From: Halobaculum gomorrense
Lineage (GTDB): Archaea; Halobacteriota; Halobacteria; Halobacteriales; Haloferacaceae
Length of the DNA: 64,000 bases
NCBI RefSeq assembly: GCF_900129775.1
Contig: NZ_FQWV01000006.1
Location: 62,001-126,000 of the forward strand
Reading direction: 5' to 3'
The notes beneath the pieces were generated by a model. It worked only from the letters and a program-made list of their open reading frames with translations, was not told where the DNA came from and searched no databases. Each line of letters opens with the position of its first letter. The first letter of the stretch is position 1. Below are positions 1 to 64,000 of the stretch, piece by piece. The position numbers and the translations under genes are program-made.

Positions 1-99
1 CGCGAGTGTCGGAGCCGGGCCGTCTGCGCGGACGACGGCGCCGGGCCAACGCCGCCAGGAACCGACGGCTATTCGGGGCTGGATGTCGAGCGGTGGCGC

Positions 100-918
100 A
101 TGACAGCGCAGGAACGCGACGGCGCCGACCGGGCGGCGGTCGCCGAGGCGGCCGCGCGGGCGGGCGCGGCCGTCGCGGGCGACTGGTTCCGCGACGGCAT
201 CGACATCGAGCACAAGGACGGCAAGACGGACGTAGTGACGGAGGCCGACCGGGCGGGCCAGCGCGCCGTCATCGAACGGGTCCGCGAGGACTTCCCCGAC
301 GACGCGATCGTCGGCGAGGAGGAGGACGAACTGAAGGCGGTGCCGGAGTCGGGCGCCGCGTGGGTGATCGATCCCATCGACGGGACGAACAACTACGTCC
401 GCGACATCCGCGCGTTCGCGACGGCCGTGGCCGCCGTCGTCGACGGTGAGCCGGTGGCGGCCGCCACCGTCCTGCCCGCGATGGACGACGTGTACGCCGC
501 TGACGGGGAGGCGACCTCCCGGAACGGAACGCGGGTGTCGGTCAGCGATCGGGCGGACCCCGAGACTGCGGCGGCGACGCCGACCGTCTGGTGGGACTTC
601 GACGCCCGCGACGAGTACGCCCGCGCGTGCGCCGAGATCGTCGAGCGTTTCGGCGACATGCGCCGGTTCGGCTCGGCGCAGGTGACGCTCGCGATGGTCG
701 CGGAGGGCGCGCTCGACGCGACGATCACGAACGTCGACTGCAACCCCTGGGACACCGTCGCCGGCGTCCACATGGTCCGCGTCGCCGGCGGCACGGTGAC
801 CGACCTCGACGGCGACCATTGGAGCCACGATTCGAGCGGGCTGGTCGCCTCGAACGGCGGCGTTCACGGGGAGGCGCTCGCGGCCGCGCGGGCTGTTCGC
901 TCGGTCGCCGAGGAGTAG
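100..918 (+). CDS. Inositol monophosphatase family protein
   Basis: Metal-dependent sugar/inositol phosphatase of the IMPase/FBPase fold, 272 residues, the usual family length. The metal-binding set is complete: IVGEEE with Glu73, the DPIDGT motif with Asp91 and Asp94, and NPWDTVAG with Asp218. Known archaeal relatives dephosphorylate inositol 1-phosphate and often fructose 1,6-bisphosphate; which substrate applies cannot be read here. ATG at 100 is the first start codon in this frame, but the frame is open to the left window edge with strong G/C in third positions, so a longer N-terminus starting before the window is possible. Confidence 0.9.
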   Translation: MTAQERDGADRAAVAEAAARAGAAVAGDWFRDGIDIEHKDGKTDVVTEADRAGQRAVIERVREDFPDDAIVGEEEDELKAVPESGAAWVIDPIDGTNNYVRDIRAFATAVAAVVDGEPVAAATVLPAMDDVYAADGEATSRNGTRVSVSDRADPETAAATPTVWWDFDARDEYARACAEIVERFGDMRRFGSAQVTLAMVAEGALDATITNVDCNPWDTVAGVHMVRVAGGTVTDLDGDHWSHDSSGLVASNGGVHGEALAAARAVRSVAEE

Positions 919-986
919 GGAGTCGGTCCGACGGCGCGCGTCACGGGAACCCAAACCGCAAAGGTGCCGAGGCGGCAGAAGCCGCT

Positions 987-1436
987 ATGGAGCTCGACGA
1001 CACCGACCGCGAGATCCTCCGGATCTTACAGGAGGACGCGCGGACGCCGTTCAGCGAGGTCGCGCGCCGGATCGACATGTCGAGCGCGACGGTCCACGAC
1101 CGCGTCTCGCGCATGGAGGAGGCTGGCGTGCTGCGAGGCTACCGCGCGGAGGTCGACCCGAAGGCGCTCGGCTACGGCGTCTCGGCGTTCGTCGGCCTGC
1201 GGGTGCAGCAGGGCCACGAGGAAGAGGCGCTGGAGACGCTTCGCGCGGTCGAGGGCGTCCGCGAGGTCCACCTGACCACCGGCGAGTACGACGTGATGAT
1301 GCGCGTGTACGCCGAGTCGACCGACGACCTGCGCGATCTAATGTTCGGCCAGATCGCGACGATGGACGGCTTCGACAGGTCGCAGACGATGGTGATCCTC
1401 GGGACCGACTACGAAGAGGCCGGCGTGCCGATCTGA
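987..1436 (+). CDS. Lrp/AsnC family transcriptional regulator
   Basis: A 149-residue DNA-binding regulator. Residues 1-60 form the AsnC-type winged helix-turn-helix (opening MELDDTDREILRIL) and residues about 65-145 the RAM ligand-binding/oligomerisation domain. Family members bind amino acids or similar effectors and act as dimers to octamers. The start at 987 gives the standard family N-terminus; the frame is open far upstream through the preceding gene, which is a shadow. Target genes cannot be told; the gene stands alone, 68 bases after the phosphatase gene and 74 before the HD gene. Confidence 0.93.
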   Translation: MELDDTDREILRILQEDARTPFSEVARRIDMSSATVHDRVSRMEEAGVLRGYRAEVDPKALGYGVSAFVGLRVQQGHEEEALETLRAVEGVREVHLTTGEYDVMMRVYAESTDDLRDLMFGQIATMDGFDRSQTMVILGTDYEEAGVPI

Positions 1437-1510
1437 GCGGGTCCGGGTCGCCCGGCGCCGCCGCAGACCCACACCGACAGCACTACACGAGCCACCCGCG
1501 CCATCGATCC

Positions 1511-2689
1511 ATGATGAAGGCGATCAAGGACAGCGTCCACGACTACATCACCCTCGACCCCGTCGCCGGGGATCTCCTCGACACGCGGACCCTCCAGCGA
1601 CTTCGCCACATCAAGCAGCTCTCCACCGTTCGCCTCGTCTACCCCTCCGCCTCCCACACCCGCTTCGAGCACTCGCTGGGCGTCTACCACCTCGCCTCGC
1701 GAGCGCTGGAGTACCTCGGCGTCGACGGCGATCGCGCACGACACCTCACGGCGGCCGCGCTGCTCCACGACACCGGACACGGGCCGTACGGTCACCAGAC
1801 GGAGGAAGTGATCCGGCGGCGCACAGGCGTCGACCACGACGAACTCGGCGACTTCCTCGGCGACACCGATGCCGGCGCCGTGCTCCGCGATCACGGGCTC
1901 TCGGTCGACCGCGTCGCCGCGATCGTTCGGGGGGAAGGGGAGTTGGGCCAACTGGTCTCAGGGGAACTCGATGTGGACCGGATGGACTACCTCGTGCGCG
2001 ACGCCCACCACACCGGCGTTCCGTACGGCACGATCGACCACGAGCGGCTCGTTCGCGAGCTCCAGTACCAGGACGGCACGCTCGTGCTCGCGGAAGGGAA
2101 CGTCCAGACCGCCGAGTCCCTGCTGCTCGCGCGGGCACTCATGGACGCGACCGTCTACCGCCACCACGTCTCGCGCGTCGCCGGCGCGATGTTAGAGCGC
2201 GCCTCCGAGCGCCTGCTCGAATCAGACGCCGGCATCGACGTGGAGCGGTTCCGCCGGATGGCAGACCACGACCTGCTGGTCGCGCTTCGCGAGCACGTTC
2301 CCGACCTCGGGGAGCGCATCGAGTACCGCAACCTCTACAAGCGGGCGATCTGGGCGGACCTGGCGGCGACGCCGGCTGACGTTGTCGACCTCGACCACGA
2401 GGGCGAGCGCGACGCCGAGCGCGAGATCGCTGCCCTCGCCGGCGTCGACGACCGCGAGGTGATCGTCGAGGTGCCCGGCCGACCGACGTTCACCGAGGCC
2501 GGCAGCCGCGTCGTCGTCGACGGGGTCCCGCAGCGGCTGGAGGACGCGTCCGAGTTGGTCTCAGGGCTGCGGGCGGCCCAGCGCGCCGGCTGGCGCATGG
2601 GCGTGTACGCGCCCGCCGAGCATACCGACGCCGTCGCCGCCGCTGCCGAGGACGTGCTCGGCGTGCGGGCCGGGTCGATCCGGGACTGA
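1511..2689 (+). CDS. HD-domain phosphohydrolase (paralogue 1 of a tandem pair)
   Basis: A 392-residue HD-superfamily metal-dependent phosphohydrolase of the dGTPase/SAMHD1-like branch. Seen: HTRFEHSLGVYH (His54), LLHDTGHGP (His86-Asp87) and the downstream Asp in ELDVDRMDYLVRDAHH, together the H...HD...D metal set. The first half carries the catalytic domain; the C-terminal ~130 residues are less conserved. Relatives hydrolyse dNTPs or nucleotide second messengers; the substrate is unknown here. It is followed after 100 bases by a close paralogue on the same strand. Start ambiguity is small because two ATG codons sit at 1511 and 1514. Confidence 0.88.
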   Translation: MMKAIKDSVHDYITLDPVAGDLLDTRTLQRLRHIKQLSTVRLVYPSASHTRFEHSLGVYHLASRALEYLGVDGDRARHLTAAALLHDTGHGPYGHQTEEVIRRRTGVDHDELGDFLGDTDAGAVLRDHGLSVDRVAAIVRGEGELGQLVSGELDVDRMDYLVRDAHHTGVPYGTIDHERLVRELQYQDGTLVLAEGNVQTAESLLLARALMDATVYRHHVSRVAGAMLERASERLLESDAGIDVERFRRMADHDLLVALREHVPDLGERIEYRNLYKRAIWADLAATPADVVDLDHEGERDAEREIAALAGVDDREVIVEVPGRPTFTEAGSRVVVDGVPQRLEDASELVSGLRAAQRAGWRMGVYAPAEHTDAVAAAAEDVLGVRAGSIRD

Positions 2690-2789
2690 CGCCGACCCCG
2701 ACCAGTCGAAACTTCGGGCCAGTCCCGCTCCAGTGGCGCCGTCCGTCATCGCCCACAGTTTATGAACGATGCCGGCGAACCTCGGCGCA

Positions 2790-4037
2790 ATGACGACGAT
2801 CAAGGACTCGGTCCACGATCACATCTCCGTGGACGGTGTCGCCGAGGACCTCCTCGATACGGGGCCGGTCCAGCGGCTCCGGCGGGTCGCCCAACTCGGG
2901 ACCGTGAAGCTGGTGTACCCTTCTGCGAACCACACCCGATTCGAGCACTCGCTGGGCGTCTACCACCTCGCCGACCGCGCGCTCGATTCGCTGGGCGTCG
3001 AGGGCGTCGAGGCGGAGCGCGTCCGCGCTGCCGCGCTGCTGCACGACATCGGCCACGCGCCGTTCTCGCACAACGTTGAGGAGTTGATCCACCGCCACAC
3101 CGGACTGTACCACGACGACGTGACGGACCTGCTCGTCGACACCGAGGTCGGCGAGGTCCTCCTCGACCACGACCTCGACCCCGAGCGGATCGCGGGCCTC
3201 ATCGCTGGCAAGGGGCAGTACGGCCAGCTTGTTTCCGGCGAACTCGACGTTGACCGGATGGACTACCTGGTGCGCGACGCCCACCACACCGGCGTCCCCT
3301 ACGGCACCATCGACCACGAGCGCCTCGTCCGCGAGCTGACGTTCGCCGACGGCGACCTCGTGCTCGACGAGGGGAACGTCCAGACCGCCGAGTCGCTGTT
3401 GATGGCGCGCGCGCTGATGACCCCGACCGTGTACGCCCATCCCGTCGCGCGCATCTCGAAGGCGATGCTCCGGCGGGCGACCGAGCGGCTGCTCGCGACG
3501 CCCGACATCTCCGCCGAGCGCGTCCGTCGGATGGACGACCACGACCTGATCGCCGCACTGCGGATGACCCCGGAGACCGAGACCTTCGCCGACCGCTACG
3601 ATCGGCGCGACCTGTTCAAGCGCGCCGTCTGGGCCGAGTACGACGACACGCCGGAATCGCTACGCGAGGCGGACCACGAGGCGATCCGCGAGCTCGAGGC
3701 AGATATCGCCGCACGCGCGGAGGTGTCGCCCGCGGACGTGGTGCTCGACGTGCCGGCCGAACCGTCGATGACGGAGTCGACCTCAGAGGTGCTCGTCGGC
3801 GCCGAAGTCCGACGCTTGGGCGACCACTCCCCGCTCGTGACCGCACTGCGCACCGCCCGGAAACAGCAGTGGCGCATGGGCGTGTACACCGTCGCCGACG
3901 CGACCGACCGGGTGGGAACGGCCGCCGTCGACGTGCTCGGATTGGACATCGATGGGACACTGGTGTCTGACGTGCGCCAGCGCGTCCACGCGACGCTCGA
4001 CGAGTTCGGGGCGGACCCCGCGGGGGCAGGCGAATGA
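2790..4037 (+). CDS. HD-domain phosphohydrolase (paralogue 2 of a tandem pair)
   Basis: A 415-residue paralogue of the gene just upstream, sharing co-linear blocks including an identical 39-residue run around SGELDVDRMDYLVRDAHHTG. The HD metal set is complete (HTRFEHSLG, LLHDIGHAPFSH, ELDVDRMDYL). I chose ATG at 2790 (MTTIKDSVHDH), which aligns with the start of the first copy and lies 28 bases after a TTTATG box; an upstream ATG at 2769 would put the box at the start codon. Its stop overlaps the ATG of the next gene (ATGA), so the amidohydrolase is probably co-translated. Substrate unknown; nucleotide phosphohydrolase activity is inferred from the family. Confidence 0.88.
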   Translation: MTTIKDSVHDHISVDGVAEDLLDTGPVQRLRRVAQLGTVKLVYPSANHTRFEHSLGVYHLADRALDSLGVEGVEAERVRAAALLHDIGHAPFSHNVEELIHRHTGLYHDDVTDLLVDTEVGEVLLDHDLDPERIAGLIAGKGQYGQLVSGELDVDRMDYLVRDAHHTGVPYGTIDHERLVRELTFADGDLVLDEGNVQTAESLLMARALMTPTVYAHPVARISKAMLRRATERLLATPDISAERVRRMDDHDLIAALRMTPETETFADRYDRRDLFKRAVWAEYDDTPESLREADHEAIRELEADIAARAEVSPADVVLDVPAEPSMTESTSEVLVGAEVRRLGDHSPLVTALRTARKQQWRMGVYTVADATDRVGTAAVDVLGLDIDGTLVSDVRQRVHATLDEFGADPAGAGE

Positions 4038-5089
4038 GCGGAGCCGAAGCCGGAGGCGACGCGGAAACCGCCACCTACGAGGGAACGATCCTCGTCGGTC
4101 GCGACTTCGAGGCCGTCGAGGGACGACTCGTCGTCGAGGACGGAACGATCGCGGCGGTCGAGGAAACGTCGGTCGCAAGCGACGACATCGTCTGCCCGGC
4201 GTTCGTCAACGCCCACACGCACCTCGGCGACTCGGTCGCGAAGGAGGCCGGCCGGGGCCTCGACCTCGACGAGCTCGTCGCGCCGCCGGACGGCCTGAAG
4301 CACCGCATTCTGCGGAGTACGGACACGGACGAGAAGGTGGCCGCGATGCGCCGCTCGCTGCAGTACATGCACGCGACGGGGACGACCGCCCACGTGGAGT
4401 TCCGCGAGGGCGGCGTCGACGGCGTCGAGGCAATCGAGGCCGCAGTCGACGAACTCGCGATCGAGTCGGTCGTGCTCGGCCGCGAGACGGTCGACGCGAT
4501 GGAGCACCCGTTCGCCGCCGGCTTCGGTGCCAGCGGCGCCCGCGACGCCGACTTCGAGGCCGAGCGCAACGCCACCCGCCGGGCTGGCAAGCTGTTCGGC
4601 ATCCACGCCGGCGAGCGGGACCCGCTGGACATCGACGCCGCGATGGACCTCGACCCCGACCATCTCGTCCACATGGTTCACCCCGAGGAGACCCACCTCG
4701 ACCGACTCGCGGACGCCGAGTGGCCGGTCGTCGTCTGTCCGCGCTCGAACCTCGTCACCGGCGTCGGCGTGGCGCCGCTTCGGAAACTGCTCGACCGGAC
4801 CACCGTCGCGCTCGGGACGGACAACGTGATGCTCAACAGCCCCTCGATGTTCCGCGAAATGGCGTTCGCGGCGAAGCTCACCGACGCCTCGGCCGTCGAG
4901 GTGCTGCGGATGGCGACCGTTAACGGGGCTGCGGTCGCCGGGCTCGACTGCGGCGTGCTGGCGGAGGGTCGCCCCGCACGCCTGCTGGTGCTCGACGGCG
5001 ACACCGACAACCTCGCCGGCGTCCGCGACCCCGTCCGCGCGGTCGTGCGTCGCGCCGGCGAGGGGGACGTGAAGACGGTCGTGCCGTAG
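4034..5089 (+). CDS. Amidohydrolase (cytosine/MTA-SAH deaminase-like)
   Basis: Metal-dependent amidohydrolase, TIM-barrel superfamily, 351 residues. Seen metal ligands: HTH (His61, His63) after the first strand, His191 in FGIHAGE, His213 in LVHMVHP, and Asp263 in ALGTDN. This set is typical of the deaminase branch (cytosine deaminase, chlorohydrolase, methylthioadenosine/SAH deaminase). It overlaps the second HD phosphohydrolase gene by four bases (ATGA), suggesting a shared nucleotide or nucleobase salvage role; that is inference. It is shorter than classical MTA/SAH deaminases (about 420 residues), so the substrate stays open. Confidence 0.82.
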   Translation: MSGAEAGGDAETATYEGTILVGRDFEAVEGRLVVEDGTIAAVEETSVASDDIVCPAFVNAHTHLGDSVAKEAGRGLDLDELVAPPDGLKHRILRSTDTDEKVAAMRRSLQYMHATGTTAHVEFREGGVDGVEAIEAAVDELAIESVVLGRETVDAMEHPFAAGFGASGARDADFEAERNATRRAGKLFGIHAGERDPLDIDAAMDLDPDHLVHMVHPEETHLDRLADAEWPVVVCPRSNLVTGVGVAPLRKLLDRTTVALGTDNVMLNSPSMFREMAFAAKLTDASAVEVLRMATVNGAAVAGLDCGVLAEGRPARLLVLDGDTDNLAGVRDPVRAVVRRAGEGDVKTVVP

Positions 5090-5198
5090 CGCCGACGCAC
5101 GCAGCCTCCACCGTCGGCAGGCGCGGGCGACTCGGAGATCGCGGCGACTCGGTGAACGCAGCGACACGCCCAAACCCTGGGGCGCCGATGCGGCGAGC

Positions 5199-5600
5199 AT
5201 GGATCTCGACGACCTGCCGTCACCGGGGGCGACGCTGCGATACGAGCGAACGTTCACCGTCGAGGAGGTGGAGGCGTTCGCCGACCTCTCGGAGGACCGC
5301 GGCGAGCACCACGAGATGCCGGACGAGGACGGCCATCTGCTCGTCCACGGACTGTTGACGGCGACGATGCCGACGAAGATCGGCGGCGACCTCGACGTGC
5401 TCGCGCGGACGATGACGTTCGACTTCCACCGACCCGTCTACACCGGCCAGCGGATCGTCTGCGAGGTCACCGTCGAGACCGTCGACCGCGACGGCGACGG
5501 TGACGGGGACCGCGCGGCCGTCGAGGCGGACGTCGTCTGTCACTGCGACGGCGACGAGGTCGTGCTCACCGGCGGATTCGAGGGCGTCGTGTTGGGCTGA
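5199..5600 (+). CDS. MaoC-like hot-dog domain protein
   Basis: A 133-residue single hot-dog-fold protein resembling MaoC-like (R)-specific enoyl-CoA hydratases. The hydratase-type segment FADLSEDRGEHHEM and the following LLVHGLLTATMP are visible; the Asp and His of the active-site motif appear present, though the usual Asn-Pro-x-His spacing is altered. Family members hydrate 2-enoyl-CoA; some haloarchaeal short versions may only bind acyl-CoA. A short acidic DGDGDGDR insert lies near residue 100. It stands alone on the plus strand, 109 bases after the amidohydrolase gene. Confidence 0.75.
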   Translation: MDLDDLPSPGATLRYERTFTVEEVEAFADLSEDRGEHHEMPDEDGHLLVHGLLTATMPTKIGGDLDVLARTMTFDFHRPVYTGQRIVCEVTVETVDRDGDGDGDRAAVEADVVCHCDGDEVVLTGGFEGVVLG

Positions 5601-5698
5601 GCGACCGGGCCGATACCGGTTCGAGTCGTGGGGGGCTGCCCGGTTACGCCGGCGTCACCGACGCTCGCTTTGATGACACCGGGCGCCGTGCATCGCGT

Positions 5699-5893
5699 AT
5701 GGCCTGTCCACACCTCGAGTACCGCGAGTCGGACGGCGATCGGGCGTTCGACACCGCCCGCGCCTTCTGTACGGTCGCCGACGAGTTCGTCCAGCCGGTG
5801 CACGCCGACATCTGCAACGAGCGCTACGGACTGGACCCGGAATCCGACTGCGAGATCTTCCGCGAGCACGCGGGACTGGACTGGGACGAATGA
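5699..5893 (+). CDS. Small Cys/His-containing protein (unknown function)
   Basis: A 64-residue acidic protein with Cys3, His5, Cys24, His35, Cys39 and Cys51, a spacing that could hold a metal ion, though no named zinc-finger family is recognised. A CTTTGATG box lies about 28 bases before the start, fitting a leaderless transcript. Its stop overlaps the ATG of the BKACE gene (ATGA), so the two are probably translated together. Function unknown; a partner or regulator of the downstream enzyme is only a guess from coupling. Confidence 0.72.
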   Translation: MACPHLEYRESDGDRAFDTARAFCTVADEFVQPVHADICNERYGLDPESDCEIFREHAGLDWDE

Positions 5894-6735
5894 CCTACGA
5901 GGAGTACCTCGACGGCAAACCGGTCGTGATCACGGCGGCGCTCACGGGCGGCATTCAGGGGAAGGAGGCGCACCCAGACCTCCCGGAGACTCCGACAGAG
6001 ATCGCCGAGGCGGCCGCGGCGGTCGAGGAGGCCGGCGCGGCGGTCGTCCACCTGCACGCCCGCCGCGACAACGGCGAGCGCGCGTTCTCCACCGAGCGAT
6101 TTCAGGAAGTCACCGACGCCGTCCGCGACGCGACCGAGGACGTGATCGTCCAACACTCGACGGGCGGCACCGCCGCGCCCGACGCCCTGCGCGCGGAGCC
6201 GCTGCGGACGGATCCGGCTCCCGAGATGGCGAGCCTCGACATGGGGCCGATGAACCGGGGGCGACGGCTCACGAGCGAGAACACCCGCGACACCATCAAC
6301 GGCCTGCACACCGAGATGCGCGAACGGGGGATCAAGCCGGAGCTGGAAGTGTTCAACAACGGCCATCTCAACGAGGCGTTCCGGATCTTCGACGACCTCG
6401 ACGAGCCGCCGTACCTGAACCTCATCTTCGGGCCGGGGACGCTCGCGCCGCCCTCGCCCGCGAACCTCCAGCGGATGGTCGACCAGCTTCCGGCGAGCGG
6501 GGAGTTCAACGTCATCGGGTTCGGGCCGCATCAGCTCCCGCTCACGACGCAGTCGCTGATCCTCGGCGGACACGTCCGTGTCGGACTCGAGGACAACAGC
6601 TACCTTCGAAAAGGCGAGCTGGCGACCAACGAGGCGCTCGTCGCGCGGGCGGTCCGGATCGCCAACGAACTCGGTCGCCCAATCGCGTCGCCGGCACAAG
6701 CGCGCGACATGCTCGGCGTCGAGTCGCGACGCTGA
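5890..6735 (+). CDS. BKACE family beta-keto acid cleavage enzyme (DUF849)
   Basis: A 281-residue TIM-barrel enzyme of the DUF849/BKACE family. Its founding member, 3-keto-5-aminohexanoate cleavage enzyme, condenses a beta-keto acid with acetyl-CoA to give a new CoA ester and acetoacetate. Seen: metal-binding VVHLHAR (His54, His56), QHSTGG, and the conserved GLEDN with Glu234. The family covers several beta-keto acids including dehydrocarnitine, so the substrate cannot be assigned. It is coupled by ATGA overlap to the small Cys protein upstream. Family assignment is firm; pathway is open. Confidence 0.88.
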   Translation: MTYEEYLDGKPVVITAALTGGIQGKEAHPDLPETPTEIAEAAAAVEEAGAAVVHLHARRDNGERAFSTERFQEVTDAVRDATEDVIVQHSTGGTAAPDALRAEPLRTDPAPEMASLDMGPMNRGRRLTSENTRDTINGLHTEMRERGIKPELEVFNNGHLNEAFRIFDDLDEPPYLNLIFGPGTLAPPSPANLQRMVDQLPASGEFNVIGFGPHQLPLTTQSLILGGHVRVGLEDNSYLRKGELATNEALVARAVRIANELGRPIASPAQARDMLGVESRR

Positions 6736-6772
6736 CTGGGAAGGGAGGGGCGAGACGTAAGGGAATGACAGA

Positions 6773-7264
6773 TCAGATGACAAACACGACCGCGACGAAC
6801 CCGACGAGGATCGACAGCGTCAACACGAGTTGGGCGACCGACGAGGCGAGCAAGCCGGCGACCGTGTAGCCGGCGGCTCGGACGGCTGCCGCCGGCTCCT
6901 TGCCGGCGTACAGTTCGGCGCCCAACACGGCGACGGCGGTGCCGACGACGATGCCGAGCGGACCGAGCACGAACAACAGCGCGAGCGATGCGACGCCCGC
7001 GAGCACCATCGTCGTCGTCTCGGCTCCCCCGGCCTTCGAGGCGAGCGCGCCGCCGAGGTGCTCGACGGCGAACGCGACCAGCCCGACGAGCGCGAACACG
7101 ATGACCCAGCCGAGCCCCACCGAGGGCGCCGACGCCGGCGCGAGGAAGTAGTAGACGAGGACCCCGGCGACCGAGAGCGGCCCCGCCGGCACCAGCGGCA
7201 CGACGCTCCCGGCGACGCCGGCGACGAGCAGCGCGACGGCGACGAGCGTGACGAGGTCGACCAT
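6773..7264 (-). CDS. DUF456 family membrane protein
   Basis: A 163-residue, very hydrophobic protein with about five predicted membrane segments (starting LVTLVAVALLVAGVAG near the N-terminus) and the glycine-rich GPLGIVVGTAVAVLGAEL segment typical of DUF456, a family of small bacterial and archaeal membrane proteins of unknown function. It lies 75 bases downstream of tmcA on the same strand, so it may be read from the tmcA promoter, and it converges with the BKACE gene. Confidence 0.85.
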   Translation of the reverse strand: MVDLVTLVAVALLVAGVAGSVVPLVPAGPLSVAGVLVYYFLAPASAPSVGLGWVIVFALVGLVAFAVEHLGGALASKAGGAETTTMVLAGVASLALLFVLGPLGIVVGTAVAVLGAELYAGKEPAAAVRAAGYTVAGLLASSVAQLVLTLSILVGFVAVVFVI

Positions 7265-7339
7265 GGATCATGACTGGCGGTCGGCGGGGATAAGTTCCCG
7301 CAAGCCCTCGACCGCCCTGCGCTGGTCGTACCGGTCGCA

Positions 7340-9700
7340 CTACTTGTACCGGTCTCGCTCGGCGAACGCCGCTTCGTCGCCGTAGCGGTCCACCAGGGGC
7401 TGGAGCGCCCGGCCGAGGCTCCGCATGCACTCGGCGGTCGAGACGTAGCCGAGTTCGTCGGCGACGCGCTCCCACTGGCGCGCCTGCAGCACCTTCCGGA
7501 CCAGCAGGCGCTCCTCGCGGGCGCCGAGATCCGCCTCGCGATCGATCAGGTGTGCGAGCGCGAGCCGTCGGAACGGCCGCGGCGCCGCGTCCGCGAGGCC
7601 GGGCCCGTACGCCGCGGCGACAGTCAGGCGCCACTCGTACTCGGAGATGTCCACGACCGCGTCGCCGCCCGCCGCGCAGGCGGACAGCGCGGCGCGGACG
7701 ACGTCCGGGTCGAGATCCCGCAGCGCATCCGAGAGGACGGCACCGATACGCTCGCGGAACCAACGGGCGTGTCGACGCGCGAGCGCCCGTCCGTCGTCGC
7801 TCGTCGGATTCACCATGAGCGCCGAGTGCTCGCCGCTGGCGGCGTTTCGCGTGGTTGCGAGGTGAACCGTCCGGTAGCAGCTCTCCCGCCAGAAGTCGAG
7901 CAGTTCGGGCGTCGCGCCGAACCCGGTGCCGAGGTAGTCCACGTCGTTGTCGACCTCCTCGGCGATCTCGCCGAGCAGCTTCGAGCCGAGCCCGCGACGC
8001 CGCACGGCGTGGTGAGTCGCGATGCGCATGACCCGCAGCCCCGTCGGCGCGGCCGCCTCGGGGTCACGAAGTTGACTCGTCAGCACGTCCGGGAGCATGT
8101 TGCCCCGGACGCGCTCCCCGTCGTACATCGCCTCCCGAGTCGCCGCGTCGAGCCCCCCCTCGCGGGCGAGCAGCGCGACCGAGACGACGTGTCCGTCACG
8201 TGTCAGCGCCCGCAGCGAGAGGTTCGGCGCGTCGAGCAGGCGAGCGAGGTCGTCCGGCTCGGTTCGGTAGTGCGCGAGCACGAGCAGCCCGAACGCCTCC
8301 GAGAGCAGGTGCTCGTCCGCGAGCAGGTCGTCCGAGCCGACGGCGCGGTAGTCGACGGTCTCGGGGTTCGCGTCGGCGATCGCTGCCTCGACTGGCGGGC
8401 GGGCGTCGAGCATGAGCGCGCGAAACGCCCAGCCCTCGACCGGGTCGCCGCGGGCGTAGCGGATCGGGTCGTCCATCCGCACGTCGGTCACGCGCCGGTC
8501 CGACTCGTGGAGACGGTCGCGGAAGCGAACGGAGAACCCGCGCCCGGCGCCCTCGTAGCCGTGGACGGTCGTGACGAACGCCGCCGCCGGGGCGTCGAGC
8601 AGATCCGCGAGCAGGCGCACCGGAAGTGCGGCGGCCTCGTCAGCGATCGCGACGTCCACGTCGCCGGCGGCGTCGGCCGCCTCCGCCGGCGGGAGATAGC
8701 GGATCCGCCCTCGGCCGGTCGTGTCCTCGGACGATCCGATCTCCGACGACCCGACCTCGATCCGTCGTTCCTCGTCGACCGTCAGCGGCACGTCGACCTT
8801 CGCGAGCAGGGCGCGGGCACGCTCGAACAGCGCGCTCGCGCCGGCGAACGATGGGGCAGTGACGAGTACGTCGCGGCCGGCGGCCGCGAACGACGCCGCG
8901 GCGAGGCCGGCAGCGCTCGACTTCCCTCGTCCGCGGTCCGCCTCGACGACAACGGCCGAGCCCGGCGTGCGAAGCCGCTCCAGCGACGAGAGCGCGCGCG
9001 ACTGGTCGCGAGTGAGACACGACTCGTAGGCGGCGGCGGGGAACCCGGGGCTCGTGGGCGTTGTCGGTTCCGGCTCTGGCGGCGGCGCCTCGTCGCCGGT
9101 CAGCCCGTGGCGTTCGATCTCGTCGGTGGTGTCGTCCTCCGGGGCCGCGTCGGCGTCGCCGTCGCTGCGGCTGGTGTCGCCGTCGCTGCGGCTGGTGTCG
9201 TCGTCATCGTTGTCGGGGCTGACCGCAACGATCGCGACGCCCGGGTGGGTTCGGAGCGTGTCGACGAGTCGAGTCCGGAAGCGTCCCGACACGTCGTCGA
9301 GGCCGAACGGCGGCACCGCGAGCGACTCGTCGAAGCCGTCACGGCGGTCCGGCCACTCGTCGAGCGGCGGCGCGAGCAGGACGTACAAACCGCCGCCGTC
9401 GACGGCGCCGACGGACTGGCCGACGGCGTTGGGCGAGAACTCCGCGAACGCGTCGAGGATCACGGCCTCACAGGTCGTCCCGAGCAGTCGCGAGGCGTGT
9501 TTGGGACGGTGGCGCTCGAACCGGAACCCCTCGCGCGTCGACAGCAGCGTCGTCTCGTCGTCGGCGATCCCGGCGGCTTCGATAGCGGTGAAGGCGGCGT
9601 CAAGGCAGTCGACGCGCTCGCCGTGGAGCACGAGCAGACGTCGCTGGTTCGTCCGGTTCGCCTCCGCGCGGAGGCGCGCTGCGAGGGCCGCGAGGTTCAT
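7340..9700 (-). CDS. tmcA: tRNA(Met) cytidine acetyltransferase TmcA
   Basis: Acetylates cytidine in RNA (N4-acetylcytidine; C34 of elongator tRNA-Met in E. coli, broader targets in archaea) using acetyl-CoA and ATP. The 786-residue protein has the TmcA layout: N-terminal domain, a RecD-like helicase module with Walker A VEADRGRGKSS (Lys260), a Walker B-like VAIADEAAALP, and a GNAT module (HHAVRRRGLGSKLL) before a C-terminal RNA-binding tail. I took the internal ATG at 9700 (MNLAALAARLRAEA) because the 20 extra residues upstream are proline/arginine-rich and unlike the family. A low-complexity acidic insert near residues 165-195 is encoded by an 18-base tandem repeat. Confidence 0.93.
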   Translation of the reverse strand: MNLAALAARLRAEANRTNQRRLLVLHGERVDCLDAAFTAIEAAGIADDETTLLSTREGFRFERHRPKHASRLLGTTCEAVILDAFAEFSPNAVGQSVGAVDGGGLYVLLAPPLDEWPDRRDGFDESLAVPPFGLDDVSGRFRTRLVDTLRTHPGVAIVAVSPDNDDDDTSRSDGDTSRSDGDADAAPEDDTTDEIERHGLTGDEAPPPEPEPTTPTSPGFPAAAYESCLTRDQSRALSSLERLRTPGSAVVVEADRGRGKSSAAGLAAASFAAAGRDVLVTAPSFAGASALFERARALLAKVDVPLTVDEERRIEVGSSEIGSSEDTTGRGRIRYLPPAEAADAAGDVDVAIADEAAALPVRLLADLLDAPAAAFVTTVHGYEGAGRGFSVRFRDRLHESDRRVTDVRMDDPIRYARGDPVEGWAFRALMLDARPPVEAAIADANPETVDYRAVGSDDLLADEHLLSEAFGLLVLAHYRTEPDDLARLLDAPNLSLRALTRDGHVVSVALLAREGGLDAATREAMYDGERVRGNMLPDVLTSQLRDPEAAAPTGLRVMRIATHHAVRRRGLGSKLLGEIAEEVDNDVDYLGTGFGATPELLDFWRESCYRTVHLATTRNAASGEHSALMVNPTSDDGRALARRHARWFRERIGAVLSDALRDLDPDVVRAALSACAAGGDAVVDISEYEWRLTVAAAYGPGLADAAPRPFRRLALAHLIDREADLGAREERLLVRKVLQARQWERVADELGYVSTAECMRSLGRALQPLVDRYGDEAAFAERDRYK
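9163..9200. repeat. 18-base tandem repeat inside tmcA
   Basis: Two adjacent copies of an 18-base unit (cgtcgctgcggctggtgt) encode a repeated DTSRSDG segment in the linker between the N-terminal and helicase domains of TmcA. The unit length is a multiple of three, so copy-number change keeps the frame. Confidence 0.75.
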
Positions 9701-9765
9701 ACCCCCCGATTTCCGGCGGCCGGGATTGGGTCTTTCCGTCGGCGGCGTCGGTGCCGACACCCACG

Positions 9766-9773
9766 TTTAAGTT
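9766..9773 (+). promoter_or_regulatory. TATA-like box of the ferredoxin gene
   Basis: TTTAAGTT lies about 30 bases before a probable start of transcription near 9796, giving a leader of a few bases before the ferredoxin ATG at 9801. The divergent tmcA start is at 9700, so the 100-base gap holds both promoters. Confidence 0.55.
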
Positions 9774-9785
9774 CTCATGCAATAA

Positions 9786-10130
<345 letters not shown>

Positions 10131-10191
10131 GCCTGAGCGCCTGTACGACCGGGATCGAGCGAGGTGTCCGGTCCGACTGACGACGACGACG

Positions 10192-10211
10192 GGTCCGGAC
10201 GACACCGGACC
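10192..10211 (+). terminator. Hairpin after the ferredoxin gene
   Basis: Perfect 7-base inverted repeat GGTCCGG / CCGGACC around the loop ACGACA, 60 bases after the ferredoxin stop. No T-run follows, so a role in termination or RNA stability is only inferred from position. Confidence 0.4.
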
Positions 10212-10279
10212 ACGGTGAGCGCCGCGGCTGCCTGAACCCTCCAGCGACCACCCGATCCGGGCCGTCGGCGGGAGGAAAC

Positions 10280-10288
10280 GTTATATCC
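10280..10288 (+). promoter_or_regulatory. TATA-like box before the etfB fragment
   Basis: GTTATATCC sits about 42 bases before the ATG at 10323, preceded by purine-rich GAGGAAAC as in archaeal BRE/TATA pairs. It would give a leader of about 10-15 bases. Because the etfB reading frame is broken, this promoter now drives the fused GNAT gene. Confidence 0.6.
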
Positions 10289-10322
10289 CGTACGGATGAC
10301 ATTATGTCGGTGAGTGGTACCA

Positions 10323-10466
10323 ATGAACACGATTGTACTGACGAAGGGGGTTCCCGACTTCCGCGAGGGGAAGGTCTCGTTCGACGAGGACGGCCACCTG
10401 GAGCGGGGCACCACGCGACGGTGCTGGTCCGGGACGGATACCTCACCTGGGAGGAGGACCGCTTGA
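10323..10466 (+). pseudogene. etfB: Truncated EtfB (electron transfer flavoprotein beta) N-terminus
   Basis: Reading from ATG 10323 gives 47 codons. The first ~29 residues (start MNTIVLTKGVPDFREG, then VSFDEDGHLERG) look like the N-terminus of haloarchaeal EtfB/FixA, whose intact length is roughly 260 residues. After HLERG the similarity stops and the frame runs into arginine-rich sequence ending at TGA 10464-10466. The rest of etfB, and any etfA/fixC/fixX, is absent. The break lies at about 10410-10420, exactly where the GNAT coding frame becomes convincing, so a deletion probably joined the two genes. EtfB identity is from memory of the family, not a search. Confidence 0.7.
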
Positions 10467-11011
10467 GCGTCGCCTACGAGGAGGCCGACGCGAGCGACCA
10501 CCGGGCGAACGGGTTCCAGTACACCGTTCGCATGGCCGCCCAGCGAGACCTCGGCGGACTGGTCGGAGCGATCCGTGAGGTTGCGGGCGAGGGAGTGTAC
10601 ATCGAGGCGGAGACGGTCGCGGACATCATCGAGCACGACCAGGTCGTCTTGCGACACAACGAACTCCAGTCGCGGCTGTTCTTCGTCGCGACCGTCGAGG
10701 AGGAAGTCATCGGGTGGGTTCACCTCGACCTCCCGGAGGCGGAGAAGCTGAGCCACACGGCGGTCTTGACCGTCGGGCTGCTCCCGGAGTACCGGGGCAA
10801 GGGGATCGGGTCGACGCTGTTGGAGCGCGGCGAGTCGTGGGCGGCGGACAACGGCTTCGAGAAACTGTACAACAGTGTGCCCGCGACAAACGGGGACGCC
10901 GCCGAGTTCCTCGTGGCACACGGCTGGGAGCAGGAGGCCGTCCGCGAGGACCACTACAAGATCGACGGGGAGTACGTGGACGAACTGCTGATGGCCAAGG
11001 CGCTCGTCTGA
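10421..11011 (+). CDS. GNAT family N-acetyltransferase joined to etfB remnant
   Basis: The GNAT fold runs from about YTVRMAAQRDLGGLV to the C-terminus, with motif A seen as LTVGLLPEYRGKGIGSTLL (acetyl-CoA loop RGKGIG) and PATNGDAAEFLVAHGWE as the C-terminal part. Substrate unknown. The start is uncertain: this frame is open back to 10304 but upstream codons belong to the out-of-frame etfB fragment. GTG 10421 is the first start inside the real frame (196 residues); TTG 10463 overlaps the TGA of the etfB fragment (TTGA), which could allow re-initiation and a 182-residue product. It converges with the small zinc-binding-type gene. Confidence 0.78.
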   Translation: MLVRDGYLTWEEDRLSVAYEEADASDHRANGFQYTVRMAAQRDLGGLVGAIREVAGEGVYIEAETVADIIEHDQVVLRHNELQSRLFFVATVEEEVIGWVHLDLPEAEKLSHTAVLTVGLLPEYRGKGIGSTLLERGESWAADNGFEKLYNSVPATNGDAAEFLVAHGWEQEAVREDHYKIDGEYVDELLMAKALV

Positions 11012-11012
11012 A

Positions 11013-11177
11013 TCAGGGCCACTCGGCCTCGTGCTCGGGTAACGGCTCCGCGACGACGCCGTCGCGCTGGACGAGCGTCCGCGCGTGAGCGACGCACACC
11101 TCGCGGTCTGCGGCCCACGGCACGTGGAGGCGAACCGCTGACGCGCTCTCACAGTCGTCCTCGGCGCACTCGCCCAT
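11013..11177 (-). CDS. 54-residue Cys/His protein, putative zinc-binding
   Basis: Short reading frame starting MGECAEDDCESASAVRLHVP and ending EAEWP. Cys4, Cys9, Cys28 and His31 give a C-x4-C...C-x2-H pattern that would bind one zinc ion, as in other haloarchaeal micro-proteins. Codons show the G/C third-position bias of real genes. A TTTACT/AGTAAA box about 28 bases upstream (around 11203-11211 on the opposite strand) fits a leaderless transcript. Its stop lies one base from the stop of the convergent GNAT gene. Function unknown. Confidence 0.7.
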   Translation of the reverse strand: MGECAEDDCESASAVRLHVPWAADREVCVAHARTLVQRDGVVAEPLPEHEAEWP

Positions 11178-11263
11178 CTCGATCCGGATCGGTCCTCCTA
11201 CGGATTTACTCTACCGGCGATCGAGTTCGCCACGTTCAGGGACTCGGCCCCCGGCCTTCCAGC

Positions 11264-11938
11264 ATGGAGCCCGTAGACCTTTCGCGCCGAATCGAGCCCG
11301 GGATGCCGGTGTATCCGGGTGATCCGGGCGTCTCCGCCGAGGCGAGCGCGACGATGGCGTCCGACGGCTACCGCGTCACGCATCTCTCGTTCACGACACA
11401 CGTCGGGACGCACATCGACGCGCCGGCGCACATGGAGCCCGAGGGGGCGACGCTCGACGAGTACGAGATCGCGGCCTTCCGCTTCGACGCGCGGCTCGTC
11501 GACTTCACGGACGGAACCACCGACCGCGACCGAGATCAGGGTCGCGGGCTCGACACGCGAGAGGCCATCGAACCGAGGATGCTCCCGGACGACGCCCCGG
11601 ACGCGGACATGCTCGTCTTTCGAACCGGATGGGGTGACCACTGGGGCGACGAACGCTACTTCGATCACCCATACCTCACGCCCGAGGCCGCGCGCCACGT
11701 CGCCGACCTCGACTGCGCCGTCGGACTCGACACAATCAACCCCGACCCGACGCCGACGGAGCGGGCGGAAGACGACGAGCCCGAGGGGACGCCCGCGCAT
11801 CACGAACTCCTCGGGGCCGGGGCGTTCATCGTCGAGAATCTGGACCTCTCTGGGGACCTCCCCGAACGGTTCACGCTCCGCGCGTATCCGCTCCGCGTCG
11901 ACGGCGACGGCGCGCCCGTGCGGGCGGTCGCCGAGTAA
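11264..11938 (+). CDS. Cyclase family protein (kynurenine formamidase-like)
   Basis: A 224-residue metal-dependent hydrolase of the cyclase family. The signature HVGTHIDAPAH gives ligands His46, His50, Asp52 and His56. Known members include kynurenine formamidase and isatin hydrolase; no tryptophan-degradation genes sit nearby, so the substrate is unassigned. Length matches the family. It begins 86 bases from the divergent small gene and ends 227 bases before the ribosomal operon. Confidence 0.85.
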   Translation: MEPVDLSRRIEPGMPVYPGDPGVSAEASATMASDGYRVTHLSFTTHVGTHIDAPAHMEPEGATLDEYEIAAFRFDARLVDFTDGTTDRDRDQGRGLDTREAIEPRMLPDDAPDADMLVFRTGWGDHWGDERYFDHPYLTPEAARHVADLDCAVGLDTINPDPTPTERAEDDEPEGTPAHHELLGAGAFIVENLDLSGDLPERFTLRAYPLRVDGDGAPVRAVAE

Positions 11939-12044
11939 CCGGCTCGGGGGCATCGAGCGGACATCGAGGCCGCCGCTGTCCCCCGATCGCACATGCAGGG
12001 AGGTGTCGTGGTTGGCCCTCACACGGGCGCGAAGCATTGAACAC

Positions 12045-12123
12045 GTTTATACAGCCGTCCCGAGTACACAGTCAGTACGACCTGCTCGGGGTCGTGACCC
12101 GCTCCGTCGTCAGGGACTTATGA
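12045..12123 (+). promoter_or_regulatory. Promoter region of the rpl7ae operon (two TATA-like boxes)
   Basis: GTTTATAC at 12045-12052 and ACTTATGA at 12116-12123 are both TATA-like. The first implies a leader near 90 bases, the second one near 20 bases before the rpl7ae ATG at 12166. A long leader could allow L7Ae autoregulation through a kink-turn, but I could not identify a convincing kink-turn by eye. Confidence 0.5.
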
Positions 12124-12165
12124 CCGGCGGAGGTGTCGAGCCACCGAGCGGGAAGCCACACAACA

Positions 12166-12528
12166 ATGTCAGTCTACGTCGACTACGAGACCCCTGCGGA
12201 TCTCGCGGAGCGAAGCCTCGACGCGCTCGAGGTCGCCCGCGACACCGGCATCGTGAAGAAAGGAACCAACGAGACGACCAAGGCGGTCGAGCGCGGCAAC
12301 GCCAAGCTCGTGTACATCGCCGAGGACGTCGAGCCCGAAGAGATCGTCATGCACCTCCCCGAACTCTGCGAGGAGAAGGGCATCGCCTACGTCTTCATCG
12401 AGACGCAGGACGATGTCGGCCACGCCGCCGGCCTCGAAGTCGGCTCCGCGGCCGCCGCCGTCACCGAAGCCGGCGACGCCGAGGAGGACGTCGAGGACAT
12501 CGCGGGTAAGGTCGAGGAACTGCGGTAA
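12166..12528 (+). CDS. rpl7ae: 50S ribosomal protein L7Ae
   Basis: Binds kink-turns in 23S rRNA and is also a core protein of C/D and H/ACA guide RNPs and of archaeal RNase P. The 120-residue protein is full length and shows the family core [22 protein letters not shown]-type block (residues about 32-53) and the [13 protein letters not shown] segment. The correct start is ATG 12166 ([18 protein letters not shown]); a longer frame from 12133 lacks family sequence. It leads the operon rpl7ae-rps28e-rpl24e-ndk, with 6 bases to rps28e. Confidence 0.97.
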
Positions 12529-12534
12529 CCCACC

Positions 12535-12759
12535 ATGTCCGCTGAAGAGCAAGAGAGCGGCTCCACGTCTGCCGAGGTCGTCGAGATCGTCGGCAAGACC
12601 GGGATGCACGGCGAGGCCATGCAGGTCAAGTGCCGCATCCAGGAGGGCGAAAACCAGGGCCGCATCATCACGCGGAACGTCCTGGGTCCCGTTCGGATGG
12701 GGGACATCCTCCAGCTGCGCGAGACTCAGCGCGACGCCGACTCCATCGGAGGTCAGTAA
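12535..12759 (+). CDS. rps28e: 30S ribosomal protein S28e
   Basis: Small-subunit protein near the mRNA exit channel. The 74 residues hold the S28e core [19 protein letters not shown] and the ending [13 protein letters not shown]. It has a typical acidic haloarchaeal N-terminal extension (MSAEEQESG). Second gene of the rpl7ae operon, 4 bases before rpl24e. Confidence 0.97.
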
Positions 12760-12763
12760 GCCA

Positions 12764-12940
12764 ATGCCCCAGCAACGAGACTGCGACTACTGCGGCGCCG
12801 ACATCGAGCCCGGTACGGGCACGATGTTCGTGGGCGTCGACGGCAGCGTCACGCACTTCTGTTCGGCGAAGTGCGAAAAGAACGCGGACCTGGGTCGCGA
12901 GGCCCGCGACCTCGAGTGGACGGCGGAGGGCCAGGAATGA
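12764..12940 (+). CDS. rpl24e: 50S ribosomal protein L24e
   Basis: A 58-residue zinc-ribbon ribosomal protein. Cys7, Cys10, Cys33 and Cys37 (CDYC...FCSAKC) are the complete zinc ligands. ATG at 12764 lies four bases after the rps28e stop. Its TGA overlaps the ATG of ndk. Confidence 0.96.
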
Positions 12941-13413
12941 GCGACCGAGACGAGCGCACGTTCGTGATGGTCAAGCCCGACGGCGTCCAGCGCGGCCTCA
13001 TCGGGGATGTCGTCTCCCGGTTCGAGCAGCGCGGCCTGAAGCTCGTCGGCGCGAAGTTCATGCAGATCGACGAGGAGCTGGCCCACGAGCACTACGGCGA
13101 GCACGAGGGCAAGCCCTTCTTCGAGGGGCTTGTCGAGTTCATCACCTCCGGACCGGTCTTCGCGATGGTCTGGGAGGGCGCGGACGCCACCCGCCAGGTT
13201 CGGAAGATGATGGGCGAGACCGACCCCGCCGACTCCGCCCCGGGCACGATCCGCGGCGACTTCGGGCTCGACCTCGGCCACAACGTCATCCACGGCTCCG
13301 ACCACGAGGACGAGGGCGCCAACGAGCGAGAGATCGCGCTGTTCTTCGACGACGAGGAGCTCGTCGACTGGGACCTCGACACCGCCGAGTGGGTGTACGA
13401 GGACGCCAACTGA
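12937..13413 (+). CDS. ndk: Nucleoside diphosphate kinase
   Basis: Transfers the gamma-phosphate of ATP to other NDPs through a phospho-histidine. Seen: [13 protein letters not shown] at the N-terminus and NVIHGSD with catalytic His119. At 158 residues it is full length. It overlaps rpl24e by four bases (ATGA), the arrangement usual in haloarchaea. Confidence 0.97.
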
Positions 13414-13486
13414 GCGCGACCCGTCGTCTTCGTCTTCTGCGAGTCGATTCTTTTGATGCCGCGGTTCGTGAGCAACGCGTCTCGAC

Positions 13487-13790
13487 GTGACCACGCCGGT
13501 TTCGGAGGCAGACACGTACATCCCCGTGAAACGTACTGCGTCCTCACTCACGACGGTCGTGTTCGCTCTCGCCGGGTTTGTCTTCCCGGAACGCACTCTC
13601 GACTACGCGGACCGACTTGCTCGCGGGGTTCGAGAATTCAGAGGATCTGGAGGCCAGCGACTGGCACGTCTCGCTGACGCGGTGGGTGTCGCTCCTCGTC
13701 GTCGTGGGGGCGCCGCTGGAGTTCCTCGCCGGCCGTCGTGACGCGCGCATCGAGAGGCGAGAGCCGGGCGCGAGAGCCGACGACGAGTAG
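13487..13790 (+). pseudogene. Small membrane-associated protein gene with a one-base frameshift
   Basis: Two reading frames look like halves of one gene. Frame one starts at GTG 13487 (start VTTPVSEADTYIPVKR, then FVFPERTLDYADR). Frame two continues LLAGFENSEDLEASDWHVSL and ends with a hydrophobic WVSLLVVVGAPLEFL segment at TAG 13788-13790. Removing a single A at 13615 joins them into one 100-residue protein reading YADRLLAGFENSED. A TTTTGATG stretch about 28 bases before the GTG could be its promoter box. The protein family is not recognised. A sequencing error is as likely as a real mutation. Confidence 0.62.
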
Positions 13791-13804
13791 TCGTCCGGCG
13801 CTCG

Positions 13805-14305
13805 TCAGTCGATCCGTTCGTCGGTCTCCTCGTATCGGTCGGCCAGCGCCGTGTAGTGTGCAGCGGCCGCCCGCGTCGGCGATTCCTCGAGTTCCGTCTT
13901 CGGCTCGGCCGGGACGCCGGCGACCAGCGTTCGCGGCGGCACCTCGGTCCCCTCGGTGACGACGGCGCCGGCGGCGACGACCGCCTCCTCGCCGACGTGG
14001 GCGTCGTCGAGGACGACCGCGTTCATGCCGACGAGGGCAGCCTCGGCGACCGTGGCGGCGTGCACGATGGCGTTGTGGCCGACGGTCACTTCCGGCTCCA
14101 AAACGGCGTCCTCGTGGAGCACCGCGCCATCTTGGACGTTCGACTCGCGCCCGACGACGATGCGCCCGTGGTCGCCCCGAAGCGTCGCGTTCGGCCAGAC
14201 GCTTGCGCCGTCGGCCAGTTCCACGTCGCCGATGACGACGGACGCCTCGTCGACGTACGCCGAGTCGGCGATCGTCGGCTCGATTCCGTCGAACGATCTG
14301 ATCAT
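13805..14305 (-). CDS. Gamma carbonic anhydrase-like left-handed beta-helix protein
   Basis: A 166-residue hexapeptide-repeat protein of the gamma-carbonic anhydrase/PaaY/YrdA group. Repeating [LIV]-G-x4 turns run from about residue 12 to 130, with GDHGRIVVGRESNVQDGAVLH and GHNAIVHAATV carrying the histidines expected as metal ligands across the trimer. The start at 14305 (MIRSFDGIEP) is the family start; the long upstream open frame is antisense to cofD. Activity as carbonic anhydrase is not assured in this subgroup. It is divergent from cofD. Confidence 0.87.
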   Translation of the reverse strand: MIRSFDGIEPTIADSAYVDEASVVIGDVELADGASVWPNATLRGDHGRIVVGRESNVQDGAVLHEDAVLEPEVTVGHNAIVHAATVAEAALVGMNAVVLDDAHVGEEAVVAAGAVVTEGTEVPPRTLVAGVPAEPKTELEESPTRAAAAHYTALADRYEETDERID

Positions 14306-14414
14306 ACGAGTCGATGCGGCCCCCCGGCGCTTGAATCTGTGGCGTCGGCGGTCGTGAACGCCCTGCCCCGGCTGTAACGACAGCATACAAGCCCGCCGGC
14401 GTGCAAGCGCGCAC

Positions 14415-15407
14415 ATGGTCACGTTCCTCGCAGGCGGCACCGGCACGCCGAAGCTCCTCGACGGTGCCGCCGACGTCTTCGCCCCCGAGTCCACCACCGT
14501 CGTCGGCAACACCGGTGACGACGTGGAGATCGGCGGCCACCTCGTCTGTCCCGACGTGGACACCGTTCTCTTCTCCGCTGGCGGCGTCCTCGACCGCGAG
14601 CGGTGGTGGGGGATCGAAGACGACACGACCGAGACGCACGCGGAACTCGCGCGCCTCGCCGACGCCGCCGGACTCGATGACGGCCCGCGCTACCTCTCGG
14701 ACGAGGCGCAGACCGCCGGCCGCGATATCGCTCGCTGGCGCCGATTCTCCGGCGTCGCGGAGTTCATGGAGATCGGCGACCGTGACCGGGCGGTCCACGT
14801 CACCCGCACCTCGCTCATCGACGAAGGCCAGTCCCTCACCGAGGTGACCCGGACGCTCGCGGACGCCTTCGGCCTCGGCGTCGATCTGGTCCCGATGAGC
14901 GACGATCCCGTCGCCACGATCGTCCACACGGAGGACGGGTCGATGCACTTCCAGGAGTACTGGGTTGCGAACCGCGGCGGTCCCGCGGTCGAGGGCGTGG
15001 AGTTCCGCGGGAGCGACGCCGCGACCGCGACCGATGCGGTCCGCGCGGCGATGCGCGACGGGGTGATCATCGGTCCCTCGAACCCGGTCACGAGCATCGG
15101 GCCGATGCTCGCGCTCGACGGCGTCCGCGAGGCGCTGGCAGAGACGACCGTCGTCGCCGTCTCTCCCTTCGTCGAGGACCGGGTGTTCTCCGGCCCCGCT
15201 GCCGACCTCATGCGCGGCGTCGGCCGCGAGCCCAGCACCGCCGGCGTCGCCGAGTCCTACCCGTTCGCCGACGCGTTCGTGCTCGACGACGCGGACGGCA
15301 CCGACCTCGACCGACCGGTCGTCCGAACCGACACGCGGATCGACGGCGCGAACGACGCCGAGCGCGTCGCCGAAGCCTGTCGGGAGGCGCTGGAGGTGGT
15401 CGGGTGA
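14415..15407 (+). CDS. cofD: 2-phospho-L-lactate transferase CofD
   Basis: Joins the phospholactyl/phosphoenolpyruvyl-type guanylylated side chain to the deazaflavin Fo in coenzyme F420 synthesis. The 330-residue protein shows the CofD signatures [14 protein letters not shown] at the N-terminus, [13 protein letters not shown], and [15 protein letters not shown]. It is full length and starts the coupled run cofD / DUS-like / CitG-like / DUF447, each gene overlapping the next by GTGA, so all four are probably made together. Confidence 0.95.
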
Positions 15408-16252
15408 GCGACCGAGCAGTGACGCGGGCGGACGGGAGCCCGGCGACAGCGGCCGACCTCGGGGTCGACCCGCCGCTCGCGCTCGCGAGCCTGTCCGGGG
15501 AGTCGGACGCCGACTGGGCGCTCGCCGGCGCCCCGTCCGTCGGCGCGGCGTTCCTCGGCGGCATCGCACTCGACGCCGAGAGCCGCGCGGCCGTCCGGAG
15601 GATGGTCGCCGATCGGGATCGCGCGGAGTTCCGTCCGGCGGACCCGCTGGCGTGGATCGCCGAGCAGCTCGATGTGCTCGCCGAGTCGGACGCCGACCTC
15701 CGCGCCGGCGTGAACGTCCGCGCGACGAGCGCGGCGGCGATCCGCGAGGCGGCCGCGGTGTGCGCCGAGCGAAACGCGATCCTTGAGGTGAACGCCCACT
15801 GCCGGCAGGCGGAACTGTGTGCCGCCGGCTGCGGCGAGGCCCTCTTGGCCGACACCGACCGCCTCGCGACGTACGTCGCCGCGGCGGCGCGGGCGGGCGC
15901 CGACGTGAGCGTGAAGGTCCGGGCGGAAGTCGACGGCGTCGACCTCGCCGACACGGCTCGCGCGGTCGCCGACGCCGGTGCGGACGCCGTCCACGTGGAC
16001 GCGATGGACTCGGAGGCCGTCGTGGGAGCGGTCAAGGACGCGGCGCCCGAACTCGTCGTGATCGCGAACAACGGCGTCCGCGACCGAGAAACCGTCCGCG
16101 AGTACCTCGCGTCGGGCGCCGACGCGGTGAGCGTCGGCCGCCCGAGCGACGACGAGCGCGTGCTCCGGCGGGTGCGGGCGGCGGTCGACGAGTGGACTGC
16201 AGACGCGGCGGCCGCCGGGACCAATGCCGAACGGCCGGAGGTGCCGCGGTGA
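15404..16252 (+). CDS. DUS/nifR3-like TIM-barrel flavoprotein
   Basis: A 282-residue TIM-barrel protein related to tRNA-dihydrouridine synthases and dihydropyrimidine dehydrogenases in the archaeal MJ0144-like branch. Seen: [42 protein letters not shown] and VIANNGVRD followed by [11 protein letters not shown], the phosphate/FMN-binding end of the barrel. It lacks the RNA-binding C-terminal domain of true Dus enzymes, so tRNA modification is doubtful. The start is a GTG overlapping the cofD stop. The context points to a cofactor-linked role. Confidence 0.75.
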
Positions 16253-17142
16253 CCGACCGACCGAGCGCCGCGGACGCCTCGCGGCGCGGCCCCGCGGCCG
16301 ACGCCGAACTCGCCCTGCTGTTGGAGGTGGCGGGGACGCCGAAGCCCGGCAACGTCGACCGCGCGCGCGACCTCGCGGACCTCCGGTTCGAGCACTTCCT
16401 CGCGGGCGCGGTCGGCGCCCGGCCGGGGCTGGAGCGCGCGGCCGCGGGCGACCCGATCGGGGAGGCGTTCGAGACGGCCGTCGCCGGCATGAGCGAGCAG
16501 TCGGGCGGAAACACGCAGTTCGGCTGTCTTCTCCTCTTGACGCCGCTCGTGCGCGCGGCCGCCGCAGACGACCGTCCGCTCGCGCCGGAGGGCGTCGCCG
16601 CGGTCTGCGAGGCGACGACCGTCGCCGACGCCGCCGGCTTCTACCGCGCGTTCGAACACGTCGACGTGGCGGTCGCGGACCCGCCGGCGGGGATGGACGC
16701 GCTCGACGTGCGCCGCGGCGCCGACGCGGTGCCGGCGCTGCGCGAGCGCGAGGCGACGCTGTTCGACGTGATGGCGGAGTCGGCCGAACCGATCGACGAG
16801 CGGGGAACCCCCGGCGACGCGAACGCCCGCGAGTGGGTCGAGGGGTTCCCGCGGACGTTCCGCGCGGCCGAGGCGATCGCCCGCGACGACGGGCCGATCG
16901 CCGACCGCGCGGCCCGGGCGTTCCTCGACCTGCTCGCAGAGGCCGACGACACGCTCGTGCGGACGCAACACGGCCCCGAAGTCGCCCGCGAAGTCCGCGA
17001 GCGCGCGGCGGAGATTGACTCGCTCGACGAGGCGGCAGCATGGGCCGACGAACTGGCCGAGCGCGGGGTCAACCCCGGAACCACGGCCGACATCACCGCC
17101 GCGGCGCTGTTCGTCGCGCTCGAACGCGGGGTGGCGGTGTGA
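16249..17142 (+). CDS. Triphosphoribosyl-dephospho-CoA synthase (CitG/MdcB)-like protein
   Basis: A 297-residue member of the CitG/MdcB family. Seen: AGTPKPGNVDRARD, the conserved SGGNTQFGCLLLLTPL stretch, and the C-terminal RGVNPGTTADITAAALFV. Bacterial members make the prosthetic-group precursor of citrate or malonate lyase, but no lyase subunits are here; archaeal members usually sit with cofactor genes instead. Relatives are also found in methylotroph and methanogen clusters linked to tetrahydromethanopterin. GTG start overlaps the previous stop. Biochemical role in haloarchaea is unknown. Confidence 0.82.
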   Translation: MTDRPSAADASRRGPAADAELALLLEVAGTPKPGNVDRARDLADLRFEHFLAGAVGARPGLERAAAGDPIGEAFETAVAGMSEQSGGNTQFGCLLLLTPLVRAAAADDRPLAPEGVAAVCEATTVADAAGFYRAFEHVDVAVADPPAGMDALDVRRGADAVPALREREATLFDVMAESAEPIDERGTPGDANAREWVEGFPRTFRAAEAIARDDGPIADRAARAFLDLLAEADDTLVRTQHGPEVAREVRERAAEIDSLDEAAAWADELAERGVNPGTTADITAAALFVALERGVAV

Positions 17143-17915
17143 GCGACCCCGACCGCGACGCAGTCGACGGGGGCGACACCTCCTTCGGGGGCGACGGCGA
17201 CGGTGACGCGGCGACCGACTGGCCCGTCGACCTCGCGGGCGTCACCGAGTCGGTGGTCGCGACGCTCGGCCCGAACGGGCTGTGGAACCTCGCCGCGCTC
17301 GGTCTCCACGCTCCCGAGCACGACAGTCGACCCGCCGACGCGCCGGTGCGGGCGCGGACGTGGGGGCGCACGCGAACCCGACGGAACTTCGCCGAACGCG
17401 GCGGCGGCGTCGTCCAGTTCGTCGCCGACCCGCGGGACTTCGTCGACGCCGCGGCGACGGTCCGCGAGGAGCCGGAGCCGATGCTCGACTCGGCGGACGC
17501 GTGGGCGGAGGTGACCGCCGAGCGCGTCAACGCCGGCGAGCGCGGCGGCACCGAGTGGGTCGACTGGCACCTACACGTGAGCGACGCCGCCGTCGAGCGG
17601 ACGGCGGTGCGGACGATCAACCGCGGGTTCGGCGCCGTGATCGACGCCACGGTCGCCGCCTCTCGGGTGGACGTGCCGGCGTACGACACCGAGGCGTTGC
17701 TCGCGCGGCTGCGGTACTTCGCGGACGTGGTCGACCGCTGCGGCGGCCCCGCCGAGCGCGAGGCGTTCCAGCGACTGCGCGAGGCGAGCGCGTGGGAGGA
17801 CCGGGACGGGGACGGCGATAGCAACGGCGACGGCGGTGGGGACAGCGACGGCGATGGGGACAGCGACGGCAACGGGGACGGGGGCAAGGACGGCGACGCG
17901 CGCGTCGGCGACTAG
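17139..17915 (+). CDS. DUF447 family protein
   Basis: A 258-residue protein whose residues about 25-220 match the DUF447 fold (flavin-reductase-like split barrel), with VESVVATLGPNGLWNLAALG-type sequence near residues 30-50 and WVDWHLHVSDAAVERTAVRTINRG in the middle. DUF447 is found in archaea and methylotrophs and has no established reaction. The last ~35 residues are a Gly/Asp/Ser/Asn low-complexity tail. It closes the cofD operon, starting at a GTG that overlaps the previous stop. Confidence 0.8.
   Translation: MSDPDRDAVDGGDTSFGGDGDGDAATDWPVDLAGVTESVVATLGPNGLWNLAALGLHAPEHDSRPADAPVRARTWGRTRTRRNFAERGGGVVQFVADPRDFVDAAATVREEPEPMLDSADAWAEVTAERVNAGERGGTEWVDWHLHVSDAAVERTAVRTINRGFGAVIDATVAASRVDVPAYDTEALLARLRYFADVVDRCGGPAEREAFQRLREASAWEDRDGDGDSNGDGGGDSDGDGDSDGNGDGGKDGDARVGD
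17806..17902 (+). repeat. GAC/GGC-rich repeat encoding a DG-rich tail
   Basis: Degenerate tandem units of the type ggggacagcgacggc encode DGDGDSNGDG-like tail residues at the end of the DUF447 protein. Third positions vary more than the first two, so it is translated sequence, not a structural DNA repeat. Confidence 0.7.
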
Positions 17916-17949
17916 CGGCCCAGCGACGCCGTCGCCCCGGAACGAACGC

Positions 17950-17955
17950 TTTTAG
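17950..17955 (+). promoter_or_regulatory. TATA-like box of rps17e
   Basis: TTTTAG is centred 27 bases before the rps17e ATG at 17980, which fits a leaderless transcript and separates rps17e from the cofD operon. Confidence 0.55.
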
Positions 17956-17979
17956 TTCGCGTTTCCTGTACCGTTGGGC

Positions 17980-18174
17980 ATGGCGATCAAACCGAAGTAC
18001 GTCAAGCAGCTGGCGACGCTGCTCTTGGAGAAGTACCCGCAGTCGTTCAACACCGACTTCGAGACGAACAAGGAGCACGTCGAGCAGCTGACGAACGTCG
18101 AGTCGAAGGGCGTCCGCAACCGCATCGCCGGCTACATCACCCGCAAGAAGGCCAGCAGCGCGGCCTCGGCGTAA
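17980..18174 (+). CDS. rps17e: 30S ribosomal protein S17e
   Basis: A 64-residue small-subunit protein, full length for archaea. It shows MAIKPKYVKQLATLLLEKYP, the NKEHVEQLTNVESKGVRNRI core and GYITRK. ATG 17980 is preferred over TTG 17974 because it matches the family N-terminus and the TATA spacing. Confidence 0.97.
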   Translation: MAIKPKYVKQLATLLLEKYPQSFNTDFETNKEHVEQLTNVESKGVRNRIAGYITRKKASSAASA

Positions 18175-18270
18175 TCGGGACCTCGATTCTCGCGCGAGCC
18201 GCACCCCGCGAGCGGTCGCGCCGGCGCCCGCAACCGACAGCTTGAACGACGCGGGCCGTCGCGTGCGGGT

Positions 18271-19374
18271 ATGTCGAGTTCCTCGCTCGCTGAGCGGCTC
18301 GGTACGTCCCCCGAGCGGGCGTACCTCGCGGCCGTCTTGGCGGCCACGCTCGCGATCGTCGCGGCCGCGCTCGCGTTCCCGGAGGCGGTGTACGACGGGT
18401 TCATCTGGCACTACTTCTGGGGCCCGGTGCAGGCGGACGCCAACTCCGCGGTGTGTGCGATCCGACCCGGGAGCACCGTCGAGTACCTCTACTCGAGTAC
18501 GGAGTGTGCGGCCGCGGCCGAACCCGTCGCCTACCCCGGCTACACGCTCGTGTCGGAGGCCGGCTACGTCGCGATCCTCCTGGTCGCGCTCGCAGGCGTC
18601 GTGCTGCTGCTCCGGCGCCTCGATATCGCGCGGACGACCGACTTCTTCCTCGCGCTCGTCCCGTTTTTCGTCTTCGGGGGGGCGCTGCGCGTCGTCGAGG
18701 ACGCCGACAACGCGATGGCGGATGCGCTGTTCCCATATCCGTGGAATACGCTGCTCATCAGTCCGATAATCTACTTCACCGTCTTCGCGCTCACGCTCGT
18801 GGTCGTGGTCGCAGTGGTCTGGCTGAGCCGCCGCGGGACGCTCGACGGGATAGAGCGCCCGATCCTCCTCGCCGGGATCGCGTTCAACGTCGTCACCGTC
18901 GGGTTCCTCGTCGCGCTCGCGGCGACGCCGGGGAATCCGGTCACCTTCTACCCGCAGGTGATCGCCGTCATTCTCGCCGGAACCGCGATCTCGACGGCGG
19001 CGACGTGGTACGCGACGAAGGCGTGGATCCCGTGGGTCCACTCGGGCACCGGGACCGCGGGGGTCGTCGTCCTCGCGGCCCACGCCCTCGACGGCGTTGC
19101 GAACGTTGTCGGCCTCGACTACATGATCGCGCTCGGCGCAGGGCCGAATCTCGTCCCCAAGCACCCGGTGAACCAGTTCATCGTCGACGCCGCCGGCGCC
19201 GCGTGGCCGTTCCTCGTCGTGAAGCTCGTCGCCGCCGTGTTCGTGCTCGCCGTCTTCGAGGAAGAGCTGTTCGCCGAGTCCCCGCGGTATGCCGTGCTGC
19301 TGCTCATCGCGGTGACGGCCGTGGGGATGGGGCCAGGGACGCGCGACATGCTGCGCGCGACGTTCGGTATCTGA
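18271..19374 (+). CDS. DUF63 family integral membrane protein
   Basis: A 367-residue membrane protein of the archaeal DUF63 family, with about eight to nine hydrophobic segments, the first at residues 18-38. Characteristic pieces are [14 protein letters not shown] near residue 50, [17 protein letters not shown], and [15 protein letters not shown] followed by PKHPVNQF. It contains several His, Asp and Glu residues within membrane segments, as seen in the family. Function unknown. It is monocistronic. Confidence 0.9.
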
Positions 19375-19419
19375 GCGCGGGCGAACACGAACGCGAGGGG
19401 GTCGCTCCGACGCGGCCGG

Positions 19420-19791
19420 TCAGCGCTTCGAGGTCACGACCGCCCCGAGCGTCTGCGTCGAGATTGCCCCGTCGTGGACGTGGAACGTGTCGGTCGCGAA
19501 CTCGTAGCTGTTGTCCGGCGTCTCGGCGTGCCAGACGATGTACGCGATGTCGCCCTCGACGACCCGCGTGTCCAACTGGAACTCGACGTCGCCCTGTCCG
19601 AACTCCGCGAACAGGCCCTCGAACAGCGTCCGGATCTCGTCGAGGCCGCGGAACGTTCCGCTCGTGTTCGTGATGACGACGGAGTCGTCCGTGTAATCCG
19701 CCAGCATCTCGTCCATGTTCTGGTCCATGAACGCGTCCAGATGGTGGTCGAGCACTGACTCGGTGGTGGCCGATAGACTGGTGGAAGCCAT
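19420..19791 (-). CDS. SnoaL/NTF2-like fold protein
   Basis: A 123-residue alpha+beta cone-fold protein of the SnoaL/DUF4440 type. Seen: HHLDAFMDQNMDEMLADYTDDSVV-type helix-strand opening and the closing DTFHVHDGAISTQTLGAVV. Such proteins are small enzymes or ligand binders; no catalytic residues can be assigned. It lies downstream of pccA on the same strand, with 140 bases between. Confidence 0.8.
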   Translation of the reverse strand: MASTSLSATTESVLDHHLDAFMDQNMDEMLADYTDDSVVITNTSGTFRGLDEIRTLFEGLFAEFGQGDVEFQLDTRVVEGDIAYIVWHAETPDNSYEFATDTFHVHDGAISTQTLGAVVTSKR

Positions 19792-19931
19792 GCGGGATCA
19801 GATCACCGATCGACAGCGACGGGGAATTTCGTATCGTCAGAAAATCGCCGGTTGGTTGTCAGGAACTCAAAACGGCCTCGGCGGCGCGCGGCGAGTCGAC
19901 GGATCGAACGAGGCGCCGCGGACTCCGCCGA

Positions 19932-21797
19932 CTACTCCAGGACGACGAGCACGTCGCCCATGTCGACGGAATCGCCCTCGTCAACGAGCACCTGGCTCAC
20001 GACGCCGCCCTTGTCGGCGACCACGTCGTTCTCCATCTTCATCGCTTCCAGCACGCACACCACGTCGCCGGCGGCGACCTCGTCGCCCTCGCTCACGTCG
20101 ACCGAGAGGATGGTCCCCTGCATCTCGGCGGCGACCGCCTCGCCGTCGCCCTCGACGACGACCTCCTCGCCGCCGTCGTCCGCCTCGGCCACGTCGGGGC
20201 GCTCCATCCGGCCGGAGCCACCGCCCCCAGCGTTGGGGGTCGAGATGGCGGGCGCACCGCGCTCCTCCAGGCTCACCTCGAAGCGCTTGCCGTTCACCTC
20301 GACGGTGAACTCGCGCTCGGTCGACTCCTCATCGTCGTCGGCGCCGTCCAGGTCCGCGTCGCCGGTTCCCCACCGCTCTTGTGCCTCGGCGAAGCGCGAA
20401 CGGTCGATCTCTTCGTCGAGGTACTTGGTGGTGTGTTTACCATCGACGAACGTCTCGTCGGTGAGCATCAGCCGGTGGAACGGGACGATCGTGACGACTC
20501 CCTCGATGTCGTACTCGGCGAGCGCGCGCCGCGAGCGGGCGAGACACTCCGTACGGTCGCTCCCGTGGACGATCAGCTTCGCGATCATCGAGTCGTAGTC
20601 CGTCACGATGTCGTCGCCTTGGCGGAGCGCGTCGTCCATGCGGACGCCGATGCCGCCCGGCGGGTCGTACGTCTCCAGGCTGCCCTGGTTGGCGGGCGCG
20701 AAGTCGTTGGCGGCGTTCTCGGCGTTGATGCGGAACTCCATGGCGTGCCCCTCCAATTCCACATCGTCCTGTGAGAACCCGATCTCCTCGCCCATCGCGA
20801 CGCGCAGCTGCGCTTTCACGATGTCGATGCCCGTCAGCTCCTCGGTGACGGTGTGTTCGACCTGGATCCGGGTGTTGACTTCGAGGAAGTAGAAGTTCGC
20901 GTCCGGGCCGAGCGGCTCGCCGCCCTCGCGGTCGATATCCTCCTCGACGAGGAACTCGACGGTGCCGGCGTTCGTGTAGTCGGCCGCGCGGACGCCGCGG
21001 CGGGCCGCCTCGCCGATCTGCTCGCGGAGGTCGTCCGACAGCGCCGGCGACGGCCCCTCCTCGATGACCTTCTGGTGGCGCCGCTGGAGCGAGCAGTCGC
21101 GCTCGCCGAGGTGCCGGACGTTGCCGTGGTGGTCGGCGACGATCTGCACCTCGATGTGGCGGGGATTCTCCAGATAGCGCTCGAGGTAGACGGAGTCGTT
21201 CGAGAAGTACGCCTCGCCCTCGCGTTTCGCCGATTCGAGCTGGTCGGCGGCCTCGTCGGCCGACTCGACGACTTTCATCCCGCGGCCGCCGCCGCCGCCT
21301 TCTGCCTTGATTGCGACGGGATAGCCGTGCTCGTCGCCGAAGTCGGTGACCTCCTCGGGGTCGGTGACGGGGTCAGTCGTTCCGGGGACGATAGGCACGT
21401 CGGCATCGGACATGATCGTCCGGGCCTTCGTCTTCTCGCCGAGCGACTCCATCGCCTCGGCGTCCGGGCCGACCCACGTGATGCCCTCGGCGTCGCCGAC
21501 CTTCGCGGCGAAGTCGGCGTTCTCCGCGAGGAAGCCGTAGCCGGGGTGGATCGCGTCGGCGCCGGCCTTCCGGGCGGCCTCGACGATCGCGTCCTGGTCG
21601 AGATAGGAGTCGGCCGCGCGGGCGGGGCCGACGTTGTACGCCTCGTCGGCGTAGCGGACGTGGCCGCCGTGTTTGTCGGCCTCCGAGTACACCGCGACGG
21701 TGTCGATGCCGAGCTCCGCACAGGCGCGCATCACGCGCACCGCGATCTCCCCGCGGTTGGCGACGAGCACCTTGTCGAACGCCTGAGTTTCGGTCAT
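19932..21797 (-). CDS. pccA: Propionyl/acetyl-CoA carboxylase, biotin carboxylase + biotin carrier subunit
   Basis: A 621-residue fusion of biotin carboxylase (residues about 8-455) and a biotinyl carrier domain (about 545-621). Seen: [10 protein letters not shown]-like start ([21 protein letters not shown]), the ATP-grasp loop [26 protein letters not shown], and the biotinylation site VLEAMKMEN with Lys587. It carboxylates biotin with ATP and bicarbonate; the carboxyl group then goes to propionyl-CoA (or acetyl-CoA) on PccB. Order on this strand is pccB-pccX-pccA, with 163 bases before pccA and a possible TATA box near 21825. Confidence 0.95.
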
Positions 21798-21960
21798 TCT
21801 TGCGAGGTGCTTCCGCAGGCCGTCTACTCAAACCGTCGGTTCGGGATCGCCGCTGGGTGAGAGCGGCCGTTGCTCGCGAAACGGCTACTCGAATCCGAGT
21901 ACGAGCGTGGGGGCGCGAGGCGTGGCACACCGGGCGGTATCTAGACGGATCGTCGCCGGT

Positions 21961-22236
21961 TCAGAACCGCTTGGTCCGTCCGCTGGCCGTCCATTCGTCG
22001 GTGGGAGCCTCGCGGGGCACGCGCGCGCCGCGACCGCCCAGGGCGTCGAGGCGGCCCGCGAACGCCCAGCGCTTGCCGTCCCACGTCTCCTCGCCGTCCG
22101 CGGCGGCGGCCGCCGCGACCGCCTCCGAGTCGCGGACGTGCGCGCCGACGGCCGCGAGGATCGCCGCGGCCTCCTCGTCGTCGGCGTCGTCCGGGAGCGT
22201 CAGTCGCTCGGCGACCGGGGGTTCGTCGTCGGCCAT
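21961..22236 (-). CDS. pccX: PccX-type small subunit of propionyl-CoA carboxylase
   Basis: A 91-residue acidic protein between pccB and pccA. Its central [26 protein letters not shown] resembles acyl-CoA carboxylase epsilon subunits. A small third subunit, PccX, is known to be needed for propionyl-CoA carboxylase in Haloferax mediterranei, and this gene matches it in size and position. Its ATG lies just after the pccB stop (one base between), so translation is coupled. Assignment rests on size, context and the WDGKRWAF motif. Confidence 0.82.
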
Positions 22237-22237
22237 C

Positions 22238-23782
22238 TCAGATCGGGATGTTGCCGTGCTTCTTGTCCGGGAGCGACTCGCGCTTCGACAGCAGCATCTC
22301 CAGGTCGTCGATGAGCCGCGGGCGCGTCTCCGTCGGTTCGAGCACGTCGTCGAGGAAGCCCTTGTCGGCGGCCGTGTAGGGGTTGGCGAACTCCTCGCGG
22401 TACTCGTCGATCAACTCCTGGCGCTTCTGTTCGGGGTCGTCGGCGTCCTCCAGTTCGTCGTCGTAGAGGATACTCACCGCGCCCTTCGGCCCCATCACGG
22501 CGATCTCGGCAGTCGGCCACGCGTAGTTCACGTCGCCGCCGATGTGCTTGGAGGCCATCACGTCGTAGGCGCCGCCGTAGGCCTTCCGCGTGATGACGGT
22601 CAAGAGGGGAACCGTCGCCTCCGAGTAGGCGTACAGCAGCTTCGCGCCGTGGCGGATGATCCCGTTGTGCTCCTGGTCGGTGCCGGGCATGAAGCCGGGC
22701 ACGTCGACGAACGTGACGATCGGGACGTTGAACGCGTCACAGAAGCGGACGAAGCGCGCGCCCTTCTCGGAGGACTCGATGTCGAGCGTCCCGGCGTTCA
22801 CGCGCGGCTGGTTCGCGACGACGCCGATCGAGTGGCCGTCAAGGCGGGCGAACCCGGTGACGATGTTCTTCGCGAAGTCCGCGTGCGTCTCGAAGAACGA
22901 GCCCTCGTCGACGACGCGGTCGACGACGTTCGTGATGTCGTACGGCTTGCGCGGCTCGTCGGGGACGATCTCGGTCAGCTCCTCATCGCGGCGGTCGGGG
23001 TCGTCCCACGGATCGACGCGGGGCGGGTCCTCGACGTTGTTCTGCGGGAGGTACGACAGCAGGCGGCGCATGTGGTCGAGCGCCTCCTCCTCGGAGTCTT
23101 CCGCGAAGTGCGCGACCCCCGACGTGGAGGCGTGGGTCTGGGCGCCGCCGAGCTCCTCGAAGCTCACCTCCTCGCCCGTGACGGTCTTGATGACCTCCGG
23201 GCCGGTGATGAACATGTGGCTCGTCTCTTTCACCATGAAGACGAAGTCGGTGATCGCGGGCGAGTACACCGCACCGCCGGCACACGGGCCCATGATGCCC
23301 GACAGCTGCGGGATGACGCCGGAGGCTTCGGTGTTGCGCCGGAAGATCTCCGCGTACCCCGCGAGCGATCCCACCCCCTCCTGGATCCGCGCGCCCGCGG
23401 AGTCGTTGAGGCCGACGACCGGCGCGCCCACGTCCATCGCCTTGTCCATCACCTTGCACACCTTCTCGGCGAACACCTCGCCGAGCGAGCCGCCGAAGAC
23501 GGTGAAATCGTGGGCGAAGACGAACGTCTTGCGACCGTTCACCTCGCCGTAGCCGGTGACGACGCCGTCGCCCGGGATCTGTTTTTCCTCCATCCCGAAC
23601 GCGTGGGTGTCGTGGGTCCGGAACTGGTCGAACTCGTGGAACGTGTCGTCGTCGAGGAAGTAGTCGATGCGCTCGCGCGCCGTCATCTTCCCCTTCTCGT
23701 GTTGGCGTTCGATCCGGTCCTCGCCGCCGCCCTTCTCGGCCTTCGCGCGCTTCTCGCGGAGCTCGTCGATGCGATCTTCCAT
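22238..23782 (-). CDS. pccB: Propionyl-CoA carboxylase carboxyltransferase subunit
   Basis: Transfers the carboxyl group from biotin to the acyl-CoA. The 514-residue protein has two crotonase-like halves with [53 protein letters not shown], and [28 protein letters not shown]-type oxyanion segments. ATG 23782 ([12 protein letters not shown]) is chosen over an in-frame GTG two codons earlier. The acyl-CoA specificity residue cannot be judged reliably by eye, but PccX next door favours propionyl-CoA. Confidence 0.95.
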
Positions 23783-23867
23783 CGTCACGGCCGGTCACCT
23801 CGAGTCGCAGCGGTCATTCGTTGGGTGGAGGGTGCGGCGAGGCGGCCCTTAGGGGTTCCGTAACAGG

Positions 23868-24854
23868 CTACGCTCCCTCGGGGTCGCCACGACCGGCGTC
23901 GTCGAGCACCGCCCCGATCCGATCCCACGTGATCTCGACGCGCGCACCGACCTCGCCCGCGGCGATCGCGCCGCAGGCGTTCGCGACCGCCAGCGCCCGC
24001 TCCAGCCCTGCTCCGCCGAGCCGCGCCGCGAGAAAGCCCGCGGCGAAGGCGTCGCCCGCGCCTGTCGTGTCGACCACGTCCGCGTCGAAGCCGTCGTGGG
24101 TGTGCGTCCGCCCGGTCGCGCGGTCGTGGACCTCCGAGCCGTCGCCCCCGTGAGTGACGACCAGCGTCGTGTCCCCCCGGAGCGCGCCGTAGCTCGTCGC
24201 GCCGTCGTCGTCCTCCGCCAGCAGCGCCGCCGCTTCCCGGCGGTTGGTGAACACCAGGTCGGCACGGGAGAGCGCGTCGGTGAAGTCGCGCTCGGCGAAC
24301 TGCCGGCCCGGCGCGACGCTCACGGTCGCGTCGACCTCGCGCGCGCGCTCGGCCAGCGCGGCCGCGACCACCGGCGGCTGGTTCGTCAGGTGCAGGTGAT
24401 CGGTGTCTGCGGTCAGCGCGTCCGGCGGGAGATCTTCGGCGGTGAACGCCTCGTTGGCTCCTCGGTTCGACAGCACCATCACCTCGCCGTCGGCGTCGAC
24501 GATCAGGTACTTCACCGCCGTCTCGCCGTCCGCCTCCACGAGGCGGGTTCGGACGCCCGCCCGCGACAGCTCGCGTCCCGCGAGCGCGCCGGACCCATCG
24601 TCGCCGACGGAGCCGAACAGGGAGGCGTCGCACTCGAGCCCCGCAAGGACGGCCGCGACGTTGGCCGCGCTGCCGCCGCCGGCCTGGTGGCGCCGCTGGA
24701 TCTTTACCTCGCCGTCGGGTGCCGGGAGCCGGTCGACGATCAGCGTCACGTCCCAGTTGACGTGGCCGACGCACAGCATGCTCGAACCGCCGGTCGGCGC
24801 GTCGCCGTCGCCCGTGCGGCCGCTCGCCTCGCGGTCGCCGTCGCCCCCGCTCAT
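23868..24854 (-). CDS. PfkB family sugar kinase (possible ribose-1-phosphate kinase)
   Basis: A 328-residue PfkB/ribokinase-fold kinase. Seen: LCVGHVNWDVTLIVDRLP near residue 27, the GGGSAANVAAVLAGL motif, and DTTGAGDAFAAGFLAARLG with the catalytic Asp and anion hole. Its ATG overlaps the stop of the R15P isomerase gene (ATGA). In Thermococcus and some haloarchaea a PfkB enzyme makes ribose 1,5-bisphosphate from ribose 1-phosphate for that isomerase, so the same role is inferred. An internal ATG at 24779 is an alternative start that would drop a 25-residue Gly/Asp-rich head. Confidence 0.82.
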   Translation of the reverse strand: MSGGDGDREASGRTGDGDAPTGGSSMLCVGHVNWDVTLIVDRLPAPDGEVKIQRRHQAGGGSAANVAAVLAGLECDASLFGSVGDDGSGALAGRELSRAGVRTRLVEADGETAVKYLIVDADGEVMVLSNRGANEAFTAEDLPPDALTADTDHLHLTNQPPVVAAALAERAREVDATVSVAPGRQFAERDFTDALSRADLVFTNRREAAALLAEDDDGATSYGALRGDTTLVVTHGGDGSEVHDRATGRTHTHDGFDADVVDTTGAGDAFAAGFLAARLGGAGLERALAVANACGAIAAGEVGARVEITWDRIGAVLDDAGRGDPEGA

Positions 24855-25861
24855 GTGGTCGGCTCCGTCGCGTCCGTGTCCGCCGAGTCCGCGTTCGTCC
24901 CGTCGGGCGCCTCCCACGGCCGGTCGGCGCTCTCGCCGAACAGCTCCCGCATCAGCGTGACGATGCTCTCGGGCGGGAATTGCCCTGACTCGGTGACGAT
25001 GGCGTCGACGTACCGCGGCGGCGTCACGTCGAAAGCGGGGTTCTCGACGGTGATCTCGCCGATCTCCTCGCGGGCGCTCGCGTCGATCACCTCCGCCTCG
25101 TCGCGCATCTCGATCTCGACGGTGTGGCCGGTGAGCGTGTCGGGGTGGAGCTTGATCGTCTGGGCGGCGACCATGATCGGGACGCCCCGCTCGCGGGCGT
25201 TGACCGCGAGCCCGGAGGTGCCGATCTTGTTGACGACGCCGCCGTCGGCGGCGATAGAGTCGGCGCCCACGAGCACGTGATCGGCGTCGTCGAGGTACCG
25301 CCGCGCCGCCGAGTCGACCACGAGCGTCACGTCGACGCCCATCCCGCGCAGTTCCGCCGCAGTGATGTGGCCCTGGTTGCGCGGGCGCGTCTCCTTGACG
25401 ATCGCCGAGACCTCCTTCCCCTGGTCGACGGCGTGCTCGACGCACGCGAGTGCGTCCGTCGAGTGGCAGTGGGTCATCACCGTGTCGCCGTCGCGGAGCC
25501 GGTTGGCGCCCACGCGACCGAGGTCGTTCTGGGCCCGGTCCAGTCGGTCGGTGAACGCGGTCGTCGCCGCCAGCACCGACTCGCGGAGCGCCTCCACGTC
25601 GTCGCCCTCCATCCGCCCGAGGGTGTAGCGGAGGGCGTTCGGGAGCGACACGGCCGTCGGGCGGGTGTCGTACAGCCGGCGGCCCGCGTGGCGCATCGCG
25701 CGCCGGTACGCGGCGGGCGTGTCGGCGGCCGTCTCGCGCGCCTGCGCGGCGAGCGCGTCCGCGGCCGCGGCCGCGATGGTGGCGGCGCCCCGGATCTCCA
25801 TCGTCGCGATGTCGGCGGCGGTGTCGTCGACCGCGTCCGCCAGCGGGGGGTCGTCCGTCAT
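24851..25861 (-). CDS. Ribose-1,5-bisphosphate isomerase
   Basis: A 336-residue member of the eIF2B-alpha/R15P isomerase family. Seen: MTHCHSTDALACVEHAVDQGK, KETRPRNQGHITAAELRGMGVDVTLVVDSA and the GADSIAADGGVVNKIGT block; the Cys in THCHST-DALAC and the Asp in GADSI are the expected catalytic pair. It turns ribose 1,5-bisphosphate into ribulose 1,5-bisphosphate in archaeal nucleoside degradation. No RuBisCO gene lies in the window. A GTTATCAG box about 28 bases upstream fits a leaderless transcript carrying the kinase gene too. Confidence 0.9.
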   Translation of the reverse strand: MTDDPPLADAVDDTAADIATMEIRGAATIAAAAADALAAQARETAADTPAAYRRAMRHAGRRLYDTRPTAVSLPNALRYTLGRMEGDDVEALRESVLAATTAFTDRLDRAQNDLGRVGANRLRDGDTVMTHCHSTDALACVEHAVDQGKEVSAIVKETRPRNQGHITAAELRGMGVDVTLVVDSAARRYLDDADHVLVGADSIAADGGVVNKIGTSGLAVNARERGVPIMVAAQTIKLHPDTLTGHTVEIEMRDEAEVIDASAREEIGEITVENPAFDVTPPRYVDAIVTESGQFPPESIVTLMRELFGESADRPWEAPDGTNADSADTDATEPTT

Positions 25862-25986
25862 GACCGCCCCGTTCGGGGCGCCGGGTTATCAGTTGTCGGG
25901 GTCGTCGTGCGCCGCCCTGCCCGGAACGCGCCGGCAGGCACGCGGCCGGCCGGCGATCCGCCGCCCCGACCGCGCTCCCGCCCCGC

Positions 25987-26724
25987 TCAGGTCGACCCCG
26001 AGAGGAAGCGCTCGGCGGCCGCGAGGCACTCGGGCTCGTCGGCGACCGCGGAGAACCCCTCGACCAGCCGCGCGCGCTCGTCGGGGTCGGCGGCGGCGGC
26101 GCGGACGTAGCGCTTCACCAGCGCGACCGCCGGCGCGGGCGCCGCACAGACCGCCTCCGTCAGGTCCGAGACGGCGTCGTCGAAGTCCCCCTCGCCGACG
26201 ACCCGGTTCAACAGCCCCCACTCCGCGGCGGTCCCGGCGTCGACCGGATCGCCGGTGAGCGCGAGTTCGAGCAGCCGCTTGCGGCCGCACGCCTCGCCGA
26301 CGCGCGCGACGGCGTACGGCGGGTAGGCGCCGATGCTCGCCTCCGGGAGCGCGAACGTCGCGTCCGCGGTCGCGACCGCGAGGTCGGCGGCGGCGACGAT
26401 CTCGAACCCGCCGCCGTACGCCGGGCCGTCCACGGCCGCGATCACCGGGACCTCGACCCGCTCGGGGCCGAACAGCGCGTCGTACAGCCGGGTCGCCAGC
26501 GTCGCCGGCGCCACCTCGTCGCCGAGCCCCGCGACCGAGGCGATGTCGTCGCCCGCGCAGAAGGCGTCGCCGGCCCCGCGGAGCACGACGGCGCGCGCCT
26601 CCTCGGCGCCGCGGTCGAGCGCGTCGCGGAACTCGGCGAGGCCCTCCAGCGTCAGCGCGTTCCGTTTCTCCGGGCGGTCGAACGTCACCGTCGCCACCTC
26701 ACCCGTCAGGTCGTAGCGGATCAC
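25987..26724 (-). CDS. Enoyl-CoA hydratase/isomerase family protein
   Basis: A 245-residue crotonase-fold enzyme. Both catalytic glutamates of true hydratases are kept, in AYGGGFEIVAAADL and FALPEASIGAYPP, and the oxyanion segment GDAFCAGDDIASV is present. Substrate chain length is unknown. The start is GTG 26724 (MIRYDLTGEVATVTFDRP), with a GTTTATCAT box 28 bases upstream on the coding strand, so a leaderless GTG start. Confidence 0.88.
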   Translation of the reverse strand: MIRYDLTGEVATVTFDRPEKRNALTLEGLAEFRDALDRGAEEARAVVLRGAGDAFCAGDDIASVAGLGDEVAPATLATRLYDALFGPERVEVPVIAAVDGPAYGGGFEIVAAADLAVATADATFALPEASIGAYPPYAVARVGEACGRKRLLELALTGDPVDAGTAAEWGLLNRVVGEGDFDDAVSDLTEAVCAAPAPAVALVKRYVRAAAADPDERARLVEGFSAVADEPECLAAAERFLSGST

Positions 26725-26791
26725 GCCGTCGCGTTCCGCCAGGGAGATGATAAACGAGCGGGCCGAGCGGGTCCCGCGCCGTCGCCGCGAC

Positions 26792-27229
26792 TCACTCCGT
26801 CCGGACCGTCGAGACGCGCGCGTTCTCCTTGAGCCGGATCCCGACGCCGTCGCCGTCGACGGTTCGGCTCACCGTGAGGGGGAGCGCCGGGAGCGACGCC
26901 GTCCGGAGAGACGGATGGGTGGCGCCGCGCGCGACGAGTCCGGTTCTCGGCTGTAGCGTGACCGGGTCGTCCCCCGCCAGCGACTCGTTCAGCGTGATCA
27001 CGTACGTGCCGGCCGCGAGGTCCCACCAGCCGTAGTCGTCGTCCTGGTCGCGCTTCTCGGGGTCGATCGCCGCGAGCGAGGCGTCGACGAGTTCGCCCCC
27101 GCTGAAGTCGACGGCGCCGGGAACGTCGACCTCGTGGACGCCGGCGAGCGTCAGGTCGACCCGGTCGCCGTCCCCGCGGACCTGCGTCTCCTCGTGGACG
27201 ATCCCGTCGAGCCTGTCGGCGAGCGTCAT
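26792..27229 (-). CDS. dUTPase/dCTP deaminase-like protein
   Basis: A 145-residue protein with features of the trimeric dUTPase/Dcd fold: a central WWDLAAGTYVITLNESLAGD strand pair, then LQPRTGLVARGATHPSLRT resembling the phosphate-binding RSS motif of the family, and the ending GVGIRLKENARVS. The classic catalytic Asp/Glu motifs are not obvious, so it may be a non-catalytic or divergent member. The start at 27229 (MTLADRLDGIVHEE) is chosen; upstream sequence in this frame is antisense shadow of metE. Confidence 0.68.
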   Translation of the reverse strand: MTLADRLDGIVHEETQVRGDGDRVDLTLAGVHEVDVPGAVDFSGGELVDASLAAIDPEKRDQDDDYGWWDLAAGTYVITLNESLAGDDPVTLQPRTGLVARGATHPSLRTASLPALPLTVSRTVDGDGVGIRLKENARVSTVRTE

Positions 27230-27316
27230 GCACGTCGGTTGTGCCGCCGGGGGCAAGAGCGCGGCGGCGACGCGTCGTTCCTGGGCGGCTCGCCCGCGAG
27301 CGGGGCGGCGGTCCAC

Positions 27317-27343
27317 CGAGACGCTCGCTTCGCTCGCGTCTCG
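27317..27343. repeat. Inverted repeat CGAGACGC / GCGTCTCG
   Basis: Perfect 8-base arms around an 11-base loop within the 182-base spacer between metE and the dUTPase-like gene. With the second hairpin at 27389-27409 it makes a double stem-loop after metE. Confidence 0.45.
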
Positions 27344-27388
27344 CCCCGTACGTGGCGGCTCGGCCAGAGGACTTCGCCGTCGGCCCGC

Positions 27389-27409
27389 CGAGCCGGCTTC
27401 GCCGGCTCG
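27389..27409 (-). terminator. Hairpin immediately after metE
   Basis: Perfect 9-base stem CGAGCCGGC / GCCGGCTCG with loop TTC, two bases after the metE stop codon. Position suggests a terminator or 3' end stabiliser. Confidence 0.5.
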
Positions 27410-27411
27410 CC

Positions 27412-28494
27412 TCAGTCGTCGGCGGGCGCGGCGTCCTCGACCGCCGGCACGTCGATCTCGCCGGCGTCCAGTTCCGCCTCGACTTCCCGGGCGGCCTGCA
27501 CCATGTTCTCCATCTTCGTGTAGGCGGCCTCCCGGGGCAGGAGCTTCAGCCCGCAGTCGGGGCTGATCGTGAGCTTCTCGGGCGGGACCACCTTCAGCCC
27601 CTGCAAAATGTTCTCCTTGATCTCCGCGACGGGCTCCACCTCGGCGACATGGGCGTCGACGACCCCGAGCGCGAGGTCCGGCGCGAAGTTCCCGTCGGCG
27701 AACGTGTCGATCTGCTCGTAGTCGTCGTTGCACAGCTCCACGTCGAACTCGTCGATCGGGTAGTCGTTGATCTCGGGGTAGACGCGCGAGTAGTCGCCGT
27801 AGCAGACGTGGAGGCCGATGCGGACCTCGTCGTCGATATCGCTGACGATGCGCTCCAGGCACTCGCCGACGATGGCGTGGTCGTCCGGCGTCGTCGCCAG
27901 CGCGGGCTCGTCGATCTGGATGTAGCGGGCGCCCGCCTCGACGAGCTTCTCGATCTCCTCGTTGACGAGGTCCGCGAGGTCGTACGCCAGCGCCTCGTCG
28001 TCGTCGTACGCCTCGTTGAACGCCCAGTTCGCGAGCGTGTACGGGCCCGTGATCGGCACCTTCACGGGTCGCTCGGCGACGTCGTCGACGAACTCGAACT
28101 CGTCGACGAGCCACGGCTCGTCGTACTCGACGCCCTCGACGACCGACGGCTTGTCGAAGTAGTTGTGGCCCCACACTTTCACCGGGCCGTTGAACTCGTA
28201 GCCGTCGATGCGCTCGGCGAAGAACTCGACCATCTCCTCGCGGCGCATCTCGCCGTCGACGACGGTGTCGAGGCCGGCGCGCTCGTGCTCGTGGGTGATG
28301 ACGCGACAGGCGTCGTCGGTCGCCTCGGCCCATTCCGTCTCGCCGAAGGAGTGCTCGTCGTCCTCGAAGTGATCGCGCGCACGGTTCAGCCACTTGGGCT
28401 TCGGGTACGAGCCGACGACGGTCGTCAGCAGGAAGTGATCGCTCTCGTGACTCTCCGGGCGGAACTGCTCGCGGTTCTCGGGGTTCCGGCTCAT
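27412..28494 (-). CDS. metE: Methionine synthase, zinc-containing catalytic half (MetE C-terminal type)
   Basis: Archaeal cobalamin-independent methionine synthase of 360 residues, equal to the C-terminal barrel of bacterial MetE. The zinc/homocysteine ligands are complete: His229 and Cys231 in GLHVCYGDYS, Glu253, and Cys314 in ISPDCGLK. VVGSYPKPKWL and YIQIDEPAL are also typical. It overlaps the upstream paralogue by four bases (ATGA), so the two are made as a unit. The methyl donor (folate or a corrinoid protein) cannot be read from the sequence. Confidence 0.93.
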   Translation of the reverse strand: MSRNPENREQFRPESHESDHFLLTTVVGSYPKPKWLNRARDHFEDDEHSFGETEWAEATDDACRVITHEHERAGLDTVVDGEMRREEMVEFFAERIDGYEFNGPVKVWGHNYFDKPSVVEGVEYDEPWLVDEFEFVDDVAERPVKVPITGPYTLANWAFNEAYDDDEALAYDLADLVNEEIEKLVEAGARYIQIDEPALATTPDDHAIVGECLERIVSDIDDEVRIGLHVCYGDYSRVYPEINDYPIDEFDVELCNDDYEQIDTFADGNFAPDLALGVVDAHVAEVEPVAEIKENILQGLKVVPPEKLTISPDCGLKLLPREAAYTKMENMVQAAREVEAELDAGEIDVPAVEDAAPADD

Positions 28495-29519
28495 GCCTCC
28501 ACCTCCGTCTCCGCGGCGTCGGCAGCGGCGATCTCGGCCGCCTCAGCGAGCACAGAGAGCTTCGCCTGGTGCTTGTTCACAGGCAGGTAGAACGTCTCGG
28601 TGTTGGGCGTCACGTAGGTGGTGTCGAACGCCTGGGCGGGGATCTGGTCGTGGACCCACTCGACACGCTCGGCGACCGTCTCGGGGTCCTCCACGAGCGT
28701 GTTCTGCCCGTCGACGAGGCCGAGCGCGATGTCGTCTGCCGTGCCGAGCTCGTTGATGCACTCCAGGTTCGCCTCGCGGTCGGCGGCGACGAAGTCGAAG
28801 CCGACGGCGTCGACGTCCGCGTCCATGAGGTGGGCGTACGCCGTCTCCTCGAACGCCTCCCAGTACGTCTGGACGACCACGTCGGCGTCCGTCGCGCCGG
28901 CGACGCGGTCGATCGCCTTGCTCGCGAGTTCGTTCAGGTCTTCACCCGGTGCGTTCGTCACGTAGGAGGGCTCCAGCAGGAACAGCGTCTCATGGGCGGG
29001 GAACGCCTCGACCTCGCCCGCGAGGAAGTCGCCGACGGCGTCGAGGAACTCGGCCTCGTCGCCGTAGTGATCGTCGGTCGCCAGGTCGGCGAGCGTGTAC
29101 GGCCCTGGCAGGACCGCCTGCAGCGCGTCGCCGTCGTCGAGCAGGTCCGCGGCGGCGTCCAGCTCCGCGGCCACGTCGCCGGAGGCGTCGAGGTCGGCGA
29201 CGACGCGCGGGTCGCGGTAGAAGTTGTTGTTGTCGTAGTAGCGGACGATGCCACCCGTCTCGACGGCCTCTTGAACCGTCAGCGGGTGCGCGAGCATGTC
29301 GTCCCAGCGGCCCTGGCCCTCGACGATACGGTCGAGGCCGGCGTCGCGCTGGTCGGCGACGAAATCGGCGCGCACGTCGGCGTACGCATCCGCGACGGCG
29401 GCGTCCTCGTCGCCGTCGATGAGGTCGTGTTTCTGGTGGCCCTTCAGGTCGGAGAGGTCGTCTTTCGCCCAGTCCGGGAGCGGATACAGCCCCGGCGTGG
29501 TGGCGACTACATCGATCAT
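28491..29519 (-). CDS. MetE-like protein without zinc ligands
   Basis: A 342-residue TIM-barrel paralogue of the catalytic MetE half directly downstream. It keeps barrel landmarks (VVATTPGLYPLPDWAK, VLPGPYTLADLA, YVTPNTETFYLP) but at the positions of the zinc ligands shows VVQTYWEAF instead of HxC and TPNTETF instead of SPDC-G, so it should not bind zinc or activate homocysteine. It may bind the folate, as the N-terminal half of bacterial MetE supports the active site. First gene of the two-gene operon; CATAATACTT at 29545-29554 is the likely TATA region. Confidence 0.88.
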   Translation of the reverse strand: MIDVVATTPGLYPLPDWAKDDLSDLKGHQKHDLIDGDEDAAVADAYADVRADFVADQRDAGLDRIVEGQGRWDDMLAHPLTVQEAVETGGIVRYYDNNNFYRDPRVVADLDASGDVAAELDAAADLLDDGDALQAVLPGPYTLADLATDDHYGDEAEFLDAVGDFLAGEVEAFPAHETLFLLEPSYVTNAPGEDLNELASKAIDRVAGATDADVVVQTYWEAFEETAYAHLMDADVDAVGFDFVAADREANLECINELGTADDIALGLVDGQNTLVEDPETVAERVEWVHDQIPAQAFDTTYVTPNTETFYLPVNKHQAKLSVLAEAAEIAAADAAETEVEA

Positions 29520-29544
29520 CGACAGTAGCTACGAAATTCCGACC

Positions 29545-29554
29545 CATAATACTT
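29545..29554 (-). promoter_or_regulatory. TATA-like box of the metE operon
   Basis: On the minus strand the box reads AAGTATTATG and lies about 27-33 bases before the ATG at 29519, which fits a leaderless or near-leaderless transcript. Confidence 0.55.
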
Positions 29555-29578
29555 CTTGTTCAGATGAATGTCTGAGAG

Positions 29579-30220
29579 TTATTCTCTGTCGGTTCGGTGT
29601 CGCAACGCGAGGATCGAGAGCGTCTCGAAGGGGTACGACTCCTCGGCAACGGTCTCCGCGTGGAGGCCGCGAGCGACGGCGTACTCAACTACGTCCGCGA
29701 ACCCCGCAAGCGAGGAGACGAGCAGGAGCGCGACGCCGTCCGGCGCGAGCGCGCGCGCCAGGTCGTCGAGGAACGGCTCGATGAGGTCGCGGCCGGACTC
29801 GCCGCCCGACAGCGCCACCTCCTGCCAGTCGTCCCACTCGTTGTCGGGGTCGGTCGGGAGGTACGGCGGATTGAACAGGACGGTGTCGAGCGCGCCGTCG
29901 CGGAACGGCCCGAGGAGGTCGCCCCGGATGGCCTCGACGCCGCGGTCGTGCGCTCGCTCGCACGCGTGCGGGTTCACGTCGCTCCCGATCACGCGCGTCG
30001 CGTCACCCTCCGTCCGGACGCGGTCGGCGACCCAGCCCGAGCCGGTGCCGACTTCGAGCGTGACGCCGCGGGCGTGCTCGACGGCCGCCCCGGCGAGCAG
30101 CCCGGAGTCCTCCGCGGGAGCGTACACGGGCGCGTCCAGCCCCCTCCGCTCGGCGAGCGCGTCGCGGGTCTCCGTCGTGTCCGCCTCGTGAGCGTCGCCG
30201 CCCTCGGGCGCCTCAGGCAT
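29579..30220 (-). CDS. HemK2/Mtq2-type protein methyltransferase
   Basis: A 213-residue class I SAM methyltransferase. Seen: the SAM loop LEVGTGSGWVADRV and the NPPY motif (LFNPPYLPTDPDNEWDDW) used by glutamine N5-methyltransferases acting on the GGQ loop of class I release factors. Length fits archaeal/eukaryal HemK2 rather than bacterial PrmC. It overlaps the mscS stop by eight bases and ends the rpl21e-rpoF-DUF655-ksgA-mscS run. The start at 30220 (MPEAPEGGDAHEADT) gives a normal N-terminus. Confidence 0.88.
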   Translation of the reverse strand: MPEAPEGGDAHEADTTETRDALAERRGLDAPVYAPAEDSGLLAGAAVEHARGVTLEVGTGSGWVADRVRTEGDATRVIGSDVNPHACERAHDRGVEAIRGDLLGPFRDGALDTVLFNPPYLPTDPDNEWDDWQEVALSGGESGRDLIEPFLDDLARALAPDGVALLLVSSLAGFADVVEYAVARGLHAETVAEESYPFETLSILALRHRTDRE

Positions 30221-31463
30221 CGTCGCCTCGGGCGGATGCGCCGTCGTCCCCCGCGCCCGACGGAGCGCCGTCGCTCGTCTCCCCACGGGGGGTCTCGCCG
30301 TCGGCGGCCCCGAGTTCGTCGCTGTCGGGGCGCCCGGACAGCTCCCGCTGCGGGAACGGGATCTTGATGCCGGCGTCATCGAACGCCTGCTTCACCGCCA
30401 GCGTCACCCGAGTGCGGGCCTTCCACATCTTCCGGGCGCTTGGGTTGCTGATGTAAAACCGCAGGCGCATCCCGATCGCGGAGTCGTCGAAGCCCGTGAG
30501 CACAGCGTGGGGCTCCGGCGGCGACAACACGAGGTTGTGATCGCGCATCGCCTCCTCGGCGATCTCGATCGCCTCCTCCAAGTCGGCGTCGTAGTCGACG
30601 CCGACATCGACGTTCAGGCGGAGGCGGCCCTTTCGGGACCGGTTGAGCACGTCGGTGTTGGTGACGATGTCGTTCGGGATCATCACGTACTCGTCGTCGA
30701 ACGTCCGGATCCGGGTGTTGACGATCGTGATGTCGGTGACGATCCCCTCCTGATCGCCGATGACGACCCAGTCGCCCAGCTCGAACGGCCGGGAGAACAG
30801 GACGACGAACCCGGCCAGCACCGCCCCGAGCGTCTGGCGCGCGGCGAGCCCGAGAACGATGCCCGCGAAGCCGGCGCCGACGAGGAGACTGCCGGGGTTG
30901 ACCCCCCAGACGGCGAACACGACGACCAGCGAGACCGCGTACACCGCGACCTGAACGATGTGGTGGGCGATCTCGCTTTGGTGGTCCGACAGCGCGCTTC
31001 GCTCCGTTCCGACCTTCCGGATCGTCCGCTTCGTCAGGCGGGTGATCAGCGTGGCGCCCCCCAGAACGCCGATTGTCAACACCGCCCGAGCGACGTTCCG
31101 GCCGGAGAACACCTCGGCGGGGACCGCGGTGTCGAGCAGCGACACGCCCCGCCAGACGACCACCACGAACAGCCCGAACCCGATGACCGCCGTGGCGACC
31201 GCGGCGGCTTGGAGCGATTCGATCGCGAGGTCCCTGTTGTCGAATCGATCCTTGAGGAGAGGGCCCATCCGCCGGATCCCGACGAGGAGCGCGACCAGCG
31301 CCGCCATCGCGAACACCGTGGCCGCGATCTGTGCGCCGGTCGTCGGGACCGCCGACTGGATCCACGAGACGAGGTCGGTCGCGGCCGACGCCGCGGCGTC
31401 GCCGCCGGGGACGCTCGCAGTTTCGGTGCCGCCCACCGGCGTTGTCGTTCCGTGTTGCGTCAC
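30213..31463 (-). CDS. MscS-family mechanosensitive ion channel
   Basis: A 416-residue channel protein. Membrane segments lie at about residues 45-63, 83-106, 126-143 and 168-186, followed by the pore-lining helix in SLLVGAGFAGIVLGLAARQTLG. The MscS beta domain follows with FELGDWVVIGDQEGIVTDITIVNTRI and DEYVMIPND. The C-terminal ~45 residues are an acidic low-complexity tail. Such channels release solutes on hypo-osmotic shock. The GTG start overlaps the ksgA stop (GTGA), placing a channel inside a translation-related operon. Confidence 0.92.
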   Translation of the reverse strand: MTQHGTTTPVGGTETASVPGGDAAASAATDLVSWIQSAVPTTGAQIAATVFAMAALVALLVGIRRMGPLLKDRFDNRDLAIESLQAAAVATAVIGFGLFVVVVWRGVSLLDTAVPAEVFSGRNVARAVLTIGVLGGATLITRLTKRTIRKVGTERSALSDHQSEIAHHIVQVAVYAVSLVVVFAVWGVNPGSLLVGAGFAGIVLGLAARQTLGAVLAGFVVLFSRPFELGDWVVIGDQEGIVTDITIVNTRIRTFDDEYVMIPNDIVTNTDVLNRSRKGRLRLNVDVGVDYDADLEEAIEIAEEAMRDHNLVLSPPEPHAVLTGFDDSAIGMRLRFYISNPSARKMWKARTRVTLAVKQAFDDAGIKIPFPQRELSGRPDSDELGAADGETPRGETSDGAPSGAGDDGASARGDDA

Positions 31464-32320
31464 TGTCCCGGGCCGATGTCGCTCGCGCCTCGCGCCACCT
31501 GCGCCAGCGCCGCAAACGATGCAGGGGAAAGCTCTCCCGGACGCCGCGAGAGCACGTCCTCGTCAGTCGCTGCCACGACCGCGTCGGCGTCCGCGATCCC
31601 CGAGATGTGGGCCGTGTTGCGGATCGCGTTGCGCACCGTCTTCCGGCGTTGCGTGAACAGCGCCTTCACGAACCGCAGGAAGAACGCCTCGTCGTCGACC
31701 TCGTAGTCGGGCGCGCGCGGCGCGCAGCGGACGACCGCGCTCTCGACGCGCGGCTGCGGGTCGAACGCCTCGGGCGGGATCCGCTCGACGACCTGCACGT
31801 CGGCGTAGTGCCGGGCCGAGACCGAGAGCCGACCGTACTCGGCGGTCCCCGACTCGGCGACCATCCGGTCGGCGAACTCAGCCTGGAACATCAACACGAG
31901 CGGCCGCCCGAGCGGGAGCAGCCGGAACGAAATCTCCGAGGAGACGCCGTACGGCAGGTTCGAGACGGAGGCGGTGAACGGCGGGAGGTCGACTTCGAGG
32001 GCGTCACCAGCGAGGATCTCGAGTCGGCCCCCCTCGATCTCGTCGGCGAACTCCTCGCGGAGGAACGCCGCGAGGTCGCGGTCGCGCTCGACGACCGTCA
32101 CCCGGTCGGCTGCGGCCAGCAAGCGGTCGGTGAGCGCGCCCGTACCGCCGCCGATCTCGAGGACGTGCGAGCGGTCGGCCTCCTCGGGAAGGTACGACGG
32201 GAGCCTGTCGAGCACGCGGTCGTCCACGAGGAAGTGCTGGTCACGGTCGGGGTCGCCGCGGACCCCGGCGCGCCGCCGGAGGTCGTCGGGGTCGCGGAAC
32301 TCCGGGGTAGCGTCGGTCAT
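31460..32320 (-). CDS. rsmA: 16S rRNA dimethyladenosine transferase KsgA
   Basis: Dimethylates two adjacent adenosines in the 3' hairpin of 16S rRNA, a late small-subunit assembly step. The 286-residue protein shows QHFLVDDRVLDR, the SAM loop LEIGGGTGALTDRLL, and the adenosine-binding SNLPYGVSSEI. The C-terminal FTQRRKTVRNAIR is typical. I chose ATG 32320 (MTDATPEFRDPDDL) over a start 13 codons upstream. Confidence 0.95.
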   Translation of the reverse strand: MTDATPEFRDPDDLRRRAGVRGDPDRDQHFLVDDRVLDRLPSYLPEEADRSHVLEIGGGTGALTDRLLAAADRVTVVERDRDLAAFLREEFADEIEGGRLEILAGDALEVDLPPFTASVSNLPYGVSSEISFRLLPLGRPLVLMFQAEFADRMVAESGTAEYGRLSVSARHYADVQVVERIPPEAFDPQPRVESAVVRCAPRAPDYEVDDEAFFLRFVKALFTQRRKTVRNAIRNTAHISGIADADAVVAATDEDVLSRRPGELSPASFAALAQVARGASDIGPGQ

Positions 32321-32390
32321 TGCCCCCCGTTGACCGTCGCGGGCGGTAAATCCGTCCATTCGATCCGACCGGTCGAGACGAGCGACCGGC

Positions 32391-33080
32391 TCAGGACTTG
32401 TTCGCCGTCGGCGCGTCGACGCCGACGAAGATCCGGTACTTCAGATCGTCGTCGCGCAGTTCCTCCATCACGCGCTCAACGAGTGTCTCCTTCGGGTCGT
32501 GGAGCCCGGAGACGCGCTCGCTCAGGTCCGCGAACGACTCGAACGGCCCGCGCTTGCGAGCCTCCAGGATGTTGTTGCGCAGCTTCTTGCCGATCCCTGG
32601 GAGGAGATTGAGCTGGTGGAGCCGGAGGGTGATCGGCTCGGCGTCGTTGTAGAAGTCGACGAACCGCCGCTCGTTCTCCTCGACAATGTCCGCGACCACG
32701 TACTCCAGTTCCTGGCGGGCGCCGCGGTTGAGGTCGTCGTAGTCGACCTGACGGGCGCGCTTGATCCCGGCGGCCGTCTCGGGTTCGATCTCGACGCGGT
32801 CGTCGATGGTGAACTCGGCGTCGTCGGTCAGCTCGAACTCGAACAGCCGGAAGTCGCGCTCGCCAAGCCCGTACGCCACCGCCGGCCGCCGGTGCTGCGG
32901 GCGGTCGTCGTCCGCGCGCCCGTGCGGGAGGTACTCGAGGACGAACGCGTACACCCCTTCGTCGGCGGCGGCGTCCGCGGAGTCGTCGCGCTGTGCGTCC
33001 GAATCGGCGGCGCTGTCGTCGGCCTCCGCCGCGCTGCCGGGGGGGTCACTCGCGGCTCCCGAGTCGCGATCGTCGTTCAT
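32391..33080 (-). CDS. DUF655 family protein
   Basis: A 229-residue archaeal protein with an acidic 40-residue N-terminal extension, an S1/OB-like middle (YAFVLEYLPHG to FTIDDRVEIEP) and a helix-hairpin-helix segment LNLLPGIGKKLRNNILEAR near residue 165. The family is usually linked to rpl21e, rpoF and ksgA and is likely to bind nucleic acid; its exact role is unknown. It has its own TATA-like box. Confidence 0.9.
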   Translation of the reverse strand: MNDDRDSGAASDPPGSAAEADDSAADSDAQRDDSADAAADEGVYAFVLEYLPHGRADDDRPQHRRPAVAYGLGERDFRLFEFELTDDAEFTIDDRVEIEPETAAGIKRARQVDYDDLNRGARQELEYVVADIVEENERRFVDFYNDAEPITLRLHQLNLLPGIGKKLRNNILEARKRGPFESFADLSERVSGLHDPKETLVERVMEELRDDDLKYRIFVGVDAPTANKS

Positions 33081-33104
33081 GCCCGCCGATAGGTCGGCGG
33101 AGGT

Positions 33105-33113
33105 GATAAAAGG
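33105..33113 (-). promoter_or_regulatory. TATA-like box of the DUF655 gene
   Basis: CCTTTTATC on the minus strand lies about 28 bases before the DUF655 ATG at 33080, in the 115-base gap after rpoF. It gives the ksgA part of the run a promoter of its own. Confidence 0.5.
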
Positions 33114-33195
33114 TCGTCGCCGCGTGCCGACGACTGCGGGGCGACAAGAAAACCGAGCGAGCCGCCGAGTCGACGTGACGGGGCGTCGCGAAGAG

Positions 33196-33552
33196 TTACG
33201 CGTACTTCGCGACGACGTTGAGGATCTCGTCGAGTTCGTCGCCGTCGAGCGCGTACCGCTCCTGTGCGTACACCGCGCGGACCTCCGTCCGGTCGCGCGG
33301 GAGGAGGTCGGCGAGCTTGTACGCCTGGGCCTCGTCGACCTTCTCCAACTCCAGCAGCTCCTCGACGAGTTCGAGCGAATCGTCGGCGTCGAGGAACGCG
33401 AACCGATTGACGTGGTCGACCGCGCGCGCCAGCTCGTAGCGCATCTCGCGGTCCTCGTCGGTGGCGCGATCGGCCTCGACTGCGCTGAGCAGCTCCTTTG
33501 CCTGGGAGACGGTGAGGTACTCCTCGCTCAGCTTCTCCTTGAAGATCGTCAT
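33196..33552 (-). CDS. rpoF: DNA-directed RNA polymerase subunit Rpo4 (RpoF)
   Basis: A 118-residue homologue of eukaryal Rpb4, part of the stalk with RpoE. Seen: the YLTVSQAKELL opening, YELARAVDHVNRFAFLDADD in the middle and the AYKLADLLPRDRTEVRAVY block followed by the HRDC-like ending. It starts five bases after rpl21e, so the two are co-transcribed. Confidence 0.95.
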   Translation of the reverse strand: MTIFKEKLSEEYLTVSQAKELLSAVEADRATDEDREMRYELARAVDHVNRFAFLDADDSLELVEELLELEKVDEAQAYKLADLLPRDRTEVRAVYAQERYALDGDELDEILNVVAKYA

Positions 33553-33557
33553 CGGGT

Positions 33558-33851
33558 CTACTCGGTCTGGGCCTTCAGGTGGGCGGGCTTGGCGAGAATC
33601 GTCTTGGCCTTGCCGCCGTCGACGATCTCGACTTTGAACGCGGCACCCTGCTTGCCGATGACGGTGCCGGTGTGTCCGTTGAAGCGCGGGTGGAAGCGGC
33701 CGTCGGTGACCGAGGGGTCCAGCTTGAGGTGGACCTTCTGGCCGTCATCGAACTCGGCGATCGCGCGCTGGGGCGGTGAGGTACCGCGGTCACGGGGGTC
33801 GTTCGAGAGCTTTCCGCGCGTGCTGTGAAGGGGTCCGTTCGAACTCGGCAT
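33558..33851 (-). CDS. rpl21e: 50S ribosomal protein L21e
   Basis: A 97-residue ribosomal protein with [20 protein letters not shown], the [20 protein letters not shown]3-like core and AHLKAQ ending. ATG 33851 is the family start; an upstream in-frame codon adds four unrelated residues. TATAAAT lies about 34 bases upstream. Confidence 0.96.
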
Positions 33852-33881
33852 AGTCGTGCACACGTCTTCTCTTGTCGCGGG

Positions 33882-33888
33882 TATAAAT
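33882..33888 (-). promoter_or_regulatory. TATA box of rpl21e-rpoF
   Basis: ATTTATA on the minus strand, about 31-37 bases before the rpl21e ATG, predicts a short leader of some 7-10 bases. Confidence 0.65.
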
Positions 33889-33947
33889 GGTGCGTTCCGC
33901 GGCTCGGATGCGGCGGAGTCACACGGCGGGCCCTCCGCCGCCGTGGA

Positions 33948-34715
33948 CTACACGAAGACGCCGACCCCCGTGACCTCAGCGAACAGGAGCACGCCGACGG
34001 TGACGCTCGCGAGGCCGCCGACCACGCGCACGGCGTCGGCGTACCCCGCCGCGCGGTCGAGTCCCCACGAGGCGACTCCCATCGCCATGATCGTCGAGAC
34101 GGCGAATCCGGCGAGGAATCCCGCGCCGTCGATCGTGGACTCGGCGCTCGTCGCGAGGGCGACGACCACGCCGCCGCTGCCCGCGAATCCGTGGATCACC
34201 CCGACGCTGAACGATTCGCGATCGGCGTGCGAGTGGGTCAGGCCGACCGCCCGGCCGAACACGTGGAGGTGACCGTGGCGGGCTGTCGAACCGCCGTCGT
34301 CGCTCTCGCCGCCGTGAACGTGCCCGACGAGTGCGCGTCCCAGTGACGGCGCCCCGACGACCGCCCGGAGGCCGAGCACCACGAGCACGAGCGCGACGAC
34401 CGCTTCGAACGCGAGGGCGACGCGCTCAGGAACGCCCACGCCGAGCGCGAGAAACCCACCCCCGAGGGCGACGACCGGCACAGCGTGGCCAAGCCCCCAC
34501 GCGACGCCGGTCGATCCCGGCTGGTCGGTTTCGCCGACGAGTGCGGCGACGGCGGCGACGTGATCGGCCTCGAACGCGTGGCGGACGCCGAAGGCGCCGC
34601 CGACGAGCAACGCGGTGGAAAGCACGGTGACAGCGAGGACGGTGGCGGAAAAAGCGATGCCGGTTCCCGCGAAGGCCGCGCTCAGGCGCCGATGTACTCT
34701 TCGTTGATCTCCCAC
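33948..34715 (-). CDS. Nickel/cobalt transporter-like membrane protein
   Basis: A 255-residue membrane protein with about six to seven hydrophobic segments. The second carries [12 protein letters not shown], the H-x4-D-H motif (His46, Asp51, His52) of NiCoT permeases, and a His-rich cytoplasmic loop ([24 protein letters not shown]) could bind metal. It is shorter than classical NiCoT (about 330 residues), so it may belong to the UreH/HupE-like branch. The best start is GTG 34715, which overlaps the end of moaA by 34 bases; no later good start precedes the first membrane segment. Confidence 0.78.
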
Positions 34716-35692
34716 TCGCCGCGGTCGTTCTCGACGAGGTACTCGCCGTAGTACGGGACGCGGTCGGAGACGACCTCGCGGAACGCCTCGCGGATCTCGG
34801 GGGTCGTCATCTCGCCCATCGACTTGAGGTCGTCGTTGCGGTTGAGACAGCCCTTGAGGTACCCCTCGTGGGTGACGCGGACGCGCCCGCAGTTGGCGCA
34901 GAAGTCGTCGTTCTCCACCGGGTCGACGATCTCCACCATGCCGAGGCCCGCGGCGTCCGGCGACGCCGCGGACGCTGCGTCAGCGTCGCCCACGTAGTAG
35001 CGCTTGCGGTCGTGCATCTCGCGGTGCTCGACGCGGACGGCGATCTCCGACAGCCAGTCGTGGACCCGCTGGATGTCGATGTTCCACTCCGGACGGCCGG
35101 TCAGCTCGGGCATGTACTCGATGAGCTGGAGCTGGAGGCCGTCGTTTTCGGCGACGTGCTCGACCATCCCCTCGACGTAGCCGGCGGTGTGCTCGAACAC
35201 GACCATGTTCAGCTTCACCGGAGCGAGTCCCGCGTCGACCGCGCAGCGGACCCCCTCCAAGACCTGCTCGTAGGCGCCAGATTTGGTGATCTCGGCGAAC
35301 GCCTCGGGGTCGAGCGCGTCCTGCGAGACGTTGACGCGATCGAGCCCCGCGTCAACGAGATCCTCCGCGCGGCCGGGCAGGAACGTCCCGTTCGTCGTCA
35401 TCGAGGTCTCCATCGAGTCGGGCGTGCGCCGGATGATCTCCTCGAGATCGTCGCGAAGCATCGGCTCTCCCCCGGTGAACTTCACTGCGTCGACGCCGAA
35501 GTCGGCGGCGACCTCCAGGAAGCGGACCACGTCGTCGGTGGACATCTCGTCGTCCTGCGGGTCCATGGGGCCGCGCGTGTCCCCCAGCCCCTCGTTGTGG
35601 CAGTAGACGCAGTCGAAGTTACAGCGGTCCGTGAGCGAGACGCGCACCCCGGTCACCTCCCGCCCGAAGTCGTCGACCAGCGGTGTCGGCAT
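34682..35692 (-). CDS. moaA: GTP 3',8-cyclase MoaA
   Basis: Radical SAM enzyme of molybdenum cofactor synthesis. The 336-residue protein has the N-terminal SAM cluster motif CNFDCVYC (Cys24, Cys28, Cys31), [10 protein letters not shown], and a second C-terminal cluster set ([20 protein letters not shown]) that holds GTP. It ends with a normal archaeal C-terminus except for lacking the double glycine seen in bacterial MoaA (ends EEYIGA). It is divergent from mrp across a 170-base gap that holds a palindrome. Confidence 0.95.
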
Positions 35693-35748
35693 TATGTTAG
35701 CATCCTTCGTTCGCGCGTACTTGAACGTATGGGACGATCGGGAGGAAT

Positions 35749-35768
35749 AGTAACTAATTATAGTTACT
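35749..35768. promoter_or_regulatory. Palindromic operator-like site between moaA and mrp
   Basis: AGTAACT and AGTTACT form a perfect 7-base inverted repeat around AATTAT. It is the most A/T-rich spot of the moaA-mrp gap, 57 bases from the moaA start and 96 from mrp. The symmetry suggests a dimeric regulator; its TAATTAT core could also serve as a TATA element for moaA. Confidence 0.55.
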
Positions 35769-35833
35769 TCCGACGTATCCGATTAGAGACAACGATCGCA
35801 CTCGGCGGCCGACGGACTTCCCCGTGGGAAACC

Positions 35834-35840
35834 CTTATTC
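35834..35840 (+). promoter_or_regulatory. TATA-like box of mrp
   Basis: CTTATTC is centred 27 bases before the mrp ATG at 35864, which supports that start and a leaderless transcript. Confidence 0.55.
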
Positions 35841-35863
35841 GGAGCGCTCGCCGACGGCAAGCC

Positions 35864-36937
35864 ATGGATGAAGCCGCCGTACGCGAGCGTCTCGAGGGCG
35901 TCGAGGATCCCGACCTCGGGGATGACATCGTCTCGCTCGGCCTGGTGAACGCAGTACAGGTCGACGACGAGGACGGCGTGATCCGGGTGTCGCTGGCGCT
36001 CGGCGCACCGTACGCCCCCCACGAGACCGAGATCGCTGAGGGGGTTCGCGACGCGCTCGCGGACACCGACTACGCGCTCGACATCTCCGCGAACGTCGAG
36101 TCGGACCTCTCGGCGAGCGAGGAGGTGCTCCCGAACGTGAAGAACGTCATCGCCGTCGCCTCCGGGAAGGGCGGCGTCGGGAAGTCGACGGTCGCGGTGA
36201 ACCTCGCGGCCGGACTCTCACAGCTCGGCGCGCGCGTCGGCCTGTTCGACGCGGACATCTACGGGCCGAACGTGCCGCGGATGGTCGACGCCGACGAGGC
36301 GCCCCACGCGACCGACCAGGACACGATCATCCCGCCCCAGAAGTACGGGATGAAGCTGATGAGCATGGCGTTCCTCGTCGGCGAGGATGACCCCGTTATC
36401 TGGCGCGGGCCGATGGTCCACAAGCTGCTCACCCAACTGGTCGAGGACGTGGAGTGGGGCGCGCTCGACTACCTCGTGCTTGACCTCCCGCCGGGCACCG
36501 GCGACACGCAGCTCACGATCCTCCAAACGCTGCCGCTCACGGGCGCAGTCATCGTCACGACGCCCGAGGAGGTCGCGCTCGACGACGCCAACAAGGGGCT
36601 GCGCATGTTCGGCAAGCACGACACGAACGTGCTCGGCATCGTCGAGAACATGTCCGGGTTCGTCTGCCCGGACTGCGGCTCCGAGCACGAGATCTTCGGC
36701 AAGGGCGGCGGCAAGCAGTTCGCCGCGGACAACGACCTCCCGTTCCTCGGGGGGATCCCGCTCGACCCGTCGGTTCGCGCCGGCGGCGACGGCGGCGAGC
36801 CGGTCGTCCTCAGCGACGAACCCGGCGAGGTCGGCGACGCGTTCAAGATCGTCACCGAGAACGTGGCCAACAACGTCGGCGTCGTCCAGCGCCGGAAAGT
36901 GAGCCGGCGCGCACAGCAGAACTCTCCGACGCAGTAA
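35864..36937 (+). CDS. mrp: Mrp/ApbC family iron-sulfur carrier ATPase
   Basis: A 357-residue P-loop ATPase that carries and delivers Fe-S clusters (Nbp35/ApbC group). Domain order: MIP18/DUF59 domain (residues 1-85), then the deviant Walker A SGKGGVGKS (Lys102, Lys107), VLDLPPGTGDTQ, and the cluster-holding CPDC (Cys268, Cys271). Start at 35864 (MDEAAVRERLEGVEDP) is set by the domain border and the TATA box; the open frame far upstream is antisense to moaA. Confidence 0.95.
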   Translation: MDEAAVRERLEGVEDPDLGDDIVSLGLVNAVQVDDEDGVIRVSLALGAPYAPHETEIAEGVRDALADTDYALDISANVESDLSASEEVLPNVKNVIAVASGKGGVGKSTVAVNLAAGLSQLGARVGLFDADIYGPNVPRMVDADEAPHATDQDTIIPPQKYGMKLMSMAFLVGEDDPVIWRGPMVHKLLTQLVEDVEWGALDYLVLDLPPGTGDTQLTILQTLPLTGAVIVTTPEEVALDDANKGLRMFGKHDTNVLGIVENMSGFVCPDCGSEHEIFGKGGGKQFAADNDLPFLGGIPLDPSVRAGGDGGEPVVLSDEPGEVGDAFKIVTENVANNVGVVQRRKVSRRAQQNSPTQ

Positions 36938-37052
36938 TTCGGGACGGCAACCCCGCGGTGACCCTCGACGGCCCCGTGGCGACCACACCAGTTTTCCGGA
37001 GTGTCTGACGGAGTCGGAAAGTGATTAGCCGCGGGCCCGCCGAACCCGGGGT

Positions 37053-37361
37053 ATGAGCGACGAGGACGGAGACGCGGACGCCGACGAACTCCCGGAGGCC
37101 ATTCAGGAGGACGACCCCGACTGGCAGCTCGCCCCGGACTCTAAGGAGGAGTTCGTCGCCGACGCGGAGACGAGGGAGTTTCTCCGCACGATCGCCGAGG
37201 ACGTCTACGGCGACTCCGGTGAATCGAAACAGCTCTCGGCGATCCTCTATCGCGTCTCGGATCTGTACGATCCCGACGAGGACACCTCTCCCGAGGAGAT
37301 CTATCTGAACGTCCGGCGTATCATGCAGATCAAGGAGCGGGGCGGATTGAAGCGGGAGTAG
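37053..37361 (+). CDS. Conserved haloarchaeal hypothetical protein
   Basis: A 102-residue, strongly acidic soluble protein (N-terminal MSDEDGDADADELPEAIQED). The second half is predicted helical (EFLRTIAEDVYGDSGE, LSAILYRVSDLYDPDED, EIYLNVRRIMQIKERGG). No catalytic motif is visible and I do not recognise a named family. A GATTAG box lies about 28 bases before the ATG. It ends 140 bases before the convergent histidine kinase gene. Confidence 0.72.
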   Translation: MSDEDGDADADELPEAIQEDDPDWQLAPDSKEEFVADAETREFLRTIAEDVYGDSGESKQLSAILYRVSDLYDPDEDTSPEEIYLNVRRIMQIKERGGLKRE

Positions 37362-37501
37362 GGGACGTCATTCAACAGCGTAGTCGAGACGGAACTTCTG
37401 ATAGGATTCTGCTACGAATTGACCGGACTGAACTCTGGCGATTCGGATCCCGTTTCGAACACCGTGGAAGAGCCGAGTCGCGCATGTAGCACTACCACGT
37501 A

Positions 37502-38521
37502 CTAATCTACCCTCTTGACGCCGGTAATCGCAAATCGTGCGCCCCCCGAGATACTCTCGGTAACCTGTATCTCCCAATCGTGGCCGGTAACAATCTGCTG
37601 AACAATATTCAACCCCAATCCCGTCCCGCCCGGGTTCGTCGTGAACCCGGTCTCAAAAACTCGATCACGCTCTTCGGGTGGAATTCCAGGTCCATCATCG
37701 ACGACTGAGAAGCCGTCCGACTGTGCTTCGACGGTTACCTCTACATCTGCCCCGGCGTGTTCGATAGCATTTCGAAATAAGTTCTCGAACAATTCCCGTA
37801 ATCGGGACTCATCCGCAAGTATCTGCGTATCGGAGCCTGCCAACCGCAGGTCGGCGTCGATCGTTGCGACTGAGTCCCAGGCTTTCGTCACGGTGTCGAA
37901 CAACGACACTGGGTCTGTCTCCCCGACCAGTGTGTTCGTCCGTGCGAGCTGTAACAGCTCAGACACCAGCGAATCCATCCGCTCAAGCGCGTTGTCAACG
38001 AGAGTTAGCTCATCGCAGTTGGCGTCTGCCTGTAGCATATCGACATAGCCCTGCGCGACGTTGAGCGGATTCCGAAGGTCGTGCGAGACGAGCCCGGCGA
38101 AATTCTCCAGACGTTCGTTCTGCTGTTGAATTTCACGCTCCTGCGCCTTGCGTTCAGTACTGTCTTTGATCGTCCCAAAGTGGTACGGCACCCCGTCAAT
38201 CGTTCGCTGCGTCGTGACCGTTGCCACGGGCACGCGGTTCCCACTGTACTCATGGATAGTCTCCGCCTGCCGTGTGTCACCGTCAGCGAATGAGCCCCAG
38301 TACGCGTCGAACGTGTCGGGGTCGACCTCGGGTGCGACCTCCCAAATCGGTACTCCGACCAGATCGGCCGGCGTGACTGAGAACAGCTCAGCGTAAGAGT
38401 CGTTCACGTAGAGATACCGACCGTCTTGTCCGTATATCCCGACGCCGACGCCGACTGCCTCGACTATCTGCTGGAAAAACTCGGAGGAGAGATCATCCGG
38501 TATCGAGTCGCCGTCGCTCAT
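37502..38521 (-). CDS. PAS-domain sensor histidine kinase
   Basis: A 339-residue soluble sensor kinase. A PAS domain spans residues about 15-125 (IYGQDGRYLYVNDSYAELF), followed by a HisKA domain with GLVSHDLRNPL (His147) and an HATPase domain with the N box LFRNAIEHA, DDGPGIP and GTGLGLNIV. No membrane segment. No response regulator is adjacent, common in haloarchaea. Codons are less G/C-biased than the neighbours, suggesting recent acquisition or weaker expression. A GAGTAAGTAA stretch upstream of the start may be the promoter. Confidence 0.92.
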   Translation of the reverse strand: MSDGDSIPDDLSSEFFQQIVEAVGVGVGIYGQDGRYLYVNDSYAELFSVTPADLVGVPIWEVAPEVDPDTFDAYWGSFADGDTRQAETIHEYSGNRVPVATVTTQRTIDGVPYHFGTIKDSTERKAQEREIQQQNERLENFAGLVSHDLRNPLNVAQGYVDMLQADANCDELTLVDNALERMDSLVSELLQLARTNTLVGETDPVSLFDTVTKAWDSVATIDADLRLAGSDTQILADESRLRELFENLFRNAIEHAGADVEVTVEAQSDGFSVVDDGPGIPPEERDRVFETGFTTNPGGTGLGLNIVQQIVTGHDWEIQVTESISGGARFAITGVKRVD

Positions 38522-38848
38522 ATGTCGACTTCTCTGTCGGCTGGTTACTTACTCTTTGGTAGGTCCGCACCGATCGATGAGGGCTTCACCTATATCTATC
38601 AGAGATCGCTCCCTTGGTGAGTCCTGTGGGCGCGACGAGCGATGTCGTTCCGATGTAGGCCGCAGTTCCGGCAGTGGTGCGAAAAGTACCCTAACGCAGC
38701 GGGGCAGTGCTGAAGTCACTAGCGTCAGTACCGCGAGCGAGGGCCGTGAGGCCAGAGCAAGCGGCGGTTTTGGCATGAACGGGTTTTCAACGGGGAGTTC
38801 CCGCAGCGAGCGGGGCGAGCGAGGAAACCCCCCGTCAGAAAAGCGGTT
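38522..38848. other. 327-base spacer between the histidine kinase and cdc48
   Basis: No credible gene. It holds the histidine-kinase promoter side, repeated GCGAGCGAGG-like words (near 38730-38745 and 38805-38825), and an imperfect inverted repeat at 38784-38842 next to the cdc48 stop. Base composition is mixed and less G/C-rich at the kinase side. Short reading frames here lack codon bias. Confidence 0.6.
38784..38842 (-). terminator. Imperfect long inverted repeat after cdc48
   Basis: TTTTC, ACGGGG and GTTCC on the left pair with GGAA, CCCCGT and GAAAA on the right around a GCGAGCGGGGCGAGC-type loop. It begins six bases after the cdc48 stop on the minus strand, so it is probably its 3' end structure; a mobile-element remnant is the other option. 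Confidence 0.4.
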
Positions 38849-41110
38849 CTATTGGAACGTGCGACCCAACTCGCCTTCGCCCTCTTCGCGGGGCTCGCTG
38901 CTCTGGAACCGCTGTTCGATCTCCTCGTAGCGCTCTTTCGTCTCGGCGGTGACCGAGGGGTTCACCTCGTCGAGCGCCTGCTCGAAGTGCGCCATCGTGA
39001 CGCGGACGTTGCCGACGGAGTCGTCGACCTCCTCCGGCGACACCGACTGGATGAACTCCCGGGAGGCGTTCATCGACGCCTCGCGGCAGACGGCCTCGAT
39101 GTCGGCGCCGACGTAGCCGTCGGTCCTGCGCGCGAGGGTGTCGAGATCCACGTCGTCGGCCAGCGGCTTGTGCTGGGTGTGGACCTCGAAGATCCGGCGG
39201 CGGCCTCCCTCGTCGGGGACGGGTACGTGGACGTGACGGTCCAGACGCCCCGGCCGCAGCAGCGCGCTGTCGATCAGGTCCGGACGGTTCGTCGTCGCGA
39301 TGACGACAACGTCCTCCAGCGTCTCCAGGCCGTCGAGCTCCGTCAGCAGCTGGGAGACGACGCGTTCGGAGACGCCGGAGTCGCCCGAGTTACGGCCGCG
39401 CTCGGTCGCGATCGCGTCGATCTCATCGAAGAAGATGATGGTCGGCGCGTTCTCGCGGGCCTTGCTGAACACCTCGCGGACGCCCTTCTCGGACTCCCCG
39501 ACGAACTTGTTCAACAGCTCCGGCCCCTTCACCGAGATGAAGTTGGACTCGGACTCGTTGGCGACGGCCTTCGCGAGCAGGGTCTTGCCCGTTCCGGGCG
39601 GACCGTACATGAGCACGCCCTTCGCGGACTCCATGTCCATGGCCTCGAACACCTCGGGGTAGTCGAGGGGCCACTGGATCGTCTCGCGGAGGCGGTCCTT
39701 GGTGCCCTCGAGACCACCCACGTCGTCCCAGGTTACGTCCGGGACCTCGACGAACACCTCCCGAAGCGCCGAGGGTTCGATCCCCTTCAACGCCTCCTTC
39801 ATGTCGGTCCCGGTGACCTGGATCGACTCCAGCACCTCGGCGTCGATCTCGTCTTCCTCCAAGTCAATCTGCGGGCGGATGCGCCGGAGCGCGTTCATCC
39901 CGGCCTCCTTCGCGAGGCTCTCGAGGTCGGCGCCGACGAATCCGTGGGTCGTCTCGGCGTACTCGTCGATGTCGACATCGTCCGACAGCGGCATGTTCCG
40001 CGTGTGGACCTGGAGGATCTCCTTGCGCCCGTCGCGGTCCGGGACGCCGACTTCGATCTCGCGGTCGAAGCGTCCCCCGCGGCGCAGCGCCGGGTCGATG
40101 GCGTCGACGCGGTTGGTCGCGCCGATGACGACGACCTCGCCGCGCTCTTCGAGCCCGTCCATCAGCGAGAGGAGTTGGGCCACGACCCGGCGCTCCACGT
40201 CGCCGCCGGCCTCCTCGCGCTTGGGGGCGATGGAGTCCAGCTCGTCCATGAAGATGATCGCGGGGGCGTTCTCGGCGGCCTCCTCGAACACCTCGCGGAG
40301 CTGCTCTTCGGACTCCCCGTAGTACTTCGACATGATCTCGGGGCCCGAGAGCGTCTGAAAGTGGGCGTCGATCTCGTTGGCGACGGCCTTCGCGATCAGC
40401 GTCTTGCCAGTCCCCGGCGGGCCGTGGAGGAGCACGCCCTTCGGCGGCTCGATGCCGAGGCGCTTGAACAGCTCCGGGTGGCGCATCGGCAGCTCGATCA
40501 TCTCGCGGACCTGTTCCAGTTCGTCATCGAGCCCTCCGATGTCTTCGTATGCCACGTCCGGCGTCTCGGCGCCGGCCGCGGCCGCATCCTCGGTGATCTG
40601 TTCGGCCGGCTTCTCGGAGATCTCGACCTCCGTGGAGTCAGTGATGACGACCGTTCCGGCGGGCTCGGTGGAGGCGATCTTGAGCGGGACGGCCTGCGAG
40701 CCGCCGCCCATCAGCCCCAGCCCCAGCGGGAATCGGATCGTCTGTCCTTGGGTGACCGGCTGGCCCGAGAGCTTGTCGCGGATGATCGAGCCGATGTTGC
40801 CGCGGACTCCGAACTGCTGTGGGAGGGCGATCGTGATCCGATCGGCGGGCTCGACATCCGCGGGCTCGACGGTCACGCGGTCGTCGATACCGACGCCGGC
40901 CTCTTGGCGGAGCTGGCCGTCGATGCGGATGACGCCCGTGTCGTCGTCCTCGGGGTATCCCGGCCACACGCGTGCGATGCCGGTCGAGTCACCGTCGATG
41001 CGGATGTAGTCGCCGCCGGAGAGTCCGAGCTCGTCGGCGGCAACGCGGTCGATCGCCGCTAGGCGCCGTCCGGCGTCCTTCTGTTTCAGGGGTTTGACCG
41101 TGAGCTTCAT
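38849..41110 (-). CDS. cdc48: CDC48/VAT family AAA+ ATPase
   Basis: Hexameric unfoldase that threads proteins, often toward the proteasome. The 753-residue protein has the N-domain (residues 1-185), D1 with GPPGTGKT (Lys236) and [12 protein letters not shown], and D2 with a second GPPGTGKT near residue 508 and [13 protein letters not shown]. The Asn-Arg rich sensor and arginine-finger segments are present in both rings. It overlaps the small Hsp20-like gene upstream by four bases (ATGA), so the two are co-translated. The C-terminus (GELGRTFQ) has no HbYX proteasome-docking motif. Confidence 0.96.
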
Positions 41111-41361
41111 GCGCTGATCCCGATCGTGAGTACGCCGTTCTCGATGTCAACACTTGCGGCCGGGCCGGGGAGCTCGAACTCGAACTCCTCGTTATCGCGG
41201 TCGCCATCGCGGCCGATCACGACGATCGCGGTCCCGTCGACCGTGTCGACGGTCACGTCCTCGTCGGCAGCGTTCAGATCTGCCGCGATGACGGTCTCGT
41301 CGTCGTAGTCGTACCGGCGGAGGAACCGTTCGCGCCGGTCGACGGAGTTGCGTTGGTTCAT
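41107..41361 (-). CDS. Hsp20/alpha-crystallin-like small protein coupled to cdc48
   Basis: An 84-residue protein whose beta-strand pattern ([28 protein letters not shown], then [23 protein letters not shown]) resembles a shortened alpha-crystallin domain; the ending ENGVLTI is the usual last-strand motif. It lacks the N-terminal and C-terminal arms of true Hsp20 proteins. ATG 41361 ([13 protein letters not shown]) is chosen because an earlier in-frame start falls inside the TATA box at 41389-41398. Function as a CDC48 adaptor is inferred only from coupling. Confidence 0.8.
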
Positions 41362-41388
41362 ATATCCTAACTCTATGTAATCGTTCAA

Positions 41389-41398
41389 GATATTAAAA
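41389..41398 (-). promoter_or_regulatory. TATA box of the Hsp20-like/cdc48 operon
   Basis: TTTTAATATC on the minus strand about 28-37 bases before the ATG at 41361, in an A/T-rich stretch; predicts a leader of a few bases. Confidence 0.65.
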
Positions 41399-41500
41399 GA
41401 TTTCGCCGATGGATCGGAGTACTGCGTCGGGGACGTGAGGATGTGGTTGGATTGTGGGTCATCGTTTCGGCCGTCGGATAGCGCGGCGTCGCCCCGCCCG

Positions 41501-41508
41501 ATTTATCA
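41501..41508 (+). promoter_or_regulatory. TATA-like box of the alpha/beta hydrolase gene
   Basis: ATTTATCA centred 28 bases before the ATG at 41532, supporting that start over an upstream open frame and implying a leaderless transcript. Confidence 0.55.
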
Positions 41509-41531
41509 CCACGCCCGAGAGACGTTCGGGT

Positions 41532-42323
41532 ATGAACGAGGGACGTTCGGACGTGAACACCGTCTATCATCACGGCCGGGAGACTGCGTATCGGACCCGT
41601 GGCGGGGGGGCAACCGGCCCCGGACTCTTGTGCGTCCACGGCAGCGGTGGAACGGGCGACGTGTGGTCAGCACAGTCGAACCTCGCGCGACGGACACCCG
41701 TCACGTCGCTCGATCTCAGCGGGCACGGCGCCAGCGACGACATCAACGCTGAGCCCGGTCCGGAGGCGCTCGAAGCCTACGCGGACGACATCGTCGCAGT
41801 CGCCGAGGCGACCGACGCATCTGTCCTCGTCGGGAACTCCCTCGGCGGCGCCGTCGCGATGTGGGTCGCACTCGAACGCGACCTCCCGCTCGACGGGCTT
41901 GTCCTGACTGGAACGGGCGCGAAGCTGACCGTGCTCGACGACCTGCTCGTGTGGCTGGGCGACGACTTCGAGCGCGCTATCGAGTTCCTGCACCAGCCAG
42001 ACCGACTGTTCCACGACGCCGACAAGGACGTGCTCGACCGGTCTCGCGCGGCGATGCGCGACGCCGGTCGCGCGGTCGTCGAGCGGGACTTCCGAACCTG
42101 CCATGAGTTCGACGTGCGAGACCGGCTCGACGAGATACCTGCACCAGCGCTCGCCGTGGTCGGCGAACACGACGGACTCACGCCGCCGCGCTACCACGAG
42201 TACCTCGCCGAGGAGATCCCCGTGTGCGACCTGACGGTACTCGACGGCGCCGCGCATTTGGCGATGGTCGAACAGTCGGCCGCGTTCAACGATGCCGTCG
42301 AGGCGTTTCTCGACGACCTGTAG
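41532..42323 (+). CDS. Alpha/beta hydrolase
   Basis: A 263-residue alpha/beta-hydrolase-fold enzyme. The oxyanion HGSGGTGDVW, nucleophile elbow VGNSLGGAVAM (Ser), acid GEHDGLTP (Asp) and GAAHLAM (His) give a full catalytic triad. Resembles esterases and C-C hydrolases; substrate unknown. Monocistronic, convergent with panB across 172 bases in which I see no other feature. Confidence 0.88.
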   Translation: MNEGRSDVNTVYHHGRETAYRTRGGGATGPGLLCVHGSGGTGDVWSAQSNLARRTPVTSLDLSGHGASDDINAEPGPEALEAYADDIVAVAEATDASVLVGNSLGGAVAMWVALERDLPLDGLVLTGTGAKLTVLDDLLVWLGDDFERAIEFLHQPDRLFHDADKDVLDRSRAAMRDAGRAVVERDFRTCHEFDVRDRLDEIPAPALAVVGEHDGLTPPRYHEYLAEEIPVCDLTVLDGAAHLAMVEQSAAFNDAVEAFLDDL

Positions 42324-42495
42324 GCGCCGTCGCCGTTCGCTCGTCCCGAGTACCGTGCGAACGTTCACAGCCGAAGCCGATACCAGTGACGCCGTGGTCA
42401 ACTGAGCAGCCCGGGTCGCCCAGCGGGTGCGCGACTCACCGACCCGGGAGCGGCGCGAGTCGCCTGTCAGCCCTCACAACGCCGAGCGGTGCCCA

Positions 42496-43308
42496 TCAGT
42501 ACACGCCGTCCACGTCGTCCTCGACGTGGCTGTGCTCGTCGGCCGGGAAGTCGCCGCGCTCGACCTCCCGTTTGTACGCCTCGACGGCCGACGCCATCTC
42601 TCCGCGCAGGTCCGCGTACTGTTTCGAGAACGGCGGCGACCACTCGTCGAGCCCGAGCACGTCCGTGATCACGAGCACCTGCCCGTTCGTGTCCGGGCCG
42701 GCGCCGATGCCGATCGTCGGGATGTCGAGCGCCTCGGTCACCTGCGCGGCGAGGTTCGCGGGTACGTGCTCGAGCACGAGCGAGAACGCGCCGGCGTCCT
42801 CGTGCTCGCGCGCCAGTTCCAGCATCTGCTCTGCAGCCGCTGGGTCGGTTCCCTGTCGCTGATAGCCGCCGAGTTGGTTCACGTGTTGAGGCGTCAGCCC
42901 TAGGTGTGCCATCACGGGGATACCGAGTTCGGTGAGCCGCCGCGTCAGCTCGACCGTGTGCGGTCCGGATTCGATCTTCACGGCGTCGGCGTCCGCCTCT
43001 TTCAGCATGCGGCCCGCGTTCTCGATGCCTTCCGCCTCGTCGACGCCGAACGAGAGGAACGGCATGTCGGCCACGACGAGCGCGTCGTCGGTCGCGCGAG
43101 CGACGGCTGCGGTCCGGCTTTGCACCTCCTCGAGCGTGACCGGAAGCGTCGAGTCGTGCCCGAGCACGGCGTTACCCATCGAGTCGCCGACGAGCACCAC
43201 GTCGATTCCGGCCTCGTCGACGACGGCCGCGGTCGGCGCGTCGTACGCCGTCAGCATCGTGATGGGCTCGTCGTCTGCCCGGTCTCTGATGTCCCGCGTG
43301 GTTACCAT
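42496..43308 (-). CDS. panB: 3-methyl-2-oxobutanoate hydroxymethyltransferase
   Basis: First step of pantoate, hence CoA, synthesis: adds a hydroxymethyl group from methylene-tetrahydrofolate to 2-oxoisovalerate. The 270-residue protein shows MLTAYDAPTAAVVDEAGID, VLVGDSMGNAVLGHDSTLPVTL, the AVKIESG and MAHLGLTPQ motifs, and IGIGAGPDTNGQVLV. Start ATG 43308 (MVTTRDIRDRADDEP) is placed by a TATA-like ATTAAT at 43333-43338; upstream in-frame codons lie within the divergent promoter region. Confidence 0.95.
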   Translation of the reverse strand: MVTTRDIRDRADDEPITMLTAYDAPTAAVVDEAGIDVVLVGDSMGNAVLGHDSTLPVTLEEVQSRTAAVARATDDALVVADMPFLSFGVDEAEGIENAGRMLKEADADAVKIESGPHTVELTRRLTELGIPVMAHLGLTPQHVNQLGGYQRQGTDPAAAEQMLELAREHEDAGAFSLVLEHVPANLAAQVTEALDIPTIGIGAGPDTNGQVLVITDVLGLDEWSPPFSKQYADLRGEMASAVEAYKREVERGDFPADEHSHVEDDVDGVY

Positions 43309-43332
43309 GCCCGGAGGATCGATGGCGCCCCG

Positions 43333-43412
43333 ATTAATGCGTGTGGTCTCGACCCGTGCGGGCTTCCTCGGGGAGCGTCGACAGACCGCTGCGGGAATCG
43401 ACACGGCTTACC
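43333..43412. promoter_or_regulatory. Divergent promoters of panB and the DUF5822 gene
   Basis: ATTAAT at 43333-43338 faces panB and CTTACC at 43407-43412 faces the DUF5822 gene, each about 26-28 bases from its start codon. Both transcripts would be leaderless. Confidence 0.5.
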
Positions 43413-43434
43413 GACTCGCCACGAACGTTCCGGC

Positions 43435-43671
43435 GTGCCCGAGCGCGTCGAAACCACCGACCCGGAAGGCGTCGACTACGGCTGGGTGATGCAGATGACG
43501 TTCGTCCTCACGGTGACCGCCGGATCCGCGCTCGTCGCTTCGCTCTCCGTGTTCGTGACGCTTCCCACGTGGGGTGCGCGCGCCGGCTTCGCCGTCCGCG
43601 TCGGCGCCGTGATCTGGATCCTGACGGCGCTGGCGGCCTACTACTACGAAAAGAACGTCCGGGCTGAATAG
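43435..43671 (+). CDS. DUF5822-type small membrane protein
   Basis: A 78-residue protein with GTG start (VPERVETTDPEGVDYGWVMQ) and two membrane segments, residues about 22-44 and 54-70. The N-terminal TDPEGVDYGWVMQ is the recognisable part of this haloarchaeal family. Function unknown. The longer frame upstream belongs to the antisense of panB. Confidence 0.78.
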   Translation: MPERVETTDPEGVDYGWVMQMTFVLTVTAGSALVASLSVFVTLPTWGARAGFAVRVGAVIWILTALAAYYYEKNVRAE

Positions 43672-43738
43672 TCGCGTCGACGGCCCCGCGCGGCCCGACC
43701 GGGGGGTCAGACCCACCGGAAACCCATATCCGCCCAAG

Positions 43739-44266
43739 TCAGACCCACCGAAAGTCGACGCTAGCCCGGTCGGCGGTCACTGCATCTCGGTCGGAGTCGC
43801 CGACGAACAGCGCTCGCTCCGTCTCCGCGCCCAGGTTCCGCAGCGTCGCGACCAGGGGGTCGGGGTCGGGCTTGTACGTCCCGACGGAGTCGCGACCGAC
43901 GACCGCGCCGACGTGCCCGGCCAGGTCGTGGCGGTCCAGCGCCGTTCGGCACGCCGCCTCGCAGTTGAGCGAACAGACGCCCGTCGGCACCGACAGCGGG
44001 AGGTGGTCGGCGTGCGGGAGTCGCGTCGACGCCGCGGCGCCGCGCGTCTCGTGGTCCGCGAGCAGCGCCTCCAGCTCCGGCCGGAGGCCGGCCTCGTCCG
44101 CGCGCTCCAACAGCCCCCACAGGTCCGCCCCGGCGGCGTCGTGGCCGTTGCGCTCGAACAGTTCGATCGCGTCGCTGGCGGCGGCGTCCCAGTCGACCGC
44201 GAGGTTGACGAGCGTGCCGTCGAGGTCGAAGACGACGGCGTCGTACTCGGCGTAGTCGTCGGTCAT
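43739..44266 (-). CDS. HAD family hydrolase
   Basis: A 175-residue HAD phosphatase. Motif I VFDLDGTLV has Asp14 and Asp16, motif III lies in GTYKPDPDPLV and motif IV in FVGDSDRDAVTADRA, so the fold is complete. The cap domain is short. It begins four bases after the stop of the acyl-CoA dehydrogenase gene and is probably its operon partner. Substrate unknown. Confidence 0.88.
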   Translation of the reverse strand: MTDDYAEYDAVVFDLDGTLVNLAVDWDAAASDAIELFERNGHDAAGADLWGLLERADEAGLRPELEALLADHETRGAAASTRLPHADHLPLSVPTGVCSLNCEAACRTALDRHDLAGHVGAVVGRDSVGTYKPDPDPLVATLRNLGAETERALFVGDSDRDAVTADRASVDFRWV

Positions 44267-44270
44267 CGGC

Positions 44271-45434
44271 CTACAGCAGCTCCCGGGCGATGATCGTCTT
44301 CTGGATCTCGGTCGTCCCCTCGTAGATGGTCGTGATCTTCGAATCGCGGTAGAATCGCTCTACGTCGAACTCACTCATGTAGCCGTAGCCGCCGTGGATC
44401 TGTACCGCCTCGTTGGTCACGTCGACGGCCGACTCGCTGGCGAAGTACTTCGCCATCGACGCCGCGAGCCGCGGGTCCTCCCCGGCGTCGGACTGGCGAG
44501 CGGCCTCGCGGACGAGCAGGCGCGAGGCCTGGATCTTCGTCCCCATCTCCGCGAACGTGTTGCGGACCGCCTCGATCTCGGCGATCGGCGCGTCGAACTG
44601 CTCGCGGTCGTGGGCGTACTCGCGGGCCTCGTCGAAGGCGGCCTGCGCGAGCCCGACCGCCTGCGCGGCGATCGCGATCCGACCGCCGGTGAGCGTCTCG
44701 AAGGCCGCAGAGAGGCCCTTCCCTTCCTCGGTGAGTCGATACTTCTCGGGGACGCGAACGTCCGAGAACTGCATCCCGACCGTGTCGGAGGCGCGCAGGC
44801 CGAGCTTCTCCTCCTTCTTGCCGACCTCGACCCCGTCGAAGTCCGCGGGGACAAGGAACTGCGTGATCGAGCCGTCGTCGTCGGGGTCAGTCTTCGCGAA
44901 GACGATGTAGACGCCCGCGCGGGCTCCGTTCGTGATCCACTGCTTCTCGCCGTTCAGGACGTACTCGTCGCCGTCCCGTTCGGCGGTCGTGGTCAGCTCC
45001 GCCGGGTTCGACCCCGCGCCGGGTTCCGAGAGACAGAAGGCGCCGACCGGACGGCCGTCGACCATCTCGGGGAGCCATTCGTCTTTCACCGCTTTCGAGC
45101 CGAAGGTCGCGATGCAGGAGGTCGCGAGGCAGTGGACCGAGAGGGCGGTCGCGACCGCGAGGTGGCCGTACGCGAGTTCCTCGTTCACGACCGCGTACGT
45201 CGACCGGTCTGCGTCGAAGCCGCCGTACGCCTCGGGCACCGTCAACCCGGTCAGATCGAGGTCGGCCAGCTCGTCCCACGCCGCCTCGGGGAAGGTCTCG
45301 GTCTCGTCTGCCTCCCGGGCGCCGGGACGCAGCTCCTCGACCGCGAACTCGCGCACCACCTCGCGGATCGCACGCTCCTCGTCGTCCAGCATCGACGGGG
45401 AGTGCGCGTACGCGTCCGCGTTCGCGTGTGCCAT
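44271..45434 (-). CDS. Acyl-CoA dehydrogenase
   Basis: FAD enzyme making enoyl-CoA from acyl-CoA, 387 residues. Seen: FCLSEPGAGSNPAEL flavin loop, YVLNGEKQWITNG, the QIHGGYGYMSEFDVERFYRD signature, and the catalytic Glu372 in IYEGTTEIQ. Chain-length specificity cannot be told. The electron acceptor would normally be ETF, noteworthy because the only etfB here is a fragment. A GTTAAG box 27 bases upstream fits a leaderless start at 45434. Confidence 0.95.
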   Translation of the reverse strand: MAHANADAYAHSPSMLDDEERAIREVVREFAVEELRPGAREADETETFPEAAWDELADLDLTGLTVPEAYGGFDADRSTYAVVNEELAYGHLAVATALSVHCLATSCIATFGSKAVKDEWLPEMVDGRPVGAFCLSEPGAGSNPAELTTTAERDGDEYVLNGEKQWITNGARAGVYIVFAKTDPDDDGSITQFLVPADFDGVEVGKKEEKLGLRASDTVGMQFSDVRVPEKYRLTEEGKGLSAAFETLTGGRIAIAAQAVGLAQAAFDEAREYAHDREQFDAPIAEIEAVRNTFAEMGTKIQASRLLVREAARQSDAGEDPRLAASMAKYFASESAVDVTNEAVQIHGGYGYMSEFDVERFYRDSKITTIYEGTTEIQKTIIARELL

Positions 45435-45557
45435 GTCCGTGGCTTCGGCGCACGGGGGTTAAGCGTGTCTGACTGATGGTTCGGCGAGGCGACCGGAACG
45501 GAGCGGGCGACCTGGACGGAGGCGGAGGTTCGCCCCCCGACAGCCGAGGCCGGCGGG

Positions 45558-46775
45558 CTACCCGTCCGTCGATCCGAGGAACTCGACGACCGTTCCGGGC
45601 TCCGCGTCGAGTCCACCACCCTGCGCGAACGCCGGCGCGCCGCCACCACCGCCGCCGAACTCGTCCGTGACGCGGTCGACCACCTCGCCGGCGTCGACGG
45701 CGCCGGCGGCGGCGACGACGACGAACGGCGCCGGCCCCCCGCCGACCGCGGCGACCACGTCGGGCGCGTCGGGCGCGTCCGCCGCGTCGCCGACGGTCGA
45801 CTGCGCGGCCTCGCCGACCGCGTTCGCGTTGAACCCCTCGATGACGCCGATCCGCCACTCATTGCCGTCGCGCTCGACCGCCGGGAGCTCGCGGACGCGC
45901 CCCACGAGCACCTCCTCCCGGAGCGACGCGAGGTCGTCCGCGAGGTCGTCGCGCTCGCCGGCAAGCCGCGACACCGCGTCGGCGACGCCGTCGACGCCGA
46001 CGCCCGCCTCCCGGGCGGCGGCACGGAGTTCGCGGTGCGTCTCGGATCGCCGGTCGATAGCGACGGGGCCGACGGCGAACTCGACGCGTGTGAGGCCCTC
46101 GCCGGGGTTCGAGCGGTCGAGCACCGTCACCGGCCCGATCTCGCGGGTGTCCGAGACGTGGGTTCCGCCGCAGGCGGCCTCGTCCCAGCCCTCGACGGTG
46201 ACGACGCGGACCGAATCGGCGTCCGCCATCACGTCCGCCTCGGTCTTGTCGTTGAACGCGACTGCACCGTCGGCGCGGGCGTCCTCGACTGCGCGTGTCT
46301 CCCACGAGACCGGACGGGAGTCCCAGACGGCGCGGTTCACGAGCCGTTCGAGATCGACGAGCACGTCGTCGTCGATGTCGGTGGAGGTCTCGAAGTCGAC
46401 GCGGACCTTCTCGTCGGTTATTCCGAACCCCCCGTAACCCAGGTCCTCGAGGAGTCTCCTCCCCGCTCCGTAGAGCACGTGGCTCGCAGTGTGGGCGCGC
46501 ATGCAGTACGTCCGGAAGTCGTCGTCGACGACGCCCGCGACCGTGTCGCCGGCCTCGAACGCGGGCGATTCCGCGAGGGTGTGGACGACCGCCTCCCCCC
46601 GGGACTGTACGTCGTCGAGCGTGACGCCGCCGAGCGTGCCGCGGTCGGCGGGCTGGCCGCCGCCTTCGGGGTAGAAGTACGTCTCGGGCAACGTCACGTC
46701 GCGTCCGTCGATCGATTCGACCGTCGTCTTGAACTCCCGAACCTCGGGCTGGGCCGGCGCGAGCGAGTCGCTCAT
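45558..46775 (-). CDS. alaX: Alanyl-tRNA editing protein AlaX-L type
   Basis: Hydrolyses mischarged Ser-tRNA(Ala) or Gly-tRNA(Ala) in trans. The 405-residue protein has the AlaRS-like editing core with zinc ligands His95 and His99 in RAHTASH and Cys202 and His206 in CGGTH, followed by a C-terminal domain similar to the AlaRS C-Ala/DHHA1 region (FVVVAAAGAVDAGEVV, GGGGGGAPAFAQGGG). The start at 46775 (MSDSLAPAQPEVREF) avoids an 11-residue Arg/Pro head. Confidence 0.92.
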   Translation of the reverse strand: MSDSLAPAQPEVREFKTTVESIDGRDVTLPETYFYPEGGGQPADRGTLGGVTLDDVQSRGEAVVHTLAESPAFEAGDTVAGVVDDDFRTYCMRAHTASHVLYGAGRRLLEDLGYGGFGITDEKVRVDFETSTDIDDDVLVDLERLVNRAVWDSRPVSWETRAVEDARADGAVAFNDKTEADVMADADSVRVVTVEGWDEAACGGTHVSDTREIGPVTVLDRSNPGEGLTRVEFAVGPVAIDRRSETHRELRAAAREAGVGVDGVADAVSRLAGERDDLADDLASLREEVLVGRVRELPAVERDGNEWRIGVIEGFNANAVGEAAQSTVGDAADAPDAPDVVAAVGGGPAPFVVVAAAGAVDAGEVVDRVTDEFGGGGGGAPAFAQGGGLDAEPGTVVEFLGSTDG

Positions 46776-46877
46776 GGCCGGTGGTCGCCGCCGGGGGCGA
46801 AAAAGCATGTGCCCGCGGCAGCATCGATCACTGCTCGGTTCGCGACTGATGTGATCCGGGGTCCTGCTCCCTTCGTG

Positions 46878-46904
46878 GGCGGAGCGGCACAGGGCCGCTC
46901 CGCC
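46878..46904 (-). terminator. Strong hairpin 1 downstream of mbf1
   Basis: Perfect 11-base stem GGCGGAGCGGC / GCCGCTCCGCC with a 5-base loop ACAGG, 34 bases after the mbf1 stop. Confidence 0.55.
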
Positions 46905-46910
46905 GTGGTC

Positions 46911-46935
46911 CGAGGCCTCCCTGCGGTCGGCCTCG
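46911..46935 (-). terminator. Hairpin 2 adjacent to the mbf1 stop
   Basis: Perfect 7-base stem CGAGGCC / GGCCTCG around an 11-base loop, directly after the mbf1 stop codon and next to hairpin 1. Confidence 0.5.
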
Positions 46936-46937
46936 CT

Positions 46938-47468
46938 CTACTCGTCGACGAGGGTCACGTCGAGCGCCTGCTCGATACCGCGAACCGTCGACCCGCCGAC
47001 GCCGCCGCGGGCCGCCCGTCCGTCCTCGACGGCATGGATCTGCTCGGCGTCGACGCCGACCTCGGCCGCGAGGTCCTCGGCGGTCATTCCCGCGTCCTGA
47101 CGCGCCTCAGTGACGGTCTCGCCGTATCCCTTCACGAGGTACGGGAGCCGGTCCTCCTCGTAGTCGGTTCCCTCCTCCTCCCAGTGACGCGAGTCGCCGG
47201 TGGAGGCGTCCATGGCCTTCGCGACGTTCTGGGCCGCGCGCTTTTTCCGGTTCGGCTCGTCGCCGCCGCCGCGGCCGCCGCCGCTCCCGCCGGTTCGACT
47301 GGAGCCGCCACTGCGGGCACTGTCGTCGTGGGGCGCACAGTCGGAACAGACCGACAGCCGCGCGCCGGCGACGTTCGCTTCGGACAGGCTGGTGTCCTCG
47401 CGGCCGCACAGTTCGCACGCGTCGCCGGAGCCGCCGCCACCGCCGCTGCCGGTGGAGTACTTCGCCAT
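46938..47468 (-). CDS. Multiprotein bridging factor 1 homologue (aMBF1)
   Basis: A 176-residue archaeal MBF1. N-terminal zinc ribbon with Cys18, Cys21, Cys41 and Cys44 (CELC...CSDC), a Ser/Gly-rich linker (residues 50-72), and a C-terminal Cro-like helix-turn-helix (YGETVTEARQDAGMTAEDLAAEVG). The archaeal protein associates with ribosomes and may affect translation. A GGTTTTATCC box 28 bases upstream gives a leaderless start. Confidence 0.93.
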   Translation of the reverse strand: MAKYSTGSGGGGGSGDACELCGREDTSLSEANVAGARLSVCSDCAPHDDSARSGGSSRTGGSGGGRGGGDEPNRKKRAAQNVAKAMDASTGDSRHWEEEGTDYEEDRLPYLVKGYGETVTEARQDAGMTAEDLAAEVGVDAEQIHAVEDGRAARGGVGGSTVRGIEQALDVTLVDE

Positions 47469-47531
47469 GCCCCCTGCTACGTCCGCCGAGGGATAAAACC
47501 GTGTTCCGTCTGCGAACGACGGGAACCCGGA

Positions 47532-48494
47532 TCAGACGACGCGGTTCTCCAACTCGGGACCGTCGCCGTCGGCGGCCTCGACATCCGCGATTCGCTCGAC
47601 GTTGCCCGCGAGGATGTCTGCGACCCGTTCGAAGTACCGCGGCGTATGTCCCGCGTTGTGCGGGGTGATCCGGGCGTCGTCGAGTCCCCACAGCGGGTGG
47701 TCCTCGGGGAGCGGCTCGGGGTCAGTCACGTCGAGGAACGCCCCGCGGATCTGGTTCCACCGCAGCGCGTACACCAGGTCGTCGGTGTCGACGACGGGCC
47801 CGCGGGCGATATTCACGAGCGTCGCGTGCGGCGGGAGCGTCCGCAGCGCCTCGCGGTCGATCAGACCCTCGGTCGTGTCGGTCAGTGGGCACGCGAGCGC
47901 GAGGTGGTCGGTGCGCGCCAGCACCTCGTGGAGGTCGTCGAAGCCGACCACCTCGTCCGCGGGGCCGCCTTTCTCGGGCGTGTATCGAACGCCCAGGGTC
48001 TCGACGCCGAACGGCTCCAGTCGCTCGACGACGGCGGTCCCGATTGCGCCCAGTCCGACGACCGTCACCGTGGAGTCGTACAGCTCGTGCGTGGGGTACG
48101 CGCGCCACTCGCGGCGGTCCTGCTGGCGGGTCGCCCGGCGGAAGTCGCGCGCGAGCGAGACGAGCGCGCCGATCACGTACTCCGAGATGTTCGGCGCGTG
48201 GACGCCCGAGGCGTTCGTGACGGCGACGCCGGCCTCCTCGAAGGCGTCGAGATCGAGATGCCCGACGCCGGCGTACACGCCCGCAAAGAGGCGAAGCGAC
48301 GCCGCCTCGTCGAGGTGCTCCTCCACGGCGGCGCCCTCGCCGGTAACCACATCTGCGGTTCGGATCTGTTCGCGTTCCTCCTGGGGCGTGTCCGCGAGAA
48401 CGACCTCGTGGTCGGGGAGCCGCTCACGGAGTAGGTCAACGTACTCCGACGCCGGGTGCCCGTGGATCTTCTGTCGGGTGACGACGATGCGCAT
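47532..48494 (-). CDS. D-2-hydroxyacid dehydrogenase
   Basis: A 320-residue NAD(P)-dependent dehydrogenase. Seen: the cofactor loop VVGLGAIGTAVVERL, NIARGPVVDTDDLVYAL with the catalytic Arg, and ITPHNAGHTPRYF with the catalytic His; the Glu lies in DVTDPEPLPEDHPLW. The substrate (glyoxylate, hydroxypyruvate or another 2-oxoacid) is not determined. ATG 48494 has a TTAATC box about 28 bases upstream; a GTG four codons earlier is less likely. Confidence 0.92.
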   Translation of the reverse strand: MRIVVTRQKIHGHPASEYVDLLRERLPDHEVVLADTPQEEREQIRTADVVTGEGAAVEEHLDEAASLRLFAGVYAGVGHLDLDAFEEAGVAVTNASGVHAPNISEYVIGALVSLARDFRRATRQQDRREWRAYPTHELYDSTVTVVGLGAIGTAVVERLEPFGVETLGVRYTPEKGGPADEVVGFDDLHEVLARTDHLALACPLTDTTEGLIDREALRTLPPHATLVNIARGPVVDTDDLVYALRWNQIRGAFLDVTDPEPLPEDHPLWGLDDARITPHNAGHTPRYFERVADILAGNVERIADVEAADGDGPELENRVV

Positions 48495-48578
48495 GCGCGC
48501 CGCCACGACCGGCCCCGACTTAATCGCGCCGACAGCGGACCGCCCGCGCGGCGACCGTGGGAACCGAAAGAACGGGGA

Positions 48579-49295
48579 TCAGTCGCCGGCGACGACCTCG
48601 TTGACGAGCGTTCCGACGCCCTCGTAGGTGATCTCGACGGTGTCGCCCGGCTCGACGAGTCCGGGGTTCGCCGGCGAGCCGAACGCGACGCAGTCGCCCG
48701 CGCGGAACTCGAAGCGCTTCGAGAGATACGAGACCACCTCGTGGGGGTCGAACAGCATCAGCTCGGTGTTCGCCTCCTGACGCCGCTCGCCGGCAACATC
48801 AGTGTACATGTCCATGTCCGTCGGGTCCGCATCGGTCTCGATCCACGGTCCCAGCGGCCCGGAGGCGGTGAACGCCTTGCGCGCGGTCCGCCCCTGCTGG
48901 TCGAGTGCGTCCACGTCGTTCATGACCGTGTACCCGCGGACGGCATCGGGGACCTCCGCGGGCGCGAGGTCGGAACACGGCTCGTCGATGACGGCGACGA
49001 GCTCGCCCGCGTAGGTGAGTTCCTCGGTCCACTCGGGATACGGGATCGGGTCGTGGTGGCCGACGACCGAGTGAGGCGGCTTGATGAAGAAGTCCGGCTC
49101 CTCGGGGCGTTCGTAGTCCATCTGGTCGAGCGTCGCAGCGAAGTTCCGGCCGACGCAAAACAGGGCGTCCGGGTCGCAGGGCGCGAGCAGGTCCGCCTCC
49201 TCAAGCTTGTACTCGGCGTCGTCGGTGACGAGCGCTCCGTCGCGGTACTCTCCCTCACGGACTCCGTCGTCGGTGCGGGCACGTGCGAGTCGCAT
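48579..49295 (-). CDS. Fumarylacetoacetate hydrolase family protein
   Basis: A 238-residue FAH-fold protein, the short form used for 2-hydroxyhepta-2,4-diene-1,7-dioate isomerase and acylpyruvase-like enzymes. Seen: LFCVGRNFAATLDQM, FFIKPPHSVVGH, ELVAVID with the metal acidic residue, and GYTVMNDVDALDQQ. ATG 49295 (MRLARARTDDGVREG) is the family-like start. Substrate unknown; it is separate from the 2-hydroxyacid dehydrogenase gene by 84 bases on the same strand. Confidence 0.88.
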   Translation of the reverse strand: MRLARARTDDGVREGEYRDGALVTDDAEYKLEEADLLAPCDPDALFCVGRNFAATLDQMDYERPEEPDFFIKPPHSVVGHHDPIPYPEWTEELTYAGELVAVIDEPCSDLAPAEVPDAVRGYTVMNDVDALDQQGRTARKAFTASGPLGPWIETDADPTDMDMYTDVAGERRQEANTELMLFDPHEVVSYLSKRFEFRAGDCVAFGSPANPGLVEPGDTVEITYEGVGTLVNEVVAGD

Positions 49296-49414
49296 GCGTC
49301 GAGTGGGCGGCGGACGGCGAAAAAGCGTTGTCGTCGCGGCGACGGCGGGGTCACCGACGGCCAACGGCGGTTCGACGAGGCCGCGAGGGCCACGCTTCGG
49401 GGCGGTCGCGCCGC

Positions 49415-50719
49415 TCAGTTCCCGACCTGCGTCGCGCGCTCGACCACGTCGGCGCCGTAGATCTCTTCGAGCGCCTCGTGCTGGTCAGGCCGGTGCTCGT
49501 GCACGTCCTGGAACAGCGTGATCGGCGTCTGTGCGGCCTGGTAGGTCGCCTCGTCCCACATGCGGTCCTTGCTGAGGTCGACCTCGACGCCGTCGATGGC
49601 GAGCGTCGCCGACTGCGTCATCGCGATGGCGCCCTTGCCGGCCTCCTTGGCGGCCTCGAACTCCTCCATCGACTCGACGATGTCGTCCATGCTCGGCACG
49701 TAGGAAGTGCGATCGAGCAGCTCCTCGCGGAGCTCGTCCTCGGTCAGCTCGTGCTCGTCGCCGTCGATCGCGAGCACGTACGAGCCGCCCGACTCCGACA
49801 ACGCCACGTCGTCGCCGTCGTACACCTCACGGCCGTCCTTGCTGGCGAGTTCGACCTCATCGCCCCCGACCTCCAACAGCCACGTGCCGGTCTTCGGCGG
49901 GAGCGGGGCCTTGTTCGCGACCTCGACCTGCTTCGGGGTGAGCGACCAGATGCCGGTCATCCCCTTCGCGCGGTTCGCCTCCATCCGGTCTCTGTACCCC
50001 TCCACGTCGCGGATGTTGTCGTACGGACCGTCGACGGCGATCAGGCCCGCGGCGCTTGCGCCCTTTGAGGTGTTGTGGCGGAGTTCGGGCCACTCCGGCA
50101 GCTCGCCCGTCGGCGTCATCGCGCGCATGTCCTTCGTGTAGTCGACCTCGCCGTCGACGAGCATGAACATGCGCTCCAGCGTGTTCGAGGGCTTGCCCAT
50201 CTCGTCGCGGATGCGGTTCAGTGCGATCTCGGCCTCGCCGGACTCGACGATCACCGACATCGAGAGGCTTCCCTCCTCCAGTCCGTGCTCCGCCTCGATC
50301 TGCTGGAAGGCCTCGTCGGCCTTCTTCCAGTCGTCGATGTCGCCGACCTCCGGGATAACGAAGCCGTCGATGTCGCCGACTGCGCCGTTTTCAGGGTCGG
50401 CGATCTCGCGCATGTACTCGAAGCCGGTCAGCCGCTTCTCGGCGTCGTCGCGGTGCCAGACGACCCGGGGGTGGACCTCGCCGGGGAAGTCGGCGCCGTG
50501 CTCGCTGACCACCTCGATGATGTTCTGGACGCCCTCGTCGCGCATCGAGGGCGCGGTCGCGTCCTCGTTGTCCGGCACCCACACGTCGGGCGCCTGGATG
50601 CCGCGGAGCTGTGCGGCGCTGCGGATCATCTTGGCGGAGTCGTCCTCGTCTTGAACGGCCGTCGGCGACGTAAAGAACGTTCGAACGAACTCTCGTTCGT
50701 AATTCCGTTGTACGCTCAT
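49415..50719 (-). CDS. aceB: Malate synthase (haloarchaeal type)
   Basis: Condenses glyoxylate and acetyl-CoA to malate. The 434-residue protein has the haloarchaeal form, related to the CitE-like/isoform-H malate synthases: MSVQRNYEREFVRTFFTSPT at the start, GEVHPRVVWHRDDAEK, and MSVIVESGEAEIAL with the metal-binding Glu. ATG 50719 is supported by a GTTTATCAC box about 34 bases upstream. In Haloferax the isocitrate lyase gene aceA is adjacent; it is not seen here, so the enzyme may serve another glyoxylate source such as the methylaspartate cycle. Confidence 0.92.
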   Translation of the reverse strand: MSVQRNYEREFVRTFFTSPTAVQDEDDSAKMIRSAAQLRGIQAPDVWVPDNEDATAPSMRDEGVQNIIEVVSEHGADFPGEVHPRVVWHRDDAEKRLTGFEYMREIADPENGAVGDIDGFVIPEVGDIDDWKKADEAFQQIEAEHGLEEGSLSMSVIVESGEAEIALNRIRDEMGKPSNTLERMFMLVDGEVDYTKDMRAMTPTGELPEWPELRHNTSKGASAAGLIAVDGPYDNIRDVEGYRDRMEANRAKGMTGIWSLTPKQVEVANKAPLPPKTGTWLLEVGGDEVELASKDGREVYDGDDVALSESGGSYVLAIDGDEHELTEDELREELLDRTSYVPSMDDIVESMEEFEAAKEAGKGAIAMTQSATLAIDGVEVDLSKDRMWDEATYQAAQTPITLFQDVHEHRPDQHEALEEIYGADVVERATQVGN

Positions 50720-50815
50720 GTATGCAGGTCTCACCCTCTCGTGGTAGTGTGATAAACGTTAGTCCCAGACACAGTATTGCCCACGGAGGACTCCCCCGAG
50801 GGTGCCCGAGTCACC

Positions 50816-51187
50816 TCACTCCAGCGGCTGAACCAGTTCGACGGTGTGCCCGTCCGGATCCTTCAGGAACGCCGTTCTCGCGCCCGCGGCGGGCTGGTCG
50901 GCCGGCTCCGAGACGACGCCGTGGTCGTCGATGCGCTCGAACGCGGCGTCGACATCGTCCACCTTCACCGCGAAGTGGTCGTAAGCGGTTCCCTCCTCGA
51001 ACTCGTCGTCGCCCTCGGTGTCGGACAGCTGGAGCTCGATCCCGTTCTCGTCGGCGACGTAGAGGTTTCTCGTGTCGCCGTCGGGCGTCGTGAACTCCCA
51101 CGAGCGCTCGAACCCGAGGTTCTCTGCGTACCAGTCGGCCGCGCGCTCGGCGTCGGCGACGTTGAGACAGACGTGAATGAACGCCAT
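50816..51187 (-). CDS. Glyoxalase/VOC-family protein
   Basis: A 123-residue vicinal-oxygen-chelate fold protein with two beta-alpha-beta-beta-beta modules. Candidate metal ligands: His5 in FIHVCLNV, Glu in IELQLSD, His70 in YDHFAVKV and Glu in VELVQPLE, a full set as in glyoxalase I. The start is ATG 51187, with GATTATG about 28 bases upstream. Substrate not known; methylglyoxal detoxification is plausible. Confidence 0.82.
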   Translation of the reverse strand: MAFIHVCLNVADAERAADWYAENLGFERSWEFTTPDGDTRNLYVADENGIELQLSDTEGDDEFEEGTAYDHFAVKVDDVDAAFERIDDHGVVSEPADQPAAGARTAFLKDPDGHTVELVQPLE

Positions 51188-51330
51188 GAGCGACACCCGC
51201 GCACCCACGGACATAATCGTTCGCGTCGGCGCAACCCGGGCGTCGGTGCAAGCCGAGCGTCGCTGGATCTGAACGGCCGGCCGTTCGACGACCGAGTCGC
51301 ACCGCCGGGTGGCAAATGTTGACAAAGATC

Positions 51331-51336
51331 TTTTAC
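51331..51336 (+). promoter_or_regulatory. TATA-like box of the large dehydrogenase gene
   Basis: TTTTAC centred 27 bases before ATG 51360, which supports that start over an in-frame codon at 51309. Confidence 0.55.
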
Positions 51337-51359
51337 ACGATTGTTCCTTGAGTTCTCCT

Positions 51360-54300
51360 ATGGCAACGCACGACCCGGGGGCCAACGACCGATGGGAGAC
51401 ATCCGCCGCCTCGCTGGGACACGATCGGCCGGACGTGCAGGAGTACGCCGATCTGGCGTCCGATCTGCGGGACCGCGTCGACGGCGAGGTCCAGTTCGAC
51501 GAGTACGCGCAGGTGCTGTACGCGACCGACGGCTCCATCTACAGCGCGAGACCCGCGGGCGTCGTCTGCCCGCGCGACGCCGACGACGTGATCGCGGCTC
51601 ACGAGGTCGCCGCCGAGCACGGGGTCCCGGTGATCCCGCGCGGGACGGGATCGTCGCTGGCGGGCCAGACCGTCGGGCCGGGGTGTGTCGTTCTCGACAC
51701 CACGAAACACATGAACGACATCGTCGATGTCGACCCGGCGGCGCAGGAGGCGACCGTTCAGCCGGGCGTCGTGCAGGACCACCTCGACGCGCGGCTGGCG
51801 GAGGACGGTCTGAAGTTCGCGCCCGATCCGGCATCGTCCGGGCGCGCGACCGTCGTCGGCGGCATCGGGAACAACTCCACGGGCGCCCACTCGGTGCGAT
51901 ACGGGATCACCGACGCCTACACCGAGGAGTTGGACGTCGTGCTCGCGGACGGAACCCGGATCCACACCCGTGAGGTCGTTCTCGGCTCCGACGAGCACGA
52001 GGAGATACTCGACGGCGGGGGTATCGAGGCCGAACTGTACCGCACCGTCGAGGGGCTCGTGGACGAGAACCGCGAGGAGATCGACGAGAAGTACCCGAGC
52101 CTGAAGCGGTCGGTGTCGGGGTACAACCTCCACAAGGTGATCTACGAGACCGACGACGGGGAGGAGGTCATCAACCTCTCGAAGCTGTTCGTCGGCGCCG
52201 AGGGCACGCTCGGCACCATCGTCGAGGCGACCGTCTCGCTCGTGACGAAGCCCGAGGAGACCGCGCTGGCGCTGTACTGTTTCGACGACCTCGTCGACGC
52301 GATGGAGGCGGTGCCCGTCGCACTGGAGTACCCCGTGAGCGCGGTGGAGTTGATGGACGACGAGGTGTTCCGGCTCGCCCGCGAGTCGACGGAGTACGCC
52401 CAGTACGAGGAGCCGATCCCCGACGGCGCGTCGGCCGCGCTGATGCTGGAGTGGGACTCTGAGTTGGTGGACGACTTCGAGGGCGCGATGGCTGACACGA
52501 CCGAGGAGTTCGTGACCGACGGCGCCGCCTTCGACGTGCTGGAGGCGTACAGCGAGGAGGAACAGGAGCAGCTCTGGAAGCTCCGGAAGGCGGCCATCCC
52601 CCTGCTGATGAGCCTGGAGGGCGACCCGAAGCCGTACCCGTTCATCGAGGACGCGACGGTGCCGCCCGAGGAGCTAGCCGAGTACGTCCAAGAGTTCGAG
52701 GATGTGCTCGACGACCACGACACGTCCGCGGCGTACTTCGCGCACGCGGGGTCGGGAACGCTGCACATCCGGCCGATCCTGAATCTGAAGGAGGGCGAGG
52801 GGATCGAGAAGATGCACTCGATCACCGACGACGTGACCGACCTCGTCCTCGACCACTTCGGGGCGTTCTCCGGCGAGCACGGCGACGGGCTCGCGCGAAC
52901 CGAATTTAACCCCAAAATGTACGGGGAAGCCCTGTGGAGCGCGTTCCAGGAACTGAAGTCGGCGTTCGACCCCGAGTGGCGGATGAACCCCGGAAAGGTG
53001 GTCTACGTCGACGGCGAGACCGCCGAGGAGCGCGGCTATCCTGAGTCCGCAGCCGACACGGACATGCGCGAGAACCTCCGCTACGGCGCCGACTACCGGT
53101 CGATCGAGCCGCAGACCGCGATCGACTTCGACGACGAGGGCGGCTTCTCGCACCTCGTCGAACTGTGCAACGGCTGCGGCACCTGCCGGGAGACCGAGGG
53201 CGACGTGATGTGCCCGACGTACCGCGCGTCGGGAGAGGAGATCCAAGCAACCCGCGGCCGAGCCAACATGCTCCGGGCGGCCATCTCGGGGGAGCTGTCC
53301 GAAGACGAGATCCACTCCGACCGGTTTCAAGAGGAGGTTCTGGGGCTGTGCGTCGGCTGCAAGGGCTGCATGTCGGACTGCCCGACCGGCGTCGACCTGG
53401 CGAAGCTGAAAGCGGAGGTGAAACACGAGCACCACGAGGAGGAAGGTGCGGGCATCCGCGAGCGCGTCTTCGCGGACATCGACGCGGCCAGCCGGATCGG
53501 CAGTGCGCTCGCGCCCGTCGCCAACGCGGCGACGAAGCTGCCCGGCGCGCGGACGGTGATGGAGAAGACGCTCGGGATCGCCAGCGACCGCGAGCTTCCC
53601 ACCTTCACGCGCGACACGTTCCGGAAACGGTGGGAGCGTCGCGGCGGCGCCGCGGTGAGCGCCGCGGAGGCTGACGCGCGGGTCGTCCTGTTCCCGGACA
53701 CCTACACGAACTACAGCATGCCAGGCGCGGGGATGGCCGCCGTCGAGGTGCTGGAGGCGGCGAGCGTCCACGTTCGCGTCCCCGACGACCTCGCCGCGTC
53801 GGGTCGAGCCGCCTTCTCGAGCGGGTTCCTGGGGAAGGCGCGCGAGCGCGCCGCCGAGAACGTCGAGCGGCTCGAACCCCTCGTCAAGGAGGGGTACAGC
53901 GTCGTGTTCGTCGAGCCGTCCGATGCCGTGATGTTCCAAGACGAGTACCTCGACCTCCTCGACGGCGACGCCGTCGAGGCCGTGTCGGCGGCCAGCTACG
54001 GCGTGTTAGAGTACGTCGACACGGCCCGACTCGATGAGGCGATCGAGTTCAGGGAGCCGCCCGAAGCCGGCGAGGCGATCGCCTACCACGGTCACTGCAA
54101 CCAGAAGTCGCTGAACAAAGACCACCACGCGGTCGGCGTACTCCGGCGCGCGGGCTACGCGGTCGACCCGCTGGACACCACCTGCTGTGGAATGGCCGGG
54201 AGTTTCGGCTACGAGGCCGAACACTACGAGCTCTCGAAGGCGATCGGATCGCTGCTGTTCGACGCGGTCGACGAGAGTCCCGCGGAAGCCGTCACCGCAC

Positions 54301-54398
54301 CCGGCGCCTCCTGTCGGTCGCAGCTAGGCGACCGCGACGCCGACAGCGAACAGCCGCCGCACCCGATCGAGAAGGTGGCTGAGGCGCTGGCCGACTAG
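51360..54398 (+). CDS. FAD/Fe-S D-lactate (glycolate) dehydrogenase-type fusion protein
   Basis: A 1012-residue oxidase of the D-lactate/glycolate dehydrogenase group, all parts in one chain. Domains: PCMH FAD-binding (about 65-250; PRGTGSSLAGQT, FAPDPASSGRATVGG-like), FAD-oxidase C-terminal (about 250-555; GEHGDGLAR near 520), a bacterioferredoxin-type pair of [4Fe-4S] motifs (CNGCGTC near 603 and CVGCKGCMSDCP near 666), and CCG domains with HGHCNQKS and CCGMAGSFGYE near the end. It oxidises a 2-hydroxyacid at the membrane and passes electrons to quinone or ferredoxin; lactate is the likeliest substrate. Confidence 0.9.
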   Translation: MATHDPGANDRWETSAASLGHDRPDVQEYADLASDLRDRVDGEVQFDEYAQVLYATDGSIYSARPAGVVCPRDADDVIAAHEVAAEHGVPVIPRGTGSSLAGQTVGPGCVVLDTTKHMNDIVDVDPAAQEATVQPGVVQDHLDARLAEDGLKFAPDPASSGRATVVGGIGNNSTGAHSVRYGITDAYTEELDVVLADGTRIHTREVVLGSDEHEEILDGGGIEAELYRTVEGLVDENREEIDEKYPSLKRSVSGYNLHKVIYETDDGEEVINLSKLFVGAEGTLGTIVEATVSLVTKPEETALALYCFDDLVDAMEAVPVALEYPVSAVELMDDEVFRLARESTEYAQYEEPIPDGASAALMLEWDSELVDDFEGAMADTTEEFVTDGAAFDVLEAYSEEEQEQLWKLRKAAIPLLMSLEGDPKPYPFIEDATVPPEELAEYVQEFEDVLDDHDTSAAYFAHAGSGTLHIRPILNLKEGEGIEKMHSITDDVTDLVLDHFGAFSGEHGDGLARTEFNPKMYGEALWSAFQELKSAFDPEWRMNPGKVVYVDGETAEERGYPESAADTDMRENLRYGADYRSIEPQTAIDFDDEGGFSHLVELCNGCGTCRETEGDVMCPTYRASGEEIQATRGRANMLRAAISGELSEDEIHSDRFQEEVLGLCVGCKGCMSDCPTGVDLAKLKAEVKHEHHEEEGAGIRERVFADIDAASRIGSALAPVANAATKLPGARTVMEKTLGIASDRELPTFTRDTFRKRWERRGGAAVSAAEADARVVLFPDTYTNYSMPGAGMAAVEVLEAASVHVRVPDDLAASGRAAFSSGFLGKARERAAENVERLEPLVKEGYSVVFVEPSDAVMFQDEYLDLLDGDAVEAVSAASYGVLEYVDTARLDEAIEFREPPEAGEAIAYHGHCNQKSLNKDHHAVGVLRRAGYAVDPLDTTCCGMAGSFGYEAEHYELSKAIGSLLFDAVDESPAEAVTAPGASCRSQLGDRDADSEQPPHPIEKVAEALAD

Positions 54399-54421
54399 GG
54401 CGGAATCGGAGCCGCCGATAC

Positions 54422-54436
54422 CGGCCATTTTGGCCG
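54422..54436 (+). terminator. Small hairpin after the dehydrogenase gene
   Basis: CGGCC / GGCCG around ATTTT, 24 bases after the stop. It overlaps the region just before the TATA box of the next gene, so it may end one transcript and mark the border of the next promoter. Confidence 0.4.
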
Positions 54437-54441
54437 TTAAC

Positions 54442-54472
54442 CTTATATTACATAATCGAACATGTCGGTTCG
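54442..54472 (+). promoter_or_regulatory. TATA box and operator-like repeat before the Nramp-like gene
   Basis: CTTATATTA at 54442-54450 is the clearest TATA box of this part. It is followed at 54457-54472 by the inverted repeat CGAAC / GTTCG with a 6-base spacer, where a repressor would block initiation. The leader to ATG 54543 would be about 65-70 bases, unusually long here. Confidence 0.6.
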
Positions 54473-54542
54473 TGTAAGATGTGGCACGGTACCACGGATC
54501 GTGACATGCGAAAACACGTAGCAAAGAAGCACAACGCACACC

Positions 54543-56264
54543 ATGGATCCTGACGAACCACGCACGGACGGCGGTGTCGCCGACGCCAGCGATGAGGTGT
54601 ACGCGTCGGCGGAGGAGGGCGAAGAGTACCGCGATACGGTGTATCGAGACATCGACTACGAGAGTCTTCCCGAGGCGCCAGAGACGTCGGAGTACCCGAA
54701 GACCGACAAGGGCGGGAACTACCGGGTCACCGATCTCCCGAAGGTTCCGAAGGTATCACACATCGTGGGGCCGAGCGCGATCATGCTCGGCGCCTCCCTC
54801 GGCAGCGGGGAGACGATGTTCTGGCCGACCCTGATCGCCCAGAACGGCTGGGGGCTCTACTGGGCCTTCTGGGTCGGGGTTATCACCCAGTTCTTCATCA
54901 ACACGGAACTGCAGCGGTGGACGATGGCAACCGGGGAGAGCATCTTCCGCGCCTACGAGCGGATCCACTCCTTCTGGCCGTGGTTCTTCCTCGTGGCGGG
55001 GTTCATCCACCTCGGCTGGCCGGGATGGGCCGCGGGCTCGGCGAAGGTCGTGGCCGCGGGGCTCGGCTTGGGCACGGATAACTGGGCGATGATCGGCATC
55101 GGGCTGATGGTCCTGATCTGGCTGTCCTACCAGGCGGGCCCGATCATCTACAACATCATCGAGAAGGCACAGCTCGCGCTGATGGTGCTCGCCATCGTCG
55201 GCGCGGTGCTGCTCATCTTCATCGTCGGCTCGGCCGGCCAGCTGGCGAACGTCCCCGGCGGCGCGCTCAACTTCGGCGCGCTCCCGCAGGACATGGACAT
55301 CGCGGTGTTCCTCGGCGGGCTGGCGTACGCCGGTGCCGGCGGGTACATCAACCTCGCACAGGGCGTCTGGTCACGAGAGAAAGGGTACGGGATGTCGACC
55401 TACCAGGGGCGCATCCTCAATCCGCTGCAGACCGGCGAGGGCGAAATCGAGACCGTCCACAAAGACGGGTACACCTTCGAGCCGACCCGGACGAACCTGC
55501 GCCGCTGGAAGGCGTGGTGGAAGATCACCCAGCAGGAGCACTTCCTGACGTTCGTCGTCGGGCTGCTCGTTGTCGCGACGATCGCGATGACCATCACCGC
55601 CGAGTTCGCTGCCGGCACGGAGAACGGGGCTATCAACATGTGGCTCATGGACGTGATCCCGGCGGTCGGCCCGTTCAGCGCGGCGTTGCTGTACGTGGTC
55701 ATCTTCATCGCGCTGTTCTCGACACAGTACGCGATCCTCGAGGCGTTCGTCCGCAACAGCGTCGACATCATCTTCGAGATGTACGGACGGAAGGCGGGCT
55801 GGGACCTCAACCGGGTCTTCGTCGGCCTCCTCACGCTGTTCACCCTGTGGGGGATCGGGATCATCGCGCTGCAGCTCTCGCAGCCGTGGATCCTGCTCGT
55901 GCTCGGCGCGGCGATCGCCGGCGTGATGATGTGGCCGTACAACGCCCTCACGACCATCCTCAACACGACGCGGCTCCCCGAGCACACCCAGCCCGGGTGG
56001 GCGCGCGTCGTCGCGATGTGGTGGGCGACGGGTTTCTTCGGCTTCTTCAGCGTCCTGCTGATCAGCAGCCAGCTTGTCAGCCGGTTCGGCCTGACGACGT
56101 TCGAGACGACCGTCGGAGTTGTCGGCAGCGGCGCCGGCGGCTACGTGCTCTGGCTGCTCGCGCTCGTGGTACAGGTGTACACCATGTACCGCTCGGCGCA
56201 GGGGAAGATGGAGTCGAGCGACACCGTCGACAACGCGGACGAGGCGAACGGCCTGCTCGCCTGA
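54543..56264 (+). CDS. Nramp-like metal-ion transporter family protein
   Basis: A 573-residue membrane protein with an acidic 75-residue cytoplasmic N-terminus and about eleven or twelve membrane segments. GPSAIMLGASLGSGETMFWP in segment 1 and the AGAGGYINLAQGVWSREKGYG segment resemble Nramp relatives in the APC superfamily. The metal-binding DPGN motif of classic Nramp is replaced by GASLGSGE and no MPH motif is seen, so manganese/iron transport is doubtful. It follows the lactate-type dehydrogenase gene but has its own promoter. A small leader protein cannot be excluded in the 70-base leader. Confidence 0.78.
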   Translation: MDPDEPRTDGGVADASDEVYASAEEGEEYRDTVYRDIDYESLPEAPETSEYPKTDKGGNYRVTDLPKVPKVSHIVGPSAIMLGASLGSGETMFWPTLIAQNGWGLYWAFWVGVITQFFINTELQRWTMATGESIFRAYERIHSFWPWFFLVAGFIHLGWPGWAAGSAKVVAAGLGLGTDNWAMIGIGLMVLIWLSYQAGPIIYNIIEKAQLALMVLAIVGAVLLIFIVGSAGQLANVPGGALNFGALPQDMDIAVFLGGLAYAGAGGYINLAQGVWSREKGYGMSTYQGRILNPLQTGEGEIETVHKDGYTFEPTRTNLRRWKAWWKITQQEHFLTFVVGLLVVATIAMTITAEFAAGTENGAINMWLMDVIPAVGPFSAALLYVVIFIALFSTQYAILEAFVRNSVDIIFEMYGRKAGWDLNRVFVGLLTLFTLWGIGIIALQLSQPWILLVLGAAIAGVMMWPYNALTTILNTTRLPEHTQPGWARVVAMWWATGFFGFFSVLLISSQLVSRFGLTTFETTVGVVGSGAGGYVLWLLALVVQVYTMYRSAQGKMESSDTVDNADEANGLLA

Positions 56265-56392
56265 GCCCGCCGCTCGCGTCGACCGATCGACCGACCGTTT
56301 TTTCGCACCACACGCGGACGACCGACACGGCACCCCGTCCCGACGCGCCGAACGCCGGCGATCCCGAACCAGACACCCGACATCACATATCG

Positions 56393-56884
56393 ATGACCGA
56401 CGACACCCACACCGTGGACAGCCCGCTTGAGGAGCTTGGGGGCATGCTCGTGGCGTACCGAATGGCGATCTACCTCGGCGGCCTCGCAGTGATCGGGTTC
56501 CCGCTCGCGCTGCGCGAACTCGCGGGGGTGACGCTCCCTGAGTCCGTGCGGGCGGCCCTCACCGTCTCGGTCGTCTCGTTCATGGTCGCGACGTACGTCT
56601 CCGAACTCCTCGTCGAGACCGACGGCGGCGACGGGGGCGGTACGGGCGGCGATACCGGAGGGAGCACCTCTGGATCCGGCGACTCCGCCGGGTATCCGCT
56701 GCGAACCCGGGTGGCGGTCGCGGCGGCCGTCATCGGGCTGGCAGCAGGCGTCTACGTCGCACTCGAGATGTCGGTACTCGGCGGGCTGCTGTTCGTCGGC
56801 GGCTCGTACCTGTTCGCGTACCTCGCGTACGATCGCGACGGCGCGGCCGGCGGCGGGCCCGAGACCGACGGGGGTGCGCAATGA
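56393..56884 (+). CDS. Four-segment membrane protein, unknown
   Basis: A 163-residue protein with hydrophobic segments at about residues 20-43, 55-77, 108-127 and 130-148 and a Gly/Asp/Ser-rich loop between the second and third. No family recognised. ATG 56393 lies 129 bases after the Nramp-like gene. Its stop overlaps the start of the next gene by four bases (ATGA), so those two are coupled. Confidence 0.7.
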   Translation: MTDDTHTVDSPLEELGGMLVAYRMAIYLGGLAVIGFPLALRELAGVTLPESVRAALTVSVVSFMVATYVSELLVETDGGDGGGTGGDTGGSTSGSGDSAGYPLRTRVAVAAAVIGLAAGVYVALEMSVLGGLLFVGGSYLFAYLAYDRDGAAGGGPETDGGAQ

Positions 56885-57453
56885 GCGCCCCCGGGGAGCC
56901 GGTCGACCCCGACTCGGACGCGGGGACGGACGGGAGCCCCGACGCGGCGGCGCCCGACGGGGCGCCGGAGATGGAGTCGGGGATCGAGGTAGACGTGCAC
57001 GTCCACTTCGGGATGACCGGCTCGTTCCCCCTGCAGCTCGCGGAGCTGTTCTTCGCGTCCGACGGAGTTCACCTCGCGGAGTACGGGCTCATCACGCCGC
57101 TGTTCGGCCTCGGCGCGAAGAAGCACAAGCGGGAGGCGACGGCGATGCGGGATCTGTTCGATCGGTACGGCGTCGACGAGGTGCTCGCGCGCTCCCGCTC
57201 GGTGACGTGGCTCTCGTACGACTCGATCGAGCGGGTCGTCGTGAACGACGGCGGCCGGCTCGGCAACCCGCGCGTCGGCGTGTACGCCGTCGACGGGACA
57301 AACAACGCCTACCGGATCCACGACGAGGAGTTCGACCCCGACGAGTTCGTCCGCGAACTCGGAGCGCTCGGGGACGAGCGGGGGTTCGCCGTCGAACTGG
57401 AGGCCGGCCTCGGCTACCGTCCCCGCGAGAGCCTCAAGCGGTTCTTCGACTGA
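56881..57453 (+). CDS. Unknown soluble protein coupled to the membrane protein
   Basis: A 190-residue protein with an acidic disordered N-terminus (residues 1-38) and a compact domain of alternating beta and helical segments (VDVHVHFGMTGSFPLQLAELFF, then SRSVTWLSYDSIERVVV, GNPRVGVYAVDG). The order of strands and a central KKHKREATAMRDLFDRYG helix could be a PH-like fold, a weak guess. It overlaps the upstream gene by ATGA. No catalytic motif seen. Confidence 0.68.
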   Translation: MSAPGEPVDPDSDAGTDGSPDAAAPDGAPEMESGIEVDVHVHFGMTGSFPLQLAELFFASDGVHLAEYGLITPLFGLGAKKHKREATAMRDLFDRYGVDEVLARSRSVTWLSYDSIERVVVNDGGRLGNPRVGVYAVDGTNNAYRIHDEEFDPDEFVRELGALGDERGFAVELEAGLGYRPRESLKRFFD

Positions 57454-57462
57454 GCGGGGCGG

Positions 57463-58068
57463 TCAGTTCCCCACGCATTCCGCGACCGCCGTCGCGAGGT
57501 GGCCGGCCGCGGCGATCGCGACCCCGACGACGTACAGCGCCGTGAGCAGCACGGAAAGCGCGGCGGTGACGACCGGGCCGGCCCGTTCGCGGCGGCGCGC
57601 GAGCGCCGCACACGCACGGACGAGCCGGCGAACGACCCGCGCGGTGCGGGCGTCGGGGTGGGCCGCCAGTGTGTCGGCGATCGGCGGGCTCACTGCCTCG
57701 TACACCGCGACGAGCGGCCGACCGACCGGTGACGGCCGGAGCGACCCGTCGCGGAACCCACGCAGCGCCGCGAGCGTCTCCTCCTCGCCTGCGACCGCGG
57801 TCGTGACGAAGCAGGCGCTGTGGTGCTGTTCGATGCTCACGCGCGCGAGGTCCTTTTTATGATACACCTCCGTCCTCGCCGGCGGGAATCCCGAGTCCGC
57901 CGAGACGTAGAACGCCCCCGCGTCCTCGCGGACGTACGAGTCGCCGTGCTCGTGGCGGTCGCCGCCGACCGTCACCACCTCGACGTACTTCGTTCGGCCG
58001 TCGCCCACCGCCTGCTCGGCCTCCGGATGCGGGCCGTCCGACCCGTCGTCGACCGTCCGGTCTGTCAT
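57463..58068 (-). CDS. CFI-box domain protein with C-terminal membrane anchor
   Basis: A 201-residue protein. Residues 84-140 read ACFVTTAVAGEEETLAALRG, then FRDGSLRPSPVGRPLVAVYE and SPPIADTL, matching the CFI-box motif known from prokaryotic C-terminal processing-like domains (Cys86). A single membrane segment lies at residues about 164-188. The N-terminal part is acidic, with a KYVEVVTVGGDRHEHG-type strand region. ATG 58068 is supported by a T-rich box at about 58093-58098; ATG 58092 is an alternative eight codons upstream. Role unknown. Confidence 0.72.
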   Translation of the reverse strand: MTDRTVDDGSDGPHPEAEQAVGDGRTKYVEVVTVGGDRHEHGDSYVREDAGAFYVSADSGFPPARTEVYHKKDLARVSIEQHHSACFVTTAVAGEEETLAALRGFRDGSLRPSPVGRPLVAVYEAVSPPIADTLAAHPDARTARVVRRLVRACAALARRRERAGPVVTAALSVLLTALYVVGVAIAAAGHLATAVAECVGN

Positions 58069-58156
58069 GCCCCACGCTTCCGCATCCCTCATGAAAAATC
58101 TCCCGTCACAGCGGTTCTCACGCGCTCTTTTTCGGTATCGGCTGTCTAGCCGGCCC

Positions 58157-58336
58157 GTGAACGTGTACACGGATGTCCTGAGCGCGAATATCCTCAACAC
58201 GACCATCGTGGCCTCGGTGGTCGCAATCGTCCTGAAGCTGCTCGTGGAGGGGCTCTTCGTCGCCGCCGGGGGCCTGTTGCTCCCGCTGGCGTTCCTCGCG
58301 TACCTCACATTCACCGACGCGTGGCTCATGCAGTGA
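58157..58336 (+). CDS. 59-residue membrane protein A
   Basis: A GTG start at 58157 gives VNVYTDVLSANILNTTIVAS and two hydrophobic segments (residues about 16-38 and 38-54), ending TDAWLMQ. A longer in-frame start at 58067 would overlap the divergent gene and lacks hydrophobic character. A CTTTTT box about 28 bases before 58157 supports the short form. Same length and topology as the protein at 58884-59063. Confidence 0.62.
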   Translation: MNVYTDVLSANILNTTIVASVVAIVLKLLVEGLFVAAGGLLLPLAFLAYLTFTDAWLMQ

Positions 58337-58449
58337 CGCGGACGCGGTGAACGGCTCGGCGACGGGTCGGGGCTCGTACGGTCCGAGTCGCCGTGTCCGG
58401 GCACCGATCGGGGACAAGACGTATCTATGACGCGACCGACAGTACGGCC

Positions 58450-58791
58450 GTGCGCGTCCGTGAGACGTTCATCGGCAACGGGCTCGATATCGCCCTCCTT
58501 GGGGTGATCGCCGCCGGCCTCGGGCTGTCGCTCGGGGCGGTTGCGGGCTCGGCCGAATCGAGCCCGTCGCTGATCCGGTTCTTCCAGGCGCCCGCCGACG
58601 CCACCTATCCTGGGGTCCTCCCGCAGGACAAGGCGCTGTTGCTCCTCACCGACCCCCGGACCGCCGACGCCGCGACAGGCGCGTCGGGGGCTGCGGGGGC
58701 TGCGGACCCGTCCGGCGGCGTCGAGCTCGTGCTCGTCGGCGTCGGCGCCGTCCTGATCGCCGTCGGGCTCACGGTCGCCTGGCGGGAATAG
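58450..58791 (+). CDS. Two-segment membrane protein, unknown
   Basis: A 113-residue protein with GTG start (VRVRETFIGNGLDIALL), membrane segments at about residues 12-34 and 90-108, and a loop rich in Ala/Gly between. A GTATCTATG box about 26 bases before the GTG fits a leaderless start. No family recognised. It lies between the two 59-residue paralogues. Confidence 0.62.
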   Translation: MRVRETFIGNGLDIALLGVIAAGLGLSLGAVAGSAESSPSLIRFFQAPADATYPGVLPQDKALLLLTDPRTADAATGASGAAGAADPSGGVELVLVGVGAVLIAVGLTVAWRE

Positions 58792-58883
58792 CGCGACGGC
58801 GCTTCGGTCGGTATCTCACGGCTCGACCGTCGACGCGACCGATACGCCGACGCGCTTACCCGACTACGTGCCGAAGTCGATCC

Positions 58884-59063
58884 ATGGGCGACCCGGTGAA
58901 CCAGATCCTCGGAACGGTGCTCCACCGGACGATCCTCGTCGCCGCGGTGCTGGTCGTGATGAAGTTCGTCGCCGCGGGCGTCTACATCCCGGCAATCGCG
59001 CTGCTCGTCCCGCTCGCGGTGTTCGCGTACATTCGCCTCTCCGATCGGGCGGTGCTCCGCTGA
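58884..59063 (+). CDS. 59-residue membrane protein B, paralogue of A
   Basis: ATG 58884 gives MGDPVNQILGTVLHRTILVA and the ending LSDRAVLR, two membrane segments. Aligned without gaps against the 58157-58336 protein it shares 16 of 59 positions including K27, G32, and the LLxPLAxxAY stretch and an Asp near the end. A CTTACC box lies about 28 bases upstream. Function unknown. Confidence 0.65.
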   Translation: MGDPVNQILGTVLHRTILVAAVLVVMKFVAAGVYIPAIALLVPLAVFAYIRLSDRAVLR

Positions 59064-59126
59064 GCCCGACGGAGACGGACCCAAACCGGTCCCCCGCTCT
59101 CTTCCGCCTGCTCCTCGCGGCCCGAC

Positions 59127-60167
59127 TCAGATCCAGCCGTCGTTCGCGAGCAGCTCGCCGTTGAGCAGCGACGCACCGGCGGCGCCGCGGATCGTGTTGT
59201 GCGCGAGGCAATTGTACTTCACACCCGCGGGCGTCGACTGGACGCCGCCGGCGACGATCTGCATTCCGTCGCCGCGCATGCGGTCCATCCGGGGCTGCGG
59301 GCGCTCGGGTTGGTCGTCACCGAACACGTGGATGAGCTGGTCCGGAGCGGAGGGGAGGTCGGCGCTCGGGAACGACTCCATCGCCGCGGCGACCTCCTCG
59401 GAGCACGGGTCGTCGGCGAGTTCGGCGAAGACGTTCTCCAGGTGGCCGTCGATCGTCGGGATCCGGTTGCACGAGGCGGCGACCTCCGCGGGATGGAGGC
59501 TGAGTTCGGCGCCGTCAAACGACCCGAGGAGCTTCCTGCTCTCGGTCTCCATCTTCTCCTCCTCGCCGCCGATGTGGGGGATCGCGTTGTCGATGATCTC
59601 CATCGAGGTGACGCCCGAGTAGCCCGCGCCCGACACCGCCTGCAGCGTCGATACCTGCGCCCGCTCCAGGCCGAACTCGTCGAGCGCCGAAAGCGTCGGC
59701 ACCATCGTGATCGTCGAGCAGTTCGGATTCTTCACCAGCGCGCCGTCCCAGCCGCGTTCGTCGCGCTGGACCTCGATCAGGTCGAGGTGGTCGGGGTTGA
59801 TCTCGGGGATTGTGAGCGGCACGTCCTCGGCCATCCGATCGTTCGAGGAGTTCGAGGAGACGACGTAGCCCGCCTCACACAGGTCCGGCTCGATCTCGGC
59901 GGCGACCCCCGAGGGGAGCGACGAGAACAGCAGATCCACGTCGTCGGGGATCGCCGCGGGGTCGGTTGAGCGGACGGTGGTGTCGCGGACGGCCTCCGGA
60001 ATGGCCGAGTCCAGGCGCCACTTGGCCGCCTCGCGGTACGGCTTGCCGGCGGACGACTCGCTGGCGGTCAGACAGGCGATCTCGAACTGCGGGTGGCCGT
60101 CGAGCAGTTGGATGAACCGTTGGCCCACAGCGCCGGTGGCGCCGAGGATGCCGACTCGATGCGTCAT
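59127..60167 (-). CDS. asd: Aspartate-semialdehyde dehydrogenase
   Basis: Second step of the aspartate family pathway to threonine, methionine and lysine. The 346-residue protein has ILGATGAVGQRFIQLL, KNPNCSTI with catalytic Cys150, and SLHPAEVAASCNRIPTIDGH with the active His. ATG 60167 (MTHRVGILGATG) has a TATA-like GAATAAGA at 60190-60197. Confidence 0.95.
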   Translation of the reverse strand: MTHRVGILGATGAVGQRFIQLLDGHPQFEIACLTASESSAGKPYREAAKWRLDSAIPEAVRDTTVRSTDPAAIPDDVDLLFSSLPSGVAAEIEPDLCEAGYVVSSNSSNDRMAEDVPLTIPEINPDHLDLIEVQRDERGWDGALVKNPNCSTITMVPTLSALDEFGLERAQVSTLQAVSGAGYSGVTSMEIIDNAIPHIGGEEEKMETESRKLLGSFDGAELSLHPAEVAASCNRIPTIDGHLENVFAELADDPCSEEVAAAMESFPSADLPSAPDQLIHVFGDDQPERPQPRMDRMRGDGMQIVAGGVQSTPAGVKYNCLAHNTIRGAAGASLLNGELLANDGWI

Positions 60168-60189
60168 TGTGTGCCCCTGTGTCACAGGC

Positions 60190-60197
60190 GAATAAGA
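60190..60197 (-). promoter_or_regulatory. TATA-like box of asd
   Basis: TCTTATTC on the minus strand about 27 bases before the asd ATG, in the 215-base spacer after the PLP enzyme gene. I see no other feature in this spacer. Confidence 0.55.
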
Positions 60198-60382
60198 CGC
60201 TTCGGATACGGGTGGGAGCGGCGAGAGTTGCCGCGGTCGCGGTCCGTCGGGAACACCCGGGGGTCGCCGAGAGTCCGTCGACGCGCGGCCTTCGTCGCCA
60301 ACGGATCGTCGCCCGTCCGCGGCGACCCGTCCGGCCGGTACGGACGGGGGCCCGAAACCGCGGGTCGGTGCTGCGAGCGCGA

Positions 60383-61600
60383 CTACTCCAGCGCCGCGTC
60401 GAACGCCGCTTGGAGGTCCGCCGTCATGTCGTCGATGTGCTCCACGCCGACGGAGACGCGGATGAGCCCGTCGGTGAGGCCGGCGGCCTCGCGCTCCGCC
60501 TTCGGGATCGCGGCGTGCGTCATCGCTGCGGGTTGCTCGATGAGGCTCTCGACACCGCCGAGGCTCTCCGCGAGCGTGAACACCGCCGTCTCCTCGACGA
60601 CGGTGCTCGCCTGCTCCAGCGTGCCGTCGAACTCGAACGAGAGCATGCCGCCGAAGTCGTCCATCTGATCGCTCGCCAGGTCGTGCTGCGGGTGGGAGTC
60701 GAGACCGGGGTAGTACACCCGCGAGACGGCGTCGTGGTCGTCGAGCCACGCCGCCAGGTCGCGGGCGTTGTCGCAGTGTCGGTCCATCCGCACGGGCAGC
60801 GTCTTCGTCCCCCGGAGGACGAGGAAGCAGTCGAACGGCGACGGCGTCGCGCCCACGGAGTTCTGGTAGAAGCCGATGCGCTCATCGAGGTCGGCGTCGT
60901 CGGTGACCAGCGCGCCGCCGACCACGTCCGAGTGACCGCCGAGGTACTTCGTCAGCGAGTGGCTCACGATGTCGGCGCCGTGTTCCAATGGGCGCTGGAG
61001 GTACGGCGTCGCGAACGTGTTGTCGACGGCACACAGCGCGCCGTGCTCGTGGGCGATGTCCGCGAGGGCCGCAATGTCGTTCACCCGCATGAGGGGGTTC
61101 GTCGGCGTCTCGACCCACAGGAGTTCAGTCTCCTCGCGCATCGCGTCGCGGACGGCGTCGTGGTCGGTGGTGTCGACGAAGTCGAACTCCAGATCGTACT
61201 CCTCGTACACCTGCGTGAAGATCCGGTGGGTGCCGCCGTACACGTCGTCGCCGGTCACGACGTGGTCGCCCGCGGAGAGCAGATTCAGCACGGTGTTGAT
61301 CGCGCCCATGCCCGAGGAGAACGCGCGGCCGAACTCGCCGTCCTCCAGCGCCGCGAGGTTCGCCTCTAGATCGGTGCGCGTTGGGTTGCCGGTGCGGCTG
61401 TACTCGTAGCCGCGGTGGTCGCCGGGGCCGTCCTGCTCGTACGTGGAGTTGGCGTAGATGGGAGTCATCAGCGCGCCGGTCTCGGGTTCCGGCTGCTGGC
61501 CGGCGTGGATCGCGGTCGTCTCGATGCGGAACTGCGGTCCGTCCGCGTCGGTGTCGGTCGCGTCGGGGTCGCCGTCGCCGTGGTCGCTGCGGTCGGTCAT
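60383..61600 (-). CDS. Cystathionine gamma-synthase/lyase family PLP enzyme
   Basis: A 405-residue Cys/Met metabolism PLP enzyme, homotetrameric in the family. Seen: RIETTAIHAGQQPEPETGA, EYSRTGNPTR, the PLP lysine in SHSLTKYLGG (Lys218), and SLGGVESLIEQPA. Cystathionine gamma-synthase, gamma-lyase and O-acetylhomoserine sulfhydrylase share these motifs, so the exact reaction is open; the asd gene next door favours methionine synthesis. ATG 61600 (MTDRSDHGDGDPDATD) is the best start. Confidence 0.9.
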   Translation of the reverse strand: MTDRSDHGDGDPDATDTDADGPQFRIETTAIHAGQQPEPETGALMTPIYANSTYEQDGPGDHRGYEYSRTGNPTRTDLEANLAALEDGEFGRAFSSGMGAINTVLNLLSAGDHVVTGDDVYGGTHRIFTQVYEEYDLEFDFVDTTDHDAVRDAMREETELLWVETPTNPLMRVNDIAALADIAHEHGALCAVDNTFATPYLQRPLEHGADIVSHSLTKYLGGHSDVVGGALVTDDADLDERIGFYQNSVGATPSPFDCFLVLRGTKTLPVRMDRHCDNARDLAAWLDDHDAVSRVYYPGLDSHPQHDLASDQMDDFGGMLSFEFDGTLEQASTVVEETAVFTLAESLGGVESLIEQPAAMTHAAIPKAEREAAGLTDGLIRVSVGVEHIDDMTADLQAAFDAALE

Positions 61601-61770
61601 ACCCGGCTCGACGGTACCGGTCGGTGTGATTCTTGCCATTCGGGCGGAGAGTGCCGGCGTTCCCCACCTCTGTTCGCTCCGTCGGCTGCCGGCCGCGGCG
61701 GGCACCACCGTTGGGGGAATCACAAACACCTTGCCGCCCGGTCCCGGAGGAATCGATATCAGGTGATTTC

Positions 61771-62883
61771 GTGACCGAGAAACGCGAGTACACGAACGAT
61801 TACCCCGAGAAGACGCTGTACATCCCCGGCCCGACCGAGGTCTGCGAGGACGTGATCGAGGAGATGGCCCAGCCGATGTTCGGCCACCGGATGGACCGGA
61901 TGACGGATCTGTACACGACCATCGTCGAGGACACGAAGGAGTTTCTCGGCACCGACAACGAGGTGATGATCCTCACCGGCTCCGGGACCGAGTTCTGGGA
62001 GGCCTCAACGCTGAACCTCGTCGACGAGAACATCCTCGTGCCGACGTGCGGGAGCTTCAGCGAGCGCCACGCCAACGTCGCCGAGCGACTCGGCAAGAAC
62101 GTGGACCGACTGGAGTACGAGTGGGGGGAGGCGATCAAGCCCGAGGACATCCGCGAGCACCTCGAAGCGACCGACAAACACTACGACGTGGTCGCGACTG
62201 TGATGAACGAGAGTTCGACCGGCGTGCGCAACCCGATCGAGGAGATCGGCGACGTGACCGCCGAGTACCCGGACACGTACTTCGTCGTCGACGCGGTGTC
62301 GGCGCTGGGCGGCGACTACGTCGACATCGACGCCCACGGCATCGACGTGATCTTCGCGTCGACGCAGAAGGCGTTCGCGATGCCGCCCGGGCTGGCGGTG
62401 TGCATCGTCAGCGACGAGGCGTATGAGCGCGAGGTGGGGAAGGAGTCGGCGTCGTGGTACGGCGGCTTCCAGCGCGCGCTCGACTACTACGACCGGAAGG
62501 GGCAGACCCACTCGACGCCAGCGATACCGATCATGCTCGCGTACCGAAAGCAGATGAAGTACATGCTGGAGGAGGGCCACGAGGGGCGCAACGCCCGACA
62601 CCGAGAGATGGCCGAGTACACCCGCGAGTGGGCGGACGAACACTTCGGCATGTTCCCCGAGAAGGGGTACGAGTCGCAGACGGTCGCGTGCATTGAGAAC
62701 ACGCAGGGCATCGACGTGGCCGGGACAATCGAGCAGGTGAGCGAGGAGTACGACATGGTGTTCTCGAACGGCTACGGCTCGCAACTCGGCGAGGAGACGT
62801 TCCGCATCGGCCACATGGGCGAGCACGACGTGGAGTCAATCCGGGCGCTGACCGACGCCATCGAGGACGTGGCCGGGCTGTAG
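61771..62883 (+). CDS. Class V aminotransferase (alanine-glyoxylate/phosphoserine type)
   Basis: A 370-residue PLP enzyme with GTG start (VTEKREYTNDYPEKTL). YIPGPTEVCEDVIEEMAQPMF and FGHR at the N-terminus, DAVSALGGDYVDID and the PLP lysine in FASTQKAFAMPPG (Lys200). Relatives transfer amino groups from Ala, Ser or Asp to glyoxylate or pyruvate. Divergent from the trans-sulphuration gene. A 16-base perfect palindrome follows the stop. Confidence 0.9.
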   Translation: MTEKREYTNDYPEKTLYIPGPTEVCEDVIEEMAQPMFGHRMDRMTDLYTTIVEDTKEFLGTDNEVMILTGSGTEFWEASTLNLVDENILVPTCGSFSERHANVAERLGKNVDRLEYEWGEAIKPEDIREHLEATDKHYDVVATVMNESSTGVRNPIEEIGDVTAEYPDTYFVVDAVSALGGDYVDIDAHGIDVIFASTQKAFAMPPGLAVCIVSDEAYEREVGKESASWYGGFQRALDYYDRKGQTHSTPAIPIMLAYRKQMKYMLEEGHEGRNARHREMAEYTREWADEHFGMFPEKGYESQTVACIENTQGIDVAGTIEQVSEEYDMVFSNGYGSQLGEETFRIGHMGEHDVESIRALTDAIEDVAGL

Positions 62884-62885
62884 GT

Positions 62886-62901
62886 CCGGACGGCCGTCCG
62901 G
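62886..62901. terminator. Perfect palindrome after the aminotransferase gene
   Basis: CCGGACGG / CCGTCCGG, a 16-base uninterrupted palindrome three bases after the stop. Could be a terminator stem or a recognition site; no T-run follows. The remaining 228 bases to the next gene show nothing I can name. Confidence 0.4.
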
Positions 62902-63129
62902 CTCATCGATTGGCGACGTGTCGCCCGGAACACTAACGAGCCGGCGTCATCCCGTGGCGGCGTGCCGCGTCGGCCGGTAAACCCTCGTGCCGGGCGTCCG
63001 CGATCGCGGCTCGCGGCGGGCCGTGTGTCGCGCGCCCGGGTTCTCCGCACCGTCATCGCACCCTAGCGGGTCTACTGGGGCGGGGACTGAAGGCGCGCAC
63101 CCGCAGCTAGCGCCCGGCGGTACAAACCG

Positions 63130-63603
63130 CTACCGGAGGAACTTCGAGAGCCGGTCGGTGAGCGAGGAATCGTCGCCCAGCTTCAGGTAGAACGCGTCGC
63201 CGCCGTCCTCGTAGTAGTTCTCGATCCGGCGGACGGTCTGAAAGCCGATATGCTCGTAGAACGCCAGCGCCGCCTCGTTCGTCGTCCGCGCGTGACACGA
63301 CACCGAACGGTTCTCCTCGGCGACCTCGGCGACGAGCCGCTCACCGTAGCCGCGTCCCCGAACCCACGGTGCGACGGCCAGAAACAGGATGTAGCCGTCG
63401 CGTCGCGTGGCGGCGAAGCCGACGAGCTCGTCGTCCTCGAAAAGCAGGTGGCAGGCGGCGCGCTTGTAAGCGTTCATGAAGAAGCCGCGCCGCTGCTTGA
63501 GGACGCCCTCGCGCTCGCGTATCTCCTCTTTCAGCGCCCAGGCGGCCGCCGCGTTGTCGGCGTTCCCCGGGGGATCCATGCGCTTTTCGACGTTGACACT
63601 CAC
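63130..63603 (-). CDS. RimI-like GNAT acetyltransferase
   Basis: A 157-residue GNAT protein with VRRDGYILFLAVAP-like strand (ATRRDGYILFLAVAPW), the acetyl-CoA loop RGRGYGERLV, and CHARTTNEAALAFYEHIGFQ followed by YYEDGGDAFYLKLG. The family is close to the N-terminal/ribosomal acetyltransferase RimI. GTG 63603 (VSVNVEKRMDPPGN) matches family starts and a TTAATT box about 28 bases upstream; an ATG at 63630 would sit next to that box. Confidence 0.85.
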   Translation of the reverse strand: MSVNVEKRMDPPGNADNAAAAWALKEEIREREGVLKQRRGFFMNAYKRAACHLLFEDDELVGFAATRRDGYILFLAVAPWVRGRGYGERLVAEVAEENRSVSCHARTTNEAALAFYEHIGFQTVRRIENYYEDGGDAFYLKLGDDSSLTDRLSKFLR

Positions 63604-63702
63604 GCTGATGTCTCTACTGCTGAAGCGCATTTAATTCCACCGTCGGCGGCGCTCGTCGCCGCACAGTCGTTCTCGACGGGCGCTCACCGGGATCCCGCAC
63701 CA

Positions 63703-63710
63703 TTTTACTT
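63703..63710 (+). promoter_or_regulatory. TATA-like box of the DUF502 gene
   Basis: TTTTACTT centred about 27 bases before ATG 63733, the usual leaderless spacing of this window. Confidence 0.6.
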
Positions 63711-63732
63711 CCCACGTTCGTTCGAATGTGCA

Positions 63733-64000
63733 ATGTCGAAGTGGTCGCCCGACGAGCTGACCGGGTCGGTCGTCAGGGCGTTCCGAAGCGCGTTCGTCAC
63801 CGGAGTGGCCGTCGTCGTCCCGTTGTTGCTCTCGCTCATCGTGCTCGCGGTCGCCGGTCGCTACGTCTACGAGTATCTCGACCTGTTCTCCACGCTGGTG
63901 CTCGATCTCAGTCCCGAGGCTCGGTACGCGTTCACCCTGTCGGGCGTCAGGCTCTCGGTCACGAAGGAGGCGCTGATCGAACTGCTCACGCCGGTCGTGC
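63733..64000 (+). CDS. DUF502 family membrane protein (start only)
   Basis: First 89 residues of a gene cut by the right window edge. Start MSKWSPDELTGSVVRAFRSA, then FVTGVAVVVPLLLSLIVLAVAG as the first membrane segment, the DUF502 signature N-terminus. The second hydrophobic segment starts near residue 82. Function of the family is unknown. Confidence 0.82.
   Translation, partial: MSKWSPDELTGSVVRAFRSAFVTGVAVVVPLLLSLIVLAVAGRYVYEYLDLFSTLVLDLSPEARYAFTLSGVRLSVTKEALIELLTPVV

Follow-up and report, generated by a model that had tools for sequence, protein, structure and literature searches.

The locus analysed here raises the question of whether four overlapping genes of Halobaculum gomorrense, headed by cofD, serve a single cofactor pathway. 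The genes lie within a window of 64,000 nucleotides, the whole stretch of DNA under analysis, and are arranged as follows:

14415..15407, + strand: cofD (TIGR01819, 383 bits, cut-off 257.45), module 2
15404..16252, + strand: DusL, a Dus-like flavoprotein (PF01207, 8e-10; TIGR00736, 117.4 bits), module 2
16249..17142, + strand: CitG-like (triphosphoribosyl)transferase (PF01874, 1.4e-60), module 1
17139..17915, + strand: DUF447 protein (PF04289, 5.5e-17; PF20766, 9.4e-18), module 1
15404..15407, + strand: GTGA overlap of cofD and DusL
16249..16252, + strand: GTGA overlap of DusL and the CitG-like gene
17139..17142, + strand: GTGA overlap of the CitG-like gene and DUF447

All three junctions consist of a GTG start over a TGA stop, and the four frames are open with a single terminal stop. 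The preliminary description had reported a four-gene operon coupled by three GTGA overlaps, and this was borne out when open reading frames, frames and junctions were checked. Among 22 haloarchaea, adjacency was observed for cofD and DusL in 20/21 cases, for DusL and CitG in 16/18 and for CitG and DUF447 in 19/19. This conserved order indicates that the operon is more than a chance arrangement. The window genome holds one copy of cofD, and its assignment to CofD, the 2-phospho-L-lactate (or enolpyruvyl) transferase of F420 synthesis, is evidenced by a score exceeding the cut-off of the equivalog TIGR01819. The operon consists of two separable cofactor modules, cofD with DusL and CitG-like with DUF447, a division that is well supported by the genome comparisons.

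GTDB genomes were scanned for DUF447 with an alignment query that included R. baltica 3B5M, which retrieved 80 loci, 77 archaeal and three bacterial. Every archaeal locus (77/77) has CitG as the immediate upstream neighbour of DUF447, and in every bacterial one (3/3) MptG comes immediately after DUF447. MptG is RFAP synthase, the first committed enzyme of methanopterin synthesis. The upstream genes of the bacterial loci encode PabA-like, class IV aminotransferase (PabC-like) and dihydropteroate-synthase-like (TIGR00284) proteins, which plausibly represent steps towards a pterin-aminobenzoate product; H4MPT-linked genes are known from Planctomycetes (PMC5020050). Two separate CitG-DUF447-MptG operons are present in one haloarchaeon (G199), tying module 1 to MptG within the haloarchaea. 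DUF447 is followed in Methanosarcina-type loci by a gene for dihydromethanopterin reductase (TIGR02700, 328 bits; for DmrX see PMC6193120), and one locus (L033) carries in a row cofD, DusL/methanogenesis marker 9, CitG, DUF447 and a DmrX-cluster gene. In the window genome MptG is unlinked to the operon (G000:C8:244693-245640), and the haloarchaeal CitG-DUF447 pair showed no adjoining gene for dihydromethanopterin reductase. CitG and DUF447 form module 1, and the pair is tied to MptG. For the CitG-like and DUF447 proteins, their neighbours, MptG and, in methanogens, dihydromethanopterin reductase, lend good support to one of the products considered in the preliminary description, a pterin/C1 carrier part. 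Among the papers available, a literature search returned none linking DUF447 or CitG with methanopterin and haloarchaea. The methylotroph Orf9 was considered as a DUF447 protein and dropped, Orf9 being an MfnF homologue (PMC8141765).

Whole-genome family searches covered 119 Halobacteriota, a haloarchaeal sample of 116 and named controls including Sulfolobus acidocaldarius. DUF447 was detected in 114 of the 119 genomes, CitG in 113, CofD in 115, MptG (TIGR00144) in 115 and the family of DusL, TIGR00736, in 80; all searched families were found in Haloferax volcanii, in which the mptG homologue is HVO_2628 and cofD is HVO_2479. Within the haloarchaeal sample, DUF447 and MptG each occurred in 113/116 genomes, and both were absent from the same three (G008, G049 and G104), each of them listed as 99% complete. 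CitG was likewise absent there, and cofD with DusL beside it was retained. An identical missing set of three is expected by chance with p ~ 4e-6; since G008 and G049 belong to one genus, the three genomes amount to about two loss events. The control S. acidocaldarius showed DUF447, CitG and MptG, no CofD and no match to TIGR00736, and a folate analogue combining folate and methanopterin features has been reported for Sulfolobales (PMC3261824).

Two other genes were compared with the distribution of module 1. Mch was ruled out as a fourth member: all 116 haloarchaea have it, even the three that lack module 1, and it is therefore independent of the module. A second, stand-alone PF00809 dihydropteroate synthase was found in most of 23 haloarchaea tested; G104 has this synthase without the module, G116 has MptG without the synthase, and in G008 and G049 the second PF00809 match is a methyltetrahydrofolate:corrinoid methyltransferase-like gene.

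The single pathway headed by cofD, as first proposed, is not supported. cofD lies within 6 kb in just 4/80 DUF447 loci, and S. acidocaldarius carries DUF447, CitG and MptG yet lacks CofD. The co-occurrence and neighbourhood analysis suggested with that proposal revealed that CitG and DUF447 are independent of cofD in most genomes, the outcome that had been named there as counting against it. Among the families that had been tied to cofD, it is DusL that keeps its place next to cofD in haloarchaea.

The haloarchaeal MptG (L053) scored 170 of 328 bits against the equivalog NF040726, below its cut-off, and lies above that of TIGR00144. The bacterial MptGs of the DUF447 loci (176 and 87 bits) also remained under the NF040726 cut-off. 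In the alignment, the haloarchaeal proteins keep the glycine-rich loop and an Arg equated with R26, a residue involved in aminobenzoate binding, but have Asn or Thr in place of D19. A D19N variant of the Methanothermobacter enzyme retains some activity (PMC6787355). In the MptG tree, the haloarchaeal proteins form one clade including that of G116, which suggests that mptG is old in the group; this clade shares a well-supported branch with bacterial and some divergent archaeal MptGs. The neighbours of haloarchaeal MptG were inspected by eye as possible pathway genes and set aside, being RecA-like ATPase, zinc-ribbon and TFS-like proteins of no obvious link.

In the CitG reaction ATP donates a triphosphoribosyl group, which becomes alpha-linked to the acceptor while adenine is released; the methanopterin arm is an aminophenyl-deoxyribitol bearing an alpha-linked ribose 5-phosphate. 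On this chemistry, alpha-ribosylation is the function that one would expect of a CitG-like partner of MptG. The alignment of CitG-like proteins displayed 14 invariant columns, E. coli CitG included, and the fold is all-helical and equals that of A. fulgidus 3h9p. The scores against TIGR03125 (18.6 of 272.3 bits) and TIGR03132 (25.6 of 282.35 bits) were both below the equivalog cut-offs. The lack of a lyase partner, pointed out earlier, holds for the operon, in which, as the region searched, no citrate-lyase or malonate-decarboxylase gene was detected. Relatives of DUF447 have been crystallised (2IML, 2NR4, 2PTF, 3B5M), and from these we take the family to bind FMN; the window protein has a private Asp/Gly-rich tail. 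A ribofuranose must be reduced to become a deoxyribitol, a step that would suit an FMN-type protein such as DUF447. Judged from these features, the CitG-like protein may catalyse an ATP-dependent alpha-ribosylation and DUF447 an FMN-dependent reduction, both acting on a methanopterin-type arylamine.

With regard to module 2, DusL lies beside cofD in 44/45 haloarchaea having DusL. The 22 haloarchaea examined first (20/21) include the three genomes without module 1; in 26 further haloarchaea DusL was present in 24, at a distance of no more than 200 bp from cofD in 24/24. The two genes are together in G147, G170, G175, G193 and G199, where DUF447 is located elsewhere. The exception is G116, putatively Halorutilus-like, in which DusL, CitG and DUF447 are together and cofD is elsewhere. 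Three genomes (G017, G121 and G183) have cofD and no DusL, indicating that DusL is dispensable, and CofD without DusL was also found in many ANME-like genomes. The methanogen form of DusL carries a fused methanogenesis marker 9 domain and has CitG, instead of cofD, as its neighbour; DusL is upstream of CitG in 47/77 archaeal DUF447 loci.

Structure prediction of DusL yielded a TIM barrel of the Dus/DHOD/DPD class (pLDDT 92.6; residues ~25-267 of 282), and the best matches in a fold search were bacterial Dus. The C-terminal helical RNA-binding domain is absent from the model, in which a low-confidence tail is all that follows the barrel. These results agree with the initial assignment as a TIM-barrel Dus-like flavoprotein lacking an RNA-binding domain, with flavin binding predicted. 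In the alignment the active-site Cys is part of AHCRQ, a motif that does not vary and that reads NAHCRQ in haloarchaea. The TIGR00736 score of 117.4 bits did not reach the cut-off of 218.7, as for a distant relative of the MJ0144 family, and DusL reached none of the Dus equivalog cut-offs. With FMN as cofactor, enzymes of the Dus and DHOD types work on C=C bonds, and the fold and the Cys of DusL are compatible with a C=C reductase. Dehydro-F420-0 requires a reduction of this type, and DusL may be regarded as a candidate for the archaeal reductase that is missing at this step. A separate archaeal enzyme for this reaction (“CofX”) was predicted earlier (Bashiri 2019, PMC6450877). Later, 2-phospholactate was reinstated for the archaeal CofC/CofD pairs tested, a set that does not name haloarchaea (PMC8764529); where CofC and CofD use 2-phospholactate, the reductase is not needed. 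The haloarchaeal route has been stated to be unresolved in the context of F420 (PMC8305020).

The reading preferred here is that the operon serves a methanopterin-type arylamine arm (module 1) and F420 (module 2), with a probability of roughly 0.5 when the following reactions are included. MptG would join PRPP to an aminobenzoate-type acid, and DUF447, as an FMN-type protein, would reductively open the ribofuranose to a deoxyribitol. The CitG-like protein would transfer the alpha-linked (tri)phosphoribosyl group of ATP to the terminal hydroxyl with release of adenine, giving an alpha-ribosyl-5-phosphate as in methanopterin. Folate is the known C1 carrier of haloarchaea, which would keep module 1 for a second, methanopterin-like compound. 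In module 2, CofD would load Fo with a phospholactyl or phosphoenolpyruvyl group. DusL, as a Dus/DHOD-type C=C reductase with the acid Cys kept, would convert dehydro-F420-0 to F420-0. Whereas the operon, its division in two and the tie of module 1 to MptG are established, the individual reactions, the haloarchaeal product and the role of DusL are inferred. The data suggest that folate-using haloarchaea still make a methanopterin-like compound; folates have been reported from haloarchaea (PMC3261824, PMC8305020), and such a compound is not known from them. The complete proposal, in which most haloarchaea use MptG, CitG-like and DUF447 for a methanopterin-like pterin/arylamine cofactor beside folate and DusL is the missing dehydro-F420-0 reductase, is considered doubtful.

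Other explanations were weighed against the two-module reading. The full translational coupling in the window and the close spacing in most haloarchaea would fit a role of all four genes in making or modifying F420, for example as a ribosylated or otherwise altered form, but this is very improbable, given CitG, DUF447 and MptG without CofD in S. acidocaldarius, the scarcity of cofD near DUF447 and the survival of cofD-DusL in the three haloarchaea that lost the other genes. It is conceivable, though rather unlikely, that haloarchaeal MptG, CitG and DUF447 were redirected to a product other than a pterin C1 carrier, such as a ribosyl-arylamine or a C-riboside. The divergence of haloarchaeal MptG with its unconserved D19, the presence of folate (PMC8305020) and Mch throughout, and the lack of an adjoining dihydromethanopterin reductase gene at the haloarchaeal pair would be consistent with such a change; the same genes nevertheless stand in methanopterin-type contexts in bacteria and methanogens, and the stand-alone second dihydropteroate synthase of most of the 23 haloarchaea could serve a second pterin.

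The place of DusL is also subject to other interpretations. DusL might belong to module 1 and catalyse another redox step in building the methanopterin-type arm, its adjacency to cofD being inherited order only; this is a tentative possibility, favoured by its position upstream of CitG in many archaeal loci and by the arrangement in G116. However, DusL remains beside cofD in the three genomes without MptG, CitG and DUF447, and the two genes are also together wherever module 1 has been relocated. That DusL is an RNA-modifying dihydrouridine synthase, present in a cofactor operon by happenstance, agrees with its PF01207 match and with bacterial Dus as best fold matches, and is still improbable, since the model lacks the RNA-binding domain, the score is under every Dus equivalog cut-off and the Cys lies in AHCRQ, not in the usual Dus motif.

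If the two-module reading is correct, a functioning portion of the methanopterin pathway persists in haloarchaea that use folate, contrary to the prevailing view that they lack methanopterin-specific enzymes (PMC8305020). The CitG-like and DUF447 families would gain concrete candidate steps in methanopterin synthesis, testable in the easily grown Haloferax volcanii. The cofD-DusL pair offers a named candidate for the archaeal F420 step left open by Bashiri et al. 2019 (PMC6450877).

Compared with known systems, the haloarchaeal operon resembles the Methanosarcina-type loci (DusL/mmp9-CitG-DUF447-DmrX) in having CitG and DUF447 adjacent in the same order, with DusL upstream of CitG. It differs in that the methanogenesis marker 9 domain is missing from its DusL, cofD precedes the other genes and there is no adjoining DmrX; the methanogen loci have as their own neighbour dihydromethanopterin reductase (TIGR02700), the known last enzyme, whereas haloarchaea use folate. 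The bacterial pabA/pabC or DHPS-like-DUF447-mptG loci (Rhodopirellula, a Gemmatimonadetes MAG and an Acidobacteria MAG) share the tie of DUF447 to MptG, and their MptGs group with the haloarchaeal ones; unlike the haloarchaeal loci, they have no CitG homologue recognised next to the pair and no cofD. With the triphosphoribosyl-dephospho-CoA synthases CitG and MdcB, the CitG-like protein has in common the Pfam family and the core residues of TPKPGxVDR and PGxxAD, which makes ATP-dependent (tri)phosphoribosyl transfer plausible, but it is far under the equivalog cut-offs, its operon has no acyl-lyase genes and its partners are MptG and DUF447. DusL shares the FMN-type TIM barrel and an active-site Cys with Dus and class 1 dihydroorotate dehydrogenases, from which it is distinguished by the missing RNA-binding domain, the AHCRQ motif and the operon with cofD. 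Finally, the C-terminal dehydro-F420-0 reductase of FbiB resembles DusL in the proposed reaction and FMN dependence, a functional analogy only, as FbiB has a nitroreductase fold and DusL a TIM barrel.

A second, stand-alone dihydropteroate synthase was found in most of the 23 haloarchaea examined; G008 and G049 are among those without it. The Halobaculum gomorrense protein scored 157.8 bits, slightly under the DHPS cut-off of 162.6; two additional long PF00809 ORFs on contig C10 are probably FolP-FolC fusions. A methyltetrahydrofolate:corrinoid methyltransferase-like gene was detected in two of the three haloarchaea devoid of MptG (RFAP synthase), CitG and DUF447, again G008 and G049 (248 bits with NF005719, slightly under the cut-off of 259). 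Locus coordinates are as follows:

L160:4904-6043 (C15 of Halobaculum gomorrense), stand-alone dihydropteroate synthase, DHPS score
L162:5235-6080 (G008), methyltransferase-like gene, NF005719
L164:4540-5394 (G049), methyltransferase-like gene, NF005719

In two haloarchaeal genera, mptG is immediately preceded by a GT28-like glycosyltransferase gene:

L053:4463-5731, directly upstream of mptG
L056:4129, directly upstream of mptG

Glycosylated folates are known in other archaea, which this gene order may recall. The haloarchaeon G199 carries the CitG-DUF447-MptG operon twice, as paralogous copies (L152 and L153). The window DUF447 is closed by an Asp/Gly-rich repeat tail of ~35 residues (17803-17912), absent from all 21 aligned relatives.

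The methanogen relatives of DusL, the Dus-like flavoprotein encoded beside cofD, have the methanogenesis marker 9 domain, TIGR03277, at their C-terminus:

L033:5574-6677
L034:5305-6444
L040:4427-5377

In contrast, the haloarchaeal and A. fulgidus DusL proteins are devoid of this domain.
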